IMG/VR virus record: IMGVR_UViG_3300025012_000169
Location: 1 to 42,570 of that record
Source: a virus
Reading direction: 5' to 3' (one strand)
DNA length: 42,570 bases
Part shown: positions 1-42,570 of the stretch, piece after piece
Layout: each line of letters opens with the position of its first letter
How positions within the stretch are numbered: the first letter of the stretch is position 1
Program-made: the position numbers and the translations under genes
The notes under the pieces: model-generated
The model's input: the letters and a program-made list of their open reading frames with translations, nothing else
Databases searched by the model: none
What the model was told of the DNA's origin: nothing

Positions 1-138
1 GCTGAAGGGGCGGGAGCCGAGGCCGGGGAGCGACGAGGCGCTGCCGGGCGAGTTCAAGGAGCTGGACCAGCATCTCGGGGGCTACGTCGGGCACCGGCTC
101 GGCGGCGTCACGAAGCTGATCGAGGCCCAGAAGCAGCA
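1..138. repeat. Terminal direct repeat, left copy (assembly join of a circular genome)
   Basis: This stretch matches 42433-42570 base for base except at position 12 (G here, T at 42444), leaving 126 identical bases from position 13 on. The scaffold-like gene is open in one frame through both copies, so the repeat is best read as the overlap left when a circular or circularly permuted genome was assembled. A true short terminal repeat cannot be excluded. The mismatch changes one codon of the scaffold gene (Arg here, Leu at the right end). Confidence 0.85.
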
Positions 139-538
139 GATCGCGGGGCTCCAGTCCTGGATCCAGTTCTTCGGCGACCAGGCCGACTTCTACTCGAACC
201 ACCCGGAGTACAGCCGCGGGGAGCCGCGGCGGCTGGTCGAGTCGATGGTCCGGCTGCTCGGCCAGAAGTACGGCCCCGAGGGGGCGCTCCGCGAGGACGC
301 GCTCCAGTACCTCCGCGGCCACCCGAAGTACGCGAAGCACTTCGTCACTGAGGCCGAGGGAGCGGACCGGCTCGCCGGCCGTGTGGCGGACGCCCGACGG
401 GGCGCCGGCAAGACAGGGGGACGGCCCGTCACCAAGGCGGGCGCTCGCGCGTCGGAGCCGCTGGACCTGGGGGCCATCAGCTCCCCGGCCGAGCGCGTGA
501 AGGCGATCGAGCGCCAGTTCGGGGACGCGCCGTTCTGA
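2..538 (+). CDS. Scaffold-like protein, C-terminal part (gene continues from the right end of the window)
   Basis: Joining 42062-42432 to position 1 gives an uninterrupted frame of 909 bases, a 302-residue protein ending at the TGA at 536-538. The part here is helical and charged, with a Gln-rich stretch (EAQKQQIAGLQSWIQ), then a Lys/Arg-rich, less ordered C-terminus. Acidic, low-complexity, helical proteins placed directly before the major capsid gene are usually head scaffolding proteins, and that is the inference here. I recognise no specific family. The stop is 14 bases before the capsid start, with an AGGAG site between. Confidence 0.6.
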   Translation: MKGREPRPGSDEALPGEFKELDQHLGGYVGHRLGGVTKLIEAQKQQIAGLQSWIQFFGDQADFYSNHPEYSRGEPRRLVESMVRLLGQKYGPEGALREDALQYLRGHPKYAKHFVTEAEGADRLAGRVADARRGAGKTGGRPVTKAGARASEPLDLGAISSPAERVKAIERQFGDAPF

Positions 539-552
539 GACAGGAGACGACG

Positions 553-1908
553 ATGATGTGGCTCACGCGGATGATCGCGGCAGTCTGGTTCTGGGTCGGC
601 GAGCGCCTGCCGCGCTCGCCGGCGACGCGGATTGGCGCCTTTGTGCTGCTCCCGATCGCGGGCGGCGCGGACACGACCTCGACCACCCTCACCAACGACA
701 TGCTGTCGGCCTACATCGCGGACAAGACCCTGATGGTGGCCGAGAAGCAGGTCAAGATGGCGCAGCTCGGCGACCCCGCCCGGCTGCCGTCGAAAATGTC
801 CACCACGTTCCAGTACACGACCTATGACCGGCTGGCACTCCCGCAGTCGACGTTGACCGAGGGCGTCACGCCGGCCTCGACGCAGATGTCGATCTCCACC
901 GTCTCGGCGACCGTCGAGCAGTGGGGGCAGGTCGTCGTCATCACCGATGTCGCCAACCTCACGATCAAGCACAACGTCTTTCAGAAGGCCGTCGCGCTGC
1001 TGGCCCTGGCCGCGGCCGAGACGCGGGACCGCGAGGTGCAGGAAGTCCTCCTGGCCGGGACCAACGTGCAGTACGCCGGCACCAGCAACACGACGCGGGG
1101 CAACCTCGCCGCGGGCGACGTGATCACCACGGGCACGATCCGCACCACGGTCGCCAACCTCCGGAACAACGGGGCGCGGCCGTACTCGGGCGATCTGCTC
1201 GTCGGCGTCCTCGACCCCTCGGTCGAGCAGGACCTGACCTCCGACGCGACCTTCGTCGCGGCGGCGCAGTACAGCAAACTCCAGCTCCTGATGAACGGGG
1301 AAATCGGCACCTGGATGGGCGTCCGATGGATCCGCTCCAACTTCCTCTACACCTTCACCGGCGCGGCGTCGGCCACGGCGGCGGACGTGGCGGCGGCCGG
1401 CTCGATCGTCGCCAACACGACCGTCTACACGGTCACGACGCGCGTGGACACCACCACCGGGTTCGAGAACGGGGGCACGCAGGAGGCGACGACGACGGTC
1501 GCCAACGACGGCAACGACACGCACGCGGTCCGGGTGACGATGCCCTCGACCACGGGCTACACCTACAACGTCTACGCCGGCACGGTGTCGGGCACGCTCT
1601 ACCAGGTGTCCACGGGCAACGCGGCCAGCGCGACCTACGACATCACCACGGTGCCGACCTCCGGCACGCAGCACCCCGCGATCGCGGCGACGGGCGTCAC
1701 CACGCACGTCGTCTGGGTCCTCGGGAAGGAAGCCTTCGCGGTCGTGACGCTCGACGGCATGTCGCTGCAGACCTACGCCGTGCGGGCCTCCGCGTCGGAC
1801 TCGGACCCGCTGGCGCAGCGGCACAAGGCGGGCTGGAAGCTCATGTTCAAGAGCGTGATCTGCAACCAGAACTACCTGCGCCGCGTGGAGTGCACGAGCA
1901 ACTATTAG
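553..1908 (+). CDS. Major capsid protein, N4-gp56-like
   Basis: This 451-residue protein forms the head shell. The segment around residues 101-107 (LTEGVTP), the following Thr/Ser-rich beta region and the helical region near residues 145-160 fit the N4-gp56 major capsid family, as do its size and place after the scaffold gene. Residues about 265-380 are Thr/Gly/Asn-rich and beta-like, with a YNVYAGTVSGTLYQV stretch typical of Ig-like or FN3-like domains; they appear to be an inserted surface domain. The first 37 residues are unusually hydrophobic, with two short apolar runs, and could be removed during maturation. The start at 553 has AGGAG eight bases upstream. Confidence 0.82.
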   Translation: MMWLTRMIAAVWFWVGERLPRSPATRIGAFVLLPIAGGADTTSTTLTNDMLSAYIADKTLMVAEKQVKMAQLGDPARLPSKMSTTFQYTTYDRLALPQSTLTEGVTPASTQMSISTVSATVEQWGQVVVITDVANLTIKHNVFQKAVALLALAAAETRDREVQEVLLAGTNVQYAGTSNTTRGNLAAGDVITTGTIRTTVANLRNNGARPYSGDLLVGVLDPSVEQDLTSDATFVAAAQYSKLQLLMNGEIGTWMGVRWIRSNFLYTFTGAASATAADVAAAGSIVANTTVYTVTTRVDTTTGFENGGTQEATTTVANDGNDTHAVRVTMPSTTGYTYNVYAGTVSGTLYQVSTGNAASATYDITTVPTSGTQHPAIAATGVTTHVVWVLGKEAFAVVTLDGMSLQTYAVRASASDSDPLAQRHKAGWKLMFKSVICNQNYLRRVECTSNY

Positions 1909-1932
1909 GCCGGCGCCTGAGAGGAGTCACGT

Positions 1933-2565
1933 ATGGCAGCCCCTGAGCGGGCTGCGGCCGGGACGGCGGGGGGCGCAAGCTCCCCGCCCCTCTGGCAGCA
2001 GCTGCACTACCCGGACGAGCGGACGTTTCAGGCGATCATGGACCAGCACATCGAGCTCGGCTTCGACGCCGCGAAGAACGAGCCGCGCGACTTCTACGCG
2101 CTGCCCCCGTGGGTGCGCCTGGGATGGCCCGCGGCCGAGGTCTACGACCGCGCCAAGGGCAACAAGGCCCTGGCGGTGATGCCGTGGGCGAAGGTGATCG
2201 CGCGCTACCCGCCGCGCGCCGGCGTGTCGGAGCGCGAGCAGGATCTGTGGCGGATCCTCAACTACTGGCCCAAGCAGTGGGGCGAGGACTTCGTCGAGGT
2301 CGTGATCCGGATGAAGGGCGGGGTCCACTTCGCCTCGGCCTATCCCATCGGCAAGGACGAGAAGGGCCGCGACATCATGCACGCCGTCGAGCTCGACTTC
2401 TCGCCCGGCCGGCACCGGCTGCCGAAGTCCGTGGCGGCCGAGGTGCGGTACGCCGACCAGAAGGCGCACGAGGAGTACATCAACCAGTTCATCCCGAAGG
2501 TCCACCAGGACAAGGTGACCGTGATCTCGGGCACGCAGTACCCCGGCATGGTGAGCGGCGCATGA
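1933..2565 (+). CDS. Hypothetical virion-region protein
   Basis: This 210-residue protein is soluble, with a short Ala/Gly-rich leader followed by a mixed alpha/beta body rich in Trp, Tyr and Lys (for example LWRILNYWPKQWGED). I do not recognise the family. It lies between the capsid and the neck genes and its stop codon overlaps the next start (ATGA at 2562-2565), so it is almost certainly expressed with the head genes. A head-decoration, head-completion or maturation role is possible on position alone. A GGAG site precedes the ATG. Confidence 0.6.
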   Translation: MAAPERAAAGTAGGASSPPLWQQLHYPDERTFQAIMDQHIELGFDAAKNEPRDFYALPPWVRLGWPAAEVYDRAKGNKALAVMPWAKVIARYPPRAGVSEREQDLWRILNYWPKQWGEDFVEVVIRMKGGVHFASAYPIGKDEKGRDIMHAVELDFSPGRHRLPKSVAAEVRYADQKAHEEYINQFIPKVHQDKVTVISGTQYPGMVSGA

Positions 2566-3011
2566 TCGGCGAAGCGCTCGTCCTGCTCGCGACGGTGGGG
2601 CTGGTCGTCGGCTTCCTCGTCTGGCGCCACCGCCAGCGCCCGCGCTACCTCGTGACGCTCCAGCGCGTGACGAACGCCACGCAGCAGCCGGAGACGGTCA
2701 CCGTGCAGGCGAACCTCCCGGCGAGCGCCTCGGCCGCGGACATCTGGGAGGCGATCGAGGTGCAGATGGGCCTCCCGTGCCAGGCGCGCATGGTGTCGCT
2801 CAACGACGAGATCCTCGAGGAGGTCGCGCGCGCCTCGGAGGCGATCGCGGCGCGGCAGGCGCGCGTCCGGAGCGAGAAGGCGGACTTCCACGCCGACAAG
2901 AAGCGGCGCCGGATCGCCCGGCGGCTCGGGAAACCCGTGGAGCAGGTGACGGACGACGAGGTCCGCGAGGCGCTCGCGCGGGCGCAGAACGCCCAGGAGG
3001 CTCCGGGGTAG
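2562..3011 (+). CDS. Membrane-anchored helical protein
   Basis: This 149-residue protein starts with one strong transmembrane segment (residues about 3-22, LVLLATVGLVVGFLVWR), followed by a basic stop-transfer run. The remainder is soluble; its second half is long charged helix (residues 85-145), likely coiled coil. The start overlaps the previous stop by four bases and the stop abuts the next gene. The family is unknown. It could be a minor head protein that enters the membrane during ejection, or a morphogenesis factor. Confidence 0.55.
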   Translation: MIGEALVLLATVGLVVGFLVWRHRQRPRYLVTLQRVTNATQQPETVTVQANLPASASAADIWEAIEVQMGLPCQARMVSLNDEILEEVARASEAIAARQARVRSEKADFHADKKRRRIARRLGKPVEQVTDDEVREALARAQNAQEAPG

Positions 3012-3707
3012 ATGGCCACCGCGCAGTCGATCATCGACCAGGCCGCGGAGCTCGCCGGCAACACGTCGATCAGCGCGACGCATCGCCTGGCCTGGCTCAA
3101 CCGCTTCCTGGAGGCGGAGTACCGGCGCAAGTACCCGTGGCAGCGCCAGACGGCGACGATCGCCTTCGCCTCGGGCGGCGTGTCGAACACGGCCGACTGG
3201 CCGAGCACGTTCCTGGACACCTACCAGCACGAGGACGGCTCCTGCGGGCGCTACACGGACTCGGGCAGTTCCATCGTGACGCTCTTCGAGTGGACCTACC
3301 GCACCTACATCGCCAAGGCCGACCGCAACACGTCCACCGGCCCGCCGCAGCGGATCGTCGCGGACCCCGTGACGGGGACGTGGTACGTCTACCCCAAGAC
3401 CGACCAGGCGTACACGGTGAGCGCGGACTACTACCAGCTCCCGGCGGCCGTGGCGGTCGGCGACACGCCGCTCTGGTCCTCGCACGCGCCGGACGAGATC
3501 CTCGTGCAGGCCGTCAAGGTGGCGCAGCTCTTCCACCAGGACGACACCCGCTACACGCGCGAGTACGCGATCCTCTATGGGGACAACCGGCTCGAGCTGC
3601 CCGGTCTGCTCCCCACCTACCGCCGCCGCGTGTTCCTGGACGAAGGCGTGACGCACCCCTCGGCGCTCGACCCGCGGATCTACCTCACGATGCCGGTCAA
3701 CGACTGA
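3012..3707 (+). CDS. Head-tail adaptor (neck) protein, SU10/P22-gp4-like
   Basis: This 231-residue protein begins with a helical segment (MATAQSIIDQAAELAG, then a LAWLNRFLEAEYRRKYPW helix) followed by beta-rich sequence with WYVYPKT and YTVSADYYQLP. That arrangement is characteristic of phage adaptor proteins that sit under the portal ring. Position fits: after the capsid, before the nozzle-like protein. It starts directly after the preceding TAG and overlaps the next gene by one base (TGATG). The specific family name is an inference from sequence pattern. Confidence 0.65.
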   Translation: MATAQSIIDQAAELAGNTSISATHRLAWLNRFLEAEYRRKYPWQRQTATIAFASGGVSNTADWPSTFLDTYQHEDGSCGRYTDSGSSIVTLFEWTYRTYIAKADRNTSTGPPQRIVADPVTGTWYVYPKTDQAYTVSADYYQLPAAVAVGDTPLWSSHAPDEILVQAVKVAQLFHQDDTRYTREYAILYGDNRLELPGLLPTYRRRVFLDEGVTHPSALDPRIYLTMPVND

Positions 3708-4114
3708 TGGCCGACGAGATCCGCGTCCGCTGCCTCTGCTGCGGCACCCCGGTCGTGCTCCGCGACGCTGAGGGGCGCACGATCGTGCTGGCCGAGTACG
3801 CCACGCTCGGTCTGCGCCTGAACACGCTCCAGCATCACGCCGTGCCCGCCTGCCGGCGCTGCGCGGCGGACGTGCGGCCGGAGCAGTGCGCGGCGCTCAC
3901 GGAGCAGATCAAGGCGCTGGCGACCGCGGATGGGACGGCCGTGCAGTGGTCGCCCGAGGACTTCGCCCAGCTCGAGGTGATCGGGACGGCGGCTGAGTTC
4001 CGCGGGCTCGAGGACGGGGCCAGGCGCCCGGTCATCGTGCCCGAGCACGGGCCCCGCCGGCTCGCGGTCGTGCCGCGTGCCCACGCGCTCGAGGCGCACC
4101 GCCGTGCCCCGTAA
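3707..4114 (+). CDS. Zinc-ribbon-like small protein in the neck gene cluster
   Basis: This 135-residue protein has two Cys pairs, CLCC near residues 9-12 and CRRC near residues 49-52, with the spacing of a split zinc ribbon, then a mixed helical tail. The end is basic and proline-containing. It overlaps its neighbours at both ends: TGATG at 3705, and the nozzle gene starts inside it. The function is unknown. Position argues for a structural or assembly role rather than regulation. Confidence 0.55.
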   Translation: MADEIRVRCLCCGTPVVLRDAEGRTIVLAEYATLGLRLNTLQHHAVPACRRCAADVRPEQCAALTEQIKALATADGTAVQWSPEDFAQLEVIGTAAEFRGLEDGARRPVIVPEHGPRRLAVVPRAHALEAHRRAP

Positions 4115-5681
4115 CGAGTCCGTCGTCCTCACCGAGCGCCTGGCCGGCGTCGACCTCTTCACCGAGGCGACGCAGATCGCGGACAACCGCTTCCGCAAGC
4201 TTCGCAACTACTACCCGCCGCGGGGCAGTCTCCGCATCCTCGGCAAGCGGCTCGGCTCGTCGACGTACAACACGAGCGCGGTCAGTGGCGTCAACCGCTT
4301 CGACAACGGCATCCGCGCCTGGACGGCGGCGACGCGCAAGCTCATCGTCGCCGGCAACCGGGCGACGGCCGATCGCCTCTACGTCGGCGACGACGGCGCG
4401 GGTACGCTCGCCGAGATCACGGGGCCGACGGCCCTGCCGACGAGCGTCAACTGGTACTTCCGGAACTGGCCGCTCCTCGGCACGGTGTACGCCGCCTCCG
4501 GCGACGGCTCCGTGGCGATCCAGATCAGCAGCGACTTCGCCACGCGGACGGACATGTCCGTGAGCGCCGGGGCGACCGACGCGCAGTACGGGAAGTTCCT
4601 CGAAATCTTCCGCCAGCGCCTCGTCACGGCGCGCACGGCGACGAACCCACAGCACATCTACTACTTCGACGCGGGCTCGGACAGCGTCATCGGCGCCACG
4701 CAGTTCTGGCGCGCGGATCAGCCGGTGACGGCGCTCGGCAAGGCGACCTTCGGCACGCAGGCGAACGCGCTCCGCGAGATGCTCGTCGTCGGCACCGAGA
4801 CGCAGCTCTACTACGTGGCCGGGGACGTGGACGCCACGCTCGAGCAGGTCTCGGGCTCCATCGGGTGCGTGTCGCCGAAGACGCTGGTCAACACCCCGCT
4901 CGGGCTCCTGTTCCTCGGCGCCGACCGGATGGTGTACCTGATCCGCTCGGTGGGGCCGCCGGAGAAGGTGGGCCTGCGGATCTACCCGGACCTCCTGAAG
5001 ATCCCCTCGGCGCAGCTGGTCGACGCCTGCGCGGTCTACCACAACGGCTTCTACAAGCTCGCCTTCGCCACGACGGGCGGCTCGACGAACACGCTCCAAT
5101 ACTGGGGCGACCTCCTGCCGGTGCTCGCGGGCGAGGACACGATCGACTGGTACGGCCCGCACGACGGCCTGGCGATTCTGGCCTTCGTGCTGCTGGACGG
5201 CCCGGCGGACGGCCTGCTGCTCTACGGCTGCCAGGACGGCGCGGGCACCGTCTGGAAGCTCGACCAGGCGTCGCTCTACCAGGACGGCGCCGAGACGGTG
5301 GTCGGCGAGATCCACACCAAGGAATTCGCGGAAGTCACCGAGGACGCGCCGGAGAACAAGCTCCGGCAGAAAATCTGGAACGGGTTCGCCTTCGGCTACC
5401 TGAAGGAGGCGACCGGCTCCGTCGGCGTCTCGGCCGTGGTCGACGCCGGGGCCTCGACGGTCTCGGACACGCTCTCGTGGTCGGTCTCGGGCGCGCTCTG
5501 GAATTCCGCGATCTGGAATACCGACCTCTGGGGCGGCTCCTCCTTCACGGAGGACGTGCTGAACTGGACGAGCCGCATCGTGGGGCGCACGGTGCAGCTG
5601 CAATTGACGCACAACGTCGCGGCGGACTGGAAGCTTCGGGACTTCACCCGCAAGGTGCGCGTCATCCCGAGGATGCCGTGA
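4104..5681 (+). CDS. Tail nozzle / DNA-stabilisation protein (beta-propeller-like)
   Basis: A long beta-rich protein of about 525 residues from GTG 4104; an earlier GTG at 4077 is in frame and would give 534. The N-terminus carries the pattern of short-tail nozzle and P22 gp10-like proteins (RNYYPPRGSLRILGKR followed by repeated strands). Further repeats of the kind RLYVGDDGAG, MVYLIRS and LLLYGCQDGAG are blade-like. It would close the neck channel and form the stubby tail. The stop is five bases from the end of the convergent minus-strand gene. Start choice is uncertain because both GTGs lie inside the preceding gene. Confidence 0.65.
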   Translation: MPRNESVVLTERLAGVDLFTEATQIADNRFRKLRNYYPPRGSLRILGKRLGSSTYNTSAVSGVNRFDNGIRAWTAATRKLIVAGNRATADRLYVGDDGAGTLAEITGPTALPTSVNWYFRNWPLLGTVYAASGDGSVAIQISSDFATRTDMSVSAGATDAQYGKFLEIFRQRLVTARTATNPQHIYYFDAGSDSVIGATQFWRADQPVTALGKATFGTQANALREMLVVGTETQLYYVAGDVDATLEQVSGSIGCVSPKTLVNTPLGLLFLGADRMVYLIRSVGPPEKVGLRIYPDLLKIPSAQLVDACAVYHNGFYKLAFATTGGSTNTLQYWGDLLPVLAGEDTIDWYGPHDGLAILAFVLLDGPADGLLLYGCQDGAGTVWKLDQASLYQDGAETVVGEIHTKEFAEVTEDAPENKLRQKIWNGFAFGYLKEATGSVGVSAVVDAGASTVSDTLSWSVSGALWNSAIWNTDLWGGSSFTEDVLNWTSRIVGRTVQLQLTHNVAADWKLRDFTRKVRVIPRMP

Positions 5682-5686
5682 GGGGT

Positions 5687-6121
5687 CTAGTCGCCGAACC
5701 CGAGTCGCACGCGGGTCCCCGCCCAGCACGTCGCGATCTGCTCGCGCGGCATGAGGCAGGCGGCCAGAACGTCGAACTCCGCGCGCTTCCCGGCGCGGGC
5801 CAACTCGACGAGTTCGGCGGTGGCGTTGTCGGGGACGACGACGTCGGGAGCCGGCCAGAAGGGCAGAAGATTCGTCATCGCCGCCGTGTCCAGAAAGAGG
5901 TTGTAGAGGGCGTTGAGTTGCCGCTGCTGTTGGAGCGCATCACGGAGCGCCTCACGCCTCCGGCGGTCGGCCTCGTCGAGGTCGTTCTGCCGCGGGCGCA
6001 TGAACTCCATTCCGCACATGTCACAGCGCGCGAGCCCACCGACCAGACGCGGCAAGAAAGCGCGGACAGCGTGCTCACACGGGCAGGGTGCGGGGCCGCG
6101 AAGGATTCGATCGTCCGGCAT
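5687..6121 (-). CDS. Lone minus-strand protein with a split zinc knuckle and helical region
   Basis: This 144-residue protein is the only convincing gene on the minus strand. It has CPC-x-H near residues 13-17 and CDMC at 33-36, consistent with one zinc site. A long charged helix follows (residues about 42-75, with RRRREALRDALQQQRQ), then a mixed C-terminal part. No good ribosome-binding site precedes the ATG and no clear promoter is visible. It is inserted between the nozzle and the next structural gene. The family is unknown; an independently acquired gene, perhaps regulatory, is the simplest reading. Confidence 0.6.
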   Translation of the reverse strand: MPDDRILRGPAPCPCEHAVRAFLPRLVGGLARCDMCGMEFMRPRQNDLDEADRRRREALRDALQQQRQLNALYNLFLDTAAMTNLLPFWPAPDVVVPDNATAELVELARAGKRAEFDVLAACLMPREQIATCWAGTRVRLGFGD

Positions 6122-6138
6122 CGCAGGAGCACTCTAGC

Positions 6139-6408
6139 ATGAACGCCGACCTCGCCGCGCTCGCCTGCCGGATCGATCTGCACGAGGGCACGCTCCTCTA
6201 CTGCGACGCCGAGCGGCAAGCGCGCATCGTCGCGCTCGTCCAGATCGTGACCGTCGCGGGCGAGCTGGAGACGCAGACCGCGCTGAAGACCCACGGCGAG
6301 ATCGGGATGCTCGTGCAGTCGCTCGCGGCGTTCTTCGTGCATAACCCCGGGCTCCTCGAGGCCGTGACCGGCATGGTCACGATGATGCGCCAGCGGGGCG
6401 GCGGCTAG
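6139..6408 (+). CDS. Small helical protein of the tail cluster
   Basis: This 89-residue protein is mostly alpha-helical with hydrophobic helices (IVALVQIVTVAGELE and MLVQSLAAFFVHNPGLLEAV) and a Gly-rich end. AGGAG lies nine bases before ATG 6139. It ends two bases before the tail fibre gene. The function is unknown; it could be an assembly chaperone for the fibre. Confidence 0.5.
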   Translation: MNADLAALACRIDLHEGTLLYCDAERQARIVALVQIVTVAGELETQTALKTHGEIGMLVQSLAAFFVHNPGLLEAVTGMVTMMRQRGGG

Positions 6409-6410
6409 CG

Positions 6411-7640
6411 ATGGCCCTCATCACGCGCCCCTACACGTACACCGCCGGCACGGTGATCGATCCCGCGCAGGTGACATCGAACGAAACGACCCTCTACAAC
6501 GACTACAACGGGAACATCGACGCCGACAACATCTCGAGCCTCGCCGAGAACGTCATCGTCTTCGCCGCCTCCGGCCACGCCCACTCGGGCGGCGCGGGCG
6601 GGGCGCCGATCCAGCTCGTCCAGGGCACGAACATCGCCTCGGCGTCGAGCCTGACGATCCCGACCGACGGCAACGTCTTTCTCATCACGGGCTCGACGGG
6701 CGTGACGGCGCTCTCGACGCGCAACAGCGGCGTCACCGTGTTCCTCCGTTTCCAGGCGGGTCTCACGCTGACGCACAACGGGACGAGCCTGATCCTGCAG
6801 GACGCGCGGAACCTCGTCGTGCAGGCCAACGACGTGATCGCCTTCTACTCGCTCGGCTCCGGCAACTGGCTGCAGATCACGCGGAAACCCTGGCGCACCG
6901 ACCGGCGCATCGCGGGGCTCACGCTCTCGAACAACGGCACCGACCCGACGAACGACATCGACATCGCCGCGGGCTGGACCCGGAGCGGCGACGACCTGGA
7001 CGACCTGGTGCTCGCCGCGGCGCTCACCAAGCAGCTCGACGCCGCGTGGGCCGTGGGCACTGGCGCGGGGGGCCTGGACACGGGCGCGATCGCGAACGAC
7101 ACCTACCACGTCTGGCTCATCAAGCGCATCGACACGGGTGTGGTGGACGCGCTCTTCTCGCTCTCGGCCTCGTCCCCGACGATGCCGACCAACTACACCG
7201 AGAAGCGGCTGATCGGCTCGATCATCCGCTCGGGCGGGGCGATCGTGCTCTTCACGCAGACCGGCGATCGGTTCGTGCGGAGCGTGCCGTCCCAGGACGG
7301 CGCGCAGACCAATCCGGGCACGGCGGCGACGACGGTCACGCTCGCCGTCCCGACGGGCCGCGTCCTCGGCGCGATCATCACGTTCGCGGTCGATAACAGC
7401 ACCACCGCCACGTTCTTCGCCCTGGCCACGGCCCTCACGCAGGCGGATACGGTGCCGTCGGCGACGGCCTTCGATCTCCTGAGCGAGAGCGCGAACAATC
7501 AGCCGAGTGCCGTCAAGACCGTCGAGACCAACACCTCGGCGCAGATCCGCACGCGGCAGAGCGCCAGCGGCGCGGCGGACGTCCAGTACGTCATCACCCA
7601 CGGCTGGATCGACCGCCGCGGCCAGGACGACGCGGCATGA
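6411..7640 (+). CDS. Tail fibre protein
   Basis: This 409-residue protein is Thr/Ser/Asn/Gly-rich and beta-structured. The N-terminus (TAGTVIDPAQVTSNETTLYN, then DNISSLAEN) is the common virion-attachment pattern of phage fibres, where ING/LDA-NI segments follow. A central stretch resembles fibre shaft and cap strands (VFLRFQAGLTLTHNGTS), and the C-terminus alternates small residues (NTSAQIRTRQSASGAADVQY). It probably mediates host contact. It overlaps the acetyltransferase gene by four bases. Confidence 0.65.
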   Translation: MALITRPYTYTAGTVIDPAQVTSNETTLYNDYNGNIDADNISSLAENVIVFAASGHAHSGGAGGAPIQLVQGTNIASASSLTIPTDGNVFLITGSTGVTALSTRNSGVTVFLRFQAGLTLTHNGTSLILQDARNLVVQANDVIAFYSLGSGNWLQITRKPWRTDRRIAGLTLSNNGTDPTNDIDIAAGWTRSGDDLDDLVLAAALTKQLDAAWAVGTGAGGLDTGAIANDTYHVWLIKRIDTGVVDALFSLSASSPTMPTNYTEKRLIGSIIRSGGAIVLFTQTGDRFVRSVPSQDGAQTNPGTAATTVTLAVPTGRVLGAIITFAVDNSTTATFFALATALTQADTVPSATAFDLLSESANNQPSAVKTVETNTSAQIRTRQSASGAADVQYVITHGWIDRRGQDDAA

Positions 7641-8113
7641 CGGCGACCCAGACGGCCGCGCCGCCGACGGCCCCGCCCGTCCGGATCGCGCTGGCGGACC
7701 TCGGGCATCTGGGCGCCGTGGTGGACCTCTACGCCGCCTTCGTGCGCGGCACGGGCCGGGAGATGCCGGACGCCGAACGCCGCGGCTTCGGGGACTGGGC
7801 GCTCGGGGCGCTCCGGCACCCGGACCAGCGCGTCTGGGTCGCGCTCGTCGGGCGGCATCCGCGCGGCTTCCGGGCCGCCGCCTACGTCGAGATTCCGTTC
7901 GGTCCCTACCCGCGGGCCGTGCACGGGGTCTGCCTCTACGTGGACCCGGCGCTCCGCGGTCAGGGCGTGGCCCGGCGCCTGGACGCCGCGATGGCCGCGT
8001 GGGCCGAGGAGCGCGGCGTGCCGATGACGGGCCAGTGCGAAGCGCCGGGCGTGGCCTTCTGGGAACATCTCGGCTGGCGGATGGTCGGCCACCTGATGGC
8101 CAAGGAGTCCTGA
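7637..8113 (+). CDS. GNAT-family N-acetyltransferase
   Basis: This 158-residue protein has the acetyl-CoA pyrophosphate loop of GNAT enzymes: the beta strand VCLYVDPALRGQGVARRLDAA (broken at VDP-x4-GQGVA-xR) matches the Q/R-x-x-G-x-G/A signature. It is followed by the usual helix and a C-terminal FWEHLGWRMVG strand. Such enzymes move an acetyl group from acetyl-CoA to an amine. Substrate is unknown. Its position inside the tail operon, overlapping the fibre gene, is odd for a metabolic enzyme and suggests modification of a virion or host surface component. Confidence 0.75.
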   Translation: MTATQTAAPPTAPPVRIALADLGHLGAVVDLYAAFVRGTGREMPDAERRGFGDWALGALRHPDQRVWVALVGRHPRGFRAAAYVEIPFGPYPRAVHGVCLYVDPALRGQGVARRLDAAMAAWAEERGVPMTGQCEAPGVAFWEHLGWRMVGHLMAKES

Positions 8114-8114
8114 C

Positions 8115-9041
8115 ATGGCGGTGATCGGCGGGCTGGCGGCGGCAGCGCTCGCGGGCGGGGCGGCGGCCTACGGGACCCGGGAGCGCGCCGGGGCCCGGTT
8201 CAAGCAGGACCCCTACTCGATCGAGGCCCTGAAGAACCTCTCGGCCACGCGCTCGCGCCTGCAGGACCTCGGGCTCGGGCGCAACAAGGACATCCAGGCG
8301 CTCCTCGACGAGCTGCTCGCGCGCCCCGATCGGGGCTACGCGGCCGACTACGGTAAGAAGTTCTCCCCGTTCATCGGCCAGGCCCTCGACATCGCGCGGA
8401 GCCCCGAGGACGACGAGCTGACCCGCTACATGGAGCAGCAGTACATGCGCGGGGTCGGCGACGAGTTGTCTAAGGTGGGTCTCGTCGGCCAGGGCCGCGG
8501 CGCGGACCTCACGAACGAGGCGCTGCTCCGTTTCCGGATGGGCGCCCGGGCGACCGCCGACCAGCGGCGCGCCTCGGCGCTCGGCGAGGCGCGGAGCCTC
8601 TCGGACCTGCTGCGCGAGGTGGACCTCGGGGGCCGGGAGCGGACGCTCGGCGGCATCGAGGACATCACGCGCTTCCAGCGGGAGAACATCGGCTCGACGA
8701 TCGGCATCGACGAGCAGCTCCTCCGGAACCCGCTGACGCAGGCGGCCTACCAGGACTGGCGCGACCGCCGGACGGCGCCGACGGCCGCCGAGGCCGGGGT
8801 CAACTCGGGGATCAGCGCGTTCGGGGCGACCTATGGGGCGATGAGCGGCATGGGTGGCGGCGGGCAGGGCGCGGGGTCGCCCTACGGCACCTCGCCCTAC
8901 GGGCAGCCCTCCCCGACGATGCAGCCCGGCACCTCCGCGGGCGGCTACGGCGTCGGCTCCTCCGGGAGCATCTACAGCACGCCCTATCGCCAGCCCCGCC
9001 AGACCGGCATGACGCAGTGGGGGACGCCGATCTATGGCTGA
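8115..9041 (+). CDS. Putative internal virion / ejection protein 1
   Basis: This 308-residue protein has a hydrophobic Ala/Gly N-terminus (residues 2-20), a long helical charged middle (residues 35-215, including LSATRSRLQDLGLGRNKDI and ALGEARSLSDLLREVDLGG), and a Gly/Ser/Pro/Tyr-rich tail (residues 225-308). This architecture and its place ahead of two similarly built long genes resemble the three-gene ejection set of short-tailed phages. The family is not recognised. The start has AGGAG upstream; the end overlaps the next gene by eight bases. Confidence 0.5.
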   Translation: MAVIGGLAAAALAGGAAAYGTRERAGARFKQDPYSIEALKNLSATRSRLQDLGLGRNKDIQALLDELLARPDRGYAADYGKKFSPFIGQALDIARSPEDDELTRYMEQQYMRGVGDELSKVGLVGQGRGADLTNEALLRFRMGARATADQRRASALGEARSLSDLLREVDLGGRERTLGGIEDITRFQRENIGSTIGIDEQLLRNPLTQAAYQDWRDRRTAPTAAEAGVNSGISAFGATYGAMSGMGGGGQGAGSPYGTSPYGQPSPTMQPGTSAGGYGVGSSGSIYSTPYRQPRQTGMTQWGTPIYG

Positions 9042-10476
9042 CCCCTGGAACCCGACCGGCGAATCGTTCCTCCGCGCCGGCGACGTCGTTCTGCGCGGCC
9101 GCTCGCTGAATCAGCAGTTCGAGCGCGCGCTGGCGCAGGAGCGGATCCAGCGTGAGCAGCAGGACCTCCTGCGGCGCCGGCTCGAGAGCGAGGAGGCGGC
9201 CCGCTTCATCACGCCCGAGCAGCTCCCGCCGGAGTACCGGACGCCGGGCATGGGGCGGATCCCGACGGCGACGTTCCCGCTCTGGAGCGAGAGCATCAAG
9301 ACGGGGCGGGAGCGGGAGCGCGCGGGCGCCGCGGCCACCGAGATCGAGCGCTTCGGCACGACGCGCCGCGCAGTCCCGTTCGGCGACGTCGAGGGCGGCG
9401 CGTTCACGGGCCAGCCGACGCCGGGCGTGACGTCGATCGAGGAGTCGACGGACCCGCGCCTCCAGTTCCTCGCGCGGATGGTCCGGACGGGCACGGTGAA
9501 GCCTGAGGCGGCGATCGGGGACCTCATGAAGCCGGAAGAGGCGATGGCGCTCCCCGCCGGCTCGAAACTCGTCGGCAAGCGGACGGGCCGGGAGCTGGCC
9601 TCGGGCGGGCCGAAGCTCAAGGTCGAGCTGCGCCCCGGCAAGGGCGACACCTTCGCGGTCATCACGGACGATGCCGGCAACATCCTCGGCGAGCCGAAAC
9701 CGCTCGGAATCGGCGCGACGGAGAGCAAGTCGGCCCTCACGCGCGAGGACATCGCCGGGGCCCTGGCCGAAGCCGGTTGGACGCCCACCATGCCGGGGTA
9801 CCGGAAGGCGTACCTGGACGTGGCCCGGCAGGTGAGCGTGCCGGGCGTGGGCGCCTTCGGGGCCGGCGCCTTTGTGGTCCCCGCGCCGAAGGCCGGGGCG
9901 CCGTCGGCGCCGAGGGCCGGCGGGCCGGGCGCGCCGAAGCCGCGCATCGAAGCGCCGCTCTCGCCGGAGGAGGCTGGGGCGCTCGGCGTGCCGTTCGGGA
10001 CGCCGCGCAGCGCGGTGAAGGGCACGACGCCCCTGACCGCGGCGCAACGCACGAAGATGGACGCGCAGGCCGGCGTGCTCGGGATCATCGACACGATGGA
10101 GCGCGACCTCAAGGGCGTCTGGGCGCCGTCGGGCCCGCTCGAGCGCTTCAAGGCGATCCCCTCGCAGCTCTGGAAGATCTACGGGCAAGCGGACCCACAA
10201 CTCACGGCGCTCCACAGCCGCTTGGAGGGCACGCTGGCGCTGATCGTCCGGGCGCTCGGTGAAGTCGGCACGCTGAATGAGGGCGACATTAAGCGCGCCC
10301 GGGCGCTGCAGCCGACGTTCGCGCCGATCCCGGACACCGCGGAGGTCATCGTCGAGAAGATCCAGGGCCTGCGCGACCTCGTGCGTGAGGTTGCCTCGCG
10401 GACGGGGACGCGCCCGGAGGCGATGAAGGGCGGCGGGAAACCCTCCGGCGGCTGGACGATCGAGGTCACGAAGTAG
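9034..10476 (+). CDS. Putative internal virion / ejection protein 2
   Basis: This 480-residue protein has a helical charged N-terminus (SLNQQFERALAQERIQREQQ), a mixed middle, a Pro/Ala/Gly linker near residues 285-325 and a compact C-terminal helical domain (residues 340-460) with a Trp-Lys-Ile-Tyr-Gly segment and ALGEVGTLNEGDIKRARAL. That last region resembles the C-terminal helical domain of several phage internal virion proteins. No transmembrane segment and no catalytic motif is seen. It is immediately followed by the third member of the set. Confidence 0.5.
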   Translation: MADPWNPTGESFLRAGDVVLRGRSLNQQFERALAQERIQREQQDLLRRRLESEEAARFITPEQLPPEYRTPGMGRIPTATFPLWSESIKTGRERERAGAAATEIERFGTTRRAVPFGDVEGGAFTGQPTPGVTSIEESTDPRLQFLARMVRTGTVKPEAAIGDLMKPEEAMALPAGSKLVGKRTGRELASGGPKLKVELRPGKGDTFAVITDDAGNILGEPKPLGIGATESKSALTREDIAGALAEAGWTPTMPGYRKAYLDVARQVSVPGVGAFGAGAFVVPAPKAGAPSAPRAGGPGAPKPRIEAPLSPEEAGALGVPFGTPRSAVKGTTPLTAAQRTKMDAQAGVLGIIDTMERDLKGVWAPSGPLERFKAIPSQLWKIYGQADPQLTALHSRLEGTLALIVRALGEVGTLNEGDIKRARALQPTFAPIPDTAEVIVEKIQGLRDLVREVASRTGTRPEAMKGGGKPSGGWTIEVTK

Positions 10477-12270
10477 ATGCCCACCTACCGCGTCACCGGC
10501 CCCGACGGCAAGGTGTACCGCGTCACGCCGCCCGCTGGCACGAATCCGACGCCGGACGAGGTGCTGGCGCGCGTGCGTTCAGAAGTTGAACGTGGAACAC
10601 CCGCGGCGGCGCCGAGCGGCCCGGAGGACACGCCGTCCTTCCTGCGCCGCCTGGGCCAGGGCTACGAGACCGGCGCGCAGTGGCTCACCAGGCAGCTCGC
10701 GAAGGGGATCGAGACCGCCGCGGACACCGGGCTCTCGCCCGTGAGCCTCGGGCCGTTCAGCGAGACGGTCGCCGAGACCGTCATCCCGCAGACGCCGCTC
10801 CAGGCCGGGATCATGGCCGGCACGGCGGCCGGCGGACCCCTCGTGAGCGGCGCCGCCAAGGTCGGCGTCCCGCTGGCCGGCACGGTCTCGCCCTGGCTCG
10901 CGCGCATCCTCGGCGGCACCGCGGGCGGCGCGGCCGGCGGGGCCGTCGGCGAGGAGGGCGCGCTCACGGGCGCAGCGCTGGGGGCGGGGACGTCGGCGCT
11001 CGGCGAAGCTGGCGGGGCCGGGGCCAACAAGCTCCTGCGCTCCCTGCCCGGCATGAAGCGCGCGATCAACCTCCGGGACGTGCGGTCGGTCGGGGAGACG
11101 GTCGGGGAGATCGCGCCGCCGCTCCGGGGGGCGACGACGGTTGGGGGCGTGCGCGAGATGGCAGCGGGGGGCGGACTCGCGAACCTCGGGCAGATGAAGG
11201 AATCGGCCGTCCGCCAGATTGAGCGCGTGATCGGACCGACAGCGCGCTTCGAGATGCTGTCGCTCGGCGGCTCAGCGATGACACTCCGCGAGGCGAACGA
11301 CCGCCTGAGCGAGATCGGGGCTCGAGCGTTCAGCAGGAACCCGCTCGACCGCACCTTCCAGGGCATCGACCAGCGCCAACTCTACGGCGAAGTGGCGCGC
11401 GACATTCGCCGCGGGATCGCCCGGGCCGAGCGCGGCATGGCGGAAGGAATCGAAGCGACGGCCGCCGGCATGACGGAGCGCGCCGGCCGTCGGGCGCTGC
11501 CTCCCGGCGGCGGTCAGAGCGTCGCGGGCCCCGCGCGTCGCTTCGAGGCTGGCACGCTGCCGGAGGTTGGCGCCGTGATCCCGCGCGTGCCCGCCGTGCG
11601 GGAGACACCGCGAGAGGCCGTGGAGGCGACCCTCGAGGCAGCGGCCTCGCCCGCGCGCCAGCTCACGGCGCCCGCCGCGACCGCGCCGGCTCGCCCGCCG
11701 CTCGTGTTCGAGACGGCCGCCACCACAGCCCGCGAGATTCCGGGACCCCGACCGGGGGCTCGATTCGTCGGCCGCGGCGAAACGCCAGCGGCGCGCGCGG
11801 CGGGTCCGGCGCGGCCCTCGCTGGCGCTCGCGCTCTGGGACCAGGCGCAGCAGACCTACGCGCGCGGCACGGCGCTCTCGCGTCTCCTCGGGCGCCCAGG
11901 CCTCATCGACGACAACGGGATGCTCCGCATGGAGGTGCTCCAGCGCGCCGTGAAGGACCCGAGGACGATGGCGTGGCTCCGGAACAAACTCGGGCCGGGG
12001 AATTTCGAGAAGCTCGCGCAGACCGTCACGCGCGGCGGCGGCGTCGGGGCCGTGGACAAGCCCGCCTGGGGGCGCGGCTCGATGCTCGACGCTGCCCGGA
12101 TGCTGTCGGAGATGAAAGGCGGCACGGGCGCGGTCCTCGGCGCGCTGCCCAAGACGCTCCTGCCGAACGTCGGCGCCCGGTATGCGGGCACGCCGCCCTT
12201 CACGCGCCCGCGGTCGCTCCAGACCCTCCTCGACCTCGCGCTCGAGCGCGGCGCGCTGGCGGACCGCTGA
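10477..12270 (+). CDS. Putative internal virion / ejection protein 3, Gly/Ala-rich membrane-active
   Basis: This 597-residue protein opens with a small beta module (YRVTGPDGKVYRVTPPAG) followed by helices. Residues about 105-185 form a Gly/Ala-rich amphipathic stretch with repeated GGAAGG-type small-residue motifs typical of phage proteins that insert into membranes during genome delivery. The rest is long helical and Pro/Ala-rich sequence. I infer a DNA-ejection channel role from composition and gene order; no enzymatic motif is seen. It starts directly after the preceding TAG and overlaps the next gene by one base. Confidence 0.5.
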   Translation: MPTYRVTGPDGKVYRVTPPAGTNPTPDEVLARVRSEVERGTPAAAPSGPEDTPSFLRRLGQGYETGAQWLTRQLAKGIETAADTGLSPVSLGPFSETVAETVIPQTPLQAGIMAGTAAGGPLVSGAAKVGVPLAGTVSPWLARILGGTAGGAAGGAVGEEGALTGAALGAGTSALGEAGGAGANKLLRSLPGMKRAINLRDVRSVGETVGEIAPPLRGATTVGGVREMAAGGGLANLGQMKESAVRQIERVIGPTARFEMLSLGGSAMTLREANDRLSEIGARAFSRNPLDRTFQGIDQRQLYGEVARDIRRGIARAERGMAEGIEATAAGMTERAGRRALPPGGGQSVAGPARRFEAGTLPEVGAVIPRVPAVRETPREAVEATLEAAASPARQLTAPAATAPARPPLVFETAATTAREIPGPRPGARFVGRGETPAARAAGPARPSLALALWDQAQQTYARGTALSRLLGRPGLIDDNGMLRMEVLQRAVKDPRTMAWLRNKLGPGNFEKLAQTVTRGGGVGAVDKPAWGRGSMLDAARMLSEMKGGTGAVLGALPKTLLPNVGARYAGTPPFTRPRSLQTLLDLALERGALADR

Positions 12271-12593
12271 TGGCCCGCACGCTCACGCGCCTGCACGACC
12301 TGGTGATCGCGAGCGGCGAGACCGCGAGCGCCGCGATCGACGTCCCCGACGGCGCGCACTCGCTCATGCTCTTCGGCCCCGCGGCGCTGACCGGGACGGT
12401 GACGGTCCAGGTCCAGCGCCCGAGCGAGGACGCCTACTGCGCGCTCCAGTCCGGAGGCTCGGACGTGACGCAGACGGCCGCCAGCAAGGCGACGAGCCTC
12501 TATCCGATCAACTTCAAGCGACTCCGCCTCGTGTCCGGGTCGGCCGAAGCCGCCGCCCGGACCTTCGAGGTGTGGGCCCGTTACCCGGCCTGA
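12270..12593 (+). CDS. Small beta-rich structural protein
   Basis: This 107-residue protein has alternating strands (TLTRLHDLVIASGETASAA, TVTVQVQRPSED) and ends in FEVWARYPA, a pattern seen in small phage decoration or fibre-cap proteins. The start overlaps the previous stop (TGATG). The function is unknown. Confidence 0.5.
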   Translation: MARTLTRLHDLVIASGETASAAIDVPDGAHSLMLFGPAALTGTVTVQVQRPSEDAYCALQSGGSDVTQTAASKATSLYPINFKRLRLVSGSAEAAARTFEVWARYPA

Positions 12594-12605
12594 GGGAGGC
12601 ATGAC

Positions 12606-12938
12606 ATGGTGAAGCGGCGATGGCTGCACGAGCCGGCACTCGGGCGCGCGAGCCTGGCCGAATGGGGGCCGCTCGGCGCCGGGGACACGGGCGAGGTCTG
12701 CCTCACGACGGCCGGGCGCGCCGTGGCGCAGGCGTGGGGCACCTGGGCCGGGGCGCGGCTGCTGCTCCTCGGCGCCAACGTGAACGACCTGGCGCAGGCC
12801 GTGCCCGTGGCGACGCTCGCCCCGGGGACGCTCCACCGGCTGGCCGACGTGCCGGCCTACTGCTGGCCCGTCGTCAAGGACGGGGGCGCCGACACGCAGC
12901 TCACCGTCCGCGTGCTGTTCCGGGAGGCTCAGCCATGA
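12606..12938 (+). CDS. Small hypothetical protein of the tail cluster
   Basis: This 110-residue protein is beta-like with LLLLGANVNDLAQAVPVATL and a closing strand LTVRVLF. It has no recognised motif. GGGAGG lies upstream of ATG 12606, and the gene overlaps the next by four bases. Probably a minor virion component. Confidence 0.45.
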   Translation: MVKRRWLHEPALGRASLAEWGPLGAGDTGEVCLTTAGRAVAQAWGTWAGARLLLLGANVNDLAQAVPVATLAPGTLHRLADVPAYCWPVVKDGGADTQLTVRVLFREAQP

Positions 12939-13390
12939 AGCAGGAACGCCGCGCGGCGCTGCACCAGATCATCGAGGGCCTGGGCGGTCTCATCGAGTTG
13001 CGGGACATCTACGACGAGGCGATCGCGCTGGAGGCGGAGATCCGGAGCTTGACCGGCACCCGGGACGCGCTGCACGCCGCGGCCGAGCAGGCGCGGACGC
13101 AGGCGGCGGCCGAGCGGGCGCGGGCGGAGCTGTCGCGGCGGGAGGCTGACGGCGTGGTGGCCGAGAACCAGCGGCGGATGCGGGAGTCGGCCGAGGAGTT
13201 CGCCGCGCAGGAGGACCAGCAGGACGCGGCGCGCGCGCAGCACGCAGCACGCGAGACGGCCGGGCACGCCGAGACGGTGCGGCGACGGGTCCAGGAGCTG
13301 GCCACCCTCGACGCCGAGATCGCCGAGAAGACGGCGCTCCGGGACGCCGTGGCGGCGGACCTGGCCGCCACGCGCGCGCGGCTCGGCTGA
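12935..13390 (+). CDS. Coiled-coil protein
   Basis: This 151-residue protein is almost entirely charged alpha helix rich in Ala, Glu, Arg and Gln, with heptad-like spacing from residue 20 to the end. A long coiled coil is expected. Such rods occur as fibre shafts, tape-like spacers or assembly chaperones; nothing here decides between them. A 33-base gap follows before the next GTG start. Confidence 0.5.
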   Translation: MKQERRAALHQIIEGLGGLIELRDIYDEAIALEAEIRSLTGTRDALHAAAEQARTQAAAERARAELSRREADGVVAENQRRMRESAEEFAAQEDQQDAARAQHAARETAGHAETVRRRVQELATLDAEIAEKTALRDAVAADLAATRARLG

Positions 13391-13423
13391 TGCCCCGCCT
13401 CCGGGCGGCGGTGGAGGCGTAGC

Positions 13424-13846
13424 GTGGCCCTGACACTCGCGGCCCTCAAGACCGAGCTGACGACCGACCCCAACGCCTACGGCTACGCGCCGCACGTCGC
13501 CAGCGGCAGCACCGGGGCGCTCGCGGCCCTGCTCAATGAGCCGCGCGCGACGATCAGCGTTCCGCGCGGGCTCGTCGGCACCTGGGAGATCATCGCCGCA
13601 ACCGATGCCGCCGAGTACAACGGATTGTCTGCCACCGCGAAAGACATCTACAAAACGCTCGTCTCGGCGGGAACCGTCGACGTGGCCGACGCGCAGATCC
13701 AGGCGATCCTCAAGGCCCTCTTCCCGAACCCGTCCACGACGCGCACCAATCTGATCGCGCGCCTGACGCGCATCGGCTCCCGTGCCGAGCAGTTGTTCGG
13801 TGTGGGCGTCAGTCACTCCGACTGCGCGCAGGCGCTGGTGAGCTAA
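13424..13846 (+). CDS. Small hypothetical virion-region protein
   Basis: This 140-residue protein from GTG 13424 has GGAGG upstream. It starts with a helix (LAALKTELTTDP), then YGYAPHVASGSTGALAALLN, and has a helical C-terminal half. Proteins with an N-terminal LTTDP-x-x-x-GYA pattern are frequent next to phage fibre genes, but I cannot name the family. It ends three bases before the next ATG. Confidence 0.45.
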   Translation: MALTLAALKTELTTDPNAYGYAPHVASGSTGALAALLNEPRATISVPRGLVGTWEIIAATDAAEYNGLSATAKDIYKTLVSAGTVDVADAQIQAILKALFPNPSTTRTNLIARLTRIGSRAEQLFGVGVSHSDCAQALVS

Positions 13847-13849
13847 GCC

Positions 13850-14425
13850 ATGGCGAACAAGATCCTCCTCGACGAACAAAATGGTACGCCGAAACAGATC
13901 TGTTTCCGCGACGTGACGGACTTCGGCCCCGCAGCCGCCAACGATCTGCGCGTCGGGACGCCAACACTCGTCCAGCTCGACATGACCAGCGTGGCGGATG
14001 CCGCCTATCGTCAGTCCACGAAGGTGGATCTCGGCGCCGTCCGTGCCCCAGCCTATGCCGTGCGCGCCGCGCTGGAGTTTGCGGCCGGGGTCGTGGCGGG
14101 CGAGATCATGGACTTCTGGTGGGCGCCGTCCGGGTCCGCGACGGCGGGGACGGCGAACGCGGGCGGGGTGAGCGGCGCGGACGGCGCCTACACCGGCTAC
14201 TCGTCCAACGCCGCGGCGTCCGTGCGTCAGCTGGAGCACATCGGTGTCGGCGTGGTGACCGCGCAGGCGACGACCACGGTCCAGATCATCGAGGTGATCG
14301 GGCGCCTCTACCCGAGTGAGCGGTACGGCTCGCTGGTCGTGCTGAACGACAGCGGCGCGGCGATGCACTCGGACGCGGCGGAGATCCACGTCGTGCTCGA
14401 CCCGATCTTTGAAGAGGTTCAGTAG
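13850..14425 (+). CDS. Beta-rich virion protein, unknown
   Basis: This 191-residue protein has an N-terminal NKILLDEQNGTPKQICFR segment, a DMTSVADAAYRQSTKVDLG stretch and a Gly/Ala/Ser-rich middle, ending with strands LVVLNDSG and EIHVVLDPIFEEV. The pattern resembles receptor-binding or head-fibre accessory proteins. The final TAG overlaps the GTG start of the lectin-like gene. It is slightly less GC-rich than the head genes. Confidence 0.45.
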   Translation: MANKILLDEQNGTPKQICFRDVTDFGPAAANDLRVGTPTLVQLDMTSVADAAYRQSTKVDLGAVRAPAYAVRAALEFAAGVVAGEIMDFWWAPSGSATAGTANAGGVSGADGAYTGYSSNAAASVRQLEHIGVGVVTAQATTTVQIIEVIGRLYPSERYGSLVVLNDSGAAMHSDAAEIHVVLDPIFEEVQ

Positions 14426-15255
14426 TGCGGCGCAGCGGACTCACCTGGGACGGCGACCCCCGCGTCAAGCCGCCGTTCGGGGCGGCGGAGATTAGAGAGG
14501 GGCATCCGCTGACCGAGGGGCTCATCGGGCTGTGGCTCTTCGACGAATCGGCGGGGCCGGTCTATGATGCCGTGCGGCGTCGTCGCGAGACTGTCATTAG
14601 CACGAGCGGATGGGTCATCAACGCGAACGGATTTGCCCTGACGGCGCGGACCGTGGGTGACGGCATCCAGTTGCCGGCGTCATTCGAGGATCTGACCGCC
14701 AATTGGACGGTGCTGGCGCGCATCCGGCGCAATACCATACCTGGTGGGACTGCGGCGATCCCGATTTACTCGCGCTGGACGAATACCACCACGCAACGAC
14801 AATTCTACTTCTACTTCCGCCCGTCCGACGTTGCATCGCCTAACCAGTTGCAATTCGACATCCCGTGGATCGCCGCGATTCTAACGAGCAACACGGCGAT
14901 CGCCGACACCACGACGGTTCATGCGGTCGGCGCCAGCCGGGCCGGCAATACGTGGACGGCGTGGCTCGACGGGCGATCGGATGGCAGCGCCACAAACGCG
15001 ACGGCCCAAGAATCGGCGCAGACCACGAGCCCGTGGTGGGGCTATGGCACGTTCGACAACACTTCGATGGCCGGAGACTTCACGCAGACATTTGTGTGGC
15101 GTGTGGCGCAGCCCGCCAGTCATATGCTCTGGCTCCACACCGAGCCCTACGCCGTGCTCCGGCCCCGCGTCCCGCGGCGGTACTTCGTGCCGGCGGGGGT
15201 GGGTCTCTCCATCCCCATCGTGTACCAACGACGACGACAGATGCAGATGGCCTAG
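14425..15255 (+). CDS. Concanavalin/LamG-like domain protein (candidate glycan-binding adhesin)
   Basis: This 276-residue protein, from a GTG overlapping the preceding TAG, has the features of a LamG/concanavalin-type jelly roll. GLIGLWLFDES is followed by a GDGIQLPASFEDLTANWTVLARIR-type strand pair (residues 72-95) and then AVGASRAGNTWTAWLDGR, the usual edge strand with a turn. It ends in a Pro/Arg-rich tail. Such domains bind sugars, so host-surface recognition is a reasonable inference. Its base composition is visibly more AT-rich than the flanking genes, as expected for an exchanged adhesin. Confidence 0.6.
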   Translation: MRRSGLTWDGDPRVKPPFGAAEIREGHPLTEGLIGLWLFDESAGPVYDAVRRRRETVISTSGWVINANGFALTARTVGDGIQLPASFEDLTANWTVLARIRRNTIPGGTAAIPIYSRWTNTTTQRQFYFYFRPSDVASPNQLQFDIPWIAAILTSNTAIADTTTVHAVGASRAGNTWTAWLDGRSDGSATNATAQESAQTTSPWWGYGTFDNTSMAGDFTQTFVWRVAQPASHMLWLHTEPYAVLRPRVPRRYFVPAGVGLSIPIVYQRRRQMQMA

Positions 15256-16104
15256 ATGGACGGCTGGCTCAAACAATCGACCGCAGTGACCCTCAAGATC
15301 GGCCCGTTTGTCGACTCGACGGATGGGAACACCGCCGAGACCGCGCTGACTATCGCGCAGGCCGACGTGCGTCTGTCCAAGAACGGCGGCAACATCGCGC
15401 AGAAGACCGAGGCCACGTCCTGCACACACGACGAGCTGGGCATGTACGACTGCCCCGTCGATGCGACGGACACCGGCACGCTCGGGCGGCTTGATCTCGT
15501 GGTGGCCGAAACCGGCGCGCTCGTCGTCCGGCACACGTACATGGTGGTGCCGGCCAACGTGTGGGACTCGCTCTTCGGCGCGGATGCCTTGCAGGTGGAC
15601 GTGGCGCAGTGGCTCGGAACAGCGGTGGCAACGCCCACCACGGTGGGCGTGCCCGAAGTGGACGTGACGCATGTCGCTGGGAGCGCCACTACGGCGACGC
15701 TGGACACGATCAAGACCGACACGGCGGCGATCCTCGTGGACACGGGGACGACGCTGGACGGGCGGATTCCTGCGGCCTTGGTCGGCGGACGAATGGACGC
15801 GGACATCGGCGCCAAGACGGGCAACGTCGCGCTGAGCACGCAGGAGAAGGCCGACGTGAACGCGGAGGTGGTCGACGCGCTCGCGACCGACACGTATGCC
15901 GAACCAGGGCAGGCGGCGCCCGCCGCGACCGCGTCACTCGCGGCAAAGATCGGCTACGTCTTCAAGGCATGGCGGAATCGCGTGACGCAGACGGCCACGC
16001 AGTATTCGCTCTATGGCGACGACGCCGCGACAGTGCATCAGAAGGCGACCGTGAGCGACGATGCCACCACGTTCGATAAGGGCGAAGTCGGCACGGGGCC
16101 GTGA
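15256..16104 (+). CDS. Baseplate/fibre-associated beta protein
   Basis: This 282-residue protein has an N-terminal beta domain (residues 1-100, with VTLKIGPFVDSTDGNTAE and a DVRLSKNGGNIAQK strand pair), then YMVVPANVWDSLFGADALQVDV and a long Ala/Thr/Asp-rich region, closing with a short helix and a domain around YVFKAWRNRVTQT. I have an impression of this N-terminal pattern from phage fibre-region proteins of unknown function. It starts directly after the preceding TAG. A structural role in host attachment is inferred. Confidence 0.5.
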   Translation: MDGWLKQSTAVTLKIGPFVDSTDGNTAETALTIAQADVRLSKNGGNIAQKTEATSCTHDELGMYDCPVDATDTGTLGRLDLVVAETGALVVRHTYMVVPANVWDSLFGADALQVDVAQWLGTAVATPTTVGVPEVDVTHVAGSATTATLDTIKTDTAAILVDTGTTLDGRIPAALVGGRMDADIGAKTGNVALSTQEKADVNAEVVDALATDTYAEPGQAAPAATASLAAKIGYVFKAWRNRVTQTATQYSLYGDDAATVHQKATVSDDATTFDKGEVGTGP

Positions 16105-16120
16105 TGAACGCGCCATTGCT

Positions 16121-16333
16121 ATGAATCTCGACACGAGAGAGAAGCGCGCCTCGGGCGTTCACGTCGGCCTGGCGTGGCGCGGCCTGCTCCCGCTGCCCGA
16201 TGGCACGCTCGACCAGGCGGATCGGCAGCAGACGGCGGCGTTCTATGCCGGGATCGCGGCGGCGGCGGTCACCGCGATTACCGGCCGCCTCACGCGCCCC
16301 GCCTCCCTGACCGTCACCACGGCGGTGACGTAG
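16121..16333 (+). CDS. Small hypothetical protein
   Basis: This 70-residue protein has LAWRGLLPLPDGTLDQADRQ followed by an Ala-rich helix and a Thr-rich end. No motif is recognised. The stop overlaps the GTG start of the next gene (TAGTG). A six-codon frame (ATG 16104) overlaps the preceding stop and ends just before this start. Confidence 0.4.
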   Translation: MNLDTREKRASGVHVGLAWRGLLPLPDGTLDQADRQQTAAFYAGIAAAAVTAITGRLTRPASLTVTTAVT

Positions 16334-16425
16334 TGGACCCCTACCTCGGGCTCGGGCTCATCGGGCTCATCCTCGTCACGTACTACCTCTGGCGGACCAA
16401 GCCCCCCGGAGACTGGCTCGAATGA
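16333..16425 (+). CDS. 30-residue single-TM peptide
   Basis: A GTG overlapping the previous TAG begins a 30-residue peptide with one transmembrane helix (GLGLIGLILVTYYLW) and a short charged tail; the stop overlaps the next ATG (ATGA). The tight coupling on both sides supports expression. Its position opens the lysis region, so a small holin or antiholin role is possible but unproved. Confidence 0.45.
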   Translation: MDPYLGLGLIGLILVTYYLWRTKPPGDWLE

Positions 16426-16673
16426 GCGAACAGGACCTCGGCGAGCTGCGGGCGGAGCTGCGGGCCCTCCTGCGGATGGTGGAGCAGCACCACGAGGACG
16501 AGATCCGCTGGCGACAGGACTTGACCGCGAAGCTGAAGGACTACTCCGGCCGGGTGCGCGTCCTGGAGCGCTGGCGCGACGCGATGGTGGGCGGCGCGGT
16601 CGTGCTCGGGGTCGTCTGGGGCGCGATCAAGGCGGGCGCGGGCCTCCTCGCCGCCTTCGTGACCGGCCGATGA
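16422..16673 (+). CDS. XhlA-like coiled-coil plus C-terminal TM protein (lysis region)
   Basis: This 83-residue protein has an N-terminal amphipathic coiled coil (residues 5-55, LRAELRALLRMVEQHHED) and a C-terminal transmembrane helix (about residues 60-80). This is the layout of haemolysin XhlA-type phage membrane proteins that act with holins. It overlaps both neighbours by four bases. Confidence 0.6.
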   Translation: MSEQDLGELRAELRALLRMVEQHHEDEIRWRQDLTAKLKDYSGRVRVLERWRDAMVGGAVVLGVVWGAIKAGAGLLAAFVTGR

Positions 16674-16870
16674 CGCTCTGGGTCTTCGTGCTGATCCTCC
16701 ACCTGACCAGCTTCGGCGGGAAGGTGACGACGACGGTGGAGGCGCAGACCTACGAGGGGTGCACGCGGCTCCGCAACCTCGTGATCGACAAGCTCGGCGG
16801 TGACGTGGCGAACATCAACGGCTCGATCTCCGCCTGCACGGCCGTGGTGCCGCCGAAGAGTGCGCCGTGA
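16670..16870 (+). CDS. Small exported or membrane-anchored protein
   Basis: This 66-residue protein begins with a hydrophobic segment (LWVFVLILHLTSF) that may be a signal peptide or anchor. The mature part has two Cys residues (around 31 and 56) that could form a periplasmic disulphide. It sits between the XhlA-like and L,D-transpeptidase-like genes with four-base overlaps. The function is unknown; a lysis accessory is likely by position. Confidence 0.5.
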   Translation: MTLWVFVLILHLTSFGGKVTTTVEAQTYEGCTRLRNLVIDKLGGDVANINGSISACTAVVPPKSAP

Positions 16871-17337
16871 AGCTCCTCGCCCGCCTGCCGCTCGATCGGG
16901 AAGCCGAGGGAGAGTTCCAGGTCCTCGCCGACACCGGCGTGCTGCTCGGCCCCGTCCGCTGTCGCGGGGAGGCCGACAACGCTGGCGCGCTCACGCACGG
17001 CAACGTCCAGGAGGACCCGACCAAGAGCCACGGTGACCACCCCTACGGCGTCTACCGCTGCAGGACGCTCGTGCGCGACCCGCACCCGGCGCGCTCCTAC
17101 GGGCCCTTCTTTCTGTCGCTGGCGCCTGTCGGCGGCGAGGCGCTGGTGGCGTGGCAGAACGGGCGCCGGGGGCTGGGCATCCACGGAGGGGACCTCGGCG
17201 CGGGGTCGACGCTCCGGGCGACCTATGGCTGTCTACGCCTGGACAACGAGACGATGGAGACGCTCGCTCGGCTCGTGGCGCCACGCCTCGATGCGGGCGA
17301 GGATCTCGTCTACGAGTGCCGCCCCTGGACCCCGTGA
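16867..17337 (+). CDS. L,D-transpeptidase (YkuD)-fold protein, candidate endolysin
   Basis: This 156-residue protein carries the YkuD active-site pattern: His106 followed by Gly, then Thr119-Tyr-Gly-Cys122-Leu-Arg-Leu. The family signature is H-x(14-17)-[ST]-x-G-C with a catalytic Cys acting on L,D bonds of peptidoglycan stem peptides. It has no signal peptide and lies between holin-like genes, where an endolysin is expected. No lysozyme, amidase or other muralytic gene is visible elsewhere. I infer that it is the cell-wall hydrolase, or modifies the wall. The catalytic signature has Tyr where the usual motif has His. Confidence 0.65.
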   Translation: MKLLARLPLDREAEGEFQVLADTGVLLGPVRCRGEADNAGALTHGNVQEDPTKSHGDHPYGVYRCRTLVRDPHPARSYGPFFLSLAPVGGEALVAWQNGRRGLGIHGGDLGAGSTLRATYGCLRLDNETMETLARLVAPRLDAGEDLVYECRPWTP

Positions 17338-17352
17338 ACTGGAGGGCATGAC

Positions 17353-17565
17353 ATGGACCCGACCGGCCGCGTCGACAAGCTGAATCAGGCCGTGCGCGGC
17401 GTCGTCACGCTCGCGCTCACGGGCGGGTTCCTCTACGGCTTCTGGGCCGAGCTGATCGGCGCCGAGGCGTACATCGGCATCTTCGGCGGGATCATCGGGT
17501 TCTGGTTCGCCAACTTCCGATCGGCGCAGCGCGCGACGGATACGACGAACGGAGGGAGGACGTGA
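17353..17565 (+). CDS. Holin-like protein with two TM segments
   Basis: This 70-residue protein has a short soluble N-terminus, a first transmembrane helix (residues about 17-34, VVTLALTGGFLYGFW), a brief loop and a second one (residues 40-57, IGIFGGIIGFWFANF), then a polar tail. That size and topology match class II-type holins. GGAGG precedes ATG 17353. The stop overlaps the lipoprotein start. Confidence 0.6.
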   Translation: MDPTGRVDKLNQAVRGVVTLALTGGFLYGFWAELIGAEAYIGIFGGIIGFWFANFRSAQRATDTTNGGRT

Positions 17566-17816
17566 TGGGCGTCACGACAGGACTCGTTCTGCTCTCCGCC
17601 CTCGCGCTGACGGCCTGTACCTCGGCCCTGGCCGGCATGACGCCGGAGCAGCTCGCGGCGCTCGCCAAGCAGAAGGACGCGAGTGTGACGTGCTTCTCGG
17701 GCGTGTACGCCGGCGCCAAGGTGAACATGCTGTTCCTGAACGCCGACAAGGGCGTGCCGGCCGGCGTGCAGATCGACGACGGCTGCAAGGCGAGCTTCGA
17801 CACCAAGCCGAAGTAA
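17565..17816 (+). CDS. Small lipoprotein at the end of the lysis region
   Basis: This 83-residue protein has a classic lipoprotein signal: hydrophobic residues 7-15 and lipobox LTAC with Cys18 as the acylated residue. The mature part is about 65 residues, with Cys near 42 and 73. An outer-membrane spanin subunit or a superinfection-exclusion lipoprotein are both plausible; the lack of a proline-rich stretch is against a typical o-spanin. An in-frame GTG one codon earlier (17562) is possible. AGGGAGGA lies just upstream. Confidence 0.55.
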   Translation: MGVTTGLVLLSALALTACTSALAGMTPEQLAALAKQKDASVTCFSGVYAGAKVNMLFLNADKGVPAGVQIDDGCKASFDTKPK

Positions 17817-17976
17817 CGTCCCGCCTCGTGCCAGCCTGACCCGTCGTGCCACCTCGCCGCCAAGACTTGTCAGTGGTCGGAGACTGTGCAGCGCGGAAGT
17901 GGGCGAGAATGCTCATGCGCGAATGTTACAAGAGGCTGTCCGGTAAGCTTGGCACCCTCTTGCAGGGAATGAGGGC
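17817..17976. other. 160-base gap between the lysis region and the small-gene region
   Basis: One of the few non-coding gaps. It contains no open frame with a start and no strong terminator; the best fold is a weak CCCT-AGGG hairpin at about 17955-17967. A TTGTCA at about 17868 lacks a matching -10 at the right distance. A terminator/promoter junction between late and early genes would be expected here, but I cannot demonstrate one. Confidence 0.4.
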
Positions 17977-18165
17977 ATGACGTACAGACCGGCCGCCTCC
18001 TGGCCCACGCGCGAGGACATCGACCGCATCCGCGCCGACTACGAGACCTACTGCGCGGCGCCGGACTACACGGGCGCCGTCCAGCTCGCGGGTCAGCTCG
18101 AGACCGTGCTGCGGCGCGTCGAGTGGCTGGAAATGCTGCTGCTGAGAAAAGGAGTGACCTCATGA
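17977..18165 (+). CDS. Small helical protein
   Basis: This 62-residue acidic helical protein (WPTREDIDRIRADYETY and LETVLRRVEWLEMLL) has GAGGG before the ATG. It is the first gene after the 160-base gap and overlaps the next lipoprotein gene by four bases. The function is unknown. Confidence 0.5.
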   Translation: MTYRPAASWPTREDIDRIRADYETYCAAPDYTGAVQLAGQLETVLRRVEWLEMLLLRKGVTS

Positions 18166-18515
18166 CCACCCGCTGCGCCCTCATCCTGGCCCTCGCCACC
18201 CTCACCGGCTGCGCGGCGCTGACCGATGGGGTCGACTACCGCGTCGAGCAGCGGCACGGGGTGATGATCTACATCGCCCGCTCCGAGGCGGTCGCCGCGA
18301 ACCTCTGCGCCCAGCGCGGGGCCTCGGCGCCGCTCCTGACGGCGCAGGCGATGCAGCAAGGGCGGCTCTACGCGCCGACGTCCTGCGCGAGCCTGCCGTC
18401 GGCCCGGACGCCCTGGGTCGTGGTGGAAGAGCGCGACACGATCGCGCTGGCGCACGAGCTGGGTCACGCGCTGAGGGGCGAGCGCCACTACGGCGACGGC
18501 GGGCCGGATCGGTGA
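18162..18515 (+). CDS. Lipoprotein with HExxH zinc-metallopeptidase motif
   Basis: This 117-residue protein has a lipoprotein signal (lipobox LTGC, Cys17) and near its C-terminus the zinc-protease motif His98-Glu-Leu-Gly-His102, with a further His109 that could be the third ligand, as in short zincins. The mature domain is only about 100 residues. It should be tethered in the periplasm or outer membrane, acting on envelope proteins or peptides. AAAGGAG precedes ATG 18162. Proteolytic activity is inferred from the motif only. It overlaps the next gene by four bases. Confidence 0.65.
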   Translation: MTTRCALILALATLTGCAALTDGVDYRVEQRHGVMIYIARSEAVAANLCAQRGASAPLLTAQAMQQGRLYAPTSCASLPSARTPWVVVEERDTIALAHELGHALRGERHYGDGGPDR

Positions 18516-18721
18516 TCCGCCCCCGCCTCGCCGTCCAGCTCGACGACGACGTGCCGTGCGCCGAGTGCGCGCTCGGCGACGAGCACCAGCACCGCGCCCG
18601 TCGCCGCGCTCGCCAGCGCCGTCTCCGGTTCCCGCTCGGTCGCGCGACCCTCTGCGCGCACTGCGGGGCGCGGCTGCGGTCGTCGCTCGTCATCCGGCAT
18701 CGCCGGGGATGCACGATCTGA
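18512..18721 (+). CDS. Arg-rich zinc-ribbon microprotein
   Basis: This 69-residue protein from a GTG overlaps the previous stop. It has two Cys pairs, CAEC (residues 16-19) and CAHC (about residues 48-51), with a strongly basic stretch RRRARQRRLR between them. The charge suggests nucleic-acid binding. The TGA shares its final A with the next ATG. Confidence 0.5.
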   Translation: MIRPRLAVQLDDDVPCAECALGDEHQHRARRRARQRRLRFPLGRATLCAHCGARLRSSLVIRHRRGCTI

Positions 18722-18831
18722 TGACGACCTGCGAGACCGTGCCGCTCCTGACCTTCTGGCTCGGCGTCGAGGTGGGCGCCGTGGTGGCGCTGCTCGGCGT
18801 GCTCGCGCTCCGCGTGCTGGGGAGGGGCTGA
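18721..18831 (+). CDS. 36-residue single-TM peptide
   Basis: ATG overlaps the preceding TGA by one base, and the stop overlaps the next ATG in the same way. The peptide is one transmembrane helix (LGVEVGAVVALLGVLAL) with a short polar start. The coupling supports expression; the role is unknown. Confidence 0.4.
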   Translation: MTTCETVPLLTFWLGVEVGAVVALLGVLALRVLGRG

Positions 18832-18914
18832 TGCGCTGGCTCCTGCTCTGGCCTCTCCTGGCCGTACTGACCGCGTGGGTTTTCGGCCGCGTGGTGAAGG
18901 AGATGGACCGATGA
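18831..18914 (+). CDS. 27-residue single-TM peptide
   Basis: A very short frame starting at the A of the previous TGA and ending ATGA into the next gene. It has one hydrophobic helix (WLLLWPLLAVLTAWVF) and a charged tail. It is supported only by coupling and hydrophobic pattern. Confidence 0.35.
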   Translation: MRWLLLWPLLAVLTAWVFGRVVKEMDR

Positions 18915-19114
18915 GCATCGATCGCGCTCTCCGGGAAGCGGTCGAGCACTTCCCGAATTGCCGTATCGCCAACTGCTCGTGCGACAGCAAGGCCGGCAAA
19001 TGGCAGAAGGGCTGCTGCTGCTTTTGTCACTTCGCCGCGATGGACGCGCTGCGCGGCAAGGACAAGTGGTCGCTCGTAGACTTCGATCGGCAAGCCAAGA
19101 AAGGGCTGGCATGA
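18911..19114 (+). CDS. Cys-rich microprotein
   Basis: This 67-residue protein has seven Cys in about 25 residues (C-x4-C-x-C and a KGCCCFCHF cluster), consistent with a compact zinc or metal site, followed by a helical basic tail. It overlaps both neighbours by four bases. No family is recognised. Confidence 0.5.
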   Translation: MSIDRALREAVEHFPNCRIANCSCDSKAGKWQKGCCCFCHFAAMDALRGKDKWSLVDFDRQAKKGLA

Positions 19115-19257
19115 CCTCGCCGCAATTCCGCGGCGGGCGGAACGCGGCGCGGGACCCTCAGTCACCCCGCGTCGCGCTCCGGGACTCCCTGCTGGCCGCG
19201 CTTCTGGCCCTGGCGTGCGTGGGGGCGTATGGCGCGCTGGCCCTGGTGGCGGAATGA
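19111..19257 (+). CDS. 48-residue single-TM protein
   Basis: An N-terminal polar, Arg-rich segment is followed by one transmembrane helix (LLAALLALACVGAYGALAL). It overlaps both neighbours by four bases. The role is unknown. Confidence 0.4.
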   Translation: MTSPQFRGGRNAARDPQSPRVALRDSLLAALLALACVGAYGALALVAE

Positions 19258-19436
19258 ACGCGGAGAGACGACAGGGATTTAAAAGCGATGTCGGGGCTCT
19301 CGTGCATGCGCTTGATCAGATCGAGTACGCATCAAGCGGCGGGCACTTTACGCAACGCACAGAGGACGTGCTGATGGTGATTCGAATACTTCTGCGACGA
19401 GTCATGCTGATAGAGCGGCGGCGATCGGCGCGATGA
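19254..19436 (+). CDS. Small helical protein
   Basis: A 60-residue helical, basic protein (VLMVIRILLRRVMLIERRR at the C-terminus). It overlaps both neighbours by four bases and has no recognised motif. Confidence 0.4.
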   Translation: MNAERRQGFKSDVGALVHALDQIEYASSGGHFTQRTEDVLMVIRILLRRVMLIERRRSAR

Positions 19437-19630
19437 CCGCCTGCCGCTCCCAGGCCGCGCCGCCCCTGCCCCGCGAGATCCGCGAGTCCCTGTTCGTCAC
19501 GGTCCGCCCGGACGGGAGCGCGCTCGTGCTCCTGGGAGAGCAGACCGTCACCTGCCCGGACTGCCGGCGCGCCGCGGCCATGGTGATCGTGCGCGGGACG
19601 CGGTATCGCTGCGTGGACTGCGACGGATGA
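19433..19630 (+). CDS. Zinc-ribbon microprotein
   Basis: This 65-residue protein has two CxxC knuckles, CPDC and CVDC, about 18 residues apart on beta strands: a standard zinc ribbon. It lies just upstream of the MT-A70 methyltransferase. The function is unknown. Confidence 0.55.
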   Translation: MTACRSQAAPPLPREIRESLFVTVRPDGSALVLLGEQTVTCPDCRRAAAMVIVRGTRYRCVDCDG

Positions 19631-19631
19631 C

Positions 19632-20270
19632 GTGCGCTGCACGTCCTACTGCTTCGAGATGTGCGACGGACGCTGCATGAGCGCGAAACGGTATCGGACC
19701 ATCGTGGCGGACCCGCCGTGGCCGTATGACGCGACGGACGGCGGGACGTTGCGCGCGAGCGCGACGCACCGGCCAAACAGTTTTCGGAGCCCCTTTAATG
19801 GGGTAGGGATCGCTGGGCGCTATCAGCCGATGTCCATCGCGGACCTCTGCTCTCTGGCCATCGCGGACTTGTCGGAGCCGCATGCCCACCTCTACCTGTG
19901 GGCGACCAACGCCTTCATGTACGAGGCCCACGATGTCGCGCGGGCATGGGGATTCACGCCAAAGACGATCTGCACATGGGGCAAGATCACACCAGCTGGC
20001 CGACCGTCGATGAAAACCGGATACTGGTTCCGTGGCGCGACTGAGCATTGGCTGTTCTGCGTGCGCGGGTCACTTCGTCTCACGACGATGGCACCGCAGC
20101 CGACGCTGTGGCTGTGGCCGCGGACGCCGCATTCCGTGAAGCCCGACGCGTTCTACGACCTCGTGGAGCGTGTCTCTCCGGCCCCGCGACTCGAGCTTTT
20201 CGCCCGCTCCCAGCGGCTCGGCTGGGACACCTGGGGCGACGAGGCGCTGAACCATGTGACGCTCCCATGA
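19632..20270 (+). CDS. MT-A70 family DNA adenine-N6 methyltransferase
   Basis: This protein has the catalytic DPPW motif of the MT-A70 family (residues 27-30 from GTG 19632), preceded by a YRTIVAD strand and followed by the LYLWATNAFMYEA and WGFTPKTICTWGK strands typical of the family, which methylates N6 of adenine using SAM. From GTG 19632 it is 212 residues with four Cys in the first 15; ATG 19677 would give 197 residues and a more usual N-terminus. It probably protects phage DNA from host restriction. It overlaps the next gene by four bases. Confidence 0.85.
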   Translation: MRCTSYCFEMCDGRCMSAKRYRTIVADPPWPYDATDGGTLRASATHRPNSFRSPFNGVGIAGRYQPMSIADLCSLAIADLSEPHAHLYLWATNAFMYEAHDVARAWGFTPKTICTWGKITPAGRPSMKTGYWFRGATEHWLFCVRGSLRLTTMAPQPTLWLWPRTPHSVKPDAFYDLVERVSPAPRLELFARSQRLGWDTWGDEALNHVTLP

Positions 20271-20437
20271 CCGACGTGACGATCCGCGTCGTGGAGGCGA
20301 CGCTCGCGGAGCAGGAGCTGCTCGACGTGATCGGCGAGTTGCGGCGCGGCCGATACACGCAGGCGTGGCATGAGGAGTTTGCGGAGAGGCTGGAGATCGT
20401 GCTGAAGCGCGTGCGGGCGATCGGAGGCGCGGAATGA
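20267..20437 (+). CDS. Small helical protein
   Basis: A 56-residue acidic helical protein (LAEQELLDVIGELRRGRYTQ). It overlaps both neighbours by four bases. No motif is recognised. Confidence 0.4.
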   Translation: MTDVTIRVVEATLAEQELLDVIGELRRGRYTQAWHEEFAERLEIVLKRVRAIGGAE

Positions 20438-20703
20438 GCAAGCAGCGTGTGCTGAACCTGTTCCACGCGGAAGTCGCCAGCCCCGACTGTCGAGTATTCC
20501 CGGATCGCGTCGTGCTGACTCTGCGCGGCAACCCGAAAGAGGACACCTGCACACAGATCGTCCATCTCCACATTCGTTGGGAGTCGCTCCCGTGGGTGAT
20601 GCGGAAGCTCTGGGTCGCCTGGTGGCGTCACCGGACCGAGGTGGTGAGACGGCTCGACTGGATCGAGAGTGAACTCAAGGGGAGTGGAGTCCAGCGGCCA
20701 TGA
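20434..20703 (+). CDS. Small hypothetical protein
   Basis: An 89-residue mixed alpha/beta protein with a Trp-rich helix (LPWVMRKLWVAWWRHR) and a closing helix. It overlaps both neighbours by four bases. No family is recognised. Confidence 0.45.
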   Translation: MSKQRVLNLFHAEVASPDCRVFPDRVVLTLRGNPKEDTCTQIVHLHIRWESLPWVMRKLWVAWWRHRTEVVRRLDWIESELKGSGVQRP

Positions 20704-20915
20704 ACCTCCGCGAGCAGCTCGAGGCTCGTTTGGCCCAGGTCCACGACCCGCCCGTCCTCGCGCTGGCCTACCTGCGCCTGGCGCGCTCGTGGATCTGCGT
20801 GCAGTGCGAGGCGATCTTCACCGACGACTACCGGACCTGCCCGGCCTGCACGAGCGCGCAGACCATGCCGCTCGCGCGCTGGCTGGGGACGGTCGAGACG
20901 AAAGGAGTGGCGTGA
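20700..20915 (+). CDS. Zinc-ribbon microprotein
   Basis: This 71-residue protein has a helical N-terminus and one tight zinc ribbon, CVQC-x(10)-CPAC. Its stop is embedded in GTGATGA at the start of the nuclease gene. It is possibly a DNA- or partner-binding accessory of the recombination module that follows. Confidence 0.55.
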   Translation: MNLREQLEARLAQVHDPPVLALAYLRLARSWICVQCEAIFTDDYRTCPACTSAQTMPLARWLGTVETKGVA

Positions 20916-21850
20916 TGATCGACACCCCCGGCATCTATCAGATCAGTGCGGCTGACTATCATGCTGACCCCGCGCCAACCCCGTCCCTCTCGTCGTCGAT
21001 CGCGCGCGACCTCCTGAGCTACTCGGCGCAGCATGCCTGGTGGGCGCATCCGCGGCTCAACCCCGCCTACGAGCACGAGGACAGCGAGCGCTTCGATCTG
21101 GGCCGCGCCGCGCACGCCTATCTTCTGGAGGGCGAGTCCGGCTTCGCGATCATCGAGGCCGCGGATTGGAGAACCAAGGCGGCCAAGGAAGCACGCGATG
21201 CCGCGCGCGCCGCAGGCAAGATTCCGCTCCTCGCCGATCGCTGGGGCGACGTCCAGGGGATGGCCCTCGCGGCGCAGCGCCAGCTCGACGCGCACGACGA
21301 CACGCCGCGCCCACTGGCCGGGGGGAAGCCGGAGCAGACGCTCATCTGGCAGGAGGACGGCCTCTGGTGCCGGGCGCGGCTCGACTGGCTGCACGATGGC
21401 CTGCGCGTGATCGACGACTACAAGACCACCGAGGCGAGCGCGAATCCGGACGTCTTCGCGCGGACGCTCTTCACGATGGGCTACGACGTCCAGTGCGCGT
21501 TCTACCTGCGCGGGCTGCGGGCGCTGCGGGGCATCGCCAACCTCACGTTCCGTTTCATCGTCCAGGAGAGCTTCGCGCCCTACGCGCTCTCGGTCATCGG
21601 GCTCTGTCCCGAGGCGCAGGAGATCGGCCAGCGCAAGGTCGAGTACGCGCTCCGGCTCTGGCGCGACTGCGTCGCGCGCAACGTGTGGCCGGGCTATCCG
21701 ACGGCGACATGCTACGCGGACGTGCCGCCGTGGGAAGCGGCGCGCTGGCTCGAGCGCGAGATGCGGGAGACCTATCAGCCGCCGCCAGGGGCGTCCGCCA
21801 TCGACGACGGTAGCCCGCTCGCTGATCAACTGTTCGGGAAGGAGCGATAG
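20915..21850 (+). CDS. PD-(D/E)XK exonuclease, RecE/ExoVIII-like
   Basis: This 311-residue protein starts GIYQISAADYHADPAPTPSL and continues with the Ser-rich and HPRLNP segments common to RecE-type phage nucleases. Catalytic residues: His/Gly box GRAAHAYLLEG near 67-77, Asp157 in RARLDW, Asp168-Tyr-Lys170 (the D-x-K of the fold) and a later Gln-x3-Tyr helix (VQCAFYL). It should resect double-stranded ends for annealing. It directly precedes two ATPases with no gap, forming a recombination operon. GTG 20912 is an alternative start; AAAGGAG lies upstream. Confidence 0.8.
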   Translation: MIDTPGIYQISAADYHADPAPTPSLSSSIARDLLSYSAQHAWWAHPRLNPAYEHEDSERFDLGRAAHAYLLEGESGFAIIEAADWRTKAAKEARDAARAAGKIPLLADRWGDVQGMALAAQRQLDAHDDTPRPLAGGKPEQTLIWQEDGLWCRARLDWLHDGLRVIDDYKTTEASANPDVFARTLFTMGYDVQCAFYLRGLRALRGIANLTFRFIVQESFAPYALSVIGLCPEAQEIGQRKVEYALRLWRDCVARNVWPGYPTATCYADVPPWEAARWLEREMRETYQPPPGASAIDDGSPLADQLFGKER

Positions 21851-23161
21851 ATGAAGATCCTGAAACTCACCGCGGAGAACGTGAAGAAGCTGCGCGCCGT
21901 GGAGATCACGCCGACCGGCGAACTCGTTGAAATCACGGGGCGCAACGGCGCGGGAAAGTCTTCCGTCCTGGATGCGATCTGGTGGGCACTCGCCGGCACG
22001 AAGCATATCCAGGCCGTGCCGATCCGGAAGGGCGCCACGAAGGCCAGAATCCGGCTCGACCTGGGCGAGCTGATCGTGGAACGGCGCTTCACGCCGGCGG
22101 GCTCGACGCTGACGGTCGAGAAGGCGGACGGCGCGCGCTACACGTCGCCCCAGGGGATCCTCGATGCGTTGCTGGGCGCCCTGACGTTCGACCCGTTGGC
22201 CTTCGTCAGCCAGGAGCCGCGCGAGCAATTCGAGACGCTCCGCCGGCTGGTGACGCTTGAGGTCGATGTCGACCAGCTCGACGCGCTCAACCGCGGGGAC
22301 TTCGATCGGCGGGCGGACCTCAACCGTGAGATCAAGACGCTGCGCGCCCAGGCCGACGGGATCGTGGTCCCGCCCGGCGTGCCGCAGGAGCCGATCGACA
22401 CCGCGGCGCTCATGGACCGGATCGCCGACGCGGCGAAGGTGAACGCCGACATCGAGACGCGGCGCGGTCGGCGCGAGCAGGCGGACCAGGAGCGGCACGA
22501 TCTGGGACGCCGTGCTGCGGCCCATCGCGCCCGGGCCGTCAGCCTGCGTGCGGAGGCCGACGCCGTCGACGCCCAGGCGGCGGACCTGGAGCGGCTGGCC
22601 GCAGACCTCACACGGAAGCTCGCCACCGCCGAGCCCCTGCCCGCGCCCGTCGACGTCGACGGCATCCGCGCCGAGCTGACCATCGCCCAGGCGACGAATC
22701 GTCACGTCGAGGCGCGGACCCGACGCGAGCAGCTCCTTGCCGACGTCGCCCGCCGCGCGACCCAGGCCGGGGAGCTGACGGAGACGATGGCCGCCCGAAG
22801 CCGGGCGAAGGCGGACGCGATCACGACGGCCGCCATGCCGGTCCCCGGGCTCGGGTTCGGCGAGGGCAGCGTCACCTTCGACGGCGTGCCCTTCGACCAG
22901 GCCGAAACCTCCGCGCAGATCCGCGTGGGCGTCGCGATCGCGATGGCGGCCAACCCGAAGCTCCGCGTGATCCGGATCAAGGAGGGCTCCTTCCTCGATC
23001 CGGACAATCTCGCCCTGATCGCGGAGATGGCGCGCGCGCACGACTATCAGGTGTGGCTGGAGCGCGTCGACACCTCCGGCAAGGTGGGCGTCGTCATCGA
23101 CGACGGCCAGGTCGTCGCGGTCAACGGCGAGCCCGTCGCGACCGACGGAGGCGACGCATGA
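21851..23161 (+). CDS. SMC/SbcC/RecF-like ATPase (AAA_23)
   Basis: This 436-residue protein has a Walker A at residues 30-37 (GRNGAGKS) after a strand ITPTGELVEI, as in SbcC/RecF-type ATPases. A central charged helical region (residues 150-300, with repeated Arg/Ala/Glu helices) should form a short coiled coil. A C-terminal lobe has LRVIRIKEGSFLDPDNLAL in the place of the Walker B region. The arm is much shorter than in SbcC. Working with the upstream nuclease in DNA-end processing is the likely role. It overlaps the next gene by four bases. Confidence 0.7.
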   Translation: MKILKLTAENVKKLRAVEITPTGELVEITGRNGAGKSSVLDAIWWALAGTKHIQAVPIRKGATKARIRLDLGELIVERRFTPAGSTLTVEKADGARYTSPQGILDALLGALTFDPLAFVSQEPREQFETLRRLVTLEVDVDQLDALNRGDFDRRADLNREIKTLRAQADGIVVPPGVPQEPIDTAALMDRIADAAKVNADIETRRGRREQADQERHDLGRRAAAHRARAVSLRAEADAVDAQAADLERLAADLTRKLATAEPLPAPVDVDGIRAELTIAQATNRHVEARTRREQLLADVARRATQAGELTETMAARSRAKADAITTAAMPVPGLGFGEGSVTFDGVPFDQAETSAQIRVGVAIAMAANPKLRVIRIKEGSFLDPDNLALIAEMARAHDYQVWLERVDTSGKVGVVIDDGQVVAVNGEPVATDGGDA

Positions 23162-24138
23162 GCCACACCTTCCGCCCGGCTGTCCGCCAGAACACTCCGC
23201 TGATCATCGGGCTCGCCGGTCCGACAAAATCCGGGAAAACCATGAGCGCCCACCGGCTCGCGCTCGGCCTCGCCCAGGGCGGCACGGTCGCCATGATCAA
23301 CGCCGAGGGGCCGCGCGGCCATCAGTACGCCGATACATTCACGTACGTGGCCTGTGACTTAGCGGCCCCGTTTCGCCCCGCTGCCTACACCGAGGCGCTG
23401 GAAGAGGCCGCGAAGATCAGGCCGGCGACCCTGATCATCGATAGCGCCTCGCACATGCACGATGGTCCGGGCGGGATCCTCGAGTGGCATGACGAGATCG
23501 CGCGTCGAATGGCGAAGGGGGACGAGGCTCGGCTGGAGAAGATGAACGCCCCAGCCTGGGTCGAGCCGAAGGCGGCGGAGAACCATTTCGTGTACCAGAT
23601 GCTCTCGATGCAGTGTCCGGTCATCCTCTGCTTCCGCGCGAAAGAAAAGATCAAGATCACGCCCGCGGGCAAATGGATCGATCTCGGCTGGCAGCCCATC
23701 GCGGGCGAGCGCGTCGCGTTCGAGACGCTGTTCACGCTGATGTTGCCGCCGCACTCGAAAGGCACGCCGGATCTCTCGATCTCGGACATGCGCGAGCCGT
23801 TCGACGCGATGGTCCCCCAGGACCGGCCGATCGACGAGGACCTGGGCCGACAGCTGGCGGCGTGGGCGGCCGGCCAGGCGACGCCCACGACGACACCGGC
23901 CGCCGGGGCACCGCCCGATCGCCGCGGCGCGGCCCTGGCGATGATCCGCGCCACGCTGGCCGGGCTGGACCCAGACGGTCGCCGGGCCGTCGCGGAGAAG
24001 CTCCTCGGCGTCACCAGCTCGGAGGCGATGGCCAAGCTCCCCGTCGAGACCCTCGAGGGCGCGCTCATCGCGGTCTCGGTGGGCGGCATCACCAAGCTGG
24101 AGGCCGAAGCCATCCGCTGGAAGGAATCGCAGGCGTGA
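23158..24138 (+). CDS. RecA-fold ATPase, AAA_24 / Sak4-like recombination protein
   Basis: This 326-residue protein has a Walker A at residues 21-28 (GPTKSGKT), a Walker B strand ATLIIDSA (Asp95), and the DL-x-WQPIAGER and TLFTLMLPP segments typical of AAA_24 phage ATPases. The last 80 residues, after a Pro/Thr linker near 240-250, form a separate helical domain. Sak4-type proteins of this fold promote single-strand annealing, which matches the RecE-like exonuclease two genes upstream. Its stop overlaps the next GTG. Confidence 0.7.
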   Translation: MSHTFRPAVRQNTPLIIGLAGPTKSGKTMSAHRLALGLAQGGTVAMINAEGPRGHQYADTFTYVACDLAAPFRPAAYTEALEEAAKIRPATLIIDSASHMHDGPGGILEWHDEIARRMAKGDEARLEKMNAPAWVEPKAAENHFVYQMLSMQCPVILCFRAKEKIKITPAGKWIDLGWQPIAGERVAFETLFTLMLPPHSKGTPDLSISDMREPFDAMVPQDRPIDEDLGRQLAAWAAGQATPTTTPAAGAPPDRRGAALAMIRATLAGLDPDGRRAVAEKLLGVTSSEAMAKLPVETLEGALIAVSVGGITKLEAEAIRWKESQA

Positions 24139-24297
24139 GGTGCCCCCTCGCCCCCTGCCGGACCGCGTGGCCGACCGTCCCGGCGCTCGCCATGCACCTG
24201 GCCCACAGCCACGCCCTCGCCTACGGCGTGGCCCTCCAGCGCGCGCGGGAAGCCGCCGGAGTGTCCCACCAGCCGCGACCACCGAAGGAGGCCGCCG
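24135..24297 (+). CDS. C2H2-like zinc-finger protein, 3' end unresolved
   Basis: From GTG 24135, which overlaps the preceding TGA, the product begins with Cys-x4-Cys followed after 11 residues by His-x3-His (MHLAHSHA), a C2H2 finger pattern, then a helical and Pro-rich stretch. No stop occurs in this frame until 24797, through the next gene and into the one after, which also uses this frame. Downstream of 24298 the frame has the Arg/Pro/Gly/Ala composition of a shadow. The true end is therefore unknown: a real 220-residue fusion, or a frameshift/base error near 24298. The end given is where convincing coding stops. Confidence 0.45.
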
Positions 24298-24468
24298 ATG
24301 GCCCAGGAGCCCGCCCACACGCCGGTCCAGACCATCCTGGTCCTGATCGCCCAGCCCTGGAATCGGTATCTCGTGCGCCCGTTCCACGTCCGGGCCGATC
24401 GGCTCGCCGACCTGGCGGTGATCGTGGCGGCGCTCCGGCAGCGGATCGCGGCGCACGAGCTGAACTGA
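24298..24468 (+). CDS. Small hypothetical protein
   Basis: A 56-residue protein with AAGGAGG six bases before its ATG, the strongest start signal nearby. It has a beta-then-helix pattern (VQTILVLIAQPWNRYLV, LADLAVIVAALRQRI). It lies in a different frame from the zinc-finger reading that runs through it. The function is unknown. Confidence 0.5.
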   Translation: MAQEPAHTPVQTILVLIAQPWNRYLVRPFHVRADRLADLAVIVAALRQRIAAHELN

Positions 24469-24497
24469 CCGAAGCCGCGCAGGCGAAGGAGACGACC

Positions 24498-24797
24498 ATG
24501 GCAAAGACACGCGCGACCGCCAAGTGCAAGACGTGCGGTCAACCGAAGAAAGGGCACCCGCGATCGGGCTGCACCGCGCACCCGACGCCAGCCATGCCAC
24601 CTGAAAAGCGCCCGCGAGCCCGGAAGGCGGTGAAGCGCGCGAAGGCCCAGAAGAAAGAGGTAGCCCGACTGCGCATCCCCGATGCGGAGAAGGAACGGTT
24701 GTACGCCGCCGCCGAGCGCGAGCGGCTGGACTTCTCGTCGTGGGCGCGCCGGGTCCTGCTCCGGGAGGCCGATACCGTACTCGGGAACACCACATGA
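24498..24797 (+). CDS. Zinc knuckle plus basic helical (ribbon-helix-helix-like) protein
   Basis: This 99-residue protein begins with a basic segment, a [12 protein letters not shown] knuckle and a nearby GC, then a Lys/Arg-rich linker. The C-terminus ([20 protein letters not shown], then [15 protein letters not shown]) has the strand-helix-helix look of a ribbon-helix-helix DNA-binding domain. GAAGGAG lies seven bases before ATG 24498. It precedes the promoter of the restriction-modification pair and might regulate it; that is inference only. Confidence 0.55.
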
Positions 24798-24841
24798 GCA
24801 GCACTGATCTCCGCCCGTCTCCTACCCGTAGTAGTTTACTG

Positions 24842-24871
24842 TTGACGACACACTCGCGGCGGGGGTATAAC
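24842..24871 (+). promoter_or_regulatory. Sigma70-like promoter for the restriction-modification pair
   Basis: TTGACG at 24842-24847 and TATAAC at 24866-24871 with an 18-base spacer, in a locally AT-richer stretch. Transcription would begin about 24878, three bases before ATG 24881, so the transcript would be nearly leaderless. Confidence 0.7.
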
Positions 24872-24880
24872 CGCCGCCAG

Positions 24881-25681
24881 ATGCCGCCTAGCGCCGCGCC
24901 GGAGACGCGATCTCGACGGCGGAAGCGCAAGTCGCCGGATGGCGTCGTGACGAGTGACCTGCTCTGCTCCGCCCACACGGGCATCAATGAGGAGTTGTTT
25001 CCGAGAATCCTGTCGCTCCACGTGCCGTGCGGGTCCGTGATCGCCGACGTGACGTACAGCCTCGGCGTGTTCTGGAAGAAGGTTTCGGCGTCCTGCTACC
25101 GCGTCGTGGCGTCCGACATGAAGCCCATCCATGCGGCACGCCCGCTACAGGCCGACTGCCGCGCGCTGCCCTACCGCGATGCGGTGCTGGACTGTCTGGT
25201 TCTAGACCCCCCGTACATGGAGGGGCTGTTCCGCCGAACCACGAGCCATCTGGCCGGAAATGGGACCTACGCCGCTTTCCGGTCGGCGTACTCGAATGGT
25301 CAGCAGACCCATGCCGGCCCGAAGTATCACGATGCCGTACTGGACCTGTACTTCCGGGCCGGGCGCGAGGCGGCCCGTGTGCTACGCCCCCACGGTGTCT
25401 TAATCGTGAAGTGCCAGGACGAGGTAAGCGCCAACACGCAGCGCCTCACGCACGTCGAGATCATTAACGAGTTCAAGGGCATGGGGTTCTTTGCCAAGGA
25501 TCTGTTCGTGCTCGTCCGCCCCAACCGTCCCGCCGTCAGTCGCCTGCTACGGCAGGTGCACGCGCGAAAAAACCACTCCTACTTCCTCGTTTTCGTGAAG
25601 ACTAACGGCACGAATCCACGCGGGAAGGGACTTCAGAATGGGAGTGCTCGAAGACTGGCAGGTGACGCGTGCCGAACTTAA
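24881..25681 (+). CDS. DNA methyltransferase of a restriction-modification pair (DPPY, N4-C or N6-A)
   Basis: This 266-residue protein has a basic N-terminal tail, a SAM-binding motif region [13 protein letters not shown] (residues 53-65) and the catalytic Asp109-Pro-Pro-Tyr112. The later [14 protein letters not shown] strand and C-terminal SYFLVFVK strand complete a class I methyltransferase. DPPY marks amino-methyltransferases acting on adenine N6 or cytosine N4. An in-frame ATG at 24794 overlaps the previous gene, but its first 29 codons span the promoter and read poorly, so 24881 is preferred. It overlaps the next gene by 44 bases; the pair looks like a self-contained acquired unit. Confidence 0.8.
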
Positions 25682-26231
25682 TGAGGTTCTGGCGACGCGC
25701 CCTAGTGCGCGTGGATATTTGTTTGGCTTCGTCGCGGAGTACAAGCTGACGAAGATGTTCTTCACCGACCCGCGCATCCAGTCGCTTCGGCGATATGACG
25801 ATCATGACCGCACCCGGCCCGGCGACTTCGGATTCATCTACCGGGGGATGCCGGTGAACCTGTCCGTGAAATCGCTGCAAACGGCCAAGGTTAAGCTGGT
25901 CGCGGACGTCTACCAAGGCTCCTGCCAATGCGACGCGAGCGATCGCAGGAAAGTCACGCTCCCGGATGGCACGGAACTGGTGACGACGAATCTCGTCGTC
26001 GGTGGCTTCGATCTCCTCGCCGTCAACATCTTCTATTTCGGCGACACGTGGCGGTTCGCCTTCGCCAAGAACGTCGACCTACCACGAAGCAGGGGGCGCA
26101 AGTACACAGACGACCAGCGGAAGTACCTGCTGGCGACGGGCATCCCGCTCACATGGCCGCTTCAAGCGCCATTCCGCGACGAGCCATTCTCACTGCTAGA
26201 CGAGATAGTGGCGCAGCGGGTCGGGACCTAG
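25638..26231 (+). CDS. Probable type II restriction endonuclease (PD-(D/E)XK-like)
   Basis: This 197-residue protein has a helical N-terminus, then [18 protein letters not shown] with Asp63 and Ser76-Val-Lys78 spaced like the catalytic Asp and x-x-Lys of PD-(D/E)XK nucleases. [16 protein letters not shown] strand pair follows, with a closing [19 protein letters not shown] segment. I infer a restriction enzyme from this pattern and from its overlap with the methyltransferase. Ser in place of the usual acidic residue before Lys is a variant seen in some families. GGGAAGGGA precedes ATG 25638. Local composition is less GC-rich than the surroundings. Confidence 0.65.
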
Positions 26232-26236
26232 GTCTT

Positions 26237-26407
26237 GTGGGCAACCCGTCCCCCTGGTGCGCCTTGTGCGGCGAGCTGGTCACGGAGCCGGTTGTCGTTG
26301 CCGGGGCGGTCGCCTACCACGAGTTCTGCTGGTGGCGACGGGCCAGGATCGTGGGAGTGACCGATGAACCCGCGGGACGACTTTTGAGGCAGCCCGCCGA
26401 TTTTTGA
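26237..26407 (+). CDS. Zinc-finger microprotein
   Basis: From GTG 26237, 56 residues with CALC and a distal HEFC, which could form one zinc site. The 3' end of the gene is made of the first TGAGGCA repeat, and its TGA lies within the second. No strong ribosome site is seen. Confidence 0.4.
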   Translation: MGNPSPWCALCGELVTEPVVVAGAVAYHEFCWWRRARIVGVTDEPAGRLLRQPADF

Positions 26408-26429
26408 GGCAGGACGGGTTTCTGAGGCA
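26385..26429 (+). repeat. Three short direct repeats (TGAGGCA)
   Basis: TGAGGCA occurs at 26385-26391, 26405-26411 and 26423-26429, each preceded by T-rich sequence (TTTT, TTTT, TTTC) and followed by GC-rich sequence. Centre spacings are 20 and 18 bases, about two helical turns. The array covers the end of one microgene and the start of the next, where coding pressure is weak. An iteron or operator is possible. Confidence 0.55.
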
Positions 26430-26490
26430 AAGCCCCCGACGCCCACCGGGGGGGGGCACGCGCTCGAAGCCCGCCCGGAAGGCACCCGCC

Positions 26491-26619
26491 GTGCCGCGTG
26501 ATCTCCCGACGAACGGCGCCCGGCAGACGGCGCTCGTCCTCCTGGGCCAACTCGAGCAGCTCCAGGCGAAGCTCGCGGAGAAGATCCGACACGTCAAAGA
26601 CCTGGCCGAGGTGCTGTAG
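26491..26619 (+). CDS. Small coiled-coil protein
   Basis: From GTG 26491, 42 residues, mostly one amphipathic helix (LVLLGQLEQLQAKLAEKIR). A TTG at 26404 in the same frame would add a basic N-terminus but runs through the repeat array. The stop TAG overlaps the next GTG. Confidence 0.4.
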   Translation: MPRDLPTNGARQTALVLLGQLEQLQAKLAEKIRHVKDLAEVL

Positions 26620-26752
26620 TGACCCGCCCCTGTCTGCGGTGTCACGAGCCGCTCGTCCCGGATCTCTCCTCTGCCAGCAGTGTGGCAAGCGCCGTGAGTC
26701 CGTCGGGCATCCGCTGTGCGAGGCGTGCCGGCTGGCACGGAGGACGTCATGA
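26619..26752 (+). pseudogene. Zinc-ribbon microgene with an apparent one-base frameshift
   Basis: The GTG at 26619 opens a frame encoding PCLRCHEPLVP. The continuation LLCQQCGKRRESVG with a further CEAC lies one frame away and ends at the TGA overlapping the next ATG. Inserting one G at the GG of 26660-26661 restores a 44-residue protein with CLRC and CQQC knuckles. It may be a sequencing error, a real lesion or a programmed shift. As read, the first frame would run on to 26921 through the next gene. Confidence 0.5.
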
Positions 26753-27012
26753 CCGACGACACGCAGGCGACACACCCGGTCCAGACACGACAGCCCGTCT
26801 ACCGCGGGGCGCGGGTCAGCACGAAGGTCTCGCTGCTCGCCTACGAGGTCTACGTGGCCTTGTACGGCCCGCAGGAGGCGCTCGTCACCGGGGACTGCCG
26901 CGGCGGGTTCGGTGCCGGTGAGTTGATCGCGCTCCTGTACGCCCGAACATTCCCGAGAGAGGAGTGGCATCGGCGCTTCCGGGAGGCGTGCGATGGGATG
27001 AAGTGCCTATGA
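26749..27012 (+). CDS. Small hypothetical protein
   Basis: An 87-residue mixed protein (STKVSLLAYEVYVALYGPQE, then a helical C-terminal half with Trp and Arg). GGAGGA precedes the ATG, which overlaps the frameshifted zinc gene's TGA. It overlaps the next gene by four bases. No family is recognised. Confidence 0.45.
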   Translation: MTDDTQATHPVQTRQPVYRGARVSTKVSLLAYEVYVALYGPQEALVTGDCRGGFGAGELIALLYARTFPREEWHRRFREACDGMKCL

Positions 27013-27335
27013 CTGACGACACGCCGATGAACCCGACCCCCGAGGAGCGGGCGCGTGTGGAGGCGCGGCACGGTGTCGAGGCGCGGCACGGTGTCGAGGC
27101 GCTGGCGCGGGAGATTCACGATCATCTCGCGTTGCCACACCTGCTCTGTCGAGAGTGTGCCGAGGCGTTAGCTCGCCACGCCCTCGCGTTCGCCCGCGCG
27201 CGGGTGCCAAGCGAGGACGAGCTTATGCGTGTATTGTTGAGCACTTACCAGGTTGCCCCGACAAAGATCGTGCGTGCGAACGCTCGCTCTATCCGCGCCG
27301 AGATGCTCGCCCGGCTGGGCGGGGAGGAGGGGTGA
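27009..27335 (+). CDS. Small helical protein with an in-frame tandem repeat
   Basis: A 108-residue mostly helical protein. The VEARHG unit is repeated twice and a third unit is degenerate (residues about 17-34), encoded by an 18-base tandem duplication. A CREC pair and His residues follow near 48-56. The stop overlaps the next start (GTGATGA). Confidence 0.45.
   Translation: MTDDTPMNPTPEERARVEARHGVEARHGVEALAREIHDHLALPHLLCRECAEALARHALAFARARVPSEDELMRVLLSTYQVAPTKIVRANARSIRAEMLARLGGEEG
27060..27095 (+). repeat. 18-base tandem repeat within a coding gene
   Basis: GAGGCGCGGCACGGTGTC occurs twice head to tail (27060-27077 and 27078-27095) and a third copy begins at 27096. It keeps the frame, adding six residues per copy, so copy number could vary between relatives. 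Confidence 0.8.
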
Positions 27336-27589
27336 TGAGCGACCCGCTGGCGGAGATGATTCAGGCGCGCCTCGGCGCTGAGTGGCGTTGTGCGCCCGCC
27401 CTCGCCGCCGCCGTGCGCGCCTACTGGCGGGAGCGCCGGCCGACGCGGGAGGAGGTCATGGCGCGGATGCCGGTTGCGGCGTGCTGCCGCAGCAAAGACG
27501 GCTTCAATGAACACGACTGCTACGCCCCCAAAGCCGCCGCAGCGATCTGCGCCCTCTTCGACCGCGTGTGGGGGGAAGCGCGTGGCTGA
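27335..27589 (+). CDS. Small hypothetical helical protein
   Basis: An 84-residue helical protein (LAAAVRAYWRERRPTREEVM) with CC and a later Cys near residues 49-62. GGAGGAGG lies before the start. The function is unknown. Confidence 0.45.
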   Translation: MSDPLAEMIQARLGAEWRCAPALAAAVRAYWRERRPTREEVMARMPVAACCRSKDGFNEHDCYAPKAAAAICALFDRVWGEARG

Positions 27590-27607
27590 GCGCACGAGGA
27601 GGACGCG

Positions 27608-27751
27608 ATGATCCCCGAGTGCTCCAAATGCAGCCGAGCCGCCGCGTGCTGGGACTGCGGCGCCTGTGCCTTCCACTGTCGGTGCGACGACGAGCCGGAC
27701 GACGACCCCGGCGACGACGAGGAGGAGGAACTCGATGACGAACAAGATTGA
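27608..27751 (+). CDS. Cys-rich microprotein with a strongly acidic tail
   Basis: A 47-residue protein with seven Cys in residues 5-26 (C-x2-C-x5-C-x2-C-x2-C-x3-C-x-C), then about 20 residues that are nearly all Asp/Glu. GAGGACGCG precedes the ATG. The metal site plus DNA-like negative tail is unusual; a DNA-mimic inhibitor or protein-interaction tail is possible. It is too short to place in a family. Confidence 0.5.
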   Translation: MIPECSKCSRAAACWDCGACAFHCRCDDEPDDDPGDDEEEELDDEQD

Positions 27752-27765
27752 GAGGAGGGGGCGCG

Positions 27766-27996
27766 ATGGGTCCTGAGGTTTCTGGGGCCCAAGATTTCAT
27801 CTGGCCGGCCGTCTCGGCCGGGGATGACTGCGGCGAGTTCTCCCCGCGCGACCTCCCGCCGATGCAGCCGATCGAGCTGCGCGCGGAACCGGCCGCGGAG
27901 TTCTTCGAGTGGCTCAAGGATCGGATTGCCATCTGCGGGCACGGCCAGGTCTCCGTCACCTGCGGGCCGTGCATGGCGCCGTGGTTGCCGCGATGA
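27766..27996 (+). CDS. Small hypothetical protein
   Basis: A 76-residue acidic protein with a closing ICGHGQVSVTCGPCMAPW segment whose Cys and His residues could bind a metal. GAGGAGGGG precedes the ATG. It overlaps the resolvase gene by four bases. Confidence 0.45.
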   Translation: MGPEVSGAQDFIWPAVSAGDDCGEFSPRDLPPMQPIELRAEPAAEFFEWLKDRIAICGHGQVSVTCGPCMAPWLPR

Positions 27997-28493
27997 ACCT
28001 CCTCGCCCTCGACCTCGCCACGCGCACCGGCTGGGCCCTCCGCGAGAACGGCCGCCTCGAGAGCGGCGTCGAGACGTTCGACGTCAAGCGCGGCGAGTCG
28101 GCCGGGATGCGCTACGTGAAGTTCAACCGCTGGCTCGAGGGCCTCATCGCGCCCGAGTCGTGCAGCTTCCTAGCGCGCGTGGGCCTGGTCGTCTATGAGC
28201 AGCCCTTCGTCATGCGGTCTGGCCCGGCCGCCGAGATCGCGCTCGGCTTCGCCACGCGGGTCCAGGAATTCTGCGCGCGGTACGGCCTCGAGCACACCAC
28301 GGTGAATGGCATGACGTTGAAGAAGTGGACGACGGGCAAGGGCAACGCCGACAAGCCGGCGATGCTCGAGGCTGTCGCGCGCCGATGGCGCCGCGTCGAC
28401 GACCACAACGAGGCAGACGCTGTGGCGTTGCTCCATTACGCGCTCGAGGAGATCGTGCCAAGCCAACCACAGGAGGGAGGTGAGCCCCGATGA
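27993..28493 (+). CDS. RuvC-like Holliday junction resolvase
   Basis: This 166-residue protein has the RNase H-fold acidic set of RuvC-type nucleases: Asp7 in LALDLATRTGWA, Glu69 in VVYEQPF, and the C-terminal DDHNEADAVALLHYA with Asp137, Glu140 and Asp142. It would cut four-way junctions or branches before packaging, in line with the recombination module upstream. It is short, as for phage resolvases. Confidence 0.75.
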   Translation: MNLLALDLATRTGWALRENGRLESGVETFDVKRGESAGMRYVKFNRWLEGLIAPESCSFLARVGLVVYEQPFVMRSGPAAEIALGFATRVQEFCARYGLEHTTVNGMTLKKWTTGKGNADKPAMLEAVARRWRRVDDHNEADAVALLHYALEEIVPSQPQEGGEPR

Positions 28494-28561
28494 GCGACGA
28501 GAAGCCGGACCCCAAGCCCGACGACCCGACCCCGGCGCCGCCGGAGCCCGAAGCCCCGTAG
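28490..28561 (+). CDS. 23-residue Pro/Asp/Glu-rich peptide
   Basis: GGAGGGAGG precedes an ATG overlapping the resolvase stop region. The product is almost only Pro, Asp, Glu and Ala, so it is disordered. It may be a spurious frame; it is listed because of the strong start signal. Confidence 0.25.
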   Translation: MSDEKPDPKPDDPTPAPPEPEAP

Positions 28562-28617
28562 CGCACCCGCCGCGCGTCGGGGCGACTCGGCGCGCGGCCA
28601 TGCACAGGAGGAGCAGG

Positions 28618-28689
28618 ATGCCCAAGCCCACGACCGTGAAGCTCAGCGGCAGGGCGTCGCCCTCCACCTTAGGGGAGGTGGGGCGATGA
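28618..28689 (+). CDS. 23-residue peptide upstream of the RanBP2-type finger
   Basis: AGGAGG seven bases before ATG 28618 and a four-base overlap with the next ATG (ATGA at 28686) support translation. The peptide is short and basic with no motif. It may serve as a leader coupling translation of the zinc finger. Confidence 0.3.
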   Translation: MPKPTTVKLSGRASPSTLGEVGR

Positions 28690-28790
28690 ACGCTCCCGGT
28701 CTGACCTGGAAGCCCTGGATCTGCCCGCGCTGTCGGTATCAGAACGACGGGCGCGGCTGGCGCTGCTGGTTCTGCCGAGCCCATCGGTGA
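28686..28790 (+). CDS. 34-residue RanBP2-type zinc finger
   Basis: The whole protein is one finger: Trp11-x-Cys13-x2-Cys16-x3-Asn20-x6-Cys27-x2-Cys30, which matches the RanBP2-type (W-x-C-x2-4-C-x3-N-x6-C-x2-C) consensus exactly. GGGGAGG lies upstream. Such fingers bind RNA or ubiquitin in eukaryotes; in bacteria and phages their roles are little known. It overlaps the helicase GTG start by four bases. Confidence 0.6.
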   Translation: MNAPGLTWKPWICPRCRYQNDGRGWRCWFCRAHR

Positions 28791-30091
28791 CGCCCACCGA
28801 CCCCGTGCTCACACCCCTCGGCGACAGTCTGTGGGTCGTCTGGCCGGAGCGCGGGACCCTCGAGTTCGCCCGCGTCGCCGAGCACAGCGACAGCCTCTCG
28901 GCCGAGGTCACCGTGGTCAGCGTGGCGGCCGGCGAGCTGTCGTGGTCGCGGCTGAACCTCGCCAGCGCGCAGAGCCGGGCGGGGCTGGCGCGGCTGCTCG
29001 AGGAGCGGGACCCGGGGCAGGACTGGCGGGCGATGCTCGACCGCTCGTGTCGGCTGGTCGCCAGGCACCTCAGGGCGGGGGAGCCGGCCGTGGCGCTCGT
29101 GCCCGCCCCGCCGCCGGCCGCCCACTGGCTCGTCGAGGGCCTGGTCCCGGCCGGGCAACTCTCCGTCGTGTTCGGCGACGGGGGCGTGGGCAAGAGCTAC
29201 CTCGCGCTCGCGCTGGCCCTGGCCGGGCTGCTGGCGCGCCCCCTCAGCGCGCGCTGGCGGGTGGCCCCGCTTCGCCGCGTCCTCTACCTCGACTGGGAGA
29301 GCGGGCGCGACGAGCAACAGGCGCGGCTCTGGCGGTTGACCCGGGGCCTCGGCTCGACGCCCGTGGACGGCGCGCTGCTCCACCGGACGATGCGGCGGCC
29401 CCTGCTCGACGATCTGCCGGCGCTCCGCGCCGAGGTCGCGCGCGAGCACGTGGACCTCGTGATCGCGGACAGCCTGGCCCCCGCGTGCGGCCCCGAGCCC
29501 GAGACGGCGTCGGCCGTCGTGCCCGCCCTCCTGGGTCTCCGGAGCCTCGCCGTGACCGTGCTCATCCTCGCGCACGTCAGCAAGCAGACCGCCGACGTCC
29601 GCGCCCCAGGCCGCCCCTTCGGGAGCGTGTTCGTCCAGAACCTGGCTCGGAGCACGATCGAGGCCCGGCGGAGCGAGGCCACGGGCGAGGGCGAGCCCGG
29701 GTACACGCTCACGCTCTACCACCGCAAGGCCAACGAGGGGGAGATGCTCAGGCCGTCGGCGCTCGACTTCCGCTGGACCGATCCAGGCACCCTGACGGTC
29801 CGGGCCGGGCAGGCGGAGATGGGCTGGGCGAGCCTGCCGCAACAGGTGCTCGATGCGCTTCGGACCCCGAAGACCGCCCGTCAACTGGCCGAAGAACTGG
29901 AGGTCACGCCCGCGTCTGCCAAGAAGACGCTGCAGCGCCTCGAAAAGCGGGACAACGTGATCCGGCTTTCCGGGACAGACGGCGGACGAGGCAACGAACA
30001 GCTGTGGGCGCGCACAGATAGAAAGCGGGACATGGACGGTGCCCAACCGGGACACACCAGGGAGCCTGGCGAAGATGATCCACCGTTCTAG
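28787..30091 (+). CDS. RepA/DnaB-like RecA-fold ATPase (AAA_25), probable replication protein
   Basis: This 434-residue protein has an N-terminal domain of about 110 residues, then a RecA core: Walker A at 130-137 (GDGGVGKS), DWES at 169-172, Walker B VIADS with Asp228, and a later ILAHVSKQ sensor-like motif (about residues 262-269). The C-terminal 100 residues contain a winged-helix-like segment (TARQLAEELEVTPASAKKTLQ) and a disordered tail. RepA-type helicases of this shape start plasmid and phage replication. The last 150 bases carry CGGGACA boxes, which suggests that its origin lies within or next to the gene. Confidence 0.75.
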   Translation: MTPTDPVLTPLGDSLWVVWPERGTLEFARVAEHSDSLSAEVTVVSVAAGELSWSRLNLASAQSRAGLARLLEERDPGQDWRAMLDRSCRLVARHLRAGEPAVALVPAPPPAAHWLVEGLVPAGQLSVVFGDGGVGKSYLALALALAGLLARPLSARWRVAPLRRVLYLDWESGRDEQQARLWRLTRGLGSTPVDGALLHRTMRRPLLDDLPALRAEVAREHVDLVIADSLAPACGPEPETASAVVPALLGLRSLAVTVLILAHVSKQTADVRAPGRPFGSVFVQNLARSTIEARRSEATGEGEPGYTLTLYHRKANEGEMLRPSALDFRWTDPGTLTVRAGQAEMGWASLPQQVLDALRTPKTARQLAEELEVTPASAKKTLQRLEKRDNVIRLSGTDGGRGNEQLWARTDRKRDMDGAQPGHTREPGEDDPPF

Positions 30092-30139
30092 CCGTCCGTT
30101 CCAAACCGGGACACCCTATAGAGAGAGAAATCTGTCCCG
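29948..30139 (+). repeat. Array of CGGGACA boxes (candidate iterons)
   Basis: CGGGACA occurs in direct orientation at 29948, 29971, 30026, 30048 and 30107, and inverted (TGTCCCG) at 30133-30139. Spacings are 23, 55, 22 and 59 bases, mostly near whole helical turns. Two of the copies share the longer core AACCGGGACAC. The boxes span the 3' end of the replication ATPase gene and the gap after it, as in origins or autoregulated operators. Confidence 0.65.
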
Positions 30140-30145
30140 GTTTGG
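30101..30145. promoter_or_regulatory. 13-base perfect inverted repeat around an AT-rich loop
   Basis: CCAAACCGGGACA (30101-30113) and TGTCCCGGTTTGG (30133-30145) pair perfectly around 19 bases that include TATAGAGAGAGAAA. It lies in the gap between the ATPase and the MerR-like gene. It could be an operator with a -10 element (TATAGA, 30117) between the arms, a replication element, or a stem-loop without a T tract. Confidence 0.65.
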
Positions 30146-30273
30146 TTCCCCCCAGACCCCCTTCCAACACCAGAACGCCAGGACATCGCCCCTCCGGGCG
30201 CTTCCTTCAGGCGCCCTTCGAGGCGAGATCAGACCGACCCCAGAGCCACCCCGCAGGGAAAGAGAGAGACCCG
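30146..30273. other. Non-coding gap upstream of the MerR-like gene
   Basis: No gene is seen. A GC hairpin GGGCGC (30196-30201) / GCGCCC (30211-30216) with a nine-base loop is present, followed by TTCG rather than a T run, so it is at best a weak terminator. A purine-rich GGGAAAGAGAGAG stretch just before ATG 30274 can serve as ribosome-binding site. Confidence 0.4.
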
Positions 30274-30687
30274 ATGATCGACAGCCTCCAGCCCCTGTGG
30301 TCCACCCCGGTCGTCCTGCGCCTGCTCGGCATCTCGGCGCGCTGGCTCCGCATCCTGGGCACGCGCGCCGGTGTCCCCACACGCTACGCGCGCGTCAGCT
30401 CGCACCCGCGCAAGGTCAGGCTGTGGACCAGCGATGAGATCCGGCGCGTGCAGGCCGTGCGCTACGGCGTCGATGTCAAGACGTTTATGTCTGGCATCTC
30501 ATACCGGCATTCCCAAGTGGGAATAGCGCCTTTGGAGGCCGCGACCGGGGTTACACTGCCTCCCGGCGATGCCCAGCCCGTTGACGAACGTGGCGGAATT
30601 CGACCGGCGTCTCGCCCAGCACGGGCTCGAGGCCGGAGCCCCGCTCGTCCCAGCGCTCGACGCCGAGGCGCTCCGCCAGCTCGCTGA
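30274..30687 (+). CDS. MerR/excisionase-like HTH DNA-binding protein
   Basis: This 137-residue protein has an N-terminal helix-turn-helix (VVLRLLGISARWLRILG), then a wing-like segment and RLWTSDEIRRVQAVR, as in MerR and HTH_17 proteins. Residues beyond about 98 are Arg/Pro/Ala-rich and lie opposite the start of the next gene, so the 119-base overlap may be a shadow extension rather than functional protein. The gene is preceded by the inverted repeat at 30101-30145, a possible target. A perfect-arm repeat ATTCCC-AAGT-GGGAAT (30509-30524) lies inside it. Confidence 0.55.
   Translation: MIDSLQPLWSTPVVLRLLGISARWLRILGTRAGVPTRYARVSSHPRKVRLWTSDEIRRVQAVRYGVDVKTFMSGISYRHSQVGIAPLEAATGVTLPPGDAQPVDERGGIRPASRPARARGRSPARPSARRRGAPPAR
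30509..30524. promoter_or_regulatory. Small inverted repeat ATTCCC-N4-GGGAAT
   Basis: Six-base perfect arms with a four-base centre, in a locally AT-richer stretch 45 bases before the next gene's ATG (30569). It may be an operator for that gene. No convincing -35/-10 pair surrounds it. Confidence 0.4.
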
Positions 30688-30970
30688 CGGCGACGGCGAG
30701 CGCGCTTGGTCGCGGCTGCGCGGCCCGCTCGTACAACAGCTGCTCCGCGTCGCCAACCTCCCGGATTCCCTCGCGAACGAGGTCCACTACGGTCTCAAGG
30801 CCAAGCACCAGGCGATCGACGCGCTGTTGCGCCGCGCGCTGCCTGAGACCACGCGGCTCGAGGTCACCACCCCGCGCCTGAGTGATACAGAGCTGGTCGA
30901 CACGCTCGCGGTGCTCGGGCTGGTCGTGCCGGCGGCGCTGCCGGCAGCTGAGGGGGAGGGCGAGGAGTGA
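30569..30970 (+). CDS. Terminase small-subunit candidate
   Basis: This 133-residue protein is helical and acidic at the end, with LPDSLANEVHYGLKAKHQAI and LSDTELVDTLAVLGLV. It lies just upstream of the HNH gene and the terminase ATPase gene. Small-terminase identity is inferred from position, size and helical composition; I do not see a definite family motif. It overlaps the HTH frame by 119 bases. Confidence 0.45.
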   Translation: MPSPLTNVAEFDRRLAQHGLEAGAPLVPALDAEALRQLADGDGERAWSRLRGPLVQQLLRVANLPDSLANEVHYGLKAKHQAIDALLRRALPETTRLEVTTPRLSDTELVDTLAVLGLVVPAALPAAEGEGEE

Positions 30971-30989
30971 CGCGGTGCGCCCGAACGAG

Positions 30990-31007
30990 TCGTAATAGCT
31001 ATTACGA
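30990..31007. promoter_or_regulatory. 18-base perfect palindrome, probable operator
   Basis: TCGTAATAGCTATTACGA is a perfect palindrome with no spacer, in an AT-rich gap, 50 bases upstream of the -35 of the HNH promoter. This is the form of a dimeric repressor or activator site. Confidence 0.7.
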
Positions 31008-31056
31008 GAAGCTGTTTCGGATCATGGCGGATGCGTTGATGAATAGCGACCATCTG

Positions 31057-31085
31057 TTGACACGAGCGCCGATGCGTGTTATCAC
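31057..31085 (+). promoter_or_regulatory. Sigma70-like promoter of the HNH gene
   Basis: A perfect TTGACA (31057-31062), a 17-base spacer and TATCAC (31080-31085). The expected start of transcription is about 31092, the A of the HNH ATG, giving a leaderless transcript. The -10 lies in the loop of a seven-base inverted repeat. Confidence 0.65.
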
Positions 31086-31093
31086 TCACGCAT
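31072..31093. promoter_or_regulatory. Inverted repeat over the HNH -10 and start codon
   Basis: ATGCGTG (31072-31078) and CACGCAT (31087-31093) are perfect seven-base arms around TTATCACT. A protein bound here would block the promoter, making it a candidate operator distinct from the upstream palindrome. Confidence 0.6.
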
Positions 31094-31559
31094 GCGAATC
31101 ACCATTCTCCCTCGACCGCTCCAGGTCAGGATCAGGGCGCCGAGACTCTCCGGGTGCTGGCGCTGGGCAGGATCGGTTACACCGGCAGGCTACGCGCGAT
31201 TCAATGGCCGCTACGCGCATCGCGTCGCGTGGGTGCACGTCAACGGCCAGATCCCCGAGCGCATGGTGCTCCATCACGCCTGCGGCACTCGTGAGTGCGT
31301 GCGTCCCGATCACCTCCGGCTGGTCGAGCGCGGCCCCCACATCGCCGAACACGCCGCCAGCCGACCGCGTCTCAGCCCGGAGGAACGACGAGAGCGCACC
31401 AGGCAGTCGCAACGGGCGTGGCAGGCCCGCCAACGCCTGCGCGGCGGCTGTCGGCGCTGTGTGGCCCCGGCCCTGCCAGGACGAACCTTCTGCGCCCCCC
31501 ACCTTGCCGCGGAGCGCGCAGCCAAACGCCTCCGCGCTGCCGCCTCCCGCCTGCCCTGA
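31092..31559 (+). CDS. HNH endonuclease (homing-type) with a C-terminal zinc knuckle
   Basis: This 155-residue protein has the phage HNH_3 pattern: CWRWAGSVTPAGYARFNG, then AHRVAWVHVNGQIPERMVLHHACGT (split here at the HH), then CVRPDHLRLVE. The His-Asn-His metal finger is thus in residues 40-80. The C-terminal part carries CRRC and a later C-x2-H (residues 124-144), a second possible zinc site. It has its own promoter. Such nucleases next to terminase genes are common and may act in genome packaging or as mobile homing genes. Confidence 0.75.
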   Translation: MRITILPRPLQVRIRAPRLSGCWRWAGSVTPAGYARFNGRYAHRVAWVHVNGQIPERMVLHHACGTRECVRPDHLRLVERGPHIAEHAASRPRLSPEERRERTRQSQRAWQARQRLRGGCRRCVAPALPGRTFCAPHLAAERAAKRLRAAASRLP

Positions 31560-31623
31560 CCGCCTCGCCTCCGCCCTCGACGCCTGCCGGCTGCACGCGG
31601 GCGGCTGGCCCTGGCGCGCCGCG

Positions 31624-31902
31624 GTGCGCCTGGCCGGCCGAGCGGCCGACGTCGCGCCGACCTGCGGCCACGCGGGCCCGGCCTGCGTGCTCTGCGGGGC
31701 GTGCCGGGCGTGCCACGCGCGCGCGGCCGCGGCGCCGAACGGGGGCCCCATGGGCCTGGGGCGGGTGCACCGGCCGGTCCTCTCCTCCGACACACCACGT
31801 CCAGGAATCGCCCCCCCGCCCGTGGTCGCCGTCCCCGAAATCCCCCCCCTGCGGGCCGTGGCGCCTCCGGGTGCCCCGATCGCCCCCGAGGTCAGGGCCT
31901 GA
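31624..31902 (+). CDS. Cys/His-rich, Pro-rich protein before the terminase (start uncertain)
   Basis: From GTG 31624 the product has CGHAGPACVLCGACRACHAR, a dense Cys/His cluster, followed by a Pro/Val/Ala-rich disordered tail. The frame reads well from about 31558 (ALDACRLHAGGWPWRAAVRL), before any good start codon, so translation may begin inside the HNH gene or at a rare start. The TGA overlaps the terminase ATG by one base (TGATG). Confidence 0.45.
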   Translation: MRLAGRAADVAPTCGHAGPACVLCGACRACHARAAAAPNGGPMGLGRVHRPVLSSDTPRPGIAPPPVVAVPEIPPLRAVAPPGAPIAPEVRA

Positions 31903-32744
31903 TGGCCCCCCCGGCGGCGCGCGTCGCGCCCAGAGCCTCTCAGGCGGCGCCCCGCCTCACCAAGACCGAGCGCGCGGCTCTGGCGCAGCGCCTCTGGGAC
32001 GGGATCTGCGCCTCGCCCTACGTGTTCCTCGGGCTCGCGAAGACCCTGGACGAGCACGCGCCGGAGGGGGAGCCGGCGGTGCGGCCCTTTCCGCTCTGCG
32101 CGGTCTGCGCGCAGGACGAGGCGGCCAACGAGCGGATCGCCCTGCGGGGGGGGCTCTCGATCTGCGCGGCGCACGGGCGGCGGCACAAGCCGTACTTCCG
32201 GGTGCTCGGGGAGGCGTGGCGGCGGGCGCCGTGGGAGTCCGAGGGGATCGTCTTGCTCGAGAAGTCGCGGCAGATGATCTGCTCGTGGTTCTTCGTCGAG
32301 CTGCTCGGGTGGCAGGTGATGGTGCGGCCGGGGACGCGCAACGCCATCCAGAGCCTGAACTACGACAAGGCGTGCGAGCTGGTCGAGCGGTTCGCGCTGA
32401 GCTACCAGGCGCTGCCGGCCGAGGCGCAGCGGTACGGGCCGCTCTCGGACAGTCCCAAGGCCCGGGCGCGGGCGATTCGGGGGAAGGTGGAGTTCCCGGA
32501 GATCCACGCGGAGCTGGTGGCGCTGCCGAACGGGCCGAACCAGACGCGGATGTACACGTTCACCTCGCTGCTGATGGACGAGTGCCAGCATTGGGAGCCG
32601 GACGAGGACTTCGAGGACAGCTACGCGGCGGGGCTGGCGACGATCAAGGGGGACGTGAACCGGACGGGGCGGCTGGTGGCGCTGTCGACGGTGCACCACG
32701 CGGGGAGCTTCCACCATCGGCTCTGCCGGGGGCTGGCGGCATGA
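31902..32744 (+). CDS. Terminase large subunit, ATPase half (split gene)
   Basis: This 280-residue protein has the TerL opening AKTLDEHAPEG with RPFP, a Walker A variant EKSRQMICSW (Lys121), a Walker B LLMDE (Asp226-Glu227) and the coupling motif VALST followed by HHAGSFHHRL. It stops there, with no nuclease domain. A Cys pair insertion (CAVC, CAAH) lies near residues 66-90. The missing nuclease domain is encoded 2.4 kb downstream at 35186-36061. The motor would power DNA packaging through the portal. It overlaps the next gene by four bases. Confidence 0.85.
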   Translation: MAPPAARVAPRASQAAPRLTKTERAALAQRLWDGICASPYVFLGLAKTLDEHAPEGEPAVRPFPLCAVCAQDEAANERIALRGGLSICAAHGRRHKPYFRVLGEAWRRAPWESEGIVLLEKSRQMICSWFFVELLGWQVMVRPGTRNAIQSLNYDKACELVERFALSYQALPAEAQRYGPLSDSPKARARAIRGKVEFPEIHAELVALPNGPNQTRMYTFTSLLMDECQHWEPDEDFEDSYAAGLATIKGDVNRTGRLVALSTVHHAGSFHHRLCRGLAA

Positions 32745-33220
32745 CGGCGCGGGATCGGATCGACCTGGTCCTCGTCGCCGCGACGCTGGCGGCGCTCGCG
32801 CTCTGGGGGTCCGGGCTCTACGGCCAGTGGCGCGCCGGCCGGGACGTCGCCGGGGCGCAGGCCCTGGCCGACGCCTACGCCGTCCATCTCGACCACGGCC
32901 GGAGCCACGCCGTCGAGTGGGCGGTCTGCGGCGCGCGGGCGCAGGGCGCGCGGGAGGCGAAGGACGCCGAGGCCGAGCGGGGCGCCGTGCAGTGCTGGCA
33001 GGCGGCGCGCGGGCGGGCGATGGACGAGTGGCTCCCGCAGGTCTACGGGCGCCTGCGGGCCGACTTCGGCCGGGCGGTCGCGGAGTCCTGGAAGCTCGGG
33101 GCGGACCTGTCGGACCTCGGGACCTCGGAGCGGCGCGAGCACCAGGCGCGCCTGCTGGCGCTCGATCGGCTGCTGGGGCCGATGCGGGACGGGACGCTGC
33201 GGCGGCGGGCCGCGCGGTGA
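32741..33220 (+). CDS. N-terminally membrane-anchored helical protein
   Basis: This 159-residue protein has one transmembrane helix (residues about 8-26, LVLVAATLAALALWGSG) followed by a long charged helical domain with Cys near 63 and 85, likely periplasmic. It resembles inner-membrane spanins or other anchored coiled-coil proteins in layout only. It is the first gene of the insert that separates the terminase halves and overlaps the ATPase stop (ATGA). Confidence 0.5.
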   Translation: MTARDRIDLVLVAATLAALALWGSGLYGQWRAGRDVAGAQALADAYAVHLDHGRSHAVEWAVCGARAQGAREAKDAEAERGAVQCWQAARGRAMDEWLPQVYGRLRADFGRAVAESWKLGADLSDLGTSERREHQARLLALDRLLGPMRDGTLRRRAAR

Positions 33221-33264
33221 TCACCACGGACCAGCCGGCCGGGCCGGCGAAGAAGGAGCGCGCG

Positions 33265-34011
33265 ATGAACGAGCGGAGACTCTGGCCGAGTGTCCTGGCG
33301 GTGGCCCTGATGGCGGCGGCGGCGCTCTGGGTCGCGTGGCCGGCCGAGGCGCAGTGGGCCGAGATCACGACCAACGCCGTGAAACCGGCCGACACCGCGA
33401 AAGCGATCACGATCGGCCCGTCGGCGACCTCGGGCGTGCAGGTGACGACGGCCGGCAAGCTGAACCAGCTGGTCGCCGACACGGACGGCTGGGCGTTCAT
33501 CCCGGCCTATCAGGGCTGTATCGCGAACACGATCACCGTCTCCGGCGTGCAGGGCGCGAAGACCCTCGTCGCGTCCCGGCAGGGGCTGAACCAGTGGAGC
33601 CTGCACTGGTCCTCGGGGCCCTCGCTCGCGCCGTTCAAGATCGTCTGTTCGCTCAACTCGTGGCTGCAGCGGCTCGGGGTGCAGAAGGGCTACGCGCTCA
33701 AGACCGTCTCGATCGTGCACCAGTTCTCCGCGGCCCCCGGGTCCACCTTCACGGAATGGGGGCGCCTGGCCTCCTGCACCTACGCCAACAACACCGCCAT
33801 CACGTGCGGGGAGAACCTGGTGGCGTCGCCGACGATGCCGAGCGCGTCGGACCCGGAGCCCCAGGTGACGACCGCGACGCTGACGACCGCGGCCTACATC
33901 GCGTCGCAAGTCGATCTGAACCTCGAGTTCGGCGTCGAGATCCCGCAGGGCGGCAACGGGATCTACAACCTCTACGGCGTCTTCGTCACCTTCAACCGGC
34001 TGGATCACTAG
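33265..34011 (+). CDS. Secreted beta-rich protein with signal peptide
   Basis: This 248-residue protein from ATG 33265 (AAGGAG seven bases upstream) has a typical Sec signal: MNERR, a hydrophobic core, and a cleavage site after AEA before QWAEI. The mature part is beta-rich with four Cys. It ends VDLNLEFGVEIPQGGNG and a FVTFNRLDH strand, which looks like a virion or fibre-type domain. GTG 33217 is an in-frame alternative but would bury the signal. Export of a structural-looking protein is unusual for a phage. Confidence 0.6.
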   Translation: MNERRLWPSVLAVALMAAAALWVAWPAEAQWAEITTNAVKPADTAKAITIGPSATSGVQVTTAGKLNQLVADTDGWAFIPAYQGCIANTITVSGVQGAKTLVASRQGLNQWSLHWSSGPSLAPFKIVCSLNSWLQRLGVQKGYALKTVSIVHQFSAAPGSTFTEWGRLASCTYANNTAITCGENLVASPTMPSASDPEPQVTTATLTTAAYIASQVDLNLEFGVEIPQGGNGIYNLYGVFVTFNRLDH

Positions 34012-34019
34012 GGCGACGC

Positions 34020-35189
34020 ATGACGCGGCCGATGCAGGCACTCGGCGGCCTCGCGCTCGCGGGGCTCGCCGTCTGCCTGCCGTGGCTGACCGCGTGGTCG
34101 GCCGCGCTCTGGCTCTCCTCGTCGCGGGCGATCCTCGAAACGCCGCTGACGGCGCTCGCGGTCGCCGCCTTCGTGCTCGTCGGGGCGGCCGTCGCGATCC
34201 ACGAACCCTGGCTCGGCGCCTTCGTCGCCTACGCGGGGCTGTCGCTCTTCCGCATCGGCTGGCCGGGCATGGCCGAGGCCGTGCTCCCGATCGCGCTCGG
34301 CGCGGTGACGATCGTCGCGGTCGGCGCGCTGCCCGCCCGCGCGGCGTTCGCCGGGGCCGCCGGGGCCTGGACGCTCCGGTGGCGCGGGGCGGCGCTCGGG
34401 GCCGCGGTCACGCTGCCCGCCGGGACGCTCCGGTGGCGACGCTGGGCGCTCGCCGCCCTCGTGGCCGGCGGCGTGGCGCAAACGCTCTACGCGCTCGCGC
34501 AGCTGGCCGGCCTGGACCCGCTCTGGCTCGGCTGGCGCGTCTCCCGCCGGGCGCTGCTGCTCCAGGGCACCTTCGGCCAGCACGGGCTCTACGGCGCCTA
34601 TCTGGCGCTCCTCGCCCCGCTGGCTCCACTCTGGCTCGTGCCGGTCTTCCTCGTCGGCCTGCTGCTCTCCTACTCGACGGTCGCCGTGGGCGCCGCCGCG
34701 GTCGGCCTCCTCCTGCGCTGGCGCACGCGCACCTGGGGCGCCTGGGCGCTCGCCCTCGTCACGCTCGCGCTCGTCTGGTGGGCGCGTGGGGGCGTGGCGG
34801 CCGAGGCGTGGACGAATCGCCTGGACATCGCGCGCCAGGGGCTCGCGGGCTGGCTCTGGGCCTCGCCGTGGCTCGGGCTCGGCCCTGCGGCGTGGGCCTC
34901 GGTCGCCGACCCGATGCAACTCGTTCGCGTGGCGCCGCGCGGGGCGCGCGAGATCTTCGTCCAGGCCCACAACGAGTACGTGCAGGTCGCGTTCGAGTAC
35001 GGGGTGGTGGGCGTCGGGCTGCTCGCCGGCTTCTGCTGGGCGCACCGCCGGGCCCTCCAGGGCCGCTTCGGCGGGGCGCTCGTGAGCCTCGCGCTCGTGT
35101 CGCTCGCGTGGTTCCCGTTCCGCGTGGCGACGGTCGCGTGGACGGCCGTGGTGATCGTCGGGCTGGCGCTCGCGGAGGAGGCGGCGTGA
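34020..35189 (+). CDS. O-antigen ligase/polymerase-like membrane protein (Wzy_C/WaaL-like), copy 1
   Basis: This 389-residue polytopic membrane protein has about ten hydrophobic segments. It carries the O-antigen ligase pattern: a large periplasmic loop with LQGTFGQHGLYGAYLALLAPL near residues 180-200 and His317-Asn-Glu-Tyr followed by QVAFEYGVVGVGLLAG, the conserved HNEY-x(n)-E-x-G motif. Enzymes of this type transfer or polymerise undecaprenyl-linked glycans at the outer face of the inner membrane. A phage copy could alter O-antigen and thus the receptor. It starts directly upstream of the terminase nuclease half, whose GTG overlaps its stop. Confidence 0.75.
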   Translation: MTRPMQALGGLALAGLAVCLPWLTAWSAALWLSSSRAILETPLTALAVAAFVLVGAAVAIHEPWLGAFVAYAGLSLFRIGWPGMAEAVLPIALGAVTIVAVGALPARAAFAGAAGAWTLRWRGAALGAAVTLPAGTLRWRRWALAALVAGGVAQTLYALAQLAGLDPLWLGWRVSRRALLLQGTFGQHGLYGAYLALLAPLAPLWLVPVFLVGLLLSYSTVAVGAAAVGLLLRWRTRTWGAWALALVTLALVWWARGGVAAEAWTNRLDIARQGLAGWLWASPWLGLGPAAWASVADPMQLVRVAPRGAREIFVQAHNEYVQVAFEYGVVGVGLLAGFCWAHRRALQGRFGGALVSLALVSLAWFPFRVATVAWTAVVIVGLALAEEAA

Positions 35190-36061
35190 AGGGCGTGCGC
35201 GTGATTTCGCTCCACTACAGCGCCGACGCGGAAAAGGCGGCGCCGGAGTGGAAAGAGCGCGCGAAAGTCGGGTATCCGCCGACCAAGTGGGAGCGGGAGA
35301 TGGAGCTGAACGCCCACGCCGGCGCCCTGACGGCCGTCTTCCGCCTCGCCTACCGCGCGGACACGCACCTGCGCGCGCTCGAGCCCGATCCGGCCCTGCC
35401 GATGCGCCACGGCTGGGACTTCGGCAAGGGCTTTCCGGCCTGCGTGTGGTTTCAGCGCACGCGCGACAACGGCCTGCGCGTCTTCGGCTCCCTGGTCGGC
35501 GAGGCGGTGCAGCTCCGGAGCTTCGTCGAGCGCACGCTCGGCTTCACGCTCGAGCGCTTCGGGGATCTCTGGCCGAACCGGCGCGACTACTGCGACCCGG
35601 CGGGCAACCAGGACAAGGACGACGGCCTGAAGTCCGTCGAGGTGCTCCGGAGCTTCGGCTGGAGCCCGAAATGGGTCGGCGGGCTGGTGCAGCCGGGCCT
35701 CGAGGCGCTCGAGCGGCTCATGACCCTGACGCTGCCGAGCGGCGACCCGGCGTTCCTCGTCGACCCACGGTGGAACCGGGTGCTGATCGAGGCGCTCGAG
35801 GGCCGGTACTATCGCAAGGCGTCGGGCGAGATCGCGCGCGAGCACCCCTGGATCGACGCGATGGACGCGCTCCGCTACGGTGTGATGTGCACGAAGACGC
35901 CTGACCGCCCGCGCCAACGTCCGGGGCGCCCGTTTCCGGTCAACGAGGTCTCCGGCTACGGCCTGGCGACGCGCCCGGACACGGCGGGCCACGTCGCGGG
36001 CGGCCCAGGGGCGTGGGACGAGGCGATGCGGGGCGCGGGCTACCTGGTGAACGGGCGATGA
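35186..36061 (+). CDS. Terminase large subunit, nuclease half (split gene)
   Basis: This 291-residue protein starts KGVRVISLHYSADAEKAAPEW, the segment that follows the ATPase domain in single-chain TerL proteins. It contains the RNase H-type acidic set: Asp78 in GWDFGKGF, Asp137 in DPAGNQDKDD and Asp224/Asp227 in HPWIDAMDALRYG. It would cut concatemers during packaging, working in trans with the ATPase half. Its GTG overlaps the membrane protein's stop and its TGA overlaps the second membrane protein's ATG. Little or nothing of the standard TerL seems to be missing between halves. Confidence 0.85.
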   Translation: MKGVRVISLHYSADAEKAAPEWKERAKVGYPPTKWEREMELNAHAGALTAVFRLAYRADTHLRALEPDPALPMRHGWDFGKGFPACVWFQRTRDNGLRVFGSLVGEAVQLRSFVERTLGFTLERFGDLWPNRRDYCDPAGNQDKDDGLKSVEVLRSFGWSPKWVGGLVQPGLEALERLMTLTLPSGDPAFLVDPRWNRVLIEALEGRYYRKASGEIAREHPWIDAMDALRYGVMCTKTPDRPRQRPGRPFPVNEVSGYGLATRPDTAGHVAGGPGAWDEAMRGAGYLVNGR

Positions 36062-37128
36062 GGGCGCTCGGGCTCGCGGTCGGCCTCCTCGCGGCGCTGC
36101 TGCCCTGGACGGCGGCGGTCCGAGTGGCGCCGGTCGCCACGCCGGGCGCCGCGATCCTCGAGACGCCCCTCTACGTCTTCGTGGCCGCGCTCCTGGCCCT
36201 CGGGGGCGCCGCCCTGACGCGCGGGGACCGCTGGCTCGGCCTCCTCGTGCTCTGGGGGGCGCTCGGGGCGGTCGCGGCGCGCGACTGGATCGCGCTGGCG
36301 ACCGCGCTGTGGCTCGCGGGCGGGGCGGCCGTCCTGGTGGCGGCGCGGGGCGCGGTCGAGCGTGGCGCGGGGCCGATCCTGCGCGTCCTGCTCGTCGCCA
36401 CGGCCGCCGGGGAGGCGCTCTATGCCCTCGGGCAGGCGTTCCGGTGGGATCCCCTCTGGTGGGGCTCGGAGGCGCCGCCCTACGTCGTCTGGCACGGCAC
36501 GCTCGGCAATCCGAAGTACCTCGGGGCGTTCCTGGCCCTGCTGGCGCCCCTGGCCCCGCTGGCCGTCCTGCCGATCCTGCTCGTCGGCGTCGTCCTGAGC
36601 CGCTCCTGGCTCGCCGCGGCGGCCGTGATCGTCGGGCTGGCGCTCCGGCCGTCCGGATCGCGCCGGGCGCGGGCCGGCGCGCTCGCGCTCGGCGTCCTGG
36701 GGGCGCTCGGCGCCGTCTGGGCGCGCGGGTGGAGCCCGGACAGCGCGCTGAACCGGCTGGCGGTCTGGCGGCTCGCGTGGGACGACCTCTGGGCCGTCCC
36801 CGTGACGCTCCTGACGGGCTACGGGCCCGGGGCCTGGCCCCAGGCGATCACGGCGCGCCAGATCGTCGCCGCAGGCCAGGGCTGGCCCCCGGAACTCTTT
36901 GCCGCCGCCCACAGCGACCTCGTGCGGCTCGGGTTCGAGGGCGGGGCGCTCGCGCTCGCGGTCCTCGGGCTCTGGATCCTCGCGCACCGAGCGGCCTGGT
37001 GGCGCTCGCCCTGGCGCGGGGCGGCCGCGGCCCTCGCCGTGCTGGTGGTGGGGCTGCACCCGATGCATCTGGCCTCGATCGCCGTGCCGGCCTGCGTGGT
37101 GCTCGGCGCGGCCACGGCGCGCACCTGA
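36058..37128 (+). CDS. O-antigen ligase/polymerase-like membrane protein, copy 2
   Basis: This 356-residue polytopic protein is a clear paralogue of 34020-35189: both open with an Ala/Leu-rich first helix and AILETPL, share a GT-(F/L)-G-x-x-x-YLGAFLALLAPL-type loop and the downstream motif. Here the motif is His285-Ser-Asp followed by LVRLGFEGGALAL, so the Asn-Glu-Tyr of copy 1 is replaced. That may mean a different substrate or lost activity. Copies 1 and 2 flank the terminase nuclease gene. Confidence 0.7.
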   Translation: MRALGLAVGLLAALLPWTAAVRVAPVATPGAAILETPLYVFVAALLALGGAALTRGDRWLGLLVLWGALGAVAARDWIALATALWLAGGAAVLVAARGAVERGAGPILRVLLVATAAGEALYALGQAFRWDPLWWGSEAPPYVVWHGTLGNPKYLGAFLALLAPLAPLAVLPILLVGVVLSRSWLAAAAVIVGLALRPSGSRRARAGALALGVLGALGAVWARGWSPDSALNRLAVWRLAWDDLWAVPVTLLTGYGPGAWPQAITARQIVAAGQGWPPELFAAAHSDLVRLGFEGGALALAVLGLWILAHRAAWWRSPWRGAAAALAVLVVGLHPMHLASIAVPACVVLGAATART

Positions 37129-37150
37129 TGAGCACACGGAGGACACGACG

Positions 37151-37522
37151 ATGAGGCGATGGACGGCGATTCTGGGGCTCCTGGCGGCGGTGGCGGCGCC
37201 GGCCGTGGTCGTGGCGGAGGACGTGGTCCTCCCGGGCGGCGTGCTGATGCAGATCTTCTCCCCGTCGCTGACCCCGGCGGCGCATGCAGCGGGCGGCCCG
37301 CTGAACACCGAGACCTCCTTCGAGGAGACCTACACCGTGAGCGGCCTGCTCCCGGGCGGGGCGGTCTTCGTCTCGCCGCCGTCCCAGACGGCCGCCTGCC
37401 CGATGAGCGGGGCGCGCGTGTCGGCGCTCAACACGCTGGCGCTGACCTACACGAAGCAGACGACGGCGGCGTGCACGCCCGCGAGCGGCACCTACCGCGT
37501 GACGAACATCCTGAAGCCATGA
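37151..37522 (+). CDS. Small secreted protein with signal peptide
   Basis: This 123-residue protein has a signal peptide (MRRWTAILGLLAAVAAPAVVVAED, 24 residues shown as RR, hydrophobic core, AVVVAE cleavage region) and a beta-rich Thr/Ser/Gly mature part with two to three Cys. GAGGACACGACG precedes ATG 37151. The family is unknown. It overlaps the next gene by four bases. Confidence 0.55.
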   Translation: MRRWTAILGLLAAVAAPAVVVAEDVVLPGGVLMQIFSPSLTPAAHAAGGPLNTETSFEETYTVSGLLPGGAVFVSPPSQTAACPMSGARVSALNTLALTYTKQTTAACTPASGTYRVTNILKP

Positions 37523-37701
37523 CGCGCGGGCTCGATCTCCTGCTCGCGTTCCTGCTCGGCGCCGCCCTGGCTGGCGCGGGGGCGGTCTGGGCCGACGCCC
37601 CGCGCTGGGGGGCGCAGTCCGGGCTCGTGATGTGGACGCACGCGACGAGCGGACCCGTGGAGGCGAGTACGACGAACCCCGTGCCCGTCCAGGGCTACTG
37701 A
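37519..37701 (+). CDS. Truncated exported paralogue of the following gene
   Basis: This 60-residue protein has a signal peptide (hydrophobic residues 6-22) and a mature start ADAPRWGAQSGLVMWTHATS ending NPVPVQGY. The neighbouring protein begins ADAPRWSALSTLLMWTKA and continues with DPLPVTISG, so this is a short copy of its N-terminus. The stop overlaps the next ATG. It may be a functional secreted peptide or a remnant of a duplication. Confidence 0.6.
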   Translation: MTRGLDLLLAFLLGAALAGAGAVWADAPRWGAQSGLVMWTHATSGPVEASTTNPVPVQGY

Positions 37702-39053
37702 TGCGCCGGCGTCTCGCGCTCCGCGGTCTCGCGGTCCTGCTGATCCTCGGTCTGGGGGGGCTCGCCACCGCCCGGGCCGACGCCCCGCGCTGGTCCGCCC
37801 TCTCGACGCTGCTCATGTGGACCAAGGCGGATCCGACGGGGCCGACCGAGGTGACGGCGGCGGACCCGCTGCCGGTCACCATCAGCGGGGACGCGACCCT
37901 CGACACGCTGACGATCGACGAGAAGATCCTCCTCCCCGCCGGCACGACGGCGGCGCCGAGTCTTCAGTGGCCCGCGACGGGGCTGACGCAGATCTCCACC
38001 GCCGTCCTCGGCCTGGTGAATGGTGAGGTCTCGCAGGAATTTCGTGTGTACGGCACGGCGACGGGAGGCGAGTATCTCGCGCTTCAGGGCGCCGCGGCCT
38101 CCCAGACGGTGCGGTCGTCGGTGGGCAATCTCAACCTCGGCTATGCGACGGCGACCCCTCTGGTCGTGTCGACGACGGGCACTATCTACGTCGGCGAGGT
38201 CGGCAACGACAACACGAACGGCACGGGCAATCCCGACGGCCGACTGCAAATCATGGTCGACACGAACGCGGTCGTCAACCCATTCAACATTCAGAATTTC
38301 CGCTCCACGGCCGGGGCGGGCATCGGGATGTCGTTCGGGCTCGGCGCGACGGACGACCTCGTCTATCCCTACTACGTCCTCCGCCTCACCCACACGAACC
38401 AATGGACCTCGACGGCCAGCTCCCGCAAGGGCATCATGCAGATCGGGGTGCCCAACGGGGCCAACCCGGCGTATTACCTTGCGCTCGACAGCGAGCAGGC
38501 GATGGTCAACGCCACCGCCGACCTCTGGCTCGATGCGCCGAAGGTCACGGCGGGCTCGGGAACGGGCGTCACGGTCAATGCCCCGGGCTCCGCCCGCTCC
38601 GTCGTCTACAAGGTCACCGTCCTCTCCACCAACTGCGTCGCCGCCGCGACGACGTGCGACCTCACCATCGCCACGCTCCCCGCCAAGGCGTTCCTCAAGG
38701 CCGTCATCGCGGACCTGACGACGACCTACGCCTGCACCGCCGTCTGCACGACCGCGACGCTCTCGGGCACGCTCGGCACGAGCGCGGGCGGCACGCAACT
38801 GCTGGCCTCGATGGACCTCGACGCCGCGGCCGCGCAGTTCGGCGACGCGGATGCGGAACTCGGGGCCACCATGAACGCGGCCGCCCGGAGCGCCAACGGC
38901 GCGCTGTTCAACGGCGTGCTGATGTCGTGGTCGGGCACGACGACGGTGACCTACCGGATCACGAGCGGCACCGGCAACCTCGGCGACGGCGCGGCGACGA
39001 ATCTGAGTCAGGGCACCATCGTCTTTTACTTGGTCACGGAGGTCTTCCCGTAG
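37701..39053 (+). CDS. Large exported fibre-like protein with signal peptide
   Basis: This 450-residue protein has a signal peptide (RRR, hydrophobic core LAVLLILGLGGLA, cleavage after ARA before DAPRW). The rest is Thr/Ser/Gly/Asn-rich beta sequence of fibre or spike type, with ILLPAGTTAAPSLQWP, a middle beta domain, and a C-terminal domain resembling head-fibre or tail proteins (VTYRITSGTGNL, then QGTIVFYLVTEVFP). Four Cys in CVAAATTC and CTAVC suggest disulphides after export. Its TAG overlaps the portal GTG. A structural-looking protein with a Sec signal suggests display on the host surface or assembly outside the cytoplasm. Confidence 0.6.
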   Translation: MRRRLALRGLAVLLILGLGGLATARADAPRWSALSTLLMWTKADPTGPTEVTAADPLPVTISGDATLDTLTIDEKILLPAGTTAAPSLQWPATGLTQISTAVLGLVNGEVSQEFRVYGTATGGEYLALQGAAASQTVRSSVGNLNLGYATATPLVVSTTGTIYVGEVGNDNTNGTGNPDGRLQIMVDTNAVVNPFNIQNFRSTAGAGIGMSFGLGATDDLVYPYYVLRLTHTNQWTSTASSRKGIMQIGVPNGANPAYYLALDSEQAMVNATADLWLDAPKVTAGSGTGVTVNAPGSARSVVYKVTVLSTNCVAAATTCDLTIATLPAKAFLKAVIADLTTTYACTAVCTTATLSGTLGTSAGGTQLLASMDLDAAAAQFGDADAELGATMNAAARSANGALFNGVLMSWSGTTTVTYRITSGTGNLGDGAATNLSQGTIVFYLVTEVFP

Positions 39054-41146
39054 TGGAGATCCGCCGCGCGAGCCCGATCCCGCTCGACAGCCCCAAGGCG
39101 TTTTACACGAACCACGCCAGGGACGCCGAGACGGCCCGGCGCGCCGTGAAGCTCGCGCTGCCGATGCTGACGCACGTCCGCCGGAACCGCCAGACGATCG
39201 ACAAGAAGGCCCTGCGCCGCTACAACCAGTGGGCGCTCGTCACGGACGACCGCTTCTACGTCGGGCGCGCGAACACCTACATCCCCGCCGTGCGCCGGGG
39301 CGTCGAGCGCCTCGTGAGCAGCACGATCCGCGAGACGTTCCCCTCGGACGAGTGGTGGGACCTGCAGGCGACCGCCCCGGAGTTCGAGAAGAACCTCGAC
39401 GGCCAGCGGGCCCTCCTGCGCCAGCAGCTCCGCCAGATGGCCGTCAAGCGCCTGGCCCGGCCGACGTACCGGCAGGCCTTCATTTGCGGCCTCACCCCGG
39501 TGCGGGTCGGGTGGAAGACGGTCGAGCGCACGGAGAGCGCGATCGGCCCGGGTCCGGACGGGAAGGGCTTCGGCGTCACGCAGCGCCGCCGCGTGCTCTA
39601 CAACGGTCCCGAGTTCGAGCCCGTGGACTTCTTCAGCTTCGGCGTCTACCCGATGACGGGGCTGCGCCTGGAGGACGCGCTGCTCGTGTACGAGGACGCC
39701 GTGGTGAGCCTCGACGAGTTGCAGGCCGACCGTGACAACTACACGAACCTCGCGCGGGCGAAGTCCGCGGCGGGCAGCGGGACCAGCGGGAGCGAGGCCC
39801 TGCAGCAGCGCCAGCAGCGCCTCCGCCAGCTCGGGATCACCGAGGACGAGCTGACCGACGGCCAGTTCGCCTTCATCACGCACTGCTACCTGTCGGCCTT
39901 CGATCTCAAGGACCGCTTCCGCCTCGGGCCCGAACCCGTGATCCTGACGCTCGCGTGGGAGGAGGTGCCGATCCGCCTGCAGCGCAACGCCTACGGCCGG
40001 GCGCCCTATCTCGAGGTGCGCGACAGCGAGATGATCGGGGAGCACTGGCCGCACGCGCGCACGGAGGCGACCGATCGGCTGCAGATCCACCTGAACGACG
40101 TGTCGAATCAGGACGCGGACGCCTCGAGCTTCGCCAACAACCCGATCGTGCTGGTGGACCCCAACGTCGTCGAGGACTACCAGGCGATCGCCATCTACCC
40201 GGGCGCCAAGGTGCCGGCGCCGAAAGACGCCGTGAGCTTCGACCGCCCGCCCGAGGCGGCGTACAGCCAGAAGGACAAGCTCGCCTTCCTGCACCAGCTC
40301 ATCAACGAGAACCTGGGCTCGCCGACCGCCGCGAGCGGCAGCCCGGCCGCCTCCGCGCAGCCCCGCGGCGCCCGGACCTTCGGCGGGATGCAGATGCTCC
40401 AGATGCTCGCCGGCTCCGAAGCCAAGGAGTTCGTCGAGTTCCAGGAGGAGAACTTCTGGGAGCCGCTCCTGGGGTGGATGGCGAAGATGAACGCCCTGTT
40501 CCTCTCCGACGAGCAGACGCTCCGCATGGCGGGCAGCCGGGGCGCGGCCATCGTGGTGAACCGCGAGACCTTCGCGGGCGACTACGCCTACGAGTGGCTC
40601 GGCACCTCGACGATGCAGAATCAGACCGTGCGCTCGGCGCAGATGCTGGTCTTCATGAACGTGCTGCGGGGGCTCCAGCTCCCGCCCGGGCAGTCGGTCA
40701 ACGTCGCGTACATCCTCAAGACGTGGTGGCGCTCGCAGGGCCTGAAGGACGCCGACCGCGTGATCCTCGACGCGACGCCCGAGTCCGTGCCGGCCGACCT
40801 CGAGCAGCAGCTCGTGGCGATGGGGCGCGCGATTCAGGTCTCCCCGCAGGACAACGACGCCGAGCACATCGCGAGCCACGCCCGCGCCCGCGGCGCGCTG
40901 CCGCCCGACAGCCCCGAGCACCAGACGCTGCTCCAGCACGAGCAGGCGCACGCCACGCAGCTGCTCGTCAAGCAGCAGGCGGCGCTCCTCCAGCAGTCTG
41001 CGGCGATGCCCGGGGGCGGCACGAACGGGGGGCCCGCCCCGGCGGGGGCGAAGGCCGGCATGAAGCCGCGGATGGGTGCGGACTCCGGCATGGGACCGGC
41101 GCGCGCGATGCTGGCCGCCCCCGGGGGCGCGCCGGGAGGCCCCTGA
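39053..41146 (+). CDS. Portal protein
   Basis: This 697-residue protein has the size, gene position (between terminase and scaffold) and sequence pattern of a short-tail phage portal: RRYNQWALVTDDRFYVGRANTY (read as ALVTDD, then YVGRAN), EPVDFFSFGVYP near residues 190-200, a stem region with LQIHLNDVSNQDA, and a helical crown with Gln-rich and Ala-rich C-terminal segments. The last 60 residues are Gly/Pro/Met-rich and disordered. It forms the twelve-subunit ring through which DNA is pumped. GTG 39053 overlaps the preceding TAG. Confidence 0.82.
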   Translation: MEIRRASPIPLDSPKAFYTNHARDAETARRAVKLALPMLTHVRRNRQTIDKKALRRYNQWALVTDDRFYVGRANTYIPAVRRGVERLVSSTIRETFPSDEWWDLQATAPEFEKNLDGQRALLRQQLRQMAVKRLARPTYRQAFICGLTPVRVGWKTVERTESAIGPGPDGKGFGVTQRRRVLYNGPEFEPVDFFSFGVYPMTGLRLEDALLVYEDAVVSLDELQADRDNYTNLARAKSAAGSGTSGSEALQQRQQRLRQLGITEDELTDGQFAFITHCYLSAFDLKDRFRLGPEPVILTLAWEEVPIRLQRNAYGRAPYLEVRDSEMIGEHWPHARTEATDRLQIHLNDVSNQDADASSFANNPIVLVDPNVVEDYQAIAIYPGAKVPAPKDAVSFDRPPEAAYSQKDKLAFLHQLINENLGSPTAASGSPAASAQPRGARTFGGMQMLQMLAGSEAKEFVEFQEENFWEPLLGWMAKMNALFLSDEQTLRMAGSRGAAIVVNRETFAGDYAYEWLGTSTMQNQTVRSAQMLVFMNVLRGLQLPPGQSVNVAYILKTWWRSQGLKDADRVILDATPESVPADLEQQLVAMGRAIQVSPQDNDAEHIASHARARGALPPDSPEHQTLLQHEQAHATQLLVKQQAALLQQSAAMPGGGTNGGPAPAGAKAGMKPRMGADSGMGPARAMLAAPGGAPGGP

Positions 41147-41412
41147 TGCCGCTGAAGAACGTCCGCTACCGCGTCACGACGACGGGCACGGGTCAGAAGG
41201 TTCGCCTCGCCGTCCGCGGCGGCAGCGCCGCGAAGAAGACAGGCACCGTCGTCGAGGCGAAGGGCCCGACGGGGACGGTCCACACGCCGGCCGAGTTCGC
41301 CGCCGACCGCGCGAAGAAGAAGCCGATGAAGGCGCCGGCGATGACCGCGAGGATGGCGCGGATGCAGCGCATCAAGGACTTCGAGGACGCGCATGGCGAT
41401 GATGCCCTCTAG
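41146..41412 (+). CDS. Small basic protein after the portal
   Basis: An 88-residue Lys/Thr/Ala-rich protein with a beta start (VRYRVTTTGTGQKVRLAVRG) and a helical end DFEDAHGDDAL. The C-terminal His-Gly-Asp codons overlap the next gene's CATGGCGA start. The TGATG overlap couples it to the portal. The function is unknown; a head-assembly factor is likely. Confidence 0.45.
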   Translation: MPLKNVRYRVTTTGTGQKVRLAVRGGSAAKKTGTVVEAKGPTGTVHTPAEFAADRAKKKPMKAPAMTARMARMQRIKDFEDAHGDDAL

Positions 41413-41650
41413 CCCGAACACGAAGTCGAAGCCGATGATTTATCTGTCGTGGCCCAAGAAGGGTCTGAAGACGTCCGGCGATATGAAGGCGCTCAGGATC
41501 GGCAAGTCGTGCGTGATCCGGCTCAAGGGCACGGTGAAGGGGTTGTCCGAGAGAGAGGACGGGCGTTCGCTCGATATCGAGCCGAGCGAGATCAGCATCC
41601 GGAATCACGTCGAAGCGTTCGAGGACGAACATGGCGACACGACGCTCTAA
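41393..41650 (+). CDS. Small protein with the same C-terminal motif as its neighbour
   Basis: An 85-residue protein, beta-rich in the middle (SCVIRLKGTVKGLSERED), ending AFEDEHGDTTL, the same motif as the upstream protein's FEDAHGDDAL. It overlaps the previous gene by 20 bases and the next by 20. No family is recognised. Confidence 0.45.
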   Translation: MAMMPSSPNTKSKPMIYLSWPKKGLKTSGDMKALRIGKSCVIRLKGTVKGLSEREDGRSLDIEPSEISIRNHVEAFEDEHGDTTL

Positions 41651-42044
41651 GACGCGCCTCGACGTGCTCCGCGGGACGCCCCCGGGCGAGCTGACGGCGC
41701 TCGACCTGGACCTCGTGATCGCGGAGGCCGATCGGAAGATCGCGCTGATGCAGGCTCTGGCCGAGTCGGACGCCTGGCGCCTGCTCTGCCGCGTCCGCGA
41801 GCAGCGCAAGAAGAATCTCGGCCGGCAGCTCGAGGGGCTCGTCAAGCGCCTCGCGCAGCCGCTCGAGGGCCAGCCCCCGGTGACGACCGACCAGCTGACC
41901 TACCTCCGGGGGCGTCAAGACGAGAATACCGAGCTGCTGAGCTTCCCGGCCCGAGCGCGTCTGCTCTGGCAGCAGGAGCGGGAGCAGCTGGACCAGTTTC
42001 GCCAGCAGCGGGCGTCATCGCTGCATGCGCCGCCGAGGCGTTAA
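41631..42044 (+). CDS. Helical protein before the scaffold
   Basis: A 137-residue protein, mostly charged helix (LDLDLVIAEADRKIALMQ, LLCRVREQRKKNLGRQLE, WQQEREQLDQFRQQRA), consistent with coiled coil. Its place between portal and scaffold suggests a head-assembly or scaffold accessory role. It ends 17 bases before the scaffold ATG. Confidence 0.5.
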   Translation: MATRRSKTRLDVLRGTPPGELTALDLDLVIAEADRKIALMQALAESDAWRLLCRVREQRKKNLGRQLEGLVKRLAQPLEGQPPVTTDQLTYLRGRQDENTELLSFPARARLLWQQEREQLDQFRQQRASSLHAPPRR

Positions 42045-42061
42045 ACCGGGAGGACGTCGGC

Positions 42062-42570
42062 ATGGACAGGAACAGCGACTGGCACGAGGTGACCGACCGG
42101 GCGGCGTGGCTGCTCGCGCGAGGGCGTGGGCCCATCGCGGGCGGATCGGACGACGACCCGGCCGCGGGCACCGAGGGGACGGAGACCGCCGATGACCTGG
42201 CGGGCGCCGCCACCGACGGCGAGCCCGGTGACGAAGGCGCGGAGGGGGCGGAGGGGGCCGAGGGCGCGGCGCAGGGGGAGGAGACCGAGCCGGGGGCGGA
42301 AGGCGACGGACCCGATGGGGAGCCAGCGGACGGGCTTGACAGCCGGCCGCGCTCGCGGGGCCAGCGGCGCTACCAGGCGCTGGCCAACGCCAACCGGGAG
42401 CTGCGGCAGACGATCGAGGCGCTCGATCGCCGGCTGAAGGGGCTGGAGCCGAGGCCGGGGAGCGACGAGGCGCTGCCGGGCGAGTTCAAGGAGCTGGACC
42501 AGCATCTCGGGGGCTACGTCGGGCACCGGCTCGGCGGCGTCACGAAGCTGATCGAGGCCCAGAAGCAGCA
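42062..42570 (+). CDS. Scaffold-like protein, N-terminal part (continues at position 2)
   Basis: From ATG 42062 (GGGAGGACGT upstream) the protein opens with a short helix, then about 70 residues that are very acidic and Gly-rich (Glu/Asp/Gly/Ala low complexity), then a basic helix RRYQALANANRELRQTIEAL. The frame is open to the end of the window and continues at position 2 to the stop at 538, 302 residues in all. Acidic disordered plus helical is the usual scaffold composition. Confidence 0.6.
   Translation, partial: MDRNSDWHEVTDRAAWLLARGRGPIAGGSDDDPAAGTEGTETADDLAGAATDGEPGDEGAEGAEGAEGAAQGEETEPGAEGDGPDGEPADGLDSRPRSRGQRRYQALANANRELRQTIEALDRRLKGLEPRPGSDEALPGEFKELDQHLGGYVGHRLGGVTKLIEAQKQ
42433..42570. 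repeat. Terminal direct repeat, right copy
   Basis: Matches 1-138 with a single difference (T at 42444, G at 12). Confidence 0.85.

Follow-up and report, generated by a model that had tools for sequence, protein, structure and literature searches.

Among uncultivated phages, a gene encoding a protein with a signal peptide (SP) is repeatedly found directly upstream of a gene encoding a membrane ligase of the Wzy_C type, and this recurring pair suggests an undescribed phage route to export, and perhaps to sugar-coat, particle proteins. One such pair is present in the virus DNA analysed here (the window, that is the whole stretch of 42,570 nucleotides), the ends of which share a 138-base terminal repeat with one mismatch (1-138 and 42433-42570), so that its genome is probably complete or circular, with a closed length of about 42.4 kb. 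Nearly all its genes are transcribed in the same direction and, from 31.9 kb, they follow in the order given below up to the portal gene, after which the head genes resume at the window start:

31902-32744, + strand: TerL-N, separately encoded ATPase half of the large terminase (ATPase HMM, motifs)
32741-33220, + strand: anchored protein, 159 aa, with an N-terminal transmembrane segment and a periplasmic-type domain
33265-34011, + strand: exp1, SP protein, 248 aa (SP rule), directly upstream of lig1
34020-35189, + strand: lig1, multi-pass Wzy_C ligase (PF04932; motif AHNEYVQVAFEYG)
35186-36061, + strand: TerL-C, separately encoded nuclease half of the large terminase (phrog_2, nuclease motifs)
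36058-37128, + strand: lig2, multi-pass Wzy_C ligase, paralogue of lig1 (PF04932)
37151-37522, + strand: exp2, SP protein, 123 aa (SP reading)
37519-37701, + strand: exp3, short SP protein, 60 aa (SP rule), paralogue of the start of exp4
37701-39053, + strand: exp4, SP protein, 450 aa, Ala/Thr/Ser-rich, fibre/decoration-like by appearance
39053-41146, + strand: portal protein (phrog_1216, E 3.2e-13; SU10_portal match slightly under the cut-off; 55% to L048, the closest relative)
553-1908, + strand: major capsid protein (phrog_1357), its N-terminus extended by 39 residues that are hydrophobic and signal-like

A preliminary description of this DNA had placed an anchored protein, four SP proteins and two glycan-ligase-like proteins between 32741 and 39053, and all of them are indeed located there. 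It had also held these genes to be coupled throughout by overlapping stops and starts, which is borne out at six junctions (ATGA/GTGA at 32741, 35186, 36058 and 37519; one-base overlaps at 37701 and 39053) but not between exp1 and lig1 (8 nt), between lig2 and exp2 (22 nt) or between the anchored gene and exp1, which starts 44 nt further on unless an alternative upstream start at 33217 is used. SPs were called by rule and not with SignalP; on this basis they are found in 4 of the 8 genes of the region versus 4 of the 54 elsewhere (Fisher p = 0.007), the anchored protein passing the rule and exp2 failing it solely on account of a long hydrophobic stretch. Profile searches returned no family match for the anchored protein, and sequence searches returned no relatives of this protein or of exp2-exp4 outside near-identical contigs. 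The exp3 protein and the start of exp4 share 56% over 34 aa, none of exp1-exp4 matches the Phage_cement families, and the mature exported proteins contain 17-27% Ser/Thr, no exceptional content marking acceptor sites. The GC3 of the cassette genes equals that of the portal and terminase genes, leaving a recent foreign origin of the cargo unsupported by base composition. HNH-endonuclease-like ORFs were observed upstream of the terminase ATPase gene in the window (31092-31559) and, antisense, between nuclease and portal in L048. As our gene caller favours antisense ORFs where GC content is very high (the window, L134 and L154), these contigs were read by hand; most of the loci compared are metagenomic fragments.

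Both ligases belong to the Wzy_C superfamily, with scores of 32.4 (lig1) and 35.4 bits (lig2) against PF04932 in a genome search, for a curated cut-off of 31.7; hmmscan with default settings on the whole proteins missed them or left them just below this cut-off. They share 34% identity, and they possess 7-8 transmembrane stretches and a loop motif, AH[NS]xxxxxxFExG, conserved over 13 phage ligases. An AF2 model of lig1 built on 13 sequences reached a pLDDT of 72.7 and a pTM of 0.74 (a model from two sequences only, with a pLDDT of 42.8, was unusable), its best PDB match being FtsW with a non-significant E value of 0.14. All the phage ligases examined were Wzy_C, a family that does not separate O-oligosaccharyltransferases from WaaL, a distinction which experiment alone can make (PMC3369928). 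Among 50,697 deposited phages, no relatives of lig1, exp4, TerL-N or two other phage ligases were found.

When IMG/VR was searched with the ligase profile and the ligase motif alone, neighbours playing no part, the ligase gene was directly preceded by a same-strand gene for an SP protein in 12 of the 13 contigs other than the window in which the preceding gene could be read (L134, L137, L138, L139, L143, L144, L145, L146, L152, L154, L155 and L157), against a background SP frequency of 11 in 177 genes (6%). In L156, an SP-like gene lies one gene further up, at -2. L150 and L147 were left out of the 13, their upstream gene being cut by the contig end, and in L152 and L134, where the automatic rule or the caller failed, SP status was judged by eye from the N-terminus. 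With homologous SP proteins counted once, the pairing concerns about six of seven lineages, for which a binomial estimate against the 6% background gives ~4e-7. Wherever neighbours were identified, the pair is located in a head-gene operon, in the company of major head proteins, head proteases and tail-tube/adaptor proteins. Moreover, among 45 records of the terminase group, one other virus has a Wzy_C gene, and there an SP protein directly precedes the ligase between major head and tail adaptor-like proteins. In L144, an otherwise unrelated phage, an exp1 homologue (32% over 179 aa, E 1e-21) lies directly upstream of the ligase; no window genes other than exp1 and the ligases have L144 homologues, and the pair travels together. 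The second window ligase, lig2, is preceded by the terminase nuclease gene, its SP genes coming after it. Several of the upstream proteins resemble cement proteins: PF09956 (Phage_cement_2) is matched above the cut-off in L143 (27.7 bits) and below it in L138 and L139. These three cement-like proteins carry SPs, unlike the described phage cement proteins, which to our knowledge lack them.

A point absent from the preliminary description is that the two terminase pieces flanking the first three cargo genes (anchored protein, exp1 and lig1) are one large terminase divided into an ATPase half and a nuclease half, its domains being in two genes 2.4 kb apart and not in one polypeptide. TerL-N, almost without match by single-sequence search, scores 121 bits (E 1.9e-36, Z=1000) against an ATPase HMM of its relatives from the building of which it was left out, and it has the Walker-type motifs of the family (KSRQMICSW and LLMDE), as expected of an ATPase domain; TerL-C matches the phrog_2 terminase large subunit (E 4.3e-7), is 52% to its L048 counterpart and retains the conserved acidic motifs of an RNase H-type nuclease. 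Among terminase relatives gathered by the nuclease motif HY[ST]ADPEK and a profile search, ATPase and nuclease are separate in about 40 contigs of related uncultivated phages and fused in eight; in the matching deposited phages examined, the gene is fused. The gap between split halves ranges from an overlap up to about 5 kb with varied cargo, and some of the short-gap splits may reflect a frameshift or a sequencing error, an explanation that fails for long gaps and for reversed order. In the reversed contigs the nuclease gene comes first (L045/L069, L076/L077 and L082), and as these contigs cluster in the nuclease tree, the reversal may have occurred once. Split and fused forms intermingle in this tree, supported branches forcing at least 5-6 changes, and L048 is the sister of the window. 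Among uncultivated phages, large terminases encoded by two genes are common and have cargo between their halves (L029-L120). The cargo is an NAD-dependent epimerase-like gene in L055 (3895-4878); in L082, a set of lysis genes (9092-10466; holin-, spanin- and SleB-like) separates the terminase ATPase gene from the portal gene. An ATPase and nuclease pair with no portal gene nearby was also observed in a Chloroflexi MAG (L062, 6214-7858), being either a domesticated remnant or misbinned.

An intron-split terminase was rejected, as no group I or group II intron was matched in Rfam over 30000-42000 and the gap is filled by overlapping genes. The terminase gene of Shewanella phage KASIA is likewise interrupted, but by a spliced group I intron with an HNH endonuclease (PMC8541194), unlike the window, where two separate genes are divided at the domain border with cargo genes between them and no intron found. 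Terminase genes are normally single, so that the arrangement could be taken for a broken gene or an assembly error. This is extremely improbable: the arrangement recurs at 99-100% identity in independent contigs from other samples, and is thus not an assembly error, motifs are kept in both halves, and many relatives are split likewise, some in reversed order; assembly error and pseudogene were discarded on these grounds.

Regarding the cassette as a whole, its co-conservation among relatives did not hold up. Indeed, L048 has no lig2/exp2-4 between nuclease and portal, and L071 has at this site SP fibre-like proteins and no Wzy_C. What survives of the proposed module is the recurrence of exported virion-like and glycan-ligase-like proteins in late head/packaging operons, not as one conserved cassette, and the conserved unit is two genes, the SP protein and the ligase. 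The absence of the lig2/exp2-4 set from L048, the different genes held by other split terminases such as that of L055, and the lysis-like set before the portal in L082 could all be explained if terminase and portal borders simply tolerated insertions, the genes having unrelated accessory or lysis functions. We consider this quite improbable, since the SP-ligase pairing is found in about six mutually unrelated SP-protein lineages and exp1 and its ligase are co-inherited in L144. Holin-/lipoprotein-like genes of the window sit elsewhere, near 16.4-18.5 kb, and the cassette was hence rejected as a lysis module.

Enzymes with related architectures help to frame what the pair might do. In pilin-specific enzymes of the PglL/TfpO type, the gene of the exported acceptor, the pilin, is located next door. 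These O-oligosaccharyltransferases, which pass a lipid-linked glycan to Ser/Thr residues of an exported protein, share the Wzy_C motif with the phage ligases, and their organization is resembled by exp1-lig1, where a Wzy_C enzyme also has an exported neighbour and exp1 would be a candidate acceptor only, in a comparison where the motif cannot tell them from O-antigen ligases. They differ in being bacterial, in having pilin acceptors and in having an activity proven by experiment. We know of no exported virion-like protein adjacent to the O-antigen polymerase of phage D3. This polymerase is likewise a phage-encoded membrane enzyme of the Wzy superfamily and, unlike lig1, a lysogenic conversion gene product (PMC9658991). 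Closer to the present case, phage VarioGold has an SP protein gene (VG_p26) directly upstream of that of an O-antigen ligase (VG_p25) with ten transmembrane segments and a Wzy_C domain, as for exp1-lig1, but its cluster is on the opposite strand and not part of the head operon, its SP protein is not described as cement-like and its authors favour a role in lysogeny (PMC9658991).

The main alternative is surface conversion: lig1 and lig2 would be WaaL- or Wzy-type enzymes that change the polysaccharide on the host surface, either late during infection or while a carrier state lasts, with the SP proteins as separate surface blockers, their joint effect being to prevent superinfection or the readsorption of progeny to debris, as with serotype-converting phage genes. 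The family shared with phage-encoded O-antigen polymerases and ligases, the moron-like interpretation given to the VarioGold cluster of ligase, SP and transmembrane proteins (PMC9658991) and the enrichment of SP proteins around the ligases are all in line with it. However, the genes lie in the head/packaging operon and not in a separately regulated cluster, and several phages pair the ligase with proteins resembling capsid cement, so that we regard surface conversion as possible but somewhat unlikely. Modification of an exported virion-like protein by the neighbouring ligase fits the gene order better than a general remodelling of the envelope.

Signal-like N-termini also extend to other virion proteins. 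The major capsid protein of the window matches phrog_1357 (E 4.9e-40) over residues 40-449, its extension is preceded by a ribosome-binding site of its own (AGGAG, ahead of the ATG), and its homologues in L172, L045, L026 and L027 begin where the 39-residue extension ends. As an independent case, the major head protein of L134 (6022-7158) has a classical signal peptide and a second hydrophobic segment ahead of the head domain. SP-bearing fibre-like proteins are found in L071, L134, L137, L139 and MW202477, and the L134 phage record contains a run of them, one of 1045 residues (L162, 2246-10258). Together, these N-termini suggest that virion proteins are tagged for export more widely, a habit that is only partly explained. 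They could instead tether cement, fibres and even the major capsid protein for assembly or maturation at the inner membrane, the ligase being independent cargo, and the capsid extensions with good ribosome-binding sites, in the window and separately in L134, as well as the fibre-like proteins of L134, L137, L139 and MW202477, are compatible with such tethering. Membrane-associated assembly is nonetheless improbable: most of these N-termini have a classical small-residue cleavage site and not a plain anchor, the four capsid homologues above have no extension, and the repeated pairing with Wzy_C is left unexplained.

The reading that we tentatively prefer is a late module that would export a virion-like protein and use a dedicated Wzy_C ligase to modify either this protein or the envelope. 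Accessory export genes would have been inserted at translationally coupled borders of a late-type operon, the border of the bipartite terminase included, and the two terminase proteins would work together in trans as the packaging motor. The core of the module would be a Sec-exported cement- or fibre-like protein and the adjacent inner-membrane ligase, which most likely acts in an O-oligosaccharyltransferase-like manner, transferring a host lipid-linked glycan onto its exported neighbour in the periplasm; this assignment of the ligase is favoured but unproven. The glycosylated protein may then join progeny particles at lysis or remain on the envelope. In the literature covered, which leaves out most subscription journals, no description was found of a two-gene terminase, of an SP cement protein or SP tail fibre, or of a phage oligosaccharyltransferase.

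Separate ATPase and nuclease genes, sometimes in reversed order, provide a natural test system to ask whether the motor domains of a terminase must be covalently joined. The prevailing view of tailed phages has their particles assembled entirely in the cytoplasm, and the sugar ligases known from phages are encoded by genes for surface conversion in lysogeny. A head operon that encodes, as a recurring pair, a cement- or fibre-like exported protein and a membrane glycan ligase is at odds with both pictures, and the pair predicts a host glycan on the exported phage protein. At its broadest, and as a rather unlikely extension of the module proposed here, a widespread group of uncultivated phages might export some of their particle proteins (cement, fibres and, twice, the major capsid protein) via host secretion and glycosylate them outside the cytoplasm with a dedicated, phage-encoded Wzy_C oligosaccharyltransferase, so that the membrane, or lysis, would be where particles are finished and receive their sugar coat.
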